Origin: Anaerolineae bacterium
GTDB lineage: Bacteria; Chloroflexota; Anaerolineae; Caldilineales; Caldilineaceae
DNA length: 42,796 bases
Direction of reading: 5' to 3'
NCBI GenBank assembly: GCA_030432295.1
Contig: JAUIHI010000046.1
Span: 1 to 42,796, forward strand
Below, piece after piece: positions 1 through 42,796 of this stretch. A program made the translations under genes and the position numbers. Position 1 is the first letter of the stretch, and each line of letters begins with the position of its first letter. The notes under the pieces are model-generated. The model was given only the letters and a program-made list of their open reading frames with translations. It ran no database searches and was not told the DNA's origin.

Positions 1-71
1 GCGCTTTTGATCGCCTGCTCGATTTGCTTCAATTCGGTTTCGTTCAGTTGATACTTCAGTTGTTTTGGCAT
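1..71 (-). CDS. N-terminal start of a gene cut by the window edge, possibly IS630-type transposase
   Basis: An ATG at 69-71 on the minus strand opens a frame with no stop to the window edge. It reads MPKQLKYQLNETELKQIEQA and a few more residues. A basic, glutamine-rich opening followed by an amphipathic helix resembles the start of the helix-turn-helix domain of IS630-family transposases and related winged-helix proteins, but 23 residues are too few to be sure. A short antitoxin-like or unknown DNA-binding protein is equally possible. No clear Shine-Dalgarno is visible upstream. Confidence 0.4.
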   Translation of the reverse strand, partial: MPKQLKYQLNETELKQIEQAIKS

Positions 72-128
72 TCCTTCAGTATGCCATCAACTACCAGAAA
101 TCTAAAAACTTTCTCGACTCTACTCAGA

Positions 129-935
129 TCATCTTCCCAATAAAAATTCCCACACCTTCTCATACGCCCGCGGATCCTGCATCAAAAAGCCGTGACCGCC
201 CTCGAATAATTCCAACTGCGATCCACTGATCTGCTGGTGCAGTGCCTCCAGATTGGCGGGCTTGGCGATGCCGTCGTAGCGTCCACCGCAGATGAAGACG
301 GGCATTTCCAGGCTGGGCAGCCGCTCCCACGTGTCGTGGCCGGCGCGGGCTTCCAACTGCCGTCGTGCGCCGATCTGCCGGTTGGGTTCGTTCGCGCCCA
401 TTTGACTTCCAGCGACTGCCAGATCGATCAGCGCCTGATATTCAGTTGGATTGGCAGCCTGCCACGCCGCGTCCTGCCGGGTGTCCGAAATGGGGATATT
501 CCACTGGGCCTTCTCAGCGGGTGTGTACGCTGGCAATGTGTGCAACGGATAGGACGATCCGCCCGCGCCGCCGCTGCTGGTGCAGGCCAGCACCAGACGC
601 TCCACCCGCGTCGGATGGCGCAGGGCGAATTCCTGGGCCACCATTCCGCCGAAGGAGACGCCCATCACCCCGCAACTTTCCCAGCCGACCGCATCCAGCA
701 GAGCGGCCGCGTCGTCGGCGTAGTCGGCCATTGTGTAGGGAATATCGGGCCGGGACGACTGGCCCAGTCCCCGCTGGTCGTAGGCCAGAATGTCGAAGTG
801 GGCGGCCAGAGGTGAATCGAAAACATTGGGTCTGCGGCGCAGATCGCCGCCCGTGCCGTTGATGTAGAGCAGCCGCGGGCCACTGCCCCGGCATTCGTAG
901 TAAACTTCAATGTCGCGTACAGGTGTAAATGGCAT
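129..935 (-). CDS. alpha/beta hydrolase (268 aa)
   Basis: Cytoplasmic alpha/beta-hydrolase of the short form (268 aa, no signal peptide), of the kind that includes 3-oxoadipate enol-lactonases and small esterases. The nucleophile elbow GVSFGG puts the catalytic serine at residue 94. The acid is probably Asp221 (GGRYDG) and the base His248 (GGHGF). The oxyanion region is NGTGGD near residue 26. The DQRGLGQSSRP strand (residues 53-63) is typical of the family. AAGGAA lies about ten bases before the ATG. The substrate cannot be read from sequence; the SMP-30-like gene just upstream on the same strand suggests small-molecule lactone or ester turnover. The family is certain, the reaction is not. 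Confidence 0.88.
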   Translation of the reverse strand: MPFTPVRDIEVYYECRGSGPRLLYINGTGGDLRRRPNVFDSPLAAHFDILAYDQRGLGQSSRPDIPYTMADYADDAAALLDAVGWESCGVMGVSFGGMVAQEFALRHPTRVERLVLACTSSGGAGGSSYPLHTLPAYTPAEKAQWNIPISDTRQDAAWQAANPTEYQALIDLAVAGSQMGANEPNRQIGARRQLEARAGHDTWERLPSLEMPVFICGGRYDGIAKPANLEALHQQISGSQLELFEGGHGFLMQDPRAYEKVWEFLLGR

Positions 936-967
936 TGGGTATGAGTTCCTTGATTAGTCGGTTGGGC

Positions 968-1038
968 GACGGAGGACGAAGGACGACAGACTAACGCTGA
1001 CACAATAACCGTTCGTCTGCCGTCCATCGTCCTCCGTC
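968..1038. repeat. GGACGA-type inverted repeat between hydrolase and SMP-30 genes
   Basis: Two 24-bp arms, 968-991 (starting GACGGAGGACGAAGGACG) and 1015-1038, are reverse complements with two mismatches, separated by a 23-bp loop. The right arm overlaps the stop codon of the SMP-30 gene. Related GGAC/GTCC-rich tracts recur at 3001-3067 and 8377-8411, so this is a dispersed intergenic repeat family. It could fold in RNA from either strand. Confidence 0.7.
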
Positions 1039-1927
1039 AAAAGAGTTGTCGCCCCGGCACAGCCACCCGCACCCGGTAGACGCTCGTCGAGGCAGTCATA
1101 TACAGAGTGCAGAGGTCGTCGTCGCCCCAGGCGAAGTTGGCACAGCCCTCCGGCGCGCGGATGACGCCTAGATCGTTGGCGTTGGCGTCGAAGATGTGTA
1201 TGCCCCCAGGACCGCAACTGAAGAGGTTGCCCGCGCTGTCCACTTTCATCCCGTCGGGCACGCCGTCGGCCTCGCCGGTGACGTCCGCCCAGAGTCGCCC
1301 ATTCGCCAGTGTGCCGTCGGCCTGCACATCAAAGACGCGGATGTGGCCCTGTATTGTGTCGTTGACAAAAAGCCGCTTCTCGTCCAGGGAGAAGCAGAGT
1401 CCATTCGGCCCCACAAAATCGTCCACCAGCAGTGTCAATTCGCCGTTTGTCGGGTCCAGCCGATAGACGCCGGGAAAGTCCAGTTCCTGCTCCCGGGCCA
1501 CACCCCAGGGGACAATACGGCCAAAGGGCGGGTCGGTAAAGTAGACCGAGCCATCGCTTTTGACCACAATATCGTTGGGGCTGTTGAGTTCCTTGCCCGC
1601 GTGATGGCTGGCCAGCACTTCATAGCCGCTGCCGTCCACATTCGAGCGGGCCACCCGGCTGCTGGCGTGCTCACAGGTGAGGATGCGCCCCTGGCTGTCA
1701 TAGGTGTTGCCGTTCGCCATCTGGCTGGGACGGCGAAAATCGGTCAGCCCGTCGGCTGCGCTCCAGCGGTGGATGGCGTTGCCGATGATATCGCTGAAGG
1801 TCAGGTGCTTTTCATAGGGATGCCAGATGGGGCCTTCGGTGAACTGGAAACCGCTGGCGATCTGTTCGATGGCCGCGTCGGCGGCGATGATTTGGGTCAG
1901 GCGGCTGTCGCGTATTTCGATGGGCAT
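1037..1927 (-). CDS. SMP-30/gluconolactonase family protein (296 aa)
   Basis: Six-bladed beta-propeller of the SMP-30/gluconolactonase/LRE family, which hydrolyses sugar lactones or related esters using one divalent metal. The usual metal ligands are in place: Glu31 in FTEGPIWH, Asn118 in NSPND or Asn175 in GPNGLCFS, and Asp225 in GVPDGMKVDSAGN. The length (296 aa) is normal and there is no signal peptide. AGGAGA sits about seven bases before the ATG, so the start is secure. It lies upstream of the alpha/beta hydrolase on the same strand with about 100 bp between; the two could be co-transcribed. It is divergent from the LLM oxidoreductase across 180 bp that must hold both promoters. Confidence 0.9.
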   Translation of the reverse strand: MPIEIRDSRLTQIIAADAAIEQIASGFQFTEGPIWHPYEKHLTFSDIIGNAIHRWSAADGLTDFRRPSQMANGNTYDSQGRILTCEHASSRVARSNVDGSGYEVLASHHAGKELNSPNDIVVKSDGSVYFTDPPFGRIVPWGVAREQELDFPGVYRLDPTNGELTLLVDDFVGPNGLCFSLDEKRLFVNDTIQGHIRVFDVQADGTLANGRLWADVTGEADGVPDGMKVDSAGNLFSCGPGGIHIFDANANDLGVIRAPEGCANFAWGDDDLCTLYMTASTSVYRVRVAVPGRQLF

Positions 1928-2107
1928 GGGGTGTCTCCTAAAAAACGGAATACTGATGGCGCTGATTGGACCGATAAGAGCGGACGAAAAGCAATCTTAC
2001 TCCATTCGTCGGTCTGGCACAAACAGATTTTTCCCAGTTGATTGCAGCCACAGGGAATGGTATCCTACCGGAGAACCCTCATTCCCACCCACAAAAAGGA
2101 GATTCCT

Positions 2108-2998
2108 ATGCCTGTCCCCGTCGGTTTGAACATCTGGTCCCGCCTGGTCGAGAAGACCTTTCCGTATGTCGATCAGGTGGTGAGCCCCTTCGATTCCATC
2201 TGGATGCCGGATCACGTGCAGTATGACAGCAACGATGTGGCCGAGGGCTGGACCCTGGCAACCTGGGCGCTGGCCCGCTACCCCAAACAGTTGGTGGGCC
2301 ACGCGGTGCTGTGCAACAGCTTCCGCAACCCGGCCCATCTGGCCAAAATGGCGGCTACAGCCCAATCCCTCTCCGGCGGGCGGCTTTTCGTCGGCATTGG
2401 CGCGGGCTGGAACGAGGAAGAGTACAACGCCTACGGCTGGCCCTTCCCCAGGCCCCGGGTGCGCATTGAGCAACTGGCCGAATCCATCCAAATCCTGCGG
2501 GCGATGTGGAGCGGCAGCCCGGCCAGTTTTGAGGGCAAGCACTACCGCATCGACGGGGCCTATTGCGAACCCCGCCCTGATCCCGCGCCGCCGATTGCCG
2601 TGGGTGGCGCGGGCGAAAAGTATCTGCTGCGGGTGGTTGCCGAGCACGCGGACTGGTGGAATTACATCTACTCCGACCGGGAGAGCTACGCCCACAAGCA
2701 GGCGGTGTTGCAAGAGCACTGCAAGGCCGTGGGCCGGGATTACGGCGAAATCGTGCAGATTCCCCATATGGGGGTGATGATTGCTGAGAGCGAGCGGGAG
2801 TTGCAGCGGATGAAAGAGCGCGCCGATATGCGCCCGCCCGGCGACAATACAATTGTCGGCACGCCGGAACAGGTGACGGAGAAGCTGCTGGAAGCGATTG
2901 CCCAGGGCGGCCACCGACTCGTCGTCAATCTGCTGGACGCGCCCCGGCCCGAAGGCACTTGGCTCTTTGCCGCGGCGGTGATGCCCCATTTGGAATAG
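2108..2998 (+). CDS. LLM-class flavin-dependent oxidoreductase (296 aa)
   Basis: TIM-barrel luciferase-like monooxygenase/F420- or FMN-dependent oxidoreductase. The hallmarks are an N-terminal strand ending SIWMPDHV, the middle motif LSGGRLFVGIGAGWNEEEY (residues 90-108), then the FEGKHYRIDGA segment and the AVGGAGEK strand near residue 172. The open frame extends 22 codons further upstream, but AAAAGGAG at about 2096-2103 fixes the ATG at 2108 (MPVPVG). Cofactor and substrate cannot be told from sequence; family members use F420 or FMN. It is the only plus-strand gene in the first 9.7 kb and converges on the SulP gene. Confidence 0.9.
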   Translation: MPVPVGLNIWSRLVEKTFPYVDQVVSPFDSIWMPDHVQYDSNDVAEGWTLATWALARYPKQLVGHAVLCNSFRNPAHLAKMAATAQSLSGGRLFVGIGAGWNEEEYNAYGWPFPRPRVRIEQLAESIQILRAMWSGSPASFEGKHYRIDGAYCEPRPDPAPPIAVGGAGEKYLLRVVAEHADWWNYIYSDRESYAHKQAVLQEHCKAVGRDYGEIVQIPHMGVMIAESERELQRMKERADMRPPGDNTIVGTPEQVTEKLLEAIAQGGHRLVVNLLDAPRPEGTWLFAAAVMPHLE

Positions 2999-3000
2999 AT

Positions 3001-3067
3001 GACGGACCGCGGACGACGGACGGCGGACGGCAGACCGCTGTCCGCCGTCTGCCGTCTGCTGTCCGAC
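3001..3067. repeat. GGACGG-rich hairpin between convergent genes
   Basis: Between the convergent LLM and SulP stop codons lies a tract built of GACGG/GGAC units. GACGGCAGAC at 3026-3035 pairs perfectly with GTCTGCCGTC at 3047-3056. It belongs with the tracts at 968-1038 and 8377-8411. It could act as a bidirectional terminator-like hairpin, although no T-run follows on either strand. Confidence 0.6.
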
Positions 3068-4824
3068 TAAAAATCGGTCTCCGCGTTCTCTGCCCGTTCC
3101 GCGTGGGGGGCGAAGACGAGACTGGCCTGGGCGTCGTGGTGAGCGTCACCGGTCAGGTCTTCCATAGCCAGGGAGGGGTGGGGGGCATTGGCGCCCAACG
3201 CCACAATCGCTTCGTCCGTACCCCAGAAAATGCGCTGCGAGCCAAACTCGTCCAGAAAGCCGCTGCGCTGCAGAAGCTTCTCCACCCGGCTATCCACCCC
3301 GGCCAGAAACAGATCGCCCCCGCCCGCGTGCTGGCGATGGAAAATCTCCCGCAGCACTTCGATGCCTGTGGCGTCGATCAGCGGCACACCCCGCATAGAA
3401 AAGATCAGCCGGGCATCGGCGGAATCGTGCCGCTCCACTGCCTCGTGCAGCCGACGCACTGCGGCAAAAAAGAGCGGCCCACTGAGATAGTAGACCGCTG
3501 CGTTCCGGTGGTAGTGATTGTCGCCGTGGCCTGCCTCGGCCATCTGTTTCCCGTCTACGGGTCGGCGGGTGATTTGCAACTCGCTCATCTGTCCCATAAA
3601 AATCAGGCCGCTGATGGCAAAACCGATGAGAATCGCCTGGGTCAAGTCTAGCAGCACTGTGGCGGCCAGTGTGACAGTAAAGGCGATCATCGCGTGTTTC
3701 AGCCGCTTGCCAAAGAAAAAGTGGATGGCGTGCCACTCGTTCATGCGCCAGGCCGTCACCATCAGCACACCGGCCAGGGCCGAGAGGGGCACACGCCCGA
3801 TCAGCGGGGCCAGGGCAAAGACGACGACCAGCAGGGCAACGCTGTGGATGACCGATGTGAGCCGGGTGACACTGCCGCTTTTGATGGCGACACTGCTACG
3901 GGCAATGGCCGCGGTGGCGGGCACACCGCCAAAAAAGGGAATGATAATATTGCCCAACCCCTGGGCCACCAGTTCGATATTGTTGTGGGGACGAATTTGG
4001 GTCATATTGCCCCCCACCGCGGCGCAGAGCAGACTTTCTATCGCGCCCAGCGCGGCAATCGAGAAGGCCGGGACCACCAGATCGCCCAGGTTTTCCCAGG
4101 GGATTGCGGCGAGGCTCAGCCGGTGTTCCAGCAGAATCGTGCGGGGAATTGCGCCGATAGTGGGGACGTCAAACCCCGGCAGAAGAGAGAGAAAAGTGGC
4201 GACAATAATGCCCATCAGCGAGCCGGGGATGTGGCTGCCCTGGGGTAGCCGGGGCCAGTAGAGCATCACCAGCACGACGACGATTGCTAAGCCCATCGCG
4301 CCCCAGTTGGGTGTGACGCCGTGCTCGAAATAGTAGGCGAGCTTTTCTGTGATGCGTTCTGCAGCCGGGGTTTTGATGCCCAGAAAGTTGTCGATCTGGC
4401 CCAGGGCGATGATCAGTGCAATGCCGCTGGTGAAGCCGGATATGACCGGCGTGGGAATGAGGGAGACGATGCGCCCCAGACGCAGCGCGCCTGTGACCAG
4501 AATAATCAGCCCGGCCAGCGCCCCGGCCAGCCAGACCCCTTCCAGCCCATAGCGGGCAGCCAGCACAATCAACACCGCTGACATCGCGCCTGTCGGGCCG
4601 GAAATCTGGAAGGGTGCGCCGCCCAATCCGCCGATGAGAACACCGGCCAGGATAGCCGTCACCAGACCCGCGGCCGCGTCTGCGCCGGAGGCCACACCAA
4701 AAGCCAGGGCCAGGGGCAGAGCCACCGCAGCCACTGTCAGACCTGCCAGCAGGTCTCTTTGAAATTTACTGAGATTGTAATGCGCGAACTCACCGCGCAT
4801 CATTTCAAGCCATTCGCTAATCAT
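3067..4824 (-). CDS. SulP-family anion transporter with C-terminal STAS domain (585 aa)
   Basis: SLC26/SulP permease. A short cytoplasmic N-terminus leads into the FQRDLLAGLTVAAVALPLALAFG signature, then about ten to fourteen membrane segments including QISGPTGAMSAV, and finally a cytoplasmic STAS domain at roughly residues 436-546 containing the conserved LIDATGIEVL stretch. These proteins move sulfate, bicarbonate or other anions. Neither the anion nor a regulatory partner can be told here. The frame can be extended to a TTG at 4881, but GAGGA eight bases before the ATG at 4824 supports the shorter start (MISEWLEMM). No carbonic anhydrase gene is adjacent. Confidence 0.9.
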   Translation of the reverse strand: MISEWLEMMRGEFAHYNLSKFQRDLLAGLTVAAVALPLALAFGVASGADAAAGLVTAILAGVLIGGLGGAPFQISGPTGAMSAVLIVLAARYGLEGVWLAGALAGLIILVTGALRLGRIVSLIPTPVISGFTSGIALIIALGQIDNFLGIKTPAAERITEKLAYYFEHGVTPNWGAMGLAIVVVLVMLYWPRLPQGSHIPGSLMGIIVATFLSLLPGFDVPTIGAIPRTILLEHRLSLAAIPWENLGDLVVPAFSIAALGAIESLLCAAVGGNMTQIRPHNNIELVAQGLGNIIIPFFGGVPATAAIARSSVAIKSGSVTRLTSVIHSVALLVVVFALAPLIGRVPLSALAGVLMVTAWRMNEWHAIHFFFGKRLKHAMIAFTVTLAATVLLDLTQAILIGFAISGLIFMGQMSELQITRRPVDGKQMAEAGHGDNHYHRNAAVYYLSGPLFFAAVRRLHEAVERHDSADARLIFSMRGVPLIDATGIEVLREIFHRQHAGGGDLFLAGVDSRVEKLLQRSGFLDEFGSQRIFWGTDEAIVALGANAPHPSLAMEDLTGDAHHDAQASLVFAPHAERAENAETDF

Positions 4825-4962
4825 TGCCGGGTTCCTCAGGGGAAGGGAGGTCCCTTCGTTTTGTTTGGTGGATATGGACAAAACCGTTCAGGGCTGTGCT
4901 CAATCCGGATGCGGATTCCAAAGCGTTTGCAACCGACTGAGCCATACGCAACGAATTGGGGG

Positions 4963-6750
4963 TTATGCTGGTTCTACACCTGCCACCTCCCATTCCTCGG
5001 CCAAACTCTGGGCGTGGACCATCCGGGCGTAGCGTCCGTCCTTGGCCAGAAGCGCTTCGTGGCTGCCCATCTCCACAATGCCGCCGTCGTCCACCACCAC
5101 AATCAGATCCGCGTGGCGGACGGTGGAGAGCCGATGGGCGATGACAAGCGTCGTGCGGTGGCGGGTCAGCCGGTTGAGCGCCTGCTGGATCAGCCATTCG
5201 GTCTCCGTGTCCACCGAAGAAGTGGCTTCGTCCAGAATCAGAATCGGCGCGTCTTTGAGCAGCGCGCGGGCGATGCTGATGCGCTGCTTCTGCCCGCCAG
5301 AGAGCCGCACGCCCCGCTCGCCGATGAGGGTGTCGTAGCCCTCGGGCAGACTGGCGATAAATTCGTGGGCGTTGGCCGCTTTGGCCGCGGCGATGACTTC
5401 CTCCTGGCTGGCATCGGGACGGCCAAAGAGGATATTCTGGCCCACAGTGCCGTGGAAGAGAAAGACATCCTGCATCACCAGCGCCACATGCGCCCGCAGA
5501 AAGTCCAGGTCCAAATCCCGCAGGTCGTGGCCGCCCACCAGCACCGCGCCGTCGTCGGGGTCGTAGAAGCGGGGAAGCAGACGGCTGATAGTCGTCTTGC
5601 CCGCGCCCGTCGGCCCCACCAGCGCCACCATCTGTCCCGCTCCGATGGCAAAGTCGATATTCTGCAGAACTGTCTCCTCTTCCCGATAGGCAAAGGAGAC
5701 CCGGCGGAAGGTCACATCCCAGCGCATGGGCGACGGGGCGATGGCGTCGGCGCGGCTGACGATCTCCGGCTCCACAGCCAGTAGCTCGAAGACCCGCTCC
5801 AGGCTGGCCGTGGCTTTGTGCAGGGTGTCGCCGATGTCGGCCAGCTTCAGAAAGGGCTGGTAGATGTAGCCGATATAAGAGATGAAGAGGAAGAGATCGG
5901 CCACGCTCATTTCACCGGCCAGGGCAAAACTGCCGCCGAACCAGACCGCCAGCAGTACGCCCAGCCCACCGGAAAATTCCACAATCCCCGCGGGGGCCAG
6001 GGAGATGCGATTGGCTGCCACAATCTGGTCCCGGTAGGTGTAGGCGTGGCGCTGCACCCGGCTTGCCTGGGCCTCTTCCTGGCCAAAGGCTTTGATTTCG
6101 CTGATACCGGAGAAACTGTCCTGCACCTGGGCCACCAGTTCGGTGATGCCCCGGCGCACATCCCGCCAGCTTTGACGGATGCGGCTGGTGAATTTGTAGA
6201 TGACCCAGCCGCCGATGGGCAGGGGAATCAGGACAATCAGCGCCAGTGTGGGATTGAGGGTGTAGAGGACGGCCAGCATTGTGGTGGGAATGACCGCGGC
6301 CAGCACCAGATCGGGCACGCCGTGGGCCAGAAAGTCTTCCAGGGTTTCGATGTCGTTGATGGAGCGGGTGATGAGCGCGCCTGTGCGCTGCCGGTTGTAG
6401 AAGTTGTGGGAGAGCCGTTGCAGATGGCGGTAGACCCGCACCATCAGATCGGTCATCACCCCATAGGCGACGACGTGGGAGAATTGGCCGTAGAGATAGC
6501 GCAGAATCCCCCGCAGCAGGTAGATCAGCGCCAGCAGGCCGATCATTCCCAGCAGACCGTTGGCTGTGCCGCCCCCTTCGGTGATCCACTGGATCAGGCG
6601 GCGGATGAGAAGCGGGGGCACAAGCGTTGTACCCGCAAAGAGCAGCCCGCTGAGGACGGAAAGTCCCATCAGCAGGCGACGACCGGCCAGCAGACGCCAG
6701 AGACCGGTGGCAAAGTTATCAGGTGTTGGGGAAGGCATACGCTCTCTCAT
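4963..6750 (-). CDS. ABC exporter, fused membrane and ATPase domains (595 aa)
   Basis: Half-size exporter of the MsbA/LmrA type: a six-helix transmembrane domain (residues about 25-310) followed by the ATPase. Walker A GPTGAGKT is at 379-386, the Q-loop VMQD near 425, signature LSGGQ at 483-487 and Walker B ILILDE at 503-508 with the D-loop SSVD. The H-loop is IAHRLS. It would work as a homodimer exporting lipid, drug or peptide; the substrate is unknown. The start ATG overlaps the stop of the upstream quinone oxidoreductase gene as ATGA, so translation is probably coupled. A second ATG four codons in is possible but less well placed. Confidence 0.92.
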   Translation of the reverse strand: MRERMPSPTPDNFATGLWRLLAGRRLLMGLSVLSGLLFAGTTLVPPLLIRRLIQWITEGGGTANGLLGMIGLLALIYLLRGILRYLYGQFSHVVAYGVMTDLMVRVYRHLQRLSHNFYNRQRTGALITRSINDIETLEDFLAHGVPDLVLAAVIPTTMLAVLYTLNPTLALIVLIPLPIGGWVIYKFTSRIRQSWRDVRRGITELVAQVQDSFSGISEIKAFGQEEAQASRVQRHAYTYRDQIVAANRISLAPAGIVEFSGGLGVLLAVWFGGSFALAGEMSVADLFLFISYIGYIYQPFLKLADIGDTLHKATASLERVFELLAVEPEIVSRADAIAPSPMRWDVTFRRVSFAYREEETVLQNIDFAIGAGQMVALVGPTGAGKTTISRLLPRFYDPDDGAVLVGGHDLRDLDLDFLRAHVALVMQDVFLFHGTVGQNILFGRPDASQEEVIAAAKAANAHEFIASLPEGYDTLIGERGVRLSGGQKQRISIARALLKDAPILILDEATSSVDTETEWLIQQALNRLTRHRTTLVIAHRLSTVRHADLIVVVDDGGIVEMGSHEALLAKDGRYARMVHAQSLAEEWEVAGVEPA

Positions 6751-7727
6751 CTCACATCCAGCACAATTTTTCCGATGTTTTCATAGCCCCGCATATAGTC
6801 GTGGGCGGCCTGGGCTTCCTGCACGGGGAAGCTGCGGTCGATGACCGGGCGGATGGCTCCGCTTTCCACGTGCGGCCAGAACTGTGCCCGGAAGCGGCGC
6901 ACGATTTCGATCTTTTCGTCCAGGGGCCGGGCGCGCAGGACAGAGCCGATCAGCCGGGCACGTTTGCCCATCAACTGGCCGATATTGATTTCGCCCACCG
7001 CGCCGCCCAGCACGGAAATCCAGACCAGCCGTCCCCGAGTTTTCAGCAGGCTGATGTTGCGCTGCAAATAGGCCGCACCCACCATATCCAGAATCACATC
7101 CACCCCCGCGCCGTTGGTGAAGTTGCGGGTCTCCTCGACGAAATCTTCCCCATTGTAGTTGATGGCCAGATCCGCGCCCACGGAAAGGCAGGCGGCTACT
7201 TTCTCCGCTTTGCCCGCAGTGGTGATGACCGTCCCGCCCGCGGCTTTGACCAACTGAATGGCCGCCGTGCCTACGCCGCTGGCCCCGCCGTGGACCAGCA
7301 CCGTTTCGCCGGGTTGGAAGTCGGCTTCCATAAAGATATTGACGAAGGCGGTCAGATAGACTTCTGACAGAGAAGCAGCCTCGGCCCAGCTCCACCCCGC
7401 GGGGACGGGAAAGAGCATCCGGCCATCGACGACTGTGCGCTCGGCGTAGCCACCCCCGGCCAGCAGTGCACACACCCGATCCCCCACCTGCCAGCCGGTC
7501 ACATTTGCGCCCAACGCGGCAATCGTCCCCGCCATATCCAGCCCCAGAATCGGCGACGCGCCCGCAGGCGGCGGGTAGTTGCCCGCGGCCTGGGACAAAT
7601 CGGCCCGGTTGAGCGTCGTGGCGTGGATGTCCACCAGCACGTCATCCGGCCCCATCAGCGGTTCGTCGGCTTCGGCCCAGAGCAGCCGGGGACTGTTTTC
7701 GTCGCGGATCACTTGAATCGCTTTCAT
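6747..7727 (-). CDS. zinc-independent quinone oxidoreductase, MDR superfamily (326 aa)
   Basis: Medium-chain dehydrogenase/reductase of the quinone oxidoreductase (QOR/PIG3) branch. The N-terminal GroES-like domain carries LNRADLSQAAGNYPPP, typical of PIG3-type NADPH:quinone reductases. The Rossmann domain has HGGASGVGTAAIQLVKA near residue 140. No structural zinc cysteine cluster is seen. AAAGGAAG precedes the ATG. The stop overlaps the start of the ABC exporter, and the DinB-like gene lies 20 bp upstream, so M42 peptidase, DinB protein, oxidoreductase and exporter probably form one minus-strand unit. Confidence 0.9.
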   Translation of the reverse strand: MKAIQVIRDENSPRLLWAEADEPLMGPDDVLVDIHATTLNRADLSQAAGNYPPPAGASPILGLDMAGTIAALGANVTGWQVGDRVCALLAGGGYAERTVVDGRMLFPVPAGWSWAEAASLSEVYLTAFVNIFMEADFQPGETVLVHGGASGVGTAAIQLVKAAGGTVITTAGKAEKVAACLSVGADLAINYNGEDFVEETRNFTNGAGVDVILDMVGAAYLQRNISLLKTRGRLVWISVLGGAVGEINIGQLMGKRARLIGSVLRARPLDEKIEIVRRFRAQFWPHVESGAIRPVIDRSFPVQEAQAAHDYMRGYENIGKIVLDVR

Positions 7728-7747
7728 AGCTTCCTTTCCAGAGTTGT

Positions 7748-8353
7748 CTACACAGTCAGCGTGCCAGCGCGACCCAATAGGCCCCGCAGCGCTTCCATCA
7801 TCCCCATATGCCTGCTGCCGTGGCTGGCGTGAAAGACCAAATCCTGGGCGACGATCGATTCCTTTGGTCCCGTCGCCTGAACGATACCGGTCTCGGGATC
7901 GTAGCTGTAGTCGAGAATGCCGTAATAAGTGCGCTCGAAATCCCTGTCGGTCAGGCGATTAATTGCGCCGTTGCAGGCCGCAAAGACACCCCTGGCATAG
8001 GCCAGAACCGCGTCCTGTCCCGCGGTAGCGATGGTTCCCTGTGCATCCTCGTGGGCCTGTCCCATCCCGGAGGCAAAGACGCCCAGCCTGTCCGTGGCCA
8101 CTTTCCACAGGCCAGGGACGTTCTCCTGTTTCCAGATTTCTTCCCGCGTTTCGTCCTCCTCCAGTTGGGAGAGTTTGGCCTGTAGACGGTCGGCAAAACG
8201 GGCCATATGCCACAGATGCCAGCCGATGGGCGGCGCGTCCGGGCTGAATACCTGTGCGAAGTCCGCCGCGCTGATAGATTCCCCCGCCTGCACCAGCCAA
8301 CTATGCGCCATCTGCACACGCTGCGCCGTGAATCGGTTTGCACTGATTTTCAT
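7748..8353 (-). CDS. DinB-superfamily protein (201 aa)
   Basis: Four-helix-bundle protein of the DinB/DUF664 superfamily (bacillithiol- or mycothiol-transferase-like fold). Candidate metal-binding histidines are His46/His49 in GWHLWHMARF and His175, His178 and His182 in HASHGSRHMGMM, giving the usual N- and C-terminal pattern. Members bind a divalent metal and many are thiol-dependent S-transferases; the thiol and substrate are not readable here. A GGGG-rich stretch precedes the ATG, so the ribosome-binding site is only fair. It lies 20 bp upstream of the quinone oxidoreductase, which is compatible with detoxification of electrophiles, an inference from neighbours only. Confidence 0.8.
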   Translation of the reverse strand: MKISANRFTAQRVQMAHSWLVQAGESISAADFAQVFSPDAPPIGWHLWHMARFADRLQAKLSQLEEDETREEIWKQENVPGLWKVATDRLGVFASGMGQAHEDAQGTIATAGQDAVLAYARGVFAACNGAINRLTDRDFERTYYGILDYSYDPETGIVQATGPKESIVAQDLVFHASHGSRHMGMMEALRGLLGRAGTLTV

Positions 8354-8376
8354 CGATCCCGCCCCTTTCTTCAGCC

Positions 8377-8411
8377 CTCCCAGGCCGTCTGTCGTCCGCG
8401 GTCCGCCGTCA
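8377..8411. repeat. GTCCGC-type intergenic repeat fragment
   Basis: A short tract built from GTCTGTCGTCC and GCGGTCCGCCGTC lies between the DinB start and the M42 stop and runs into the stop codon. It matches the units at 968-1038 and 3001-3067 but only one arm is present. Confidence 0.5.
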
Positions 8412-9458
8412 GTTGTTCACCACAAACTCCACCAGTGCGGCCAGCATCCCGTCGAAGACCGAAAGCCGGGCCACTTCGTAGCCGTGGCTGTTCTCGCGCA
8501 CGTGGCCGAAGCAGGCGATGCGGGCCGCGCTGCCGTTGGCCCGCACCAGACTGGCATCGCTGGCCGCGCCGTCGTAGACTACCGGCTGCAATTCCGTGCC
8601 CGCCCGCTCGGCCGCGGCCACCAGCGCCCGCAGGAGCGGCTGGTCGTAGTGGCAGAGCCGGTCTTTGCTCCAAATGCCGGGGCGACCGTCCAACGCCAGG
8701 GGCGCGCCGACGGGGATGGGACAGCCGTCGATGGCGATGAAAATTTCCGGCTGCTCCAGCGCCGCCACCAGTTTGGCCCCCTGACCGCCCCCTTCTTCGT
8801 GGACGGTAAAGGCGATGAGAGTGGGGTTCTGGGGCGTCAGCTTTTCTCGTTGTAGATGTTCGAGCAGACGCAGCAGGGCCACCACACCCATGCGGTCGTC
8901 AAAGGTCCAGGCGGCCACCAGCGGATCGTCAGCCGGGCCGAAGAGGACGGGGCCGCGCATGGCCCGCACGGGCACGGCTGTGGAGCCGGGGCGCACGCCC
9001 GCCGCTTTCAACTGGGCGGGCGTCAGACCAGTGATGACCCGGCAGTCGCCCCAGCCGATGGCCTTCTCGCCCAGACTGCCGCCGTGAGTGGAGCCGAAGG
9101 ATAGTACGCCGATCAGCGGGTCGCCGTCGCCCACAATTTCTACCGGCCCTTCGCCCAGCTTCCAGGGGTGCAGTCCGCCGGAACGGTCCACCCGCAGGTC
9201 ACCGTTGGCCTCGATGCGGGTGACAACCATCCCGATCTCGTCCAGATGCGCGGCGTAGCAGGTGAGGGGGCCGTCGCTCTCCCGCCCGGCCAGGCGCACG
9301 AGGATATTGCCGGAGCCGTCGGTCGCGTGGGCCACGCCGATTTCGTCCAACTTGGCCCGCACCAGCGCGGCGATGCCTTCCTCCCGTCCCGACGGCGCGG
9401 CCACCAGCAGTTGGCTGAAAAGGGTGAGGGCGGGGTGGGTGGTGTGAGATGTGGGCAT
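8409..9458 (-). CDS. M42-family metallo-aminopeptidase (349 aa)
   Basis: Peptidase family M42 (glutamyl aminopeptidase/TET type), a cytosolic dinuclear zinc or cobalt enzyme that usually assembles into a dodecamer. Metal and catalytic residues are recognisable: His71 and Asp73 in AAHLDEIG, Asp187 or Asp188 in WTFDDRMG, the Glu221-Glu222 pair in VHEEGGGQGA, Asp244 in AIDG, and His325 in SHGYE. The frame runs 38 codons further upstream, but AGGAGC about eight bases before the ATG at 9458 (MPTSHTTHP) and the start of similarity favour this start. First gene of the likely M42-DinB-QOR-ABC unit. Divergent from the amidase. Confidence 0.9.
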   Translation of the reverse strand: MPTSHTTHPALTLFSQLLVAAPSGREEGIAALVRAKLDEIGVAHATDGSGNILVRLAGRESDGPLTCYAAHLDEIGMVVTRIEANGDLRVDRSGGLHPWKLGEGPVEIVGDGDPLIGVLSFGSTHGGSLGEKAIGWGDCRVITGLTPAQLKAAGVRPGSTAVPVRAMRGPVLFGPADDPLVAAWTFDDRMGVVALLRLLEHLQREKLTPQNPTLIAFTVHEEGGGQGAKLVAALEQPEIFIAIDGCPIPVGAPLALDGRPGIWSKDRLCHYDQPLLRALVAAAERAGTELQPVVYDGAASDASLVRANGSAARIACFGHVRENSHGYEVARLSVFDGMLAALVEFVVNN

Positions 9459-9708
9459 TGGGAAGCTCCTGGTGGGTGCTGCGTAGGTAGTGGTGTTTGA
9501 GGCGTCTTTGGCAGAGTGCGTATGGTTTAGCGTTTGGCTTTTCGGTCCGTATATATTCTCGTTCGGTGTCATCCGGATCGGCAGTACGCATGCAGTACGG
9601 AATACGTAGCACGCAGCAGTCGTCCAGTGGACATCCCCTTCACTTTCGAGTACACTCCACTAACTGTACACCCGCCGCCCTTCACAGTCAACCAGCCGGA
9701 GCCGCCCG

Positions 9709-11007
9709 ATGTACGCAACCCCATTCCCCCTGGCCGAAAGCACCGCCGAACTGCACGACGACGAAACGAATCTGCTCGCCCATATCCACGCCATCTGTGA
9801 CCGCATCGATTGGGCCGAGCCCCACATCCACGCCTTTATCCCGGAACCCTACCGGCGGACGCGGCTGGTGGAAGAAGCGGTCGATCTGATCGCCCGCTAT
9901 CCGGACCCAGAGAATCGCCCGCCCCTTTTCGGCGCGCTGATCGGCGTAAAGGATATTTTCCGGGTGGACGGTTTCTACACCCGGGCCGGTTCGGATCTGC
10001 CCAAAGAACTCTTTGACGGTGACGAAGCCGCGGTCGTCACCCGTCTGAGAGAGGCGGGCGCGCTGATTGCGGGCAAGACCGTCACCACCGAATTCGCCTA
10101 TTTCCAGCCTGGCCCCACCCGCAATCCCCACAACGTCAACCACACGCCCGGCGGCTCCAGCAGCGGCTCCGCGGCGGGGGTGGCCGCGGGCTTCTTCCCC
10201 CTGGCCCTGGGGACCCAGACGATTGGCTCGACGATTCGCCCCGCGGCCTTCTGCGGGATACTCGGCTTCAAGCCCAGCTACGACCGCATCCCCACCGATG
10301 GGCTGCTCTTTTTCTCGAAATCGCTGGATCACGTGGGGCTTTTTACCCAGGATTTGCCGGGGATGATTCTGGCCGCGTCGGTCCTCTGCGACGGCTGGGA
10401 TTCGACTGTGACAGTCCCGGATCGCGCGCCTGTGCTGGCCGTGCCCGAAGGCCCCTATCTGGCCAAAGCCTGGCCGGAGGGGTTGGATTCCTTTTGGGAG
10501 AGTGTGAGCAAATTGGAGAAGGCGGGGGCGCAGGTGGTGACGATTCCATTCCTGGAGGATTTCGAGGAACTGGACGAGCAGCACCGGCGGATGATGGCGG
10601 CAGAGGCGGCCCAGGTCCACGCCGAGTGGTATGCGGAATATGAGTATCTCTACAGCGAACATATGAAAGAGATAATGTGGACAGCCAGCACTGTTGATGC
10701 AGCCGAACTGGCCGAAGCCCAGGCCGCCCGTTTCGCCCTGCGTCAGCAGATGGCCGAAACGTTGGACGGGGCCGGCGCGGACCTGTGGGTGGCCCCACCC
10801 GCCCAGGGACCCGCGCCCGAAGGCATCCACGCCACAGGGAATCCGGTGATGAATCTGCCCTGGACAAACGCGGGCGTGCCGGCGTTGAGCCTGCCCGTCG
10901 AGTTCACCCGCAGCGGGTTGCCGATGGGTTTGCAGTTGGTCGGTCGTTTTGGCGAGGATGAGCGGTTGCTGGCGTGGGTGGGGAAGGTGGCGGGGATGCT
11001 GGTGTAG
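9709..11007 (+). CDS. amidase-signature family hydrolase (432 aa)
   Basis: Amidase-signature enzyme using a Ser-cisSer-Lys triad: Lys81 in GVKDIF, the cis-serine in the GGSSSGSAAG run (residues 148-157) and the nucleophile Ser174 in QTIGSTIRPAA. In most family members the last motif is GGSIR; here a threonine follows the nucleophile. Hydrolyses a C-N amide bond; the substrate is unknown and no GatB/GatC partner is nearby, so it is not likely to be GatA. GGAG lies eight bases before the ATG. The 3' end abuts the minus-strand YCII relic. Confidence 0.9.
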   Translation: MYATPFPLAESTAELHDDETNLLAHIHAICDRIDWAEPHIHAFIPEPYRRTRLVEEAVDLIARYPDPENRPPLFGALIGVKDIFRVDGFYTRAGSDLPKELFDGDEAAVVTRLREAGALIAGKTVTTEFAYFQPGPTRNPHNVNHTPGGSSSGSAAGVAAGFFPLALGTQTIGSTIRPAAFCGILGFKPSYDRIPTDGLLFFSKSLDHVGLFTQDLPGMILAASVLCDGWDSTVTVPDRAPVLAVPEGPYLAKAWPEGLDSFWESVSKLEKAGAQVVTIPFLEDFEELDEQHRRMMAAEAAQVHAEWYAEYEYLYSEHMKEIMWTASTVDAAELAEAQAARFALRQQMAETLDGAGADLWVAPPAQGPAPEGIHATGNPVMNLPWTNAGVPALSLPVEFTRSGLPMGLQLVGRFGEDERLLAWVGKVAGMLV

Positions 11008-11205
11008 CCGGTGATGGCCGTGGGGCCAGTCAACCCGTCGCTTACCCCCTCATGGGAGACTATCTTGGACCTGCTGAAAGGGTTGCCGCCATCCACCAAT
11101 GCGGCCCCCATCTTGCCGTACCAGCCCCCCCCAGGCCCCCATGACTTCGGCGATCACGGCTTCATCTTCTGGCATAGCTTTGCCGCGTATTGATCATCGA
11201 ACTGT
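11008..11205 (-). pseudogene. relic of a YCII-related protein gene, truncated and frameshifted
   Basis: On the minus strand this stretch encodes MPEDEAVIAEVMGAWGG, then after a shift WYGKMGAALVDGGNPFSRSK and VSHEGVSDG...TGY. This is the middle of the small YCII-like family (helix VMGAWGGWY followed by LVDGGNP and a VSDG loop). A run of eight G at about 11124-11132 puts the two halves out of frame; seven would restore it. The N-terminal strand is absent (an in-frame stop lies just upstream) and the C-terminal third is replaced by the amidase 3' end. A dead remnant is the best reading. The homopolymer could be a sequencing error, but the missing ends could not. Confidence 0.6.
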
Positions 11206-11222
11206 GGATATGAGGCTTTGGC

Positions 11223-11333
11223 GGCTCATTGGGATTGTCCGTGGTAAACCCGCTGCGGTTTCGATACGACCGGAAACTGCCCCGGTCTACTCAACCTGCG
11301 CTAGTCCTCAGCCACGGACAATCCCAATGAGCC
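11223..11333. repeat. MITE-like element B, copy 1 (22-bp perfect terminal inverted repeats)
   Basis: A 111-bp element with perfect 22-bp terminal inverted repeats beginning GGCTCATTGGGATTGTCCGT, with a GC-rich centre (CGATACGACCGGAAACTGCC). The same sequence recurs at 29914-30025 and, more diverged, at 41706-41803. It encodes nothing and is too short to be autonomous. No clean target duplication is visible at this copy. Confidence 0.8.
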
Positions 11334-11337
11334 TTGA

Positions 11338-13368
11338 CTATTCAACTTTCAAAGCATCCAAAGCAGGGAAAAAAACGGCATTAACCAATGTTTCTTGCTC
11401 ATTGGCCGGACTGACAAGCAGTACTACCACCGTGGTGCCATCAGCTTCCGTTAGACCAATCATTGTCAAGAGGCCTGGAACTTCTACTGCGTATAATGTC
11501 CAGGTGTAAACGTCCGTTTCATACGTACCGCTGCTTTCTGGGGCTTCGTCTAAACCAAGCTGACCAGAAAGTGCGTTCAGCAGTTGTTCAGCAGTTACGC
11601 CAGAGGCTGCTTGTTGAACAAGGGCGGTCTGATCAAGCGCACCACGGCCACGGCTGTATGCACCGGGAGATGCTTGCTCCCACCCTTCAGGAACGACACC
11701 AGCAATACCAAAATCACTATTAGTAAAAGGTGCCAGGGTAATCACTTCAGCACCTTCCCCACCCGGGGTGATAAACTGTGGAGCACCCACCGTTGATAAA
11801 CAACTGGCATCTGGTTCATCTTCTGGATCAGCCAAAAATGATTCCACAATTGCAACAGCACATTCACCAGAAATACTAACGCCATGCCCTGTTCCGGGGA
11901 ACTCGTAAAAGCTCGCCTTGCTCAAGTGTGATTGAACCTGTTGACCCCACGCCGGCGGGGTAACAGGATCATACTCACCTGCCAAAATCAGGGTTGGGAT
12001 GTCACTAAGAACGGCTTCGTTTTCAATAGCATCTGCAGACCCTGCTCCCCAAAAGCCGCAGACTTCCAAAGCCCGTGGACCTAGGTTCGGGCTACTTATG
12101 AATAGCGAGCCTAATTCAGGATGTTTTTCTACTGCCGCCATGACTTCTGCTTCACTGGTAAAGATGCTTTCTTCGTTGCATTGCACAGAAAATTGCATCC
12201 CGCTGCTAAAGAACTCGCCATTAAGCATAAAGCTGGACATCAAAGCGGATAATGTGGCGTAATTCCCCCCATCAATCTCACTGATCAATTGTGGTAAGCT
12301 GGGAATTATTTCAGTTGAATACAAAGTTTGGAATAAAACGCCGAGCAAATCATCACCTGTAAAAGGGGTATCGTATGTCGTGCCAGTGAAGAGATCGGCA
12401 GTCGTTATTTCAATATTCTCGTTGTTGAGTTTTTCGACCAAATTGAAAAAGGTTGTTTCTAATTCAGGGTAAGCTTCATTGCAGATTGGGTCTGCCGCAC
12501 AGCCATCAAACAGTTCTGTATAGGCACGGGCTGCATTGTTTGATATGTCTGTCAGCAAATTGGCCTCAAGTGGGTAGGTAGAATCAAGAATGACGCTGCG
12601 TAATCCGTCTGGGTAGTCGCGCATTGTCGTTTGTGCTAGGCGTGTTCCATAAGAAAGTCCAAGCAAGTTCCATTCATCGAAACCAAGGGCGAGGCGCAAA
12701 TCGTTAAGATCAGCGGCGTTGGCAGCACTATTGTAAGCAGACAGATTTACGCCATCAGCTACGAGGCGATCGTGGCACACTAGCAAGGATTCGATGATTG
12801 AATCAGTTGCTTCCTCAACCGTAACATCAGCCTCTAATAGGTCGAAGTTCGTTTGTCTCATCTCAGGACAAGCTAATGATGGGTCTGAATAGCCGGTACC
12901 GCGTTGGTCGAACATAATGAAATCATGGTTGGCAAGGTAGGGAGCAAAAAGCGACTCAAAGGTGAAGGGGACAGTTTCTAAGGCGTCTTCCCCAGGCCCG
13001 CCTGCTAAATAGACAACAGGGTCTGACGCCGGGTTGTCACTAACGCTGGCAAATTTAGCGACGTGTAGCCGAATGGTTCGCTCATCGTCTGGGCTGTTTC
13101 GGTCTTCAGGCACGGTTAACCAGCCACAAGTCACGTCACGCTCTTCAGGAACATCAAATTCACAGTTGGCTTCTTCATAAACGGCCGTTGTTTCTTCGGC
13201 CGATTCCATTGTTGGTGCGGCGGTGCGAATTTGAATGACGGCCGTTGCTTCCTTTGTAGGAATGGGTGTGGGCGTCACCTCTTTTGCACTACAAGCACTG
13301 AGGAATAAAAAGGCAACGATAATGCCTGAAATAATACGTCCTACTGTTGAGTAAATTTGTTGTGTCAT
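11338..13368 (-). CDS. secreted S33-type alpha/beta hydrolase lipoprotein with extra C-terminal domain (676 aa)
   Basis: Extracytoplasmic lipoprotein. A 25-residue signal ends in LSAC, so Cys26 should be lipidated. The body is an S33/tripeptidyl-aminopeptidase-like alpha/beta hydrolase: GGPGED oxyanion segment near 123, Ser239 in GLSYGT, Asp467 in GEYDPVTPP and His495 in GTGHG, followed by a TAP-like C-terminal region. Residues about 545-676 form an additional domain (GVVPEGW...LLTMIGL...VVVLLVSPANE) that looks like a PsbP/MOG1-type fold and resembles the N-terminal domain of the serine hydrolase at 31112. AAAAGG precedes the ATG. Likely role is release of N-terminal amino acids from exported peptides; the substrate is unproven. 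Confidence 0.85.
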   Translation of the reverse strand: MTQQIYSTVGRIISGIIVAFLFLSACSAKEVTPTPIPTKEATAVIQIRTAAPTMESAEETTAVYEEANCEFDVPEERDVTCGWLTVPEDRNSPDDERTIRLHVAKFASVSDNPASDPVVYLAGGPGEDALETVPFTFESLFAPYLANHDFIMFDQRGTGYSDPSLACPEMRQTNFDLLEADVTVEEATDSIIESLLVCHDRLVADGVNLSAYNSAANAADLNDLRLALGFDEWNLLGLSYGTRLAQTTMRDYPDGLRSVILDSTYPLEANLLTDISNNAARAYTELFDGCAADPICNEAYPELETTFFNLVEKLNNENIEITTADLFTGTTYDTPFTGDDLLGVLFQTLYSTEIIPSLPQLISEIDGGNYATLSALMSSFMLNGEFFSSGMQFSVQCNEESIFTSEAEVMAAVEKHPELGSLFISSPNLGPRALEVCGFWGAGSADAIENEAVLSDIPTLILAGEYDPVTPPAWGQQVQSHLSKASFYEFPGTGHGVSISGECAVAIVESFLADPEDEPDASCLSTVGAPQFITPGGEGAEVITLAPFTNSDFGIAGVVPEGWEQASPGAYSRGRGALDQTALVQQAASGVTAEQLLNALSGQLGLDEAPESSGTYETDVYTWTLYAVEVPGLLTMIGLTEADGTTVVVLLVSPANEQETLVNAVFFPALDALKVE

Positions 13369-13386
13369 GGTTTACCTTTTAGATTC

Positions 13387-13492
13387 GTAATCGTTCACCC
13401 CCCTCTGCCCCCCGGCCCCCAATTCTGGGGGAGGTCGTGGACAGTTCCCCCCAAAGTTGGGGGGCTAGGGGGGGCGGAGGGTGAATCGTTAC
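13387..13492. repeat. MITE-like element C with 8-bp target duplication
   Basis: A 106-bp element with imperfect inverted ends (GTAATCGTTCACCC / GGGTGAATCGTTAC) and long C-rich and G-rich internal arms (CCCCCAATTCTGGGGG, CCCCCCAAAGTTGGGGGG). It is flanked by the direct repeat TTAGATTC at 13379-13386 and 13493-13500, as expected of a target-site duplication. It sits just upstream of the 676-aa hydrolase start, between promoter region and Shine-Dalgarno. Confidence 0.75.
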
Positions 13493-13540
13493 TTAGATTC
13501 CTTTGTTGAGGATGCGACAATCGATCAAGGCGCATCGCAT

Positions 13541-15136
13541 CTATTTATTTCTTCTCGCACGTCGCAAGCGGCGCACAGAAAACCCCGCCATCCCAATAAC
13601 AACGACAATCAATGCCAACGCAGCACCCACCCCAATTTTCGCTAATTGAGGAAAGCCTCTCCCTACCTGAAAATCCATCGGTGCATAGACAAAGAGTGAA
13701 TCATCTGCCTCGCCGCTGTCAAAAAAACTGGTTAGCAACCGCTCAATCGCTTCTGGCTGTAGGCTCATCACATCATTGACATGCCCCATCTCAGATAAAA
13801 TGACCTGTGTGCCATTGGTTAATGCGGGCAATAGATCATCCGTTGCAAATTCGGCTGGGGTCGAAAAATCGACATTGCCGCTGATCAACAGCGTTTCCAC
13901 ATCAGATGGGTGTACTTGTAGGAATTCTGCGGGCATCAACTGGGTCGGCCACGTCACCCCATCCCCATCGGTTGCACTGCCCCAGATCAATTTAGAGAGG
14001 GGTGCCCCGATAATAGAATCTGGGGGGTCCATTTCGGTGAAATAATCACGATTGGCATCATAATCGGCGCTGATCCCCTTCGAGAAGAATTCACCATAGA
14101 TGCTCTGCTTGGGCATGACAAAATCATAGGCCAGTGACATGAGTGCTAATCCACTAGGATCCCCTTCTGCAGCCGCCAACCAGGCATCAAACACCATGGC
14201 AGCTGTATCACGATGGAATAGCATCACAAAGGTTGTCCCTTTCACCTTGCCGGGATCTATCTTGAAAAATAGCCATCGCTTTGGCATGTTGTGGCTGACA
14301 CTGCGCATTGTTTCGGCTAAGTCAACGGTGCGTGGGTTGTCGGTTTGGGCGTACAATCGGGCGTATTGCTCGATTTGCGCATCGATCATATCCGGCTCCC
14401 AGACAAAGCGGCCGGGCGGGTTCACGCCCATCATTGCCGAACGGACGATGCGGGTGGGATATTGATTGGCATAAAGTTGCGCCACACGCGTGCCATAGCT
14501 TGCACTGAGCAAGTGGATGCGCTCGTAACCAAGCCCATCTCGTGCCGCTTCCATATCGCCAATCACTTCCTGAATGGAGTAGCCGTCTAAATCGACCCCC
14601 TCTGCCTGAAGTCGTTCAGCGCATTGGCGCATGGCCGCCGACATGCCGGCCCGTGATTGTTCATTCAATACATCAACCCCATCCCCCTTGATTGCCTGTG
14701 CGACTTCCGGGCAATCTAACACGGCGGACCCATCTGCGCCGCGATAGCCGACCATCACAAAATCATTGTTGGCAAAAATGGCTGGAAACGGTTCAATGTG
14801 CATATTGCTACTTCCTGGCCCGCCTCCTAAAAAGAAGATTGGCTCGGCAGGGTTTTCTGATATGGCGCGTATACGGGTGATGGGCAGAGCGATGAGGCGA
14901 GAGTCTGCCTTTGCTCTGTTTTCTTGCACGATGACTGTGCCGCAATCGGCCTCGTATGTGCCAGATTCAAATTCCACCATGCAGGGTTCGACTGCCAGAT
15001 CGCCTGCCTGGGCGTTGTTGGGGACGCTAACAGCCGTTTCTCTCCCACCAAAATAGATGATGGAAACGGCCGTTAATGCAGCAATAAAAAGTGCGACAAT
15101 GCCTAATTGGGTTGTATTTTTCTTCAATATCTTCAT
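13541..15136 (-). CDS. membrane-anchored S33-type alpha/beta hydrolase (531 aa)
   Basis: A hydrolase anchored at both ends: an N-terminal helix (residues about 11-30) and a C-terminal helix (about 501-520) followed by the basic tail RRLRRARRNK, with the catalytic domain outside. GGGPGSSN (104-111) is the oxyanion segment. The triad is Ser213 in SASYGT, Asp423 in GNVDFSTP and His452 in EMGHVND. Two cysteine pairs in the N-terminal half could form disulfides. GGAGA lies nine bases before the ATG. It follows the glycine-zipper gene by about 35 bp and is paralogous in catalytic core to the preceding 676-aa lipoprotein. A short relic of a similar N-terminus lies at 19183-19250. Confidence 0.85.
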   Translation of the reverse strand: MKILKKNTTQLGIVALFIAALTAVSIIYFGGRETAVSVPNNAQAGDLAVEPCMVEFESGTYEADCGTVIVQENRAKADSRLIALPITRIRAISENPAEPIFFLGGGPGSSNMHIEPFPAIFANNDFVMVGYRGADGSAVLDCPEVAQAIKGDGVDVLNEQSRAGMSAAMRQCAERLQAEGVDLDGYSIQEVIGDMEAARDGLGYERIHLLSASYGTRVAQLYANQYPTRIVRSAMMGVNPPGRFVWEPDMIDAQIEQYARLYAQTDNPRTVDLAETMRSVSHNMPKRWLFFKIDPGKVKGTTFVMLFHRDTAAMVFDAWLAAAEGDPSGLALMSLAYDFVMPKQSIYGEFFSKGISADYDANRDYFTEMDPPDSIIGAPLSKLIWGSATDGDGVTWPTQLMPAEFLQVHPSDVETLLISGNVDFSTPAEFATDDLLPALTNGTQVILSEMGHVNDVMSLQPEAIERLLTSFFDSGEADDSLFVYAPMDFQVGRGFPQLAKIGVGAALALIVVVIGMAGFSVRRLRRARRNK

Positions 15137-15170
15137 CTAAAGTATCTCCAGTTGACGGTAATTCATTATC

Positions 15171-15368
15171 TTATTCAGCAGTTTTCTTGTTTTGTAGTGC
15201 TGCACCCACAGAAATACCCAGTGCGATCCCAATCGCCAGCCCCGCACCAGGATTACCCATTGCCGAGCCAATGGCAAGTCCAACACCGACACCTATGGCA
15301 AGGCCTGCCCCGATCATGTTTGTTTTGGATTTTTCATTCTTCTTGCTATTTTGATCTGAGCTCATCAT
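15171..15368 (-). CDS. small glycine-zipper protein (65 aa)
   Basis: Hydrophilic N-terminus (MMSSDQNSKKNEKSK) followed by about 40 residues of small residues in repeated GxGxG/AxGxA spacing (GAGLAIGVGVGLAIGSAMGN, then a second similar half). This is the pattern of glycine-zipper segments that pack as tight membrane hairpins. Two ATGs in tandem follow AAAAGG. A clear paralogue lies at 42463-42687, almost identical through the zipper. It is directly upstream of the 531-aa hydrolase and could share its transcript. Function unknown; a membrane-inserting accessory or pore-like peptide is possible. Confidence 0.75.
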   Translation of the reverse strand: MMSSDQNSKKNEKSKTNMIGAGLAIGVGVGLAIGSAMGNPGAGLAIGIALGISVGAALQNKKTAE

Positions 15369-15426
15369 TGTTTTCCTTTTGATTGATTCCGCCGATTGCG
15401 ATTTTAACTTGTTTAGCGCCTGCAGT

Positions 15427-15465
15427 TGTCCGAAGAATTCGGACGGTTACTCGTCAACATCTGTT
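15427..15465. promoter_or_regulatory. perfect short dyad GTCCGAA-GAA-TTCGGAC upstream of the glycine-zipper gene
   Basis: The 17-bp palindrome GTCCGAAGAATTCGGAC sits at about 15428-15444 between the serine hydrolase stop and the glycine-zipper start. It carries the same CCGAA/TTCGG half-sites as the operator boxes described for 16592, 28263, 30627 and 30966, but with a spacer of three instead of seven. A degenerate copy of the whole 39-bp surrounding stretch occurs at 19135-19173, upstream of the other serine hydrolase. An operator is plausible; a terminator hairpin for the upstream gene is the alternative. Confidence 0.4.
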
Positions 15466-16539
15466 ACCGGCGCAGAATCCGCACAATACGGTTGTATACG
15501 ATGTTCGATATCGCCGTAGCCTTTCCCCCGATGATATTCGCTGTTCCCCAGGTCTCGCCGCCGGTTGTGCTCACAAACTGAACAACGACTGTGTCCATGT
15601 CTTCGTGATAATGGGCGATGCTGAAGTATCCGGGAACCCAGCCGGTATGTTCGTATTCGTAAATCGAGGAGTAGATGGCTTGCTCGTCGCCATTTAGCAA
15701 CGAGCCATCATTCAACGCCCTCAGGAAGATGCCGACGTCCTCTGCCGTGGCGATCATCGATCCTCCAGGAATTACATGATCAAGTTGCCTCAGATCATCG
15801 TCATAGCCATACCAGTACCCACTGACCACATCGTCGTAGTCCACCTGGCTGAGCAAACTGTACGTATGCGTTAGCCCAAGCGGAGCCAATATTTCTTCTG
15901 CGATGTATTGATGGTGGCTGTATCCCAGGCGTTGTCCAGGATACGGCCAATCAGCAGATAGTTTGTATTGGAGTAACTGTAGCGAGCGTCGGGCTTAAAA
16001 TCTGCGGGTTCATCCAAGACCAGCTCCAGCGCCTTGTTGATGTCTAGCTGCGTAGTGAACCAATCCCACGCCGCATCGTCCGTGAAATTTGGAATGCCGC
16101 TGCGATGCTGCACCATCATTCTCAGAGTAATCTGGTCGGCATATTCAATCCGCCCCACAAGTTCCGGCAAGTAATCGGCGAGGGTTTTATCCAGGGACAA
16201 CGTCCCGTTATTGACCAGTTTGGCGACGGCGGTGGCGATATACAATTTGCTGATACTGCCAATTTTGAACAATGCATGAGGATCGGCCGGCTCTTGGGTG
16301 AGTTTGTTCTTCCAGCCGGCAGCATAAAAGGCCGGTGGCTGACCGCCTTGATCGACATAGACGATGATGCCATCCAGTCCCAGATCAACCGCATCGTCCA
16401 CCTGCCCTTGCACCGTGTCGGGCAAGGGGGTTATCCACGGCGGGACCAGGTCCAAGGGGGCGATGACAAGGGCACTGATGATCCCTATGATGGGCCCGAT
16501 TATTCTAAGTATTCGAATTATACGGTCTTTTTTTTGCAT
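15464..16539 (-). pseudogene. class-C beta-lactamase-fold serine hydrolase, frameshifted near 15900
   Basis: Starts at ATG 16537-16539 (MQKKDRIIRILRI, after GAGGAG) with an N-terminal membrane helix, then the serine hydrolase domain: Ser95-x-x-Lys98 (SISK) and Tyr189-Ser-Asn191 (YSNTNY). At about 15900 the frame breaks: the first frame ends SQKKYWLRLG-stop, while the next frame continues EEILAPLGLTHTY through HTGWVPGY, the third active-site motif, to a stop at 15464. One missing base restores a protein of about 358 residues. Either a recent inactivation or an assembly error; everything else is intact. Penicillin-binding-protein-like esterases and peptidases of this fold act outside the membrane. 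Confidence 0.8.
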
Positions 16540-16591
16540 TTTCTTTCTCTCCTCTATTTGTCTTAGATTCAAGTCGTGAGTACAACAGACT

Positions 16592-16613
16592 CCCCGAATA
16601 GGACTTCGTGGGG
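16592..16613. promoter_or_regulatory. CCGAA-N7-TTCGG-like operator, box 5
   Basis: CCCCGAATAGGACTTCGTGG, continuing with two more G, matches the boxes at 28263, 30627 and 30966 with one base missing and one changed. It lies about 50 bp upstream of the start of the frameshifted serine hydrolase at 16539, in the opposite orientation to the other boxes relative to its gene. A possible -10 (TAAGAC) follows 28 bp downstream toward the gene. Confidence 0.45.
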
Positions 16614-16690
16614 TGTCCGATAGTTGGGTCGTTTGCCAGGCCGATGGTTGAGCCGAAACATGATGTGCTGGCCGCTCACACGCTCCCTTG

Positions 16691-17743
16691 CTACGCAAGT
16701 GAAAATGATACCCGCATGCCTCGCTCAACGACGACTTCATCAGTGTATGCGCCATTTACAACGATATCGGCGAAGCGGACCGGCAAGCCCATGGCGGAAT
16801 AGAAATCGGTACCATCTTGCAGATGGAAGTGCAGGTGTGGCTCTGTGGAATTTCCAGAAAACCCGCAGCGTCCGATGATGTCGCCCTGGCCGACCTTATC
16901 TCCCACCTTAACCGGTATTGAACCGGGAATGAGGTGCGCGTAGAAACCATATTCGCCTTCGGCATGTCGGATAATGATGTGGTTGCCGGCCATCTGGGTG
17001 GCGAGGAAATCTGGCATGAAATACCCGGTGAACGGGGACTCGTGGTGCCCGTCATGTACCGACACGACCTCCCCATCCGCTGCGGCGAGGATCGCTTCTC
17101 CATAACAGTAGTAGTCCTTCAGGTGCCGTCCGTTGCCGCGGTGTCGCGCAAATCTGGAATCCGCCTTCACGAAATCGTAGGCGTAGCGCTGGTTCAGCAC
17201 CTGCCACGAGTGGGATGTTTCGGGGGTATGTCCGCCATGATATACGAGCCATTCACCATCCAGCGGCAGGCGGTAGGTTACGCGCGTCTGGTAGTTTGCC
17301 ACGTCTGTTTCGCTTCCGGCCAGGCGGCGCGATGTGGCCATTTGACCGAAGGTGAGTCGCAGTTGCTGCAACAGGAGGAACGGGTTGAATATCGAGAGAA
17401 ACGTTGATGTAAGAAAGGCAGCGGCCTGGCCGGGTCTGCCTGCCTTTCGGATAGGGCCCGGCACCGGCCAGTCCAGCGCCGGGTGGCGCGTTGCCCCTGT
17501 ATTTGCGCTCCGAAACACGTACCGCTTGAAGACCCAGCTACAGATCAGGTACAGACCGAGATAGAGCGACCAGGAATACACCGGGCGCCACTGTATCTGT
17601 GCCACGCGGACGAGGACGTACTGGATGGCCGTCGCCCCGACCAGGGCAATTACCAGGGGATAGAGCCAGCTCCAGAACGAACCACTACTTCTGACTTCAT
17701 TTGTGGAACCGGCCGTGGGATTCTTCGCATGGTTGTCGTTCAT
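16691..17743 (-). CDS. membrane M23-family metallopeptidase (350 aa)
   Basis: LytM/M23 zinc peptidase domain behind a membrane-embedded N-terminal half. Counting from ATG 17743: two membrane helices (about residues 25-70), a third hydrophobic stretch (about 107-127), then the peptidase. Ligand candidates are His178 with Asp190 (SHSWQ...RYAYDF), His270 (YAHL) and the HLHFH motif at 303-307. The middle motif GEAILAAADGEVVSV is typical of the M23 barrel. The frame can start five codons earlier at 17758, but that ATG is part of the sequence ATGGAGGACAACCAAATG, whose GGAGG is the Shine-Dalgarno for 17743. Expected to cleave peptidoglycan cross-links or other peptides at the outer face of the membrane. 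It sits between two serine hydrolases. Confidence 0.85.
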   Translation of the reverse strand: MNDNHAKNPTAGSTNEVRSSGSFWSWLYPLVIALVGATAIQYVLVRVAQIQWRPVYSWSLYLGLYLICSWVFKRYVFRSANTGATRHPALDWPVPGPIRKAGRPGQAAAFLTSTFLSIFNPFLLLQQLRLTFGQMATSRRLAGSETDVANYQTRVTYRLPLDGEWLVYHGGHTPETSHSWQVLNQRYAYDFVKADSRFARHRGNGRHLKDYYCYGEAILAAADGEVVSVHDGHHESPFTGYFMPDFLATQMAGNHIIIRHAEGEYGFYAHLIPGSIPVKVGDKVGQGDIIGRCGFSGNSTEPHLHFHLQDGTDFYSAMGLPVRFADIVVNGAYTDEVVVERGMRVSFSLA

Positions 17744-17890
17744 TTGGTTGTCCTCCATTAGTCAACGTAGGTTTCCTTCACAGCAAGCTAACGCTACGTT
17801 CACCGGCTTGTCCGGTGCAACACTTTGTTGTCTTTTAAGCATAATTATTTTTCTTAGATTCAAGTGTGAAGATTTACTTCTCCCGGCTTC

Positions 17891-19120
17891 CTACTCATCC
17901 AAACGCAACAGCGGGCGCACGGGATTCAGCATATCCGCCAGATTCTGTTCGGGGTCGGCACTATCATGGTTGTAAACCATCACCGCAACGGTGTCAAGCT
18001 CAGGCGAATAATTGAGCACCGAGCGAAAACCGGCAATATAGCCTGCATGCCCCATACTTTCCCCTTGGAGCGTGATGCCCAGACCGTAGGAACTGCCAGG
18101 GGTGGGTGTCGTCATCGCCACCAGGGAGGCTGGGTCATCGAACAGCGCCCCACCGAACACCCCCTGGGCGAAGGTGGTGAGGTCCGATGCGGTGGAAACC
18201 AGACCACCCGCCGACCACCCGATGGATTCATGCAGTTCCGTGACGTCGGCCATGGCGTCCCCAATCCCCGAATAGCCGTGTACCACGTCAACCAAGGGAT
18301 CTTCGTAGCAATCCAGAAACGTTGAGGTCATGCCCAGGGGTTCATAGATGTGCGTGCGATACGCCTGGGCCAGGGGCATTTCCGCCGCGGCTTCGATGAT
18401 CATGCCGAGCAGGGTGTAGTTGGTGTTGCTGTAGCGCCACTGTGCCCCCGGCTCAAACTGAGCCTCTTGGCCATAGACGTAGCGGGCAAGCGTGTCCTGG
18501 GGATCCCGTTGGACGCAAGCCAATGTCACGGCTCCTGACTCCTCATCGACCACCATCTCCGTGAAGAGATCCGCCCAGTAAGACTCGTGTTCGACCACGT
18601 TAGCCAGGCCGGATGTGTGGGTCAGCAGGTGGCGCAGGGTGATCTGGTCGCCATTGGGCAGTTGATCTGCCACCTCCGGCAGCCACTGGGCCAGGGGATC
18701 ATCCAGGGTCAGCACGCCCTCCTCGGCCAGTTGGACAATCACCACCGCGGTGAACATCTTGGTGATACTGCCAATCCGAAACGCATCGTCCGGCGACATG
18801 GGGGTGTCGTCCGCCAGGTTCGCTGATCCACTTGCCCCCTCGAAGCGGTATCCTGGCGCATCGATCCACACGATCATGCCGGGCGGGAGTTCGCCTGCGG
18901 TCAGATCGTCCATCTTCGCTTGTACTTCTGTCACGACATCCGTCGGAAACGCCTGCGGGGCATCCTGGACGGGAGTTTCGCCTGGGGTCAGATCGTCCAT
19001 CGTCGCTTGGTCTTCCGCCACGACATCCGTCGGAAACGCCTGCGGGGCATTCTGGGCAGGCGTGACGCAGCCGGTCAGCATCATCATCAAGGTCAGGCTC
19101 AAGAGTAGTTTTTTAGTCAT
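17891..19120 (-). CDS. class-C beta-lactamase-fold serine hydrolase lipoprotein (409 aa)
   Basis: Lipoprotein signal with lipobox LTGC (Cys18), then a linker of two near-identical 29-residue units (NAPQAFPTDVV...MDDLTPGE and DAPQAFPTDVV...MDDLTAGE) and the serine hydrolase domain. Active-site motifs: Ser118-x-x-Lys121 (SITK), Tyr230-Ser-Asn232 (YSNTNY) and HAGYIAGF near residue 365. DNA of the linker is an 87-bp tandem duplication at about 18893-19066. AAAAGG precedes the ATG. D,D-peptidase, esterase or D-amino-acid amidase activity is possible; the fold does not decide. Confidence 0.88.
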   Translation of the reverse strand: MTKKLLLSLTLMMMLTGCVTPAQNAPQAFPTDVVAEDQATMDDLTPGETPVQDAPQAFPTDVVTEVQAKMDDLTAGELPPGMIVWIDAPGYRFEGASGSANLADDTPMSPDDAFRIGSITKMFTAVVIVQLAEEGVLTLDDPLAQWLPEVADQLPNGDQITLRHLLTHTSGLANVVEHESYWADLFTEMVVDEESGAVTLACVQRDPQDTLARYVYGQEAQFEPGAQWRYSNTNYTLLGMIIEAAAEMPLAQAYRTHIYEPLGMTSTFLDCYEDPLVDVVHGYSGIGDAMADVTELHESIGWSAGGLVSTASDLTTFAQGVFGGALFDDPASLVAMTTPTPGSSYGLGITLQGESMGHAGYIAGFRSVLNYSPELDTVAVMVYNHDSADPEQNLADMLNPVRPLLRLDE

Positions 19121-19182
19121 GTGATTTTCCTTTTGTCCGAAGAGTTGGATGGTTATTCATCAATATTTGTCTCCCTGTGCTG

Positions 19183-19250
19183 ATGGAAACGGCCGTTAAC
19201 ACATCAATAAACAGTCCGACAGGGCCTAATGTGGCTGTTTTTTTGCTTTT
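19183..19250 (-). pseudogene. N-terminal fragment related to the 531-aa hydrolase
   Basis: On the minus strand one frame reads LGPVGLFIDVLTAVSIS, matching LGIVALFIAALTAVSII at the start of the gene at 15136. At DNA level about 65 bp align with the 15050-15120 region with scattered mismatches. Only this piece is left, directly upstream of the lipoprotein serine hydrolase. It is a relic of an old duplication. Confidence 0.5.
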
Positions 19251-19272
19251 GTATGATTCCGCTATCGGTCAT

Positions 19273-20013
19273 TTATACGTTGGCTAAACTCATCTGCTCT
19301 CTCGTGGTTGCATCTGTCCTGGTAGGCTGGGACGCAATTGCCGAAGGGCTAAATCCTTTGACGATGAGCCATAGGGGAAGAATCAGTTCAAAGATGCCCC
19401 CTGGCAGAAAGTGCATCATGTTTAAATTGAAGCCGAAGAGTTCTACCGCGGACCCCATCAGCAGCGCTACATAGCCAATGAATCCCAAGGCTGCCATTGG
19501 TCGGGGGATGAGTCGTGTTCGATACAGCAGATAACACAACGGCAGACTCCCCAGACCTAGGGCCATCATCGTGACGAGAAACGTCGTACTACTCCCTGCC
19601 ACAATCAGATTGCTCAAGATCAGGACAGAAGCAGCACCCTGTGTTCCTGCCTGGATCATTTCCTGGCTCAACACGATCAGCGACAGGGTACCGATTCCAG
19701 CAATGAGAAGACCTGCGCCATCGAAAATTCTGGTAGCAACGTAGCCGATGGCGACAGTTTGACTATACTTTTTCAGGATGGGGAATAGCACTACGCCAAT
19801 GCTGACATTGGCAGCGGCGCCCACAAATTGAATGAGCACACCGATGATCAACTGGATTCTGTCGGGATGAACGTGAAGTAGATAATCTGGCGCAGTCAGG
19901 ATGGTGTCAACAAATCCGCTGCCTATCATGTAGGCAACCGTCGCGGTCAGGATTAACAACCCTACAATTCTTGCGGTCTTCAGGTTCGTGCTCTCTCTGT
20001 CTTGGTTAGTCAT
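19273..20013 (-). CDS. DUF4386 family membrane protein (246 aa)
   Basis: Integral membrane protein with six to seven helices: about 15-37, 55-80, 90-115, 130-155, 165-185 and 190-215. The pattern ARIVGLLILTATVAYMIGSG at the start, GYVATRIFDGAGLLIAGIG in the middle and RPMAALGFIGYVALL near the end is that of DUF4386, a family of unknown function frequent in Chloroflexota and Actinobacteria. AGGGGAG lies before the ATG. The gene stands alone between the lipoprotein serine hydrolase and the first MalT-like regulator's terminator. Confidence 0.82.
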   Translation of the reverse strand: MTNQDRESTNLKTARIVGLLILTATVAYMIGSGFVDTILTAPDYLLHVHPDRIQLIIGVLIQFVGAAANVSIGVVLFPILKKYSQTVAIGYVATRIFDGAGLLIAGIGTLSLIVLSQEMIQAGTQGAASVLILSNLIVAGSSTTFLVTMMALGLGSLPLCYLLYRTRLIPRPMAALGFIGYVALLMGSAVELFGFNLNMMHFLPGGIFELILPLWLIVKGFSPSAIASQPTRTDATTREQMSLANV

Positions 20014-20271
20014 CGTTTCTCCCCTTGTTGGCTATTTGCCGATATCGATATGTTTCATTGAACTGAACTTGCATAAAGTGCGGTCGCCCATCCTGCTCCT
20101 TGAATCTGAAACAGGCAAGAATTCCATCCAAGGTCGATCTCCTTTTGCTTGCAATGCTTCTCGACTTCCGCCTGATAATACAGATCAATGTGGTGAGACG
20201 TCATCACCACAAGTGGTGATTGATGTGGTGATTGATGTGGTGATCGGTAAATGGAATAATGTGAGGCAAAT
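20014..20271. other. intergenic region with a GTGGTGAT direct and inverted repeat cluster
   Basis: Gene-free stretch between the DUF4386 start and the regulator's terminator. The first 150 bp should hold the DUF4386 promoter; no clear box is seen. From 20177 it carries ATCACCACAAGTGGTGAT (a palindrome) and two tandem 12-bp units GTGGTGATTGAT. This part is repeated at 42024-42100 with one 12-bp unit fewer. Confidence 0.6.
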
Positions 20272-20312
20272 AAAAAGCCCCGGCCAGTGGTTCGACAACC
20301 GGCCAGGGCTAG
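20272..20312 (-). terminator. rho-independent terminator of the first MalT-like regulator
   Basis: On the minus strand, downstream of the stop at 20334, GCCCTGGCCGGTTGTCGAAC folds back on the following CACTGGCCGGGGC and is followed by TTTTTA. The stem is GCCC/GGGC plus GGCC/GGCC plus GGTT/AACC with small bulges. Confidence 0.75.
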
Positions 20313-20333
20313 GGGGTGGTGTTTGCGTGTTGG

Positions 20334-23045
20334 TTAGTACAGATTAATATCCTCAGCCCGGTGGACAGCGGCTCGACGGTTGTTTACCCCAAGCTTGTTG
20401 TAGATATTTTTGGTGTGGGTACGCATGGTGTTCAAAGAGACCATGAGGGTTTGGGCAATTTCTGGTCCGTTCAATTCAGTTCTGAGCAGCCTCAACACTT
20501 CAAGTTCACGTTCGCTCAGGGGTTCAACTAGAGGCTGCAAGCTGACGCTTTGCTTCCCCGGGGGTGTAGGATGAACATCTCTTTGCTCTTCGAAAGCAGA
20601 AAGCAATCTATCTACATAGTTCGGCATTATTCCTTGTGCAGCAGCATCAGACAAGAGTTCTGCCATCGGCAACCCTTCATCTGCAAAAATGCGGACATAG
20701 CCTTCTGGCTCGGCCAAGGTCAAGGCACGCGCCAGCGGCACGCGAGCCAAGGGGAGATTTTCCTGTGCCTGATGTGCCACTGCCTGTAGCAATAGAATCT
20801 CGATCATACTCGTCAGCCATCGGCCTTCTTGCGCTGCTTTTAAGAGGCGATTGAGTAGTGCCATCGCCTCGAGCATTGCGTTGTCATTGCCCCCTTGCTT
20901 GTACTGGGCGATGCGCAATCTGGCGAGGGTAATATGCTCGAATTGGCGCAGGAAGCTGAGATCGTCGTCTACAGATAGACCTTGTTTGTGCTCCCAACTT
21001 AGCGCAGCGGTCAATTTGCCTTGGGCAATCCACACCCGCGTTTTCAATGCCGAAATCGGACGTAGATTAGGAATGAGTGTTCTGAAATAGAGGCGTTCGG
21101 CCTCGTCGAGCGACGTAATCGCTCCATCCATATCCCTTTGTGATTGCTTGATTTGTGCTTGGGCAATCCGCAAACGATACGGCCAAGCGGCTAACGCCTC
21201 CTGGCCCAATGCCTCGCTTTTTGACAAGTTTAGCAGAACCTCTTCCACATTGCCACGTTCATGGTGCAGGCCAGCCAAGCCTAAATAGAGGTCTGCCGTT
21301 CCCGGTATGGCGGGATCACCTTGCGTCAGCGCAAGCTGCAAAGCTCGGTCATAGACGCTCACTGCATCTTGAAGCCGACCTTGAGCTATTCGCATGTTGG
21401 CTAGGCAAAATGTGCCGCCAATGGCAAAGATGAATTGACCAGCCATCTGGAAAACGCTCATGGCATCGTCAACAGATTGGTAGGCGGTATCTAGCTCACC
21501 TTGTCCCCAATACATCAGCCCTAAAATAAACATCGCTGGGATGCGTTTAATGTAATCATCTTCAGGCAGCAAGTCGAGCGCTTGCTGCGCATACTTCATG
21601 GTGCTAGGCGTATCTCCGAGCAACTGTGCATAGTAGGCACGAGCGTTGGCTATGAACACTGGCAGCGACTGAAACTGTTCTTCATCTACGATAATTATCT
21701 GGGGGGATGGTTGTTGGAGGCGTTGTTCTACATCGTGCAAGCGGGCATCGGCAGCCGCCATGTCGCCGCTATTTAGAAAGGCCCAGGCGTAGGCCATGCC
21801 GAGGACGGGTCTGGTGCGGACGATCTCATCTGGCACTGTTTTTGCCCAGCCAAGCCAAGCAGCGGACTGATACGTTCTGTCCATTGTGGGCCAGGCCAGC
21901 TCAAGCAGGTCGGCCACCCGCTCGACATCTTTGGCGGCAAGCGCGTGCTGAATCGCTTTGATTTCCTGGCCATTGTTTTCATACCATACGCTGGCACGGC
22001 CATTTAAGTCAGCTATGGTGTCAGGTTGTTGCTGTTGGAGTCGCTGTCGCAGCAAATCGGCAAAGAGATGGTGATAGCGGTACCAGCGTCGCTCGTTGTC
22101 CAGGGGAATGATGAACAGGTTAGCATGTTCGAGATACTCTAACGTTTCTTGCCCGGAAGCAGAGGCGTCGCACAGAACAGCATCACACAGGGAACCACAG
22201 AGTTGGTCGAGGATAGATGTGCCTAGCAGGAAGGTCTGCACGGGTTCGGACTGTTGCCCCAAGACCTCTTCCAGCAGATAGTCCATCACAAAGCGGTGGC
22301 TGCCAGTGAAGGAGTGGATAAAGTCGGCAGTATCGGCTCGCCCCTGCATGGAAAGAGCGGCTAGTTGCAGTCCGGCAATCCAGCCTTCGGTACGCCTTTC
22401 CAGCGCGGCTATCTCGTCGGTTGAAAGTTCTAAACCGGTCACTTGTTTGAGGAAAACGGCCGTTTCTTCCAAAGTAAAACGCAAATCAGCCGCTCGCAGT
22501 TCAGTCAGCAGGCCGCGCACGCGCAGGCGGGGCAAAGGCAGCGGCGGGTCTTCGCGGGTGGTGATGACCAGATGCATCTGCGGCGGTAAGTGTTCCAGCA
22601 AAAAGGTGAGTGCCTGATCAACATCTGGCGCATCGACAACGTGATAATCGTCAAAAACGAGAGCGAATTCTTGCGGGATGACGGCTATTTCGTTGAGCAA
22701 GGCTGTCATGACGGCTTCGATTGCTGGCGGCTGTGGCGATTCAAGCATGCCGGACACCCATTTTCCGATTTCCGGTGCGAGTGTTTGCAGCGCAGCAATG
22801 AAGTAGGTCAGAAAGCGGGTGAGTTCACTATCCCGTTCGTCTAATGAGAGCCAGGCAAACGGCCGTTCTCCATCAGCAATCCATTCACTAACCAACGTCG
22901 TCTTGCCAAAACCGGCCGGAGCCGAGATGAGGGTCAGTTTGCGGTGTAGCCCTTGGTTGAGCTTGGCAATGAGGTGGGGGCGCGGGACGAGCGACGGTCG
23001 TTTTCGAGGAATATACAGTTTGGTTTGGAGCAAGTTACCGAGCAT
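20334..23045 (-). CDS. MalT-like LuxR-family ATP-dependent regulator (903 aa)
   Basis: Large STAND-type activator. An N-terminal NTPase has Walker A SAPAGFGKTT near residues 41-50 and an ALVFDDYH Walker B-like strand near 155. It is followed by a winged-helix region, a long helical TPR-like sensor (about 400-800) and a C-terminal LuxR helix-turn-helix (LSERELEVLRLLRTELNGPE...KNIYNKLGVNNR). These proteins oligomerise on ATP and an inducer, then activate transcription. Two start codons are adjacent, GTG 23046-23048 and ATG 23043-23045. No Shine-Dalgarno is present; a -10 TATACT ends eight bases before the ATG, suggesting a leaderless message. Its 3' end is duplicated at 42024-42415. A paralogue lies at 33133-35874. 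Confidence 0.92.
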   Translation of the reverse strand: MLGNLLQTKLYIPRKRPSLVPRPHLIAKLNQGLHRKLTLISAPAGFGKTTLVSEWIADGERPFAWLSLDERDSELTRFLTYFIAALQTLAPEIGKWVSGMLESPQPPAIEAVMTALLNEIAVIPQEFALVFDDYHVVDAPDVDQALTFLLEHLPPQMHLVITTREDPPLPLPRLRVRGLLTELRAADLRFTLEETAVFLKQVTGLELSTDEIAALERRTEGWIAGLQLAALSMQGRADTADFIHSFTGSHRFVMDYLLEEVLGQQSEPVQTFLLGTSILDQLCGSLCDAVLCDASASGQETLEYLEHANLFIIPLDNERRWYRYHHLFADLLRQRLQQQQPDTIADLNGRASVWYENNGQEIKAIQHALAAKDVERVADLLELAWPTMDRTYQSAAWLGWAKTVPDEIVRTRPVLGMAYAWAFLNSGDMAAADARLHDVEQRLQQPSPQIIIVDEEQFQSLPVFIANARAYYAQLLGDTPSTMKYAQQALDLLPEDDYIKRIPAMFILGLMYWGQGELDTAYQSVDDAMSVFQMAGQFIFAIGGTFCLANMRIAQGRLQDAVSVYDRALQLALTQGDPAIPGTADLYLGLAGLHHERGNVEEVLLNLSKSEALGQEALAAWPYRLRIAQAQIKQSQRDMDGAITSLDEAERLYFRTLIPNLRPISALKTRVWIAQGKLTAALSWEHKQGLSVDDDLSFLRQFEHITLARLRIAQYKQGGNDNAMLEAMALLNRLLKAAQEGRWLTSMIEILLLQAVAHQAQENLPLARVPLARALTLAEPEGYVRIFADEGLPMAELLSDAAAQGIMPNYVDRLLSAFEEQRDVHPTPPGKQSVSLQPLVEPLSERELEVLRLLRTELNGPEIAQTLMVSLNTMRTHTKNIYNKLGVNNRRAAVHRAEDINLY

Positions 23046-23085
23046 CACACAAAAGTATACTGGAAAGGCTCACGATTTGCCCAAA
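23043..23085 (-). promoter_or_regulatory. probable leaderless promoter of the first MalT-like regulator
   Basis: On the minus strand TATACT (23054-23059) is followed by eight bases and the ATG, so transcription would begin at or next to the start codon. No ribosome-binding site exists. The -35 is weak (TTGGGC at a 19-bp spacing). Confidence 0.5.
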
Positions 23086-23103
23086 TTTACTGGTTGATAA
23101 GGG

Positions 23104-23559
23104 CTACAAATGCAATTTCAACCCTACATGGGTGGCCGTAAACCCTATCTTTTCATAAAAGCGTATCGCGTCAGGGCGCTGTTTGTCACTAGTCAGTTGA
23201 ACCAGTTTGCACCCTCTAGTACGGGCTATCTGGACTGCGTATTCAAACATTTGTTTGCCAAGCCCCTTCCCACGATACGTTTCATCTATGCGGACACCTT
23301 CAATCAAACAGCGCCATGATCCCACATACGTCAAATAGGGGATATATGTGAGTTGCAGCATACCGACAAGTTTGCCTTCGAATTCAGCAATGAGCAGCTC
23401 GTTGTTGGGATCACGGCTTATATGGGCGAAGGCTGTGGAATAGTTTGCATTGATCGGCAAAGTTGCATCCTCGTGTTGAGCGCCTAATTTGTCGTTGGCC
23501 AGCAATGAAACCAACATTTCCAAGTCATTTATTTCCGCTTCTCTAAATTTTAATTTCAT
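23104..23559 (-). CDS. GNAT-family N-acetyltransferase (151 aa)
   Basis: Complete GNAT fold: N-terminal strand KFREAEINDLEML, the acetyl-CoA loop RGKGLGKQMFEYA (motif A, about residues 97-109), and C-terminal motif B SDKQRPDAIRFYEKIGF. Transfers an acetyl group from acetyl-CoA to an amine; the substrate is unknown. Only a weak ribosome-binding site (GGAAC, too far) precedes the ATG. The gene is downstream of the 155-aa membrane protein by about 150 bp that hold no recognised gene. Confidence 0.88.
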   Translation of the reverse strand: MKLKFREAEINDLEMLVSLLANDKLGAQHEDATLPINANYSTAFAHISRDPNNELLIAEFEGKLVGMLQLTYIPYLTYVGSWRCLIEGVRIDETYRGKGLGKQMFEYAVQIARTRGCKLVQLTSDKQRPDAIRFYEKIGFTATHVGLKLHL

Positions 23560-23710
23560 GGTTAACTATTTGTTCCTGAGATTTTCAAGCACCTGCGCGT
23601 CTACCCAAAAAATGTTGGCCGCTGAAGCCGTGAGGCGCATGATGGGGGATTTTTTGAATAGCGATCCTAGACTTCGTACCTCTGACCAGCCTGAAGCGGT
23701 GCGGTTTCCT

Positions 23711-24178
23711 TTATCGCTGTCCATAAAACAAAAGGGAAGCCTGCTGCACAATTTCTGCCAAAACCAAACTCAAGATGGACAGACTGGTGCTATCAAACAA
23801 TGTGAGCGTTTCTACAAAAGCAGACCCAATGACGGCCAGGATGCCAGCGGCCAAAACAAAGTACCCGTTGCGTTTGGCTTTGAGCCCTGCCGCCTTTCCC
23901 TCGGCGTGGGCTGAAGCAACCGACCCTTGGCCAATTGTCAGAACCGTTTGCAGTACGATCTGCCCCACAATGATCAAGAGCATCGTGGTGAGCACCAAGC
24001 CGCCATAGCCAACGGGAAGCGTGTCGCTGCTCAGGGCAGCGGGCCGCATTGGCCACGCGCGGGCCACAAAGTACAGCGCGGCACTGCTGATGATGACCAA
24101 TGACAGACCGGCACTTTTTTGGTGAAAAGAAGCGTTGAAAGTATTTGGGTTTGTCTGATTTAATGTTTTTTGTTTCAT
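23711..24178 (-). CDS. small membrane protein of unknown family (155 aa)
   Basis: Four predicted membrane helices (about 22-42, 58-82, 100-122 and 130-148), with a cytoplasmic-looking basic stretch AEGKAAGLKAKRNG between the second and third. I do not recognise the family. GGAGA lies seven bases before the ATG at 24178; the frame is open 15 codons further but has no ribosome-binding site there. It follows the anchored alpha/beta hydrolase by 41 bp and should share its transcript from the box-4 promoter. Confidence 0.72.
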   Translation of the reverse strand: MKQKTLNQTNPNTFNASFHQKSAGLSLVIISSAALYFVARAWPMRPAALSSDTLPVGYGGLVLTTMLLIIVGQIVLQTVLTIGQGSVASAHAEGKAAGLKAKRNGYFVLAAGILAVIGSAFVETLTLFDSTSLSILSLVLAEIVQQASLLFYGQR

Positions 24179-24219
24179 GATATTTCTCCATAAATGCGAT
24201 AAGTTAGCCAATAATCGAC

Positions 24220-25206
24220 TCAATTTTTAGCGGCCAGTTGCGTATCAATTAGCCAGTTTTCGATGACCGTCATGGCGGCAGGGCTCTCCACAATGCTGGT
24301 GTGGGTCTCGCCTTCAATGATGTGCACTTCGCCGTTGCTGTATTCGGAAACGGCCGTTGGAAATTGATCGGCTACAAATGCTTCGTCCTGGTTGCCGACG
24401 ATTACAAGCAGCGGGGCATCAACGGCCGTTAAGGCAGCGGCATAATCCTGTGGTGAGGAATTGGCTGTGGCCCGGAAGCTGTAGGTGTGTGTTACCTCGT
24501 CCGTCAGGTTGAAAAAGAGCGTGTCCAGATGATGGAACGTCTTGATGCCTACGTTGTTGAGCATGATGAGCCCGATCAGGCGGGTGACATGAAGTTGAGA
24601 GTAAGCCGCTGCGTCCGCATTGTCTGGATCGGGTTCTGGCAGGGTGGGGGCATTGGTGCCAAGATGTGGAGCAAACATCAGGTAGCCATCAACACCGGGT
24701 GCCTCTACCAACTGAGCAAACTGGAGGGCAATGCCGCCACCCATCGAATGACCCGCGAGGATGAGACGGCCGTTTGGCTTCTCGGCGTGAATGGCGGTAA
24801 TCACATCCGCCACGTCATCCTGGTACTGCCCAATGTAAGACACATCTCCGAGGGTGCCCCCGGATTGACCATGACCGCGCAGATCAAGGGCGACCACTTC
24901 CGCCCCGCTGATTTGGCGTAGCTTCTGGGCACTGCCGCTAAGGGCTGCGCTTTCAGACGTAACGCCGTGCAGTAGCAAAATGGTGGTGTCTGAGTTTGCC
25001 GGGAATTGGCGGGCAAACAAGATTTCGCCGTCCCGCATGGTGTACTGCTTCGGGATGAAGTCGGCGGTTACGGCCGTTTGGACCACGGGAAATGGGGCCA
25101 CGGTAAAGGTTGGCTCGGGTAAAAAGGTGAGTATCAGCGCCAGACCAAAGTAGATAATGGCTGATACGGCCGTTGCAATAAGCGTGATTCTCAAAAACTT
25201 TTTCAT
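24220..25206 (-). CDS. membrane-anchored alpha/beta hydrolase (328 aa)
   Basis: N-terminal membrane helix (residues about 8-29) followed by an extracytoplasmic alpha/beta hydrolase of the serine aminopeptidase S33/lysophospholipase type: HGVTSES oxyanion segment (from residue 80), Ser154 in GHSMGG, an Asp in GNQDEAF near 275 and His302 in ETHTSIVE. AAAGGG lies before the ATG. It is the first gene after box 4 (25279-25300). Three copies of the NACGGCCGTT word fall inside it and two more near its start. The substrate is unknown; lipid or ester hydrolysis at the membrane surface is likely. Confidence 0.87.
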   Translation of the reverse strand: MKKFLRITLIATAVSAIIYFGLALILTFLPEPTFTVAPFPVVQTAVTADFIPKQYTMRDGEILFARQFPANSDTTILLLHGVTSESAALSGSAQKLRQISGAEVVALDLRGHGQSGGTLGDVSYIGQYQDDVADVITAIHAEKPNGRLILAGHSMGGGIALQFAQLVEAPGVDGYLMFAPHLGTNAPTLPEPDPDNADAAAYSQLHVTRLIGLIMLNNVGIKTFHHLDTLFFNLTDEVTHTYSFRATANSSPQDYAAALTAVDAPLLVIVGNQDEAFVADQFPTAVSEYSNGEVHIIEGETHTSIVESPAAMTVIENWLIDTQLAAKN

Positions 25207-25246
25207 GATTAATTTCCCTTTAAGTCATTTGTTCCGATATAGGGAT

Positions 25247-25300
25247 AGCATAGCGGTTTCCTGGTATTGCTTTCTAGATACGAAAGTATCGTTTAGGGTC
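25247..25300 (-). promoter_or_regulatory. operator box 4 and -10 of the anchored hydrolase
   Basis: TACGAAAGTATCGTTTAGGG (25279-25298) is a diverged copy of the CCGAA-N7-TTCGG box seen from the other strand. A TATGCT hexamer (25247-25252) lies 27 bp from its inner end toward the gene. The outer half (CGTTTAGGGT, 25290-25299) is the target duplicated by the neighbouring element A copy. Confidence 0.5.
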
Positions 25301-25412
25301 AATACCATTCAAATAAGGTTATTCAACCTGCGGAGTAGGCATCCTCAGATGCCGGTCTCCTCGATGAGAGCCGCATCTGAGGATGCTCACTCCACTTATT
25401 TGAATGGTATTG
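25300..25412. repeat. MITE-like element A, copy 1, with 10-bp target duplication
   Basis: 113 bp bounded by perfect inverted ends CAATACCATTCAAATAA / TTATTTGAATGGTATTG, with an inner palindrome GCATCCTCAGATGC ... GCATCTGAGGATGC. It is flanked by CGTTTAGGGT at 25290-25299 and 25413-25422, a 10-bp target duplication. Same length as, and inverted relative to, copy 2 at 28112-28224. Confidence 0.85.
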
Positions 25413-25427
25413 CGTTTAGGGTATTGT

Positions 25428-25931
25428 TTACAGCAGAAAAAGCAGCAGGATGAGCAAAGTTGTGACTAAGGTGGCAACGGCCGTTCGGATTCTGTTCCAC
25501 TGATTCCAGCGCGGCTCAAAGTTGCGGCGGGCTGTCGCCTGGGCAGCAGGGGGCAACTTGTCTACATTCAGCGTTTGCAGTTGATTGTTGAGCGGCACGT
25601 TAATCACGCCAGTGGGCAGCTGCACACCAAACAGATAAAGCGCCGCTGCCATCAGCAGAATGGCTTTGCCGGTCATATCCAGTTGGCCGAAACCGAGAAC
25701 GGCCGTTAGCAGCAAGGCCAGCACAGACCCCAGCCAAACCAGAATAAACAAAGGGTGATTGTTTTGAATCACACCATCCATCACCTGAAAAGCGCGGATG
25801 AATTCGCCATCATTCAAAGATTTGATGCCCGGCATGGTCACGACAGCAAAGGTGAACAGCAGGCCCGTTGTCAGCGCACAAAACATTGTGGCCAAAATAA
25901 GCAAAATGGGGAAGAAGGTGGTTGTTAACAT
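25428..25931 (-). CDS. DUF1772 family membrane protein (167 aa)
   Basis: Four membrane helices: 7-30, 60-82, 88-105 and 148-167. The NNHPLFILVWLGS and NVPLNNQLQ...FEPRWNQWNRIRT segments match DUF1772 (anthrone-oxygenase-like) proteins. Enzymatic activity is known for some fungal relatives; in bacteria the role is not established. AAGGAG lies seven bases before the ATG. Last gene of the five-gene minus-strand operon that begins at 28098; 35 bp separate it from the CPBP gene. Element A copy 1 begins 15 bp after its stop. Confidence 0.82.
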   Translation of the reverse strand: MLTTTFFPILLILATMFCALTTGLLFTFAVVTMPGIKSLNDGEFIRAFQVMDGVIQNNHPLFILVWLGSVLALLLTAVLGFGQLDMTGKAILLMAAALYLFGVQLPTGVINVPLNNQLQTLNVDKLPPAAQATARRNFEPRWNQWNRIRTAVATLVTTLLILLLFLL

Positions 25932-25966
25932 ATGATTTCTCCTTGTTCTACAGTCGAGCTTAAAAA

Positions 25967-26722
25967 TTATTGACTAGGAACGAATTGCGGCTTATCTGCC
26001 GATTGGTAGCGCTTATTGCTGCGCAGCACAACGAGTACGGCCGCGCCCATCCACACCATTCCATTCAACGCGGCAACGCGCACATCCGAAAGAGCATTCT
26101 GGAGAATGAAGAACCCCACATTCACGCTGAAATGGAACAGGGTGGGCAACACCACGTTGGAATTGGTGCCCTGAACCAGCCAACCCATCACTGCCGAATA
26201 GCCAATGGTGGAGAACACAAAGAACAGCATAAATACCGGGCCGTTTTGGAAGTTGCCGATGTGCCATACGCCCCAGAGAACGCCTACCACCAGAAAAGCG
26301 ACAACATTATTACGCTCTCTTGTCAGCAGGTTTTGGGCGTAACCGCGCCACCCCAGCTCTTCCCCAAACGCACCGAGCATAATGCCCACCAACATTACCA
26401 AGAACGCTGGTCCATTGATGGACGGAACACTGATAGGGGCAATAAACTGGTTGTAAACCAGAAAGAGAATCGCTGGCACAACCAGCGGCATTACCAGCGC
26501 CGCCAGATATTTCAGCGGATGGCTATCCTTTAACGTCACGGTCAGTTTCACCTGATCCTTTCTGAACAGCCGGAGCATGACCAAAGCGGCAATCCCTGGC
26601 CCAAACTGCGGTAGCGAGACCTGAGTGGGATCAATACCGAGAAGCTGCTGTACTATTGACAAAAGAATCGTGAATACAAACGTGATAACAAAGAACAAGC
26701 CAATCTTTCTAAAAATTTTCAT
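25967..26722 (-). CDS. CPBP-family intramembrane protease (251 aa)
   Basis: Intramembrane glutamic/metallo-protease-like protein of the CPBP (Rce1/Abi) family with about eight helices. Motif 1 FGEELGWRGY gives Glu121, Glu122 and Arg126; motif 2 WGVWHIGNF gives His154; motif 3 FHFSVN gives His197. All catalytic positions are present. The start was chosen from two tandem ATGs: AAGGAG is six bases before the second (26722). Its target is unknown; relatives process prenylated proteins, peptides or act in bacteriocin immunity. It follows the NAD(P)-binding gene by about 15 bp. A second CPBP gene is at 39795. Confidence 0.88.
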   Translation of the reverse strand: MKIFRKIGLFFVITFVFTILLSIVQQLLGIDPTQVSLPQFGPGIAALVMLRLFRKDQVKLTVTLKDSHPLKYLAALVMPLVVPAILFLVYNQFIAPISVPSINGPAFLVMLVGIMLGAFGEELGWRGYAQNLLTRERNNVVAFLVVGVLWGVWHIGNFQNGPVFMLFFVFSTIGYSAVMGWLVQGTNSNVVLPTLFHFSVNVGFFILQNALSDVRVAALNGMVWMGAAVLVVLRSNKRYQSADKPQFVPSQ

Positions 26723-26738
26723 CATTATCTCCTTGAAA

Positions 26739-27362
26739 TTAGTTAGACAATCCGGGGGTTGCCCGCAGGTAGGTATCATCTGTCAACTGGCTCAACATAA
26801 ATTCAGCCACATCTGCCACCGAAATTTTCAGGGTGATGGCCTTGTCGGTTGCGGCAAAGCCGTGACGATATGTGCCGGTACGGTCACCATTAGTCAAAGC
26901 GCCGGGGCGGACAATGGTCCAGTCGAGATTACTCTGCCTGATGAACGTCTCCTGGCGGTTGTGGTCGGCATAGGCGCGGCGTAATAGCAGCCCAAACATC
27001 AAATATTTCCAGTAAGCGTTCAGGTTGCTGCGGCTGTCGCCAACTCCTAATGTGGATTGGGAAATCAGACGACGTACATTGGCCTGCTGCATCGCTTCGA
27101 TTATGTTTTGCGTCCCTTGTGACCGCACCGTGCCGTTCGGCCCGGCACCAAGCGACGATAAAACAGCATCCTGTCCCTGTACGGCCGTTGCCACATCATC
27201 GGGGTTCAACACATCCCCCTGCGCGACTTTCAGATTCGGATGGGTTTGCTCGACCTTGGCGGGATTGCGGACGAAGGCGGTTACGGTGTGGCCCTGTTCG
27301 AGTGCCTGGGCAACAACTTCTTTTCCTGTGGTGCCTGTGGCACCGAAAACAATAACGTTCAT
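26739..27362 (-). CDS. NAD(P)-binding atypical SDR / NmrA-like protein (207 aa)
   Basis: Atypical short-chain dehydrogenase (SDR_a5/NAD(P)H-binding type). The Rossmann motif FGATGTTGKEV is at residues 5-15, DVLNPDDVATAVQGQDAVLSSLG at about 55-77, and the C-terminal half contains WTIVRPGALT. There is no obvious YxxxK catalytic pair, as is common in this group, which often senses redox state or binds flavin/NAD rather than catalysing. AAGGAG sits nine bases before the ATG at 27362; an upstream 18-codon extension has no support. Third gene of the five-gene operon. Confidence 0.87.
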   Translation of the reverse strand: MNVIVFGATGTTGKEVVAQALEQGHTVTAFVRNPAKVEQTHPNLKVAQGDVLNPDDVATAVQGQDAVLSSLGAGPNGTVRSQGTQNIIEAMQQANVRRLISQSTLGVGDSRSNLNAYWKYLMFGLLLRRAYADHNRQETFIRQSNLDWTIVRPGALTNGDRTGTYRHGFAATDKAITLKISVADVAEFMLSQLTDDTYLRATPGLSN

Positions 27363-27399
27363 TTGAATTCTCCTTGTATCAAACTTATTCTCAATTCGA

Positions 27400-27804
27400 T
27401 TATGAAACTGCGACAACGAGGCAGGTAGCGGTGATCATGAGCGCCACCGGCCCAAACAGCCACCGTTCGGTGCGGCTGAGGGAGGCAAAGTTGCCCAGCG
27501 TATTTAGCGCCATAAACCCGGTCACTATCCAGGCCAACATGCCAATGCTTGTTGGTGACGGCACGCTGCCAACCAGCCCTGCGCGGTAGCGGACGATGTA
27601 GATGAACATGCCCAAAACGAGGATGGCGGCCATGCTGGCCACGCGCAACCCCGGCGTCAGCTCCGTTTGGCGTCCGCCCCAGGCCATTGTAATGGGCAGG
27701 ACGCCCAAAGCCAGCAGCAACTGTGCTGCCATAAAGAGGCCCAAAAGGACTGTGGCGAGATTGGCTGCGATTACGGAGTAATTGTTATCGGCTAAAAAAG
27801 TCAT
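27400..27804 (-). CDS. four-helix membrane protein, paralogue of the 30061 gene (134 aa)
   Basis: Four predicted helices (about 12-35, 52-72, 85-105 and 112-132). I do not recognise a named family, but it is clearly paralogous to the protein at 30061-30486: both share AWGGRQ/LWGGRQ followed by ELTP-LRV, FIYI-R-RAGL, and TG-M-LNTLGNFAS ending ER-VFGP. GGAGAAA precedes the ATG. Second gene of the operon starting at 28098, with 37-39 bp gaps on both sides. Confidence 0.8.
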   Translation of the reverse strand: MTFLADNNYSVIAANLATVLLGLFMAAQLLLALGVLPITMAWGGRQTELTPGLRVASMAAILVLGMFIYIVRYRAGLVGSVPSPTSIGMLAWIVTGFMALNTLGNFASLSRTERWLFGPVALMITATCLVVAVS

Positions 27805-27843
27805 GATTTGTTTCTCCTTCGTAAATCGGATTGCTTATGGTGG

Positions 27844-28098
27844 TCATTGTTTGCTTTTCAGACGGGTGACTGAAACAAGCGGCATGCCCAGGTCCCGAAT
27901 CTTCCGCAGCAGTCCGTACAGGGCGGCCTGGTCGATGACTGGCCCAGTCAGGCAGGTAATGCCGTTTTCTGCCTGGGTAAGGGTGAAGCCCACGAATTCG
28001 GCTTCCCACAGGGGGCTGAGATGGCCCTCAAGTTTGATCTGGTAGGTTTGTGGTGTCTGCATCATCCGTTTCATCTGTTTCATCTCTGTGTCTTGCAT
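27844..28098 (-). CDS. conserved small protein of unknown function (84 aa)
   Basis: Soluble 84-residue protein with a beta-rich body (YQIKLEGHLSPLWEAEFVGF, then GITCLTGPVIDQAALYGLLR and LGMPLVSVTRL). I have the impression of a widespread hypothetical family with the conserved LTGP-VDQAALHGLL core that often sits by oxidoreductase genes, but no function is known to me. There is no Shine-Dalgarno before any of the candidate starts; ATG 28098 is preceded by AGACTAAGACCAT, the original -10 region before element A inserted. First gene of the five-gene operon. Confidence 0.68.
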   Translation of the reverse strand: MQDTEMKQMKRMMQTPQTYQIKLEGHLSPLWEAEFVGFTLTQAENGITCLTGPVIDQAALYGLLRKIRDLGMPLVSVTRLKSKQ

Positions 28099-28111
28099 AT
28101 GGTCTTAGTCT

Positions 28112-28224
28112 CAATACCATTCAAATAAGCGGAGTGAGCATCCTCAGATGCGGCTCTCACCGAGGAGACCGGCATCTGAGGATGCCTACTCCACAGGCCG
28201 AATAACCTTATTTGAATGGTATTG
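28112..28224. repeat. MITE-like element A, copy 2, inside the operon promoter
   Basis: 113 bp with the same ends as copy 1 and the inner palindrome in the opposite orientation. It is flanked by the 10-bp duplication GTCTTAGTCT at 28102-28111 and 28225-28234. The right-hand copy of the duplication overlaps the -10 hexamer of the box-1 promoter, so the element now separates that promoter from the 84-aa gene. Confidence 0.85.
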
Positions 28225-28228
28225 GTCT

Positions 28229-28285
28229 TAGTCTATAAAATTAGCGGGTTCCGTTCGACCATCGAAAGTTCTATTTGGGGGTGTA
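28229..28285 (-). promoter_or_regulatory. operator box 1 and -10 of the five-gene operon
   Basis: Reading toward the operon: TACACCCCCAAATAGAACTT followed by TCGATGG (28285 to 28259), then exactly 26 bp from the end of the TTCGA half-site to TAGACT (28235-28230). Boxes 2 and 3 have the same 26-bp distance to TAAACT and TAGACT. Before insertion of element A, the -10 would have ended eight bases before ATG 28098, i.e. a leaderless start. Confidence 0.6.
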
Positions 28286-28320
28286 TTGTGTGCTTCTAAC
28301 GGCCTCACAGGTCGGGTCAC

Positions 28321-28947
28321 TTACTCAAGCACCTTTGATTCTTCATTTGATAGTTTGAAATATACGGAATGCGCCCAAGCGTGAATTGCATCCCAATCAC
28401 GATAATCCCCCTCCCGAACACCGTTTACGGTTGTGAGGGCTTTAAGCATCATGCGGGTGAGAAAAGACATTTTGCTAAAGTCCACCACACCTGCAAAACC
28501 CTGAACGCTAACCGGCACCACTTGGGATGATATTGCCCTCAACTTATCTGCGTACCCCAACGCTTGTTGTTCAGTTTTTGCATTCTTTTTTGCCAATGTC
28601 AGGCAGGTAAAAAAGAATGCAACTGGCACGCTGCTTAACGCTTTTTGATTGGTTTTTACAAAATCCACCGCTTCCGGCATCCATTTATCATATTGAATGG
28701 CACTGCCCACAATCACGGCATCATACGTGTCTACCTGATTCACATCACGGATCCATTTTATTTCTACCGCACAATCCTGTTGGCATAAAACATCACCGAT
28801 AGCTTCTGCAACCTCGCCGGTGCTACCATATTGGCTGGCGAAGGTAATCAATATTTTGAAGCTGTCTTTGGTTTTGCTTCCAGGGTCATGATTGTGAAAG
28901 TGCCATTTTTCAATGATTGCTTCTTTTCTTTTTCGAGTTTTCATCAT
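28321..28947 (-). CDS. flavodoxin-domain protein (208 aa)
   Basis: Long-chain flavodoxin-like protein similar to the HemG / menaquinone-dependent protoporphyrinogen oxidase group. After a basic 27-residue N-terminal extension comes the FMN phosphate loop ITFASQYGSTGEVAEAI (about 34-50), then YDAVIVGSAIQYDKWMPEA (second FMN loop) and FFFTCLTLAK. The C-terminal half (LPS-like QGFAGVVDFSKMSFLTRMM) matches that group too. Electron-transfer oxidoreductase, partner unknown. AAAGGAAG lies before a double ATG. It follows the 276-aa membrane protein by 35 bp. Confidence 0.85.
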   Translation of the reverse strand: MMKTRKRKEAIIEKWHFHNHDPGSKTKDSFKILITFASQYGSTGEVAEAIGDVLCQQDCAVEIKWIRDVNQVDTYDAVIVGSAIQYDKWMPEAVDFVKTNQKALSSVPVAFFFTCLTLAKKNAKTEQQALGYADKLRAISSQVVPVSVQGFAGVVDFSKMSFLTRMMLKALTTVNGVREGDYRDWDAIHAWAHSVYFKLSNEESKVLE

Positions 28948-28982
28948 TTTTCTTCCTTTATTTTGGACTGGTAATCAACCGA

Positions 28983-29813
28983 TTAGCTTTGAAGCGGAGT
29001 ATCTGCGGAGGGAAAAGCAGACCGCTGCCACAAATCGCGAATCAACCTGTCAAACGCCAGCGTGGCCAGCAGCAGTAACGTGAAACTCATCATAATGGGT
29101 CGTATCTGGTGCAGATCCAAATCGAGCAGAAACTGCTTTGCCAGCGAATAAATACTGAGGCCAATACTGACATAAATCAACAGCGGTATCGCCAGCCGGG
29201 GGTCTTCAATGCCTTTGTTACCTCCATTTTGACCAGCACCACCATGCTTCAACATGCGCAGGTTTCGAGCCACCAGCACAGCAACAAACAAGTGACCACC
29301 CGCAAAAATCCCGATATTTAGGAGTTGGGTATTCATTTCGCCGGTCCATTCGGGTAGTTTGATGACCAACCAGATCAAGCTCAAACCAAGTGCTATCCCA
29401 ATTTGCAGCGGCGAAACGTAGTCAAACAGTTTGCCCGACTCATGCGGAAGCTCCTGGTGTTCACCGTTTTGGGGTCGAGACGCCTTCAAGTCCGCCATCA
29501 GTTGCCTAACTGCGGGAATTGCCAGGGGAGATAGTTGCAGCAAAAAATAGACGCCGATTGATGCCAGAACGGCCGTTACCGATACCGTCCAATCAAAATA
29601 GATAAATGCAGCCAACAAACCCAATCCCAAAACAGCAATGAGATTGTTCATCCTTGTATATCCCATCAACTTTTTGTCAATGTCATGCGGCAATCCCATC
29701 CCGTTCGTGGTCGCACTCTGAGATGCCTGTTTCACCAACTTCCGGGGAAAATAGAAGGAGATCACGACAATCTGACTGACGAACACCAAATAGAATAACG
29801 TACTGTAGAACAT
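28983..29813 (-). CDS. multi-helix membrane protein of unknown family (276 aa)
   Basis: Six or seven predicted helices: 3-22, 55-75, 80-100, 137-155, 165-185, 208-228 and 240-258. Hydrophilic loops are rich in Gly/Asn (GGAGQNGGNKG) and one links helices three and four (ASRPQNGEHQELPHE). No motif that I recognise. AGAGGAAA precedes the ATG. It lies upstream of the flavodoxin-like gene and downstream of the four-helix protein at 30061. Its 5' flank is a diverged copy of the flank of the 30486 gene and also contains element B copy 2. Confidence 0.72.
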   Translation of the reverse strand: MFYSTLFYLVFVSQIVVISFYFPRKLVKQASQSATTNGMGLPHDIDKKLMGYTRMNNLIAVLGLGLLAAFIYFDWTVSVTAVLASIGVYFLLQLSPLAIPAVRQLMADLKASRPQNGEHQELPHESGKLFDYVSPLQIGIALGLSLIWLVIKLPEWTGEMNTQLLNIGIFAGGHLFVAVLVARNLRMLKHGGAGQNGGNKGIEDPRLAIPLLIYVSIGLSIYSLAKQFLLDLDLHQIRPIMMSFTLLLLATLAFDRLIRDLWQRSAFPSADTPLQS

Positions 29814-29913
29814 AGTTTTCCTCTCTTAATCACGCGCCTGTCTTACCAAACGCTGTGTCTGAATGATTGAGCCACCAACTGCTTGGCCACTACTTGTGTT
29901 CAATTGCAATGTA

Positions 29914-30025
29914 GGCTCATTGGGAATGTCCGTGGCAGACTCGCTTCGGCTTCGATACGACCAGAAACTACCCCGGTCTACTCACCCTACGCTTGCCCGC
30001 GGACCACGGACGATCCCAATGAACC
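29914..30025. repeat. MITE-like element B, copy 2
   Basis: 112 bp, ends GGCTCATTGGGAATGTCCGT and ACGGACGATCCCAATGAACC, centre CGATACGACCAGAAACTACC as in copy 1 at 11223. Flanked by GCAATGTA (29906-29913) and GCAATGAA (30026-30033), a probable 8-bp target duplication with one change. Confidence 0.8.
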
Positions 30026-30060
30026 GCAATGAATTGGCTTACGAATGTGAACTTTCATTT

Positions 30061-30486
30061 TTATCCATTCGCTTTTCCTGTTCGTGAAGCCGCCACAATG
30101 AAACTTGTAACCGCCAGCAGCACCGTCATCGGGCCAAACACGAAGCGCTCGACATGGCTCACCGAAGCAAAATTGCCCAATGTGTTCAGAACCATGTAGC
30201 CCGTCACCACCCAGGCCGCCACACGAATGAGGGTTGGCTGCGGCATTTTGCCTGCCAATCCCGCCCGGCAGCGAATGATGTAAATAAACCCGCCCAAAAT
30301 AACGGCCGCAACCACGCTGGTCACACGTAGGGAGGGCGTCAATTCTGGCTGCCGGCCGCCCCACAGCATCGAAATCGGGATGATGCCAGCGGCAGCCAAC
30401 AGCTGCACAACAACAAAGATAAGAAAAAGAACCGAGGCAATATTGGCTGCATTGCGTACAAAAATGGGTCTCTCCAGGTAAGTCAT
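30061..30486 (-). CDS. four-helix membrane protein, paralogue of the 27400 gene (141 aa)
   Basis: Start at ATG 30484-30486 (MTYLERPIFV) with GGAGAAAA before it; the frame runs 24 codons further upstream but that part is the duplicated leader, not protein. Four helices at about 15-38, 52-72, 88-108 and 112-135. Shares LWGGRQPELTPSLRV, FIYIIRCRAGLAG and LNTLGNFAS with its paralogue at 27400. Unknown function. Box 2 lies about 110-165 bp upstream, so this may be the first gene of a transcript continuing to the 276-aa protein and flavodoxin. Confidence 0.8.
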   Translation of the reverse strand: MTYLERPIFVRNAANIASVLFLIFVVVQLLAAAGIIPISMLWGGRQPELTPSLRVTSVVAAVILGGFIYIIRCRAGLAGKMPQPTLIRVAAWVVTGYMVLNTLGNFASVSHVERFVFGPMTVLLAVTSFIVAASRTGKANG

Positions 30487-30596
30487 GATTTTCTCCTTGA
30501 CCACGCGCTCGCCTTGCCAAGCGCTGTGTTTGAATGATGGAGCCGCCGCCGTTTGCACTTGATTGCAGCGGGTCGAGCTTGTGAATAGTTGCCTGT

Positions 30597-30652
30597 AGTT
30601 TAGAAAATGGGAGCGGCTTTGTCAGTCACCGAAAGTTCTATTCGGGGATGTA
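30597..30652 (-). promoter_or_regulatory. operator box 2 and -10 of the 30486 gene
   Basis: On the minus strand TACATCCCCGAATAGAACTT followed by TCGGTG (30652 to 30627) contains the perfect half-sites CCGAA and TTCGG seven bases apart. TAAACT (30602-30597) follows after exactly 26 bp. Confidence 0.65.
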
Positions 30653-30965
30653 TTTGCGTTTTGTGAGGGGTGAAGTACGAGAGGCTAAAGGATATTCAGC
30701 CACCGGGCGCGGCTAGTTGCTCCTGTCCGGCCACAGTAGGATTGCCCTTCATTTAAGCGACTGTTTATCTGGGGAACGGCCGTTATCTGGGGAACGACCG
30801 TTGCCTAACTTTCTCCTTCGTAAATGGGACGCGGACTAGCGCGGATGAACGCGGATCAATCGGTGTAATTTGCTTAATCTGTGGATTTTCATTCATGGTG
30901 TTGAGCACGCGCTCATGCCATCCCCTCTCCTTATGTCTGCCGAGAACTATCAGCATTTACAAGTG

Positions 30966-31021
30966 TACACCCCCGAATAGAACTTTCGGTGGCCGACAAG
31001 CGCTGCTCGGTTGTCTAGACT
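30966..31021 (+). promoter_or_regulatory. operator box 3 and -10 of the secreted serine hydrolase
   Basis: TACACCCCCGAATAGAACTT followed by TCGGTG (30966-30991), again CCGAA-N7-TTCGG, with TAGACT at 31016-31021 exactly 26 bp after the dyad. The start codon of the hydrolase is about 85 bp further on. Confidence 0.65.
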
Positions 31022-31111
31022 AATCGTGAATTTAGATAAGAGGGCGACCCACAGCATGCTTACAGAATTCCATATCAAGTCCAACTGAGGCACTCACAGG
31101 GAGAAAAAATC

Positions 31112-33064
31112 ATGAAAATCAATTTCCGTCTAATCATCGCTATTACTATCCTGCTGCTCTTACCATTGATTTGGTTATTGTGGGGCAATGCACAGGGGGC
31201 GACGTCCACACACACTGCGCTAGACGGCCGTTATTCGTTTGACATACCAGAAAATTGGGTAGACGAGAGCACTGCGGAGTTTAACGCGTTCAGCTATTCT
31301 GAAAATATCTACACGTATCTTATTGCGGTCGAAGCGAATGATGTTGATAGTGGCATTCGTCATGCTTTAGACATCACAGTCCCGGAACTGGATTCTGAGC
31401 CTGTAAAAACAACGACAGCCCCTGCCCCAAACGGTACCTGGACGCAAAAGATCTATACCTTACCTGATGGGTCAATGACAGTAGCTGTCGGTCAGTTTGT
31501 TGATGATCTGGCTTATGTCCTCATCCTGCAAGCCCCTGATGAAACGGCCGTACAAACTGTAACTGATGATTTCACCAGCATCCTACTCAGCTTCACGCTC
31601 GGTAACGCCATTGATTTAACAAATGCCCAACCACAAACAATCACACCGGATATGGTGGCTGATCTTGAAAACTATATCCATGACATCAGCGCGTTTTATG
31701 AAGTGCCCGGCGCAGCAGTCGCCATCGTACAAGATGGAGAGGTGATCTACTCTCAAGGCTTCGGCGTATTGGAAATGGGGTCAGAACAGGCCGTCAACAC
31801 CGACACCCTGTTTATGATTGGCTCAGTTGGTAAATCCATGACCACCATGATGATGGCAACTTTAGTCGATGACGAAATTCTGGGTTGGGATACCCCCGCG
31901 CATGAAGTTTACCCGGAGTTCAGCTTATCCAATGCCACGGCGACAGAACAGATTCGTGTCCGCGACTTTGTCAATAATTCCAGTGGCGTAGCAACGTATA
32001 ATGTGCCGAGATTTCTCGTTAGCCAAACCCCCGCACAACTCATTGAATCACTGGTCACAGTACCCACGATCGCCCTTCCGGGAGAAGCATACAGTTACAG
32101 TAATCTGATGTTTGCCACCGGTGGATACGCCGCCGCACACACTGTTGCAGCCAATAACAGTGTCGATCTGCACAGCACCTATACCACCTTAATGCAGGAG
32201 CGTATCTTCGACCCGATTGGGATGGTGCATACAACCTTTGATTTCGACGCCGCCATTGGCGAAGACAATCACGCATCACCGCATGCGGTTGATGTTGTTG
32301 AGAGCGACCTCGATGTGCTGCCTATTGACTGGGAGCGTTTTATTCTCCCCGTTGCTCCGGCAGGCGCATCCTGGTCCAATGTTGAAGATATGGCCTTATA
32401 TCTCACCACGCATCTCAACCAGGGCGTTGCGCCGAACGGCACAGTCGTCGTGTCAGAAGCCAACCTCAGTGAAACCCAGCAGGCCGGAATCAACATCGCT
32501 GGCGATATCTATTACGGCATGGGCTGGGTAATCGACTCCTACAATGGCCTACCGCTCCTCTGGCATAGCGGCGGCACACAGGGGTTTGCTTCGGACATCG
32601 CTTTCCTGCCAGATGCCAATCTCGGCGTGGTTGTTTTGAGCAATAAGGGCAATGCAGACAACTTTACGCGTTCTGTGCGCGAATACGTGTTTGAACTTAG
32701 CTTCAGCCTGGAACACGAGGCTGATTCCCGTTATCGCGTAACGCAAACGGCATCTGATGCTGCGCTTGAGGAGATTTTGCTGGATATACAATTCGTCCCG
32801 GTTGAACAGGAACAAGTCATCGAATATGTTGGTGAATACGATCTGGGCATAGCCGTTATCTACGATGAGGCCAATGGCTTTATCATAGATACTGCCTATG
32901 GTCAGGTTCCACTGGTCGCTGTTGTGGGCAGGGAGGAAACATACTACGCGGGGAATGGTCTCATTCTGACATTCTCTCACGATAGCGAAGGCGGTGTAAC
33001 GCTCAGTATTGGTGTTCTTGACGATCCATTGCAGACAGTCGTGTTGCAAAAGAGGATGGGTTAA
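31112..33064 (+). CDS. secreted class-C beta-lactamase-fold serine hydrolase (650 aa)
   Basis: Signal sequence (hydrophobic 7-24, likely cut after AQG near 29), then a PsbP/MOG1-like domain at about 38-162 (GRYSFDIPENW ... AYVLILQAPDETAV), the serine hydrolase domain at about 180-530 and a beta-rich C-terminal domain (about 570-650). Active-site motifs: Ser238-x-x-Lys241 (SVGK), Tyr329-Ser-Asn331 (YSNLM) and WHSGGTQGF near 490. AGGGAG precedes the ATG. It is the only plus-strand gene of the middle region and has its own box-3 promoter. The N-terminal domain resembles the C-terminal domain of the lipoprotein hydrolase at 11338. Expected to act on peptides or esters outside the cell. Confidence 0.88.
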   Translation: MKINFRLIIAITILLLLPLIWLLWGNAQGATSTHTALDGRYSFDIPENWVDESTAEFNAFSYSENIYTYLIAVEANDVDSGIRHALDITVPELDSEPVKTTTAPAPNGTWTQKIYTLPDGSMTVAVGQFVDDLAYVLILQAPDETAVQTVTDDFTSILLSFTLGNAIDLTNAQPQTITPDMVADLENYIHDISAFYEVPGAAVAIVQDGEVIYSQGFGVLEMGSEQAVNTDTLFMIGSVGKSMTTMMMATLVDDEILGWDTPAHEVYPEFSLSNATATEQIRVRDFVNNSSGVATYNVPRFLVSQTPAQLIESLVTVPTIALPGEAYSYSNLMFATGGYAAAHTVAANNSVDLHSTYTTLMQERIFDPIGMVHTTFDFDAAIGEDNHASPHAVDVVESDLDVLPIDWERFILPVAPAGASWSNVEDMALYLTTHLNQGVAPNGTVVVSEANLSETQQAGINIAGDIYYGMGWVIDSYNGLPLLWHSGGTQGFASDIAFLPDANLGVVVLSNKGNADNFTRSVREYVFELSFSLEHEADSRYRVTQTASDAALEEILLDIQFVPVEQEQVIEYVGEYDLGIAVIYDEANGFIIDTAYGQVPLVAVVGREETYYAGNGLILTFSHDSEGGVTLSIGVLDDPLQTVVLQKRMG

Positions 33065-33132
33065 TGCCAGACACCAACACACCGCGTCACAATAAATCAC
33101 ATTCCGCAAGTAAAGGGAAGTAGAGAGGGATG

Positions 33133-35874
33133 TTACAAGATATTCAACTCTTGAGCTCGACTGACAGCCTGGGTGCGACTGGAAACGCTCAATTTACCAA
33201 AGATGTTATTGACATGCTTTTTAACGGTGCTGAGGGCAATCACCAACTCATCGGCAATGGCCTGATTCGTCAAGCCATTGCCGATTAAAGCCAGCACCTC
33301 AAGTTCGCGGTCACTCAATGGCTCGATTAACATTTGGTTTGGATCAGGCGGCGCAGAGACCGCATCATGTGCGGGGTCTATTGCCTGCATTAAGCGGATA
33401 ACGTATTCAGGAGAAGCCCCTTGTGCCAAAGCTGCCGCTAACAATTCCCGCATGGGCTGCCCTTCATCGACGAAGAGCCGCACGTATCCTTCCGGTTTAG
33501 CCAGAGATAGGGCGTGCTGCATGGCGGCAACGGCCGTTTCCATCTCTCCCTGTGCCTGATAGGCGAGCGCTTGCAGCAATAGAATTTCAATCACGCTTTG
33601 GCCTCTGCCCCCTGCCTCTGCCGCCTGCAAAAGACGCTCCAGCAAACCCACGGCCTGCGTCATGGCAGCCTCTGACCGGTCTTGCCGGTATTGCGCGATG
33701 AGGATGCGGGCTAACGTCATATGATGACATTCACGCAGGTAGCTGAGATCATCATCTGCCGTCAGCCCTTCTCCGTGTGCCCAATCCAACGCTTGCGCAA
33801 TTTTGCCCTGCGCCAACCAGAGCTGTACCTTCAGCGCCGCAGCTGGACGCACATCGGGAATCGGATCGCGCCTATACAGCCGTTCCGCCATATGCAGATG
33901 ATCCAGGGCGTCACTCAGGCTTCCTTCAGCCAGTTTCAACCGCGCCATCGCCACATGCCAACGAGAGACGCAGCCGGGTAGTATCGATTGTTGACCCAGA
34001 GCTTCCTGTCCTTCTTGCAGAAATTGCGCAGCTTTCTCCAGGTTGTTCCACTCCAGGTGCAGCGTGCTTAGGCCGATGTACTGATCGGCCGTTTCCTGCA
34101 AAACCAGCTCGCCTTGCTCCACCGCAACCTGCAATGAATGGGTGTAAATACGCGCCGCCTCATGGAGATGGCCCTGCTCTGCCGTCAAATCGGCCAGCAT
34201 CGCCATCGCCGTCCCCACGATTTGGAAAGAACCGCTGCGTACCATTTGCATATTCGTCAGACAGTCAGCGATGGCGTCGCCTGCCGCCGTCAGACTGCCC
34301 TCTGCCCAATAAGCCAACCCCAGAAACAGGTCGGCAAGGCCGCGTGAGTAATGTTCGTCCTCAGGGAACAGACGCAGCGCACGCCTGGCGTTTTGGATAG
34401 CGGTGCGGCTGTCGCCGCGGCCCAGGGCCAAATAGGCGCGGGCAGAGGCGATAGAGGCTGGCAGCGTCTGATAGGCGGTTTTGTTGACAAAGACGATTTC
34501 TCCTTGATCGGAAGGATCTTTAGCCACAGCCACCAACGCCTGCGCGGCACTACGCAAACAGGCATCGGCTTTCTCCAGCTCACCATCATCCAGCCAGGTC
34601 CAGGCGCAGCCCATATTCAGTACAGGCCGGGTGTGTACCAAGGCCGCTGGCAGCGCCAGCACCCAGCCGCGCCAGGTCTCGGGCCGGTGCCCGTTAAAGA
34701 GAGCTGGCCATTCCATTTCTATGAGCGTCGCTGCGTGGGGGAAATCCTGGGCAAGTAGTGCGTGGCGGATGGCATCGGTCGGAGCATTGTTTTGTTCATA
34801 CCAAAGGCTCGCGCGCTGGTGCAGGTTAGATACCACATCAGGCTGCTCTCGCTTCAGGTGAGCTTGCAGCACGTCGGCGAAAAGATGATGATAGCGATAC
34901 CAGCGGCGTTTATCATCCAGGGAGATGACAAACAGGTTGCCTCGTTCCAGTATCTCCAGCAGTGTGCTGCCGCCTGTTTCCCCTGTCACTGCATCGCACA
35001 GAGACCCGCTTAGTTGACTGAGAATTGAAGTTTGCAGCAGGAAATTGCGAATCGGGTCAGGCTGGTGCTGCAACACTTCTTCAACCAGATAGTCAACGAT
35101 ATACCGGTTGTCACCAGCAAGCGTTTGTATAAATTCGGAGCGTTTTCCCGGCCCAGGAAAGTCAGGCTGGCTCTGCAGCGCCAGGGCGGCCAACTGAAGA
35201 CCAGCAATCCAGCCTTCGGTGCGGGTTTCCAGTGAATCGACATCTTCGACTGAGAGGTTGAGACCCATTGCCTGGTTGAGGAATGTGGCGGCTTCTGCGG
35301 GGGTAAAGCGCAGGTCGGCGGCGCGCAGCTCGGTCAACTGGCCCCGCACCCGCAGCCTGGCCAGGGGCAAGTTCGGATCTTCCCGGGTGGTGATGACCAA
35401 GTGCATGTGGGGCGGCAGATGCTCAAGCAGAAACGTGAGGGCGTCGTTAGCTGGCTTGGTATCGATCACGTGGTAGTCGTCAAGCACCAGGACAAAGTCA
35501 TCCGGGATTGTGGTGATTTCATTGAGCAGGGGTATCAGAATCGACTCGATTGGCGGTAGTTGAGGGGATTGGAGCGCACCCAACACGCCTTCTCCAATAC
35601 TCGGGGCAATCGTCTGCAAAGCAGCGACGAGATAGGAGAGAAAACGTGTGGGGTCGTTATCCCCTTCGTCCAAGGATAGCCAGGCACCTGGTCGTTCAAG
35701 ACCGGCAACCCATTCGCTGACCAGTGTGGATTTCCCAAAGCCGGCCGGGGCAGAGATGAGGGTCAGTTTACGATGCAGCCCGCCGTTCATGCGCTGGATC
35801 AGGCGGGGGCGGGCTACGGATTTAGGACGAGCCGGGGGGAGATAAAGTTTGGTGGCGAGAATGGGTGTAGACAT
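33133..35874 (-). CDS. MalT-like LuxR-family ATP-dependent regulator (913 aa)
   Basis: Paralogue of the regulator at 20334 with the same architecture. Walker A is SAPAGFGKST (Lys48 counted from ATG 35874), then FVLVLDDYHVIDT, a sensor of TPR-like helices, and the C-terminal LuxR domain LSDRELEVLALIGNGLTNQA ... KKHVNNIFGKLSVSSR. An ATG five codons earlier exists, but TATCAT overlaps it; a promoter TTGCTG-N17-TATCAT ends six bases before ATG 35874, and no Shine-Dalgarno is present, so a leaderless start is favoured. Converges on the secreted serine hydrolase. Likely ligand-activated transcription activator; inducer unknown. Confidence 0.92.
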   Translation of the reverse strand: MSTPILATKLYLPPARPKSVARPRLIQRMNGGLHRKLTLISAPAGFGKSTLVSEWVAGLERPGAWLSLDEGDNDPTRFLSYLVAALQTIAPSIGEGVLGALQSPQLPPIESILIPLLNEITTIPDDFVLVLDDYHVIDTKPANDALTFLLEHLPPHMHLVITTREDPNLPLARLRVRGQLTELRAADLRFTPAEAATFLNQAMGLNLSVEDVDSLETRTEGWIAGLQLAALALQSQPDFPGPGKRSEFIQTLAGDNRYIVDYLVEEVLQHQPDPIRNFLLQTSILSQLSGSLCDAVTGETGGSTLLEILERGNLFVISLDDKRRWYRYHHLFADVLQAHLKREQPDVVSNLHQRASLWYEQNNAPTDAIRHALLAQDFPHAATLIEMEWPALFNGHRPETWRGWVLALPAALVHTRPVLNMGCAWTWLDDGELEKADACLRSAAQALVAVAKDPSDQGEIVFVNKTAYQTLPASIASARAYLALGRGDSRTAIQNARRALRLFPEDEHYSRGLADLFLGLAYWAEGSLTAAGDAIADCLTNMQMVRSGSFQIVGTAMAMLADLTAEQGHLHEAARIYTHSLQVAVEQGELVLQETADQYIGLSTLHLEWNNLEKAAQFLQEGQEALGQQSILPGCVSRWHVAMARLKLAEGSLSDALDHLHMAERLYRRDPIPDVRPAAALKVQLWLAQGKIAQALDWAHGEGLTADDDLSYLRECHHMTLARILIAQYRQDRSEAAMTQAVGLLERLLQAAEAGGRGQSVIEILLLQALAYQAQGEMETAVAAMQHALSLAKPEGYVRLFVDEGQPMRELLAAALAQGASPEYVIRLMQAIDPAHDAVSAPPDPNQMLIEPLSDRELEVLALIGNGLTNQAIADELVIALSTVKKHVNNIFGKLSVSSRTQAVSRAQELNIL

Positions 35875-35909
35875 GGGGGCATGATACATCAGACCAGGCA
35901 GTTCAGCAA
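35872..35909 (-). promoter_or_regulatory. leaderless sigma70-type promoter of the second MalT-like regulator
   Basis: On the minus strand TTGCTG (35909-35904), a 17-bp spacer and TATCAT (35886-35881), then six bases and ATG. Spacing and hexamers fit a housekeeping promoter whose transcript starts at the A of the start codon. Confidence 0.6.
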
Positions 35910-35946
35910 TTGCAAATTCAAAACCATCGAGGAGGTGGAGGGTGTA

Positions 35947-36858
35947 TTACCTCAAGGTGTTTTTCCTTTGGATGAGACGCCCAATCCAAGGTCCGATTGT
36001 GGCGTGGGCATTCACCAAAATCGAAATGTGTTTTGCGTCGGCGATGCTGCCCACTTCAGAAGCGGCTCGAACTGATACGGCCAAATCGGCAAATGCCAAT
36101 ACCTTGCTTGGTAATATCAGTTCATCCTCAGCGCCAATCCATAGACCAAATGCACGATCAATTTTGGTAAATTGCTGGTGGGGTGCATAAGGTGTCATGG
36201 CGTTTGCCATATTGACCGTGTAAGAGGAAACCAAGCCTTTGTCGGAAGCCAACAATTCGGCTGGATAGTTAAACCGGACAGCACGGGAATGACCGCTCAA
36301 CAGACCGCCGCTCATGGCATTGATAATGAAGGGTAAGGTATTTACCGTCGCGAAGGGTGCGGCCAGGGTGGGACGGGCAGTTTTAGAACGAAACCCGAAC
36401 TCCGGTGAAAGGAAGATGTAATTGTCAACGGATTCATGGTCGGGTTGGCTGGCATAGTTGAGAACCAATCCTGCGCCTGATGAATGTCCCCCGATGAAGA
36501 GGGGTAATTCAGGAAATTCAGCGTGAATGTGTTTTATGAAAGTGGTTATATCTTTCCAAACTTGCTTGGGGTTGGGCGTGTCGCCACGTGGTCCTTCCGA
36601 AGCGCCATGACCACGAATATCGGGCATATAGACTGCCAACTCAAACTCGTTTTGTAGACCGCTCCCCAGAAATTGATAGCCTGCTCCGCTATGCGCTCCG
36701 CCGCCATGATAAAACAAACCCACCGCCCGAGGGGCTACAGGCATATAGCGTCGATAAGACAGGGTAGCGCCATCGCTGGCGGTGAGTGTCTCGGGGACGG
36801 GTAATTCAACAGCGTTTGCTGATTGCAGGTCATCGAATGAAAAAGATGTTTCGGGCAT
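35947..36858 (-). CDS. alpha/beta hydrolase, monoacylglycerol-lipase-like (303 aa)
   Basis: Soluble alpha/beta hydrolase of the lysophospholipase/monoacylglycerol lipase kind. LFYHGGGAHSG is the oxyanion segment; DIRGHGASEGPRG is the conserved post-beta4 loop; Ser126 lies in GGHSSGAG (from ATG 36858); the acid is in GAEDELI and the base in DAKHISI near the end. A TTG start five codons earlier is possible, but GGAG seven bases before ATG 36858 (MPETSFSF) decides. It starts 24 bp after the ABC permease stop on the same strand, so it should be co-transcribed with the exporter. Confidence 0.87.
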   Translation of the reverse strand: MPETSFSFDDLQSANAVELPVPETLTASDGATLSYRRYMPVAPRAVGLFYHGGGAHSGAGYQFLGSGLQNEFELAVYMPDIRGHGASEGPRGDTPNPKQVWKDITTFIKHIHAEFPELPLFIGGHSSGAGLVLNYASQPDHESVDNYIFLSPEFGFRSKTARPTLAAPFATVNTLPFIINAMSGGLLSGHSRAVRFNYPAELLASDKGLVSSYTVNMANAMTPYAPHQQFTKIDRAFGLWIGAEDELILPSKVLAFADLAVSVRAASEVGSIADAKHISILVNAHATIGPWIGRLIQRKNTLR

Positions 36859-36882
36859 TGTACTCTCCAACAAAGTTGATGG

Positions 36883-38442
36883 TCAGTTTTGCAATTGTCT
36901 GGCGCGTCCGATGAAAGCCAGCACAACCAGCACAAATGCCGCACCCAAATAAGCCAGCGGATAGCCGTCTGTGCTGGCCCCCAGGAAGTCCAGTGCGGCG
37001 ATCTTATTCATCGGGCCTAAATACCACATGGTGACGTACAGGACTTCGAACAATTTGTTGCCCCGGCTCCAGACACCCGATGCCAGTGCAAAGGACGGGA
37101 TGAAAAGTGCAGCGGAAATCCAGATAAGCAGGCCAGCGCTGTCGCCCGCACTGATCAAGCGCAGCCCAACGCCACCGCCCGCCAGCAGGGTGACGAGGAA
37201 GCCGGCCAGCCAACTGGCGGGCAACTGTCTCCACAGGGGCGCGGCGGACGAGAAAACCATCTGCTGGGCGTTGTGCCGAATCGCACGGTTGCCCAGCCCG
37301 GACCAGATCAGTACCGGCCAGAGCCACGTAAACGGCAGCAGGTAGGTGCGGGAGGTCTCGACCGGGTTGGCGAGACCTGCGATAAATAACCCGCCTGCCA
37401 CGGCATACCACCACCAGGGCTGTCCCTTGATGAGCAATTTCAATTCGGAAACCAGCACGCGTACAAATCTGAATTGTCCTGTGGATGCGTTCAGTGGGGT
37501 CAATTGAACGGCAGGGGCTGCTTTTGGCATGGGGGCAGGTTCCGACTTTATTTCGGCGGCATTTTTCTTCGTCCGCTCTTTGGATGGTTTGCGGCGCGCG
37601 GTGTCGAAGCGATCAAAGAAAATGGCGGCGACCAGGGTCAGCGCGATGGCGGCGGTGAAGAGCGCCAAGCGCATAAGGAGTATGTCGGATGTCCAATCAA
37701 CGCCGGACCATTGAAAGATGGTACTGGTGGTGGCGGGGTCGCCAAGCACGAAACCCCCACTATATTCGGGGAAGGCGGCCTTGGCCGCGGCACCCATGCT
37801 TTGCTGGAACAGTCCCAATCCCAAAGGCTCCAGGGCCGGGTTGATGGCGCTCAATTTGTCCATGATCGGCAGGAGCATGAAGAAGAGAAAGAAATAGACC
37901 ACATTGCCCAAGCCGCCGCTCAGGAAGCCGATGCTTTCGAATAGGACCGCAATCCCCGCAACAAGCGCCATGACGGGCATGGTGACGAACACGAAGGGGG
38001 CCAGCAGGGCCAACAGGTCGAGATGGGTGTTCTCACCGGCCAGAAATTGGATGCCAATGGCCGCAATCGCCAGCACAAGGATCATGGCCATCAGCACGGA
38101 AAAGTTGCTGGCCCATTTGCCAAACGTATAGAGGGGGCGTGTGAGCGGCGTGGCCGCCATGATCTGCCCCACACCCGTTTCCCGGTCCCGGGCTATGGAT
38201 CCCTTGACCAGATAAAACCCGAACCAACCCAGAAAGAAGGAGCCGATCAGCGCCATCATGCTGCCGACCCAGGCGGAATTGAACTCCCCGCGGTAGATGT
38301 CGAGCCGTAGCCCCACGCTGCCAACCGCAACCTGATAGCCAAGGAAGGCACCCAGCCCCAGCATGATCAGGAAACTGTACCGGCGCACGCGTTCTAAAAA
38401 ATCGGCGCGGGCCAGGTGATAAACGGTGCGAACGGCGCTCAT
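36883..38442 (-). CDS. ABC-2-type exporter permease (519 aa)
   Basis: Membrane component with about twelve helices in two halves separated by a charged cytoplasmic linker (about 275-310, RKPSKERTKKNAAEIKSE). The first half begins with a large loop containing AWVGSMMALIGSFFLGWFGF and GSIARDRETGVGQIMAATPLTR, a pattern of ABC-2 permeases. Start ATG overlaps the stop of the ATPase gene as ATGA. With the ATPase it should form an exporter; substrate unknown. Its composition is GC-rich and lacks the NACGGCCGTT word, like the first 11 kb. Confidence 0.87.
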   Translation of the reverse strand: MSAVRTVYHLARADFLERVRRYSFLIMLGLGAFLGYQVAVGSVGLRLDIYRGEFNSAWVGSMMALIGSFFLGWFGFYLVKGSIARDRETGVGQIMAATPLTRPLYTFGKWASNFSVLMAMILVLAIAAIGIQFLAGENTHLDLLALLAPFVFVTMPVMALVAGIAVLFESIGFLSGGLGNVVYFFLFFMLLPIMDKLSAINPALEPLGLGLFQQSMGAAAKAAFPEYSGGFVLGDPATTSTIFQWSGVDWTSDILLMRLALFTAAIALTLVAAIFFDRFDTARRKPSKERTKKNAAEIKSEPAPMPKAAPAVQLTPLNASTGQFRFVRVLVSELKLLIKGQPWWWYAVAGGLFIAGLANPVETSRTYLLPFTWLWPVLIWSGLGNRAIRHNAQQMVFSSAAPLWRQLPASWLAGFLVTLLAGGGVGLRLISAGDSAGLLIWISAALFIPSFALASGVWSRGNKLFEVLYVTMWYLGPMNKIAALDFLGASTDGYPLAYLGAAFVLVVLAFIGRARQLQN

Positions 38443-39314
38443 GCGTGGTGCCCCCGTCCGATGAAGTACAGATAGGCGTCTTCGAGATTGGGCGTCACGT
38501 TCTGGGCCTGGGCCTCGGGCCTGCTCTCGCTGATGACGCGCACCTCCACCCCGTCGCTGCGGCGAATGGTGCCGCTGACGATGTGCTGCTGTTTCAAGGC
38601 GGGCAGGTCAGCGCTGGGGACACGCCATTCCCAGACCATACCATCCAGCTCGGTGAGCAGCTCTTCGGGGGCGGCTTCGCGCAAGAGGCTGCCTTTGTTG
38701 ACCAGGGCGATGCGCGTGGCGGTGGCTTCCACGTCCGAGACAATGTGGGTGGACAGGATGACGATGCGTTCGCCAGACAGGTCAGAGAGCAGGTTGCGGA
38801 AACGCACACGCTCCTCTGGATCGAGACCGACCGTAGGCTCGTCCACGATCAGCAATTGGGGATCATTGAGCAGGGCCTGGGCAATGCCAACCCGCTGTTT
38901 CATGCCGCCCGAATAGCCACCCAGGGGGCGTTTGGCCGCCTCAATCAGATTGACCACTTGCAGCAACTCGTCAATGCGACGGCGTGCCGAATTGGCATCC
39001 AGCCCTTTGATGGCCGCCATGTATTCCAGGAATTCGAACGCATTTAGGTTGGGGTAGACGCCAAAATCCTGGGGCAGGTAGCCCAGCACAGCGCGCAACG
39101 TGTCCGGTGATTTGGCGATGTCTACACCATCCCAGGTGATCGTCCCCGTGCTGGGTTTGGTGATGGTGGCCAGCATACGCATAAAAGTGGATTTGCCTGC
39201 GCCGTTTGGCCCCAGCAAACCGAGCACGCCGGGCTGTACGTCCAGGCTAAAATCCTTCAAGCCCCAGAAGTCGTGTCGGTATTGCTTTCCAAGTTGTGAG
39301 ATTGTGAGTTTCAA
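38439..39314 (-). CDS. ABC transporter ATP-binding protein (291 aa)
   Basis: Complete ABC ATPase: Walker A GPNGAGKS (35-42), Q-loop YLPQDFG, signature YSGGM (134-138), Walker B LLIVDEP (154-160), D-loop VGLD and H-loop STHIVSD, followed by a 70-residue C-terminal extension as in DrrA/CcmA-type exporters. The start is TTG (39312-39314), with GAGG six bases upstream; no ATG fits better. Pairs with the permease by a four-base overlap. The partner hydrolase follows, so ATPase, permease and hydrolase form one operon. Confidence 0.92.
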   Translation of the reverse strand: MKLTISQLGKQYRHDFWGLKDFSLDVQPGVLGLLGPNGAGKSTFMRMLATITKPSTGTITWDGVDIAKSPDTLRAVLGYLPQDFGVYPNLNAFEFLEYMAAIKGLDANSARRRIDELLQVVNLIEAAKRPLGGYSGGMKQRVGIAQALLNDPQLLIVDEPTVGLDPEERVRFRNLLSDLSGERIVILSTHIVSDVEATATRIALVNKGSLLREAAPEELLTELDGMVWEWRVPSADLPALKQQHIVSGTIRRSDGVEVRVISESRPEAQAQNVTPNLEDAYLYFIGRGHHA

Positions 39315-39385
39315 GGAAGACCTCTTTAATAGCTTTTATAATGAAGCAGATGATTGCTTGCGCCGACCTGATCTGCGCGCCCGAT

Positions 39386-39540
39386 CTAAACCCATTTCCA
39401 CGCATACCAAACGGTCAGCACGTTAAACCCAAGCCCGACGACAATCAAGAATTGATCATAGGCTGAAGGATAGGTAGGCAGCCCAATCAGATTGAAGCCG
39501 AAAAAGAATGTCAGTAGTTCACGATTGTTCTCAAAATGGC
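39386..39540 (-). pseudogene. C-terminal remnant of a small membrane protein
   Basis: On the minus strand a frame reads FFFGFNLIGLPTYPSAYDQF, continues LIVVGLGFNVLTVWYAWKW and ends at a TAG (39386-39388). It has the look of the last two helices of a real membrane protein. Upstream it runs into element A copy 3 and no start is left. Family not identified. Confidence 0.5.
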
Positions 39541-39646
39541 GGAGTGAGCATCCTCAGATGCGGCTCTCGCCGAGGAACCCGGCATCTGAGGCGACGTCCT
39601 GAGTTCATCGAAGGGATGCCTACTCCACATCAAAATCGTGAACTAC
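39514..39646. repeat. MITE-like element A, copy 3, with altered arms and a nested insertion
   Basis: Contains the same core as copies 1 and 2 (GCGGAGTGAGCATCCTCAGA, then GGCATCTGAGG), but the outer inverted repeat is different (GTAGTTCACGATT / AATCGTGAACTAC). The right arm is interrupted by about 20 bp, CGACGTCCTGAGTTCATCGA, which looks like a separate intergenic repeat. No clear target duplication. The remainder of 39315-39794 outside this and the pseudogene holds nothing I can name. Confidence 0.7.
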
Positions 39647-39794
39647 CCACAATGCAGAGAGGGTTATACGAAACCTCCACTGTTCAAGTGTTCATAGCTT
39701 ATTCAGTGTGGTGGAGAAATGGGCAGCGGGCATAAGCTTCGCCGTCCGGCGACTGGTTTGGCGGCATAGTCGAAGACTCGTTCCTCTTCGCGTT

Positions 39795-40634
39795 TCACGC
39801 CAAAATTTCCCAACCCATTAAAGACACAACGGTGTAAAATACATTACTCAACATATGGATTAAGATTGCCATCTTCAATGATCTTGTGTGCATGAAAACC
39901 CATCCCCAAGCGACACTATAGATAAAATACATTGGCCATAAAATCGTCGGGCCATGGCCAACCATAAATAATAATGAGGTTATCGTAATCGCACCCCAGC
40001 CAGGCATCCGTCGTGCTAATGCAGATTGTAGATATCCTCTGAATATAACTTCTTCCATCACCGGGCCGACAATGAGCGCCAAAACTAAGAAGCCTGTCAT
40101 TCCAAGCCCGGATCCAACTTCTTGGATGTGTGCAAACATCTGTGAGGCACTTCCAATAATGCCTCCTTGACCCACGAAGGGTAAAAATACGGATCGATAA
40201 ATCCATGCTAGAAAGTGTGTGGCACTGAGCAACAGTAAAACCAGCATCACAGCCTTACTGGTTTTGATTACACTTTGCTGCACGCCAATTTGAGGTAAAA
40301 AAGACACCCCAGATCGGCGTATATCAGCCCAAACCCATAGCAATACAACAGATCCCCCAATCAGCGCAGATAACATTCCAATGATTTGAAGGTCAATTTC
40401 ACCATTGCCTGTGCTCAGATAGAATTTCACCCCATATGATATGCCTATACCTACCAGCGTTTGGAAGGCATACATGATAAACAGCGCAAGAAAGCCTCGC
40501 TTTACAGTTAGCTGGTATATTTGTTTTGAAGCGGTTTGTGAGCCATCCAAATTAGAATCTACTGAGGATGCTTGCACTGAAGATTCAGTAGATGATGAGT
40601 GAGTATCAGTCATTAGTTTCTCTTTTTCCAACAT
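39795..40634 (-). CDS. CPBP-family intramembrane protease (279 aa)
   Basis: Second CPBP (Rce1/Abi-type) protease. A Ser/Thr-rich cytoplasmic N-terminus of about 38 residues precedes eight helices. Motif 1 PVMEEVIFRGY (Glu194, Glu195, Arg199), motif 2 MVGHGPT (His227), motif 3 ILIHMLSN (His260, Asn264); all are intact. AAGGAG seven bases before ATG 40634 supports the long start over the ATG seven codons in. Low GC compared with the flanking oxidoreductase. Monocistronic by its gaps. Substrate unknown. Confidence 0.88.
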   Translation of the reverse strand: MLEKEKLMTDTHSSSTESSVQASSVDSNLDGSQTASKQIYQLTVKRGFLALFIMYAFQTLVGIGISYGVKFYLSTGNGEIDLQIIGMLSALIGGSVVLLWVWADIRRSGVSFLPQIGVQQSVIKTSKAVMLVLLLLSATHFLAWIYRSVFLPFVGQGGIIGSASQMFAHIQEVGSGLGMTGFLVLALIVGPVMEEVIFRGYLQSALARRMPGWGAITITSLLFMVGHGPTILWPMYFIYSVAWGWVFMHTRSLKMAILIHMLSNVFYTVVSLMGWEILA

Positions 40635-40701
40635 TCAAACACTCCTTGCCTATGAAAATAAGTCCGTGCGAAACTTGCGCCGTGTACACATTGGCGACGG
40701 G

Positions 40702-41685
40702 TTATCCGCTGGGCTGGTCCAAAGAAATCACCACTTTTCCCTTGGCGTGGCCCGCTTCCAGATAGCGGATGGCGTCGGGAACCCGGCTCAGCGTAAAGCA
40801 CTGATCGATCACGGGTGCAACCTTGCCGGTTTCGAGCAGTTCTTTCATAAAGAGCAGATCCGCTTGGGTGGGCTCTACCAGCAGATTCCCCATCTGCTTA
40901 CCCCCCTTCTTTGACTTCAACGGCCCCAGCAGCATGGCCTGGAACATCTGGGCCGTGGCACCGCCGGACATGACATAGATTCCCTGAGGACTCAGTGCCC
41001 GCTCGTAGGCGGAAAGGGGCTGGTAGCCGTTGGCCGCCAGAATCAGGTCGTAGCGTTGCCCGTTTTTTGTGAAATCCTCCTGGGTATAATCGATTACGTG
41101 ATCGGCGCCAAGTGAGCGCACCATCTCCATTTTCCCCGTGCTGCACACGCCGGTGACCTCAGCGCCCAGAGCTTTGGCAATCTGCACCGCATAGGTGCCC
41201 ACCCCGCCGGACGCCCCGTTGATCAGCACCTTCTTCCCCGGCGCAATCTGCCCGTGATCCCGCAGGGCCTGGAGGGCGGTGACGGCGGCGACGGGAACCG
41301 CGGCGGCTTCCTCGAAGGTCGCCCCCGCCGGTTTGTGGGCCAATCTATTTTCGGGTGCCGTGGCGTATTCCGCAAAGGCCCCAAACCCGCTGCCGGATAG
41401 GTCGCCAAAGACCTCATCGCCGGGCTGAAACTGGGTGACGTCAGTACCGACCGCCTCCACCGTGCCGGCCATGTCCGAGCCGAGGATGGGGTGCTTGGGG
41501 GCGGTCAGCCCATACATGAAGCGGATCAGAAATGGGTCGGCCCGCAGAAGGTGCCAGTCCCCGGCATTGACCGCTGCCGCTTCGATCTTGACCAGGACTT
41601 CGTTCGGCTTTGGGGTGGGCTTTTCCACCTCTCGCAGTTCGAGTACATCGGGGGATCCGTATTTTGTGGCGATAATGGCTTTCAT
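40702..41685 (-). CDS. NAD(P)-dependent MDR oxidoreductase (327 aa)
   Basis: Medium-chain dehydrogenase/reductase of the reticulon-4-interacting-protein-like/quinone oxidoreductase group: MKAIIATKYGSPDVLELREV, VNAGDWHLLRADPF, ILGSDMAGTVEAVG, and the Rossmann motif INGASGGVGTYAVQIAKALG near residue 145. No zinc ligands. AGAGGAA lies seven bases before ATG 41685; ten extra codons upstream belong to the element B border. Reduces quinones or enones; substrate unknown. Distinct subfamily from the PIG3-like enzyme at 6747. Confidence 0.9.
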   Translation of the reverse strand: MKAIIATKYGSPDVLELREVEKPTPKPNEVLVKIEAAAVNAGDWHLLRADPFLIRFMYGLTAPKHPILGSDMAGTVEAVGTDVTQFQPGDEVFGDLSGSGFGAFAEYATAPENRLAHKPAGATFEEAAAVPVAAVTALQALRDHGQIAPGKKVLINGASGGVGTYAVQIAKALGAEVTGVCSTGKMEMVRSLGADHVIDYTQEDFTKNGQRYDLILAANGYQPLSAYERALSPQGIYVMSGGATAQMFQAMLLGPLKSKKGGKQMGNLLVEPTQADLLFMKELLETGKVAPVIDQCFTLSRVPDAIRYLEAGHAKGKVVISLDQPSG

Positions 41686-41705
41686 ATCTATTCCTCTTTC
41701 TGGTT

Positions 41706-41803
41706 TATTGGGCATGTCTGTGGTAATAGACTATTCAGCCCCGTTCGGCTGAACTCACGTCGAACGAGGCGAAGAGCTGATTCACCACGGACGTTCCCAA
41801 TGA
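41706..41803. repeat. MITE-like element B, copy 3 (diverged)
   Basis: Ends ATTGGGCATGTCTGTGGT and ACCACGGACGTTCCCAATGA match the terminal repeats of the copies at 11223 and 29914, but the centre is different (TTCAGCCCCGTTCGGCTGAA). It lies directly upstream of the MDR gene. Confidence 0.65.
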
Positions 41804-41824
41804 AGCTAATTCGGAGCGCTTCAA

Positions 41825-41941
41825 TCATTCAGTTTTACTTTTACCGAGTGCTGCTGTGAAAAGGCCCAGTCCCAAAAACATAAGGCCGAGACCCGACATG
41901 AAAATCCCCAAACCTGCTGCACTGCCCCAAGACAAATCCAT
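41825..41941 (-). CDS. single-helix membrane micropeptide (38 aa)
   Basis: ATG 41939-41941 is preceded by AAAAGGAGATATGCA, one of the best Shine-Dalgarno sequences in the window. The product is 38 residues: MDLSWGSAAGLGIFMSGLGL followed by a hydrophobic glycine- and leucine-rich stretch and the charged end GKSKTE. One membrane helix filled with Gly/Leu in small-xxx-small spacing. No known family. It follows element B copy 3 on its downstream side and stands alone. Confidence 0.6.
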   Translation of the reverse strand: MDLSWGSAAGLGIFMSGLGLMFLGLGLFTAALGKSKTE

Positions 41942-42023
41942 TGCATATCTCCTTTTGACTATGAAACTGATGAGTATCCGGTGTCTGAATCGACACATTC
42001 CTGCTTTCGTGCTACGGCCCAAG

Positions 42024-42415
42024 AATACAGACGAATGTGGTGAGACGTCATCACCACTTGTGGTGATTGATGTGGTGATCGGTAAATTGAATAATGTGAG
42101 GCAAATAAAAAGCCCCGGCCAGTGGTTCGATAACCGGCCAGGGCTAGGGGCTGGTGTTTGCGTGTTGGTTAGTACAGATTAATATCCTCAGCCCGGTGGA
42201 CAGCCGTTCGGCGGTTGTTTACCCCAAGCTTGTTGTAGATATTTTTGGTGTGGGTACGCATGGTGTTCAAAGAGACCATGAGGGTTTGGGCAATTTCTGG
42301 TCCGTTCAATTCAGTTCTGAGCAGCCTCAACACTTCAAGTTCACGTTCGCTCAGGGGTTCAACTAGAGGTTGCAAGCTGACGCTTTGCTTCCCAGTGGAT
42401 GTAGGATGAACATCT
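42024..42415 (-). pseudogene. duplicated 3' end of the first MalT-like regulator (HTH domain plus terminator)
   Basis: These 392 bp match 20177-20580 nearly base for base; the only length difference is one missing 12-bp GTGGTGATTGAT unit. They encode the last 80 or so residues of the regulator, including the whole LuxR helix-turn-helix (stop at 42169), and its terminator. The frame is open from a TTG at 42375 and upstream to the breakpoint, but no ATG or ribosome-binding site is present, so a free DNA-binding domain is unlikely to be made unless a TTG is used. Confidence 0.8.
42107..42150 (-). terminator. copy of the regulator terminator
   Basis: Same stem-loop and T-run as at 20272-20312, within the 392-bp duplicated block; one base change in the loop (GATAACC for GACAACC). 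Confidence 0.65.
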
Positions 42416-42462
42416 TATGAAGCACCTTTTAGGTAGATTTGAGAGCGCGTTTTTGCCACATT

Positions 42463-42687
42463 TCATGCGTCATCTTGTTCAGCATTTTTCTTTTTTTGCA
42501 ATGTTGCGCCAATCCCAATACCAAACGCAATGCCAATCGCTAAGCCCGCGCCGGGATTACCCAATGCAGAGCCAATGGCAAGTCCCACACCAACGCCTAT
42601 TGCAATACCAGCACCAAGCTTGTCGTTGCTGGATTTTCCATTCTTTTGATTATTTGGATTTGAAGTCATAACGGTGGTTTCGCTCAT
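42463..42687 (-). CDS. small glycine-zipper protein, paralogue of the 15171 gene (74 aa)
   Basis: Hydrophilic N-terminus (MTSNPNNQKNGKSSNDK from the internal ATG at 42669) followed by GAGIAIGVGVGLAIGSALGN and a second glycine-zipper half, then a charged tail KKKNAEQDDA. Aligns end to end with the 65-aa protein at 15171 with conservative changes. The start is uncertain: ATG 42687 or 42669, neither with a good Shine-Dalgarno. It is next to the duplicated regulator tail. Probably membrane-inserting; function unknown. Confidence 0.68.
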   Translation of the reverse strand: MSETTVMTSNPNNQKNGKSSNDKLGAGIAIGVGVGLAIGSALGNPGAGLAIGIAFGIGIGATLQKKKNAEQDDA

Positions 42688-42745
42688 TTTTTTGAGGTGC
42701 TTGACGCAATAGCAGTTGTGATGTATACCCTCCAATAGATAGCGT

Positions 42746-42796
42746 GAAGGAGGGAGAGAAATGGCGACTGGAACAATTGACTCGGAACGGATCGAC
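42746..42796 (+). CDS. start of a plus-strand gene cut by the window edge
   Basis: GAAGGAGGGA at 42746-42755 is followed by ATG 42761 and the residues MATGTIDSERID to the end of the window. The ribosome-binding site is strong, so a real gene starts here. The product cannot be identified from twelve residues. Confidence 0.55.

Follow-up and report, generated by a model that had tools for sequence, protein, structure and literature searches.

In a 42,796-nt stretch of DNA from an Anaerolineae bacterium of the Caldilineaceae (hereafter the window; contig C51 in a genome of 6.7 Mb), a five-gene operon is bracketed by two 113-bp elements. Our analysis indicates that these elements are very probably non-autonomous mini-transposons (MITEs) with IS4-family ends, which landed independently around an ordinary operon. 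The genome-wide statements made below derive from draft genomes searched by pattern, BLAST or HMM, and in such assemblies copies of MITEs and insertion sequences (IS) may be collapsed or may break contigs.

Structure of the two elements

The left element lies at positions 25300-25412 (+ strand) and the right one, inverted relative to it, at 28112-28224 (- strand). A first reading of the DNA, made from the sequence only, had described them as paired copies in opposite orientation, and this is confirmed: the left element equals the reverse complement of the right one at 108 of 113 positions, and all 5 mismatches are transitions. Identical runs in this alignment measure 25, 4, 32, 29 and 18 bp. 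Each element taken alone folds as a single long hairpin of about -64 to -69 kcal/mol (z about -11 to -12 for both, with 0 shuffles equally good) and is therefore nearly symmetric. Despite this near symmetry their relative orientation is readable, since a direct alignment matches at only 63/113 positions. The interior is occupied by a palindromic filler, located at 25332-25393 in the left MITE (GGAGTAGGCATCCTCAGATGCC...GCATCTGAGGATGCTCACTCC) and at 28131-28192 in the right one.

Both elements are bounded by perfect 18-bp terminal inverted repeats (TIRs, CAATACCATTCAAATAAG; 18/18 in each element), at 25300-25317 and 25395-25412 for the left and at 28112-28129 and 28207-28224 for the right. Both are also flanked by perfect 10-bp target duplications, which are CGTTTAGGGT for the left element (25290-25299 and 25413-25422) and GTCTTAGTCT for the right element (28102-28111 and 28225-28234). 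As these duplications differ, the two elements were inserted separately, and the earlier claim that each carries its own duplication and arrived independently is borne out. Together with a length inside the 50-500 bp range of MITEs and the lack of a transposase-sized reading frame, these repeats and duplications identify both elements as MITEs.

Assignment to the IS4 family

The IS4-type TIR, with at most one mismatch, was found in 22 of 400 genomes of the phylum, and a reversed control pattern in 0 of 400. In another member of the same phylum (G398), an IS of 1,482 bp (G398:C32:2284-3765) carries the exact TIR at both ends, is flanked by a perfect 10-bp duplication (TCTTTACGAC) and encodes a transposase that scores 198 bits against the NCBIfam model NF033592 of the IS4 family, for which the cut-off is 115 bits. 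Because identical TIRs occur on an IS with an IS4-family transposase and a 10-bp duplication, we filed the window elements as IS4-family MITEs, and this MITE family now has a matching autonomous IS4-family relative. The window elements differ from such an IS in that they lack a transposase gene and hold palindromic filler only. The length of the duplications fits the IS type as well, with 10 bp both in the window and in G398 and 12 bp in G324, where 10-12 bp are expected.

A second IS, in a Helicobacteraceae genome (L184), is bounded on either side by a related TIR (CAATGCCATTAAGTTAAG) and encodes an IS4-family transposase (141 bits); inspection of its flanks revealed no clear duplication. When this related TIR was searched in one genome per bacterial species, the matches listed included loci from about ten phyla, and many of those listed (dozens) were MITEs of 100-290 bp with duplications of 10-12 bp.

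Insertion would have followed the cut-and-paste mode, with cuts staggered by 10 bp, each element entering separately a TTAG-containing target, and was presumably catalysed in trans by an IS4-type transposase now absent from the genome. The full element and its TIR are present twice in the 6.7-Mb genome, both times in the window, and pattern and BLAST searches found no further TIR copy and no IS with such ends. None of the six DDE_Tnp_1 matches in this genome reaches the NF033592 cut-off, and they better fit the IS5, IS982 and IS701 models. An autonomous parent in the same genome was thus rejected, and with neither other ends nor a transposase above the cut-off the MITE pair looks orphaned. Its mobility in this genome is historical; the absence of a parent bears on present mobility and not on the status of the elements as MITEs.

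The operon and its promoter

Between the MITEs lie five co-directional genes on the - strand, all of them open, in agreement with the operon proposed earlier. They encode an 84-aa protein without Pfam or NCBIfam match (27844-28098), a 134-aa, probably multi-pass membrane protein (27400-27804) with a paralogue at 30085-30483, an NAD(P)-binding protein (26739-27362; PF13460), a CPBP/Rce1-like intramembrane protease (25967-26725; PF02517) and a DUF1772/anthrone-oxygenase-like membrane protein (25428-25931; PF08592). A plasmid search with the DUF1772-like protein returned just two distant matches, in Corynebacterium. The left MITE follows the last gene, 15 bp past its stop codon.

The box-1 promoter attributed to the operon in the first reading also proved to be real, as it could be aligned in three copies, all in the window. 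In these (n = 3), box 1 (TACACCCCCGAATAGAACTTTCGGTG) is followed by TCTAGACTAA at constant spacing. The operon's own copy (AATAGAACTTTCG ... TATAGACT; 28230-28275, - strand) is directly upstream of the right MITE; the second precedes the paralogous 134-aa gene (30597-30642, - strand) and the third a beta-lactamase-fold gene (30976-31021, + strand). The exact pattern has these three occurrences in the genome and no others, and none in six congeners.

The promoter alignment shows that the right MITE adjoins the -10 of the box-1 promoter on its 3' side. The right copy of the target duplication (- strand: AGACTAAGAC) shares bases with the 3' portion of the conserved -10 block; the promoter is therefore intact, with the MITE immediately after it. 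This constitutes a clear case of a MITE that separates an operon from its regulated promoter. According to the alignment, the operon mRNA would begin with a 113-nt hairpin as its 5' leader, ending 13 nt before the annotated ATG, and the MITE may thereby influence in cis how stable the mRNA is or how well it is translated, and not act through DNA inversion. Such a 5'-leader hairpin would be a likelier effect of the right MITE than an on/off switch.

Alternative explanations

If the elements act in RNA, they might have been retained for that reason, each end of the operon thereby gaining an mRNA stabiliser, an attenuator or a processing site. Their very stable folds and their location, the right one shortly after the promoter and the left one shortly past the final stop codon, are consistent with this view, which we nevertheless regard as unlikely: position alone is no proof of selection, the elements are not conserved at the homologous genes in relatives, and neither of them has a T-run, a terminator-like call or an Rfam match. 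The more specific reading as a terminator or attenuator was rejected on account of the last two of these results.

The first reading had gone further and proposed an on/off switch, in which recombination between the inverted copies would turn the operon around. Its geometry is correct. The box-1 promoter lies outside the right element, and once the 2.7-kb segment 25413-28111 was flipped the operon would stand antisense to it, so that RecA-dependent recombination between two inverted MITEs identical at 108 positions could in principle result in phase variation. The switch itself is unsupported, however, and we consider it highly improbable. The longest identical block is just 32 bp, and a site-specific recombinase domain was recognised in none of the window proteins scanned, which cover the short reading frames only in part. 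Four relatives (L323, L324, L326 and L327), each with at least two homologues of the markers used (aa84, the 134-aa protein, orf170 and the hydrolase), keep these genes all on one strand, although the five-gene order is not conserved there, which makes the comparison a weak one, and no full IS4-type TIR is present near the homologous genes in any of the four. One TIR-like stretch, with 4 mismatches, was seen in L327. Moreover, two independent insertions suffice to produce the arrangement, of which a single assembled state is known.

Inversion of MITEs is nevertheless on record for the Correia elements of Neisseria, as cited in the review PMC10969869. Like the window elements, these are small hairpin MITEs near promoters, but they have other ends and duplications, and it is the element itself that inverts and not an operon between two copies. 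No report of operon inversion between MITEs was found in the literature searched.

In a further reading, a composite mobile unit, the two MITEs would serve, or have served, as the borders of a transposable block with the operon as its cargo. This recalls the mobilisation of genome stretches between MITEs (PMC10969869) and a 1,477-bp Pedobacter element in which related ends enclose a dehydrogenase gene, and it would agree with the lack of any DNA-level match to the operon in six congeners, but we consider it very unlikely. Each MITE has its separate duplication and the outer flanks of the pair, CGTTTAGGGT and GTCTTAGTCT, do not match, so that the block did not arrive as one unit; a composite transposon was rejected on these grounds. 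In addition, the genome yielded no cognate transposase.

Independent insertion of two IS4-family MITEs thus accounts for the structure of the locus, but the spacing of the genome's only two copies is unexplained by this reading alone. By simple arithmetic, two random insertions would fall no more than 2.8 kb apart with odds of 2 × 2.8 kb / 6.7 Mb, or about 1 in 1,000. Likely candidates for the reason behind the side-by-side copies are local hopping and an arrival of both together with the locus. Homologues in other genera are too distant for an empty-site comparison.

Relation to the hupL MITE of Thiomargarita

The ends described here are related to those of a MITE that interrupts hupL in Ca. 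Thiomargarita nelsonii. This element was published as spanning bases 1357..1561, no parental IS was found for it and a PD-(D/E)XK origin was proposed; matches to its family were reported on 260 of 439 contigs (PMC4853749). In the contig with the interrupted hupL from the same Thiomargarita genome (reached via L086), we located a 183-bp element at 1368-1550 with the TIR CAATGCCATTAAGTTAAG and an 11-bp duplication (ACTGTTTGGAT). Element and duplications together cover 1357-1561, which matches the published span.

The hupL MITE family shares with the window elements its related 18-bp ends (CAATGCCATTAAGTTAAG vs CAATACCATTCAAATAAG, 13/18), the hairpin form and duplications of 10-12 bp; it differs from them in its interior and in its abundance, given only two copies of the window family in its genome. 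The ends of the hupL MITE are those of the IS4-family IS in L184, and this common possession is good evidence that the family probably descends from an IS4-family parent. The question of its parent, open in the literature, may have found its answer here.

The palindromic filler

The inner palindrome of about 60 bp (GCGGAGNRAGCATCCTCAGATGC ... inverted) occurs between two classes of transposon ends. Within the genus, it was found inside elements with IS4-type ends and 10-bp duplications (AGTGAGCAGT, ACTGCTCACT) and inside others with CAGTAG(A/T)TCACGA ends and 5-bp duplications (GTATT, AATAT, AGACT, AAATT and ACTTT). Both classes coexist in the genome studied, where the two window MITEs represent the first and an element at C10:14891-15005 (duplication GTATT) the second. 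A third filler element in the window, at 39512-39648, also belongs to the other end class (CAGTAGTTCACGATTGT... at its left end); its right end is degenerate, and it has an extra insert of about 23 bp and no clear duplication.

Ends of the CAGTAG(A/T)TCACGA class furthermore bound a 785-bp element of the same genome (C40:1962-2746), which contains a 229-aa remnant resembling an ISH3 transposase. The 5-bp duplications fit ISH3, but the remnant scores 88.6 bits, below the cut-off of 225, and the assignment of this end class is therefore tentative. In other families of the phylum, the sequences between IS4-type ends are different ones, either repeated or palindromic, and the palindromes are genome-specific (L223, L228, L245, L254 and L255).

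That MITEs of two transposon families should contain an identical hairpin filler is a testable puzzle. The filler may be an exchangeable or mobile module, with MITEs built by the swapping of hairpin cassettes and not solely by internal deletion of a parent IS; we put this forward tentatively. The plainer reading of the filler's distribution is that a dispersed palindrome already in existence was captured. QMITE2 of Coxiella and the REP/BIME repeats (PMC10969869, PMC3733652) offer a parallel, since there too a MITE holds a palindromic repeat inside its ends. The filler of the window differs from them by a constant GGAG tag, and GTAG stands directly before the palindrome in only 7 of 56 copies, for which reason a GTAG-tagged REP/BIME reading was rejected. 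Finally, the filler was also found without either class of ends, as well as in five tandem copies that repeat every 51 bp (L260, L261 and L029).

Fillers and ends of the miniature elements

The palindromic filler of the two MITEs that flank the five-gene operon is also found within elements that have different ends (CAGTAGWTCACGA) and 5-bp duplications. Such filler-bearing elements with CAGTAGWTCACGA-type ends lie in the window at 39512-39648, on another contig of the same genome (C10, 14891-15005) and in four further loci (L012, L014, L032 and L258). Ends of this type also flank an ISH3-like transposase remnant on contig C40 of the same genome (1962-2746). At positions 600-857 of locus L029, five 51-bp units are arranged in tandem, each of them bearing one filler half (GCGGAGAAAGCATCCTCAGATGCGG).

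Conversely, in other families of the phylum (L223, L228, L245, L254 and L255), very different palindromic or repeated fillers lie between IS4-type ends, for example GACGCAAAGGCGCAAAG or CCCCCTCTCCCTGA...GGGAGAGGGGG. A 1,477-bp element of Pedobacter mendelii (L132, 816-2292) with IS4-type ends and a duplication matching at 9 of 10 positions contains a short-chain dehydrogenase-like gene, possibly as a passenger.

When the hupL MITE was described in Ca. Thiomargarita nelsonii, its parent IS was not known and a PD-(D/E)XK origin was proposed (PMC4853749). This MITE (L329, contig C175 of genome G445, 1357-1561) shows an 11-bp duplication, and its TIR, CAATGCCATTAAGTTAAG, is also present at the ends of an IS4-family IS in a Helicobacteraceae genome (L184), which argues against a PD-(D/E)XK origin.

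Box-1 promoters and candidate regulators

The box-1 promoter occurs three times in the window, at 28230-28275 (-), 30597-30642 (-) and 30976-31021 (+), and an exact-pattern search of the genome found no further copies. A paralogue of the 134-aa protein of the operon (30085-30483, -; 54% identity) has its own box-1 promoter. Two large MalT-like LuxR regulators, encoded at 20334-23048 (-) and 33133-35889 (-) and sharing approximately 70% DNA identity over long stretches, are candidates for the box-1 activator; the three promoters might constitute a local regulon of one of them.

Other repeats

Two dispersed repeat pairs were observed in the window, one of 85 bp (11223-11307 and 29914-29998, 86%) and one of 300 bp (20224-20523 and 42059-42358, 98%), the second copy of the latter lying near the contig end. 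In raw occurrences, the palindrome AACGGCCGTT / ACGGCCGT is frequent in the window, also within genes (24350, 24421, 25070, 25166, 25477, 25699, 27181 and 29568, among other sites).
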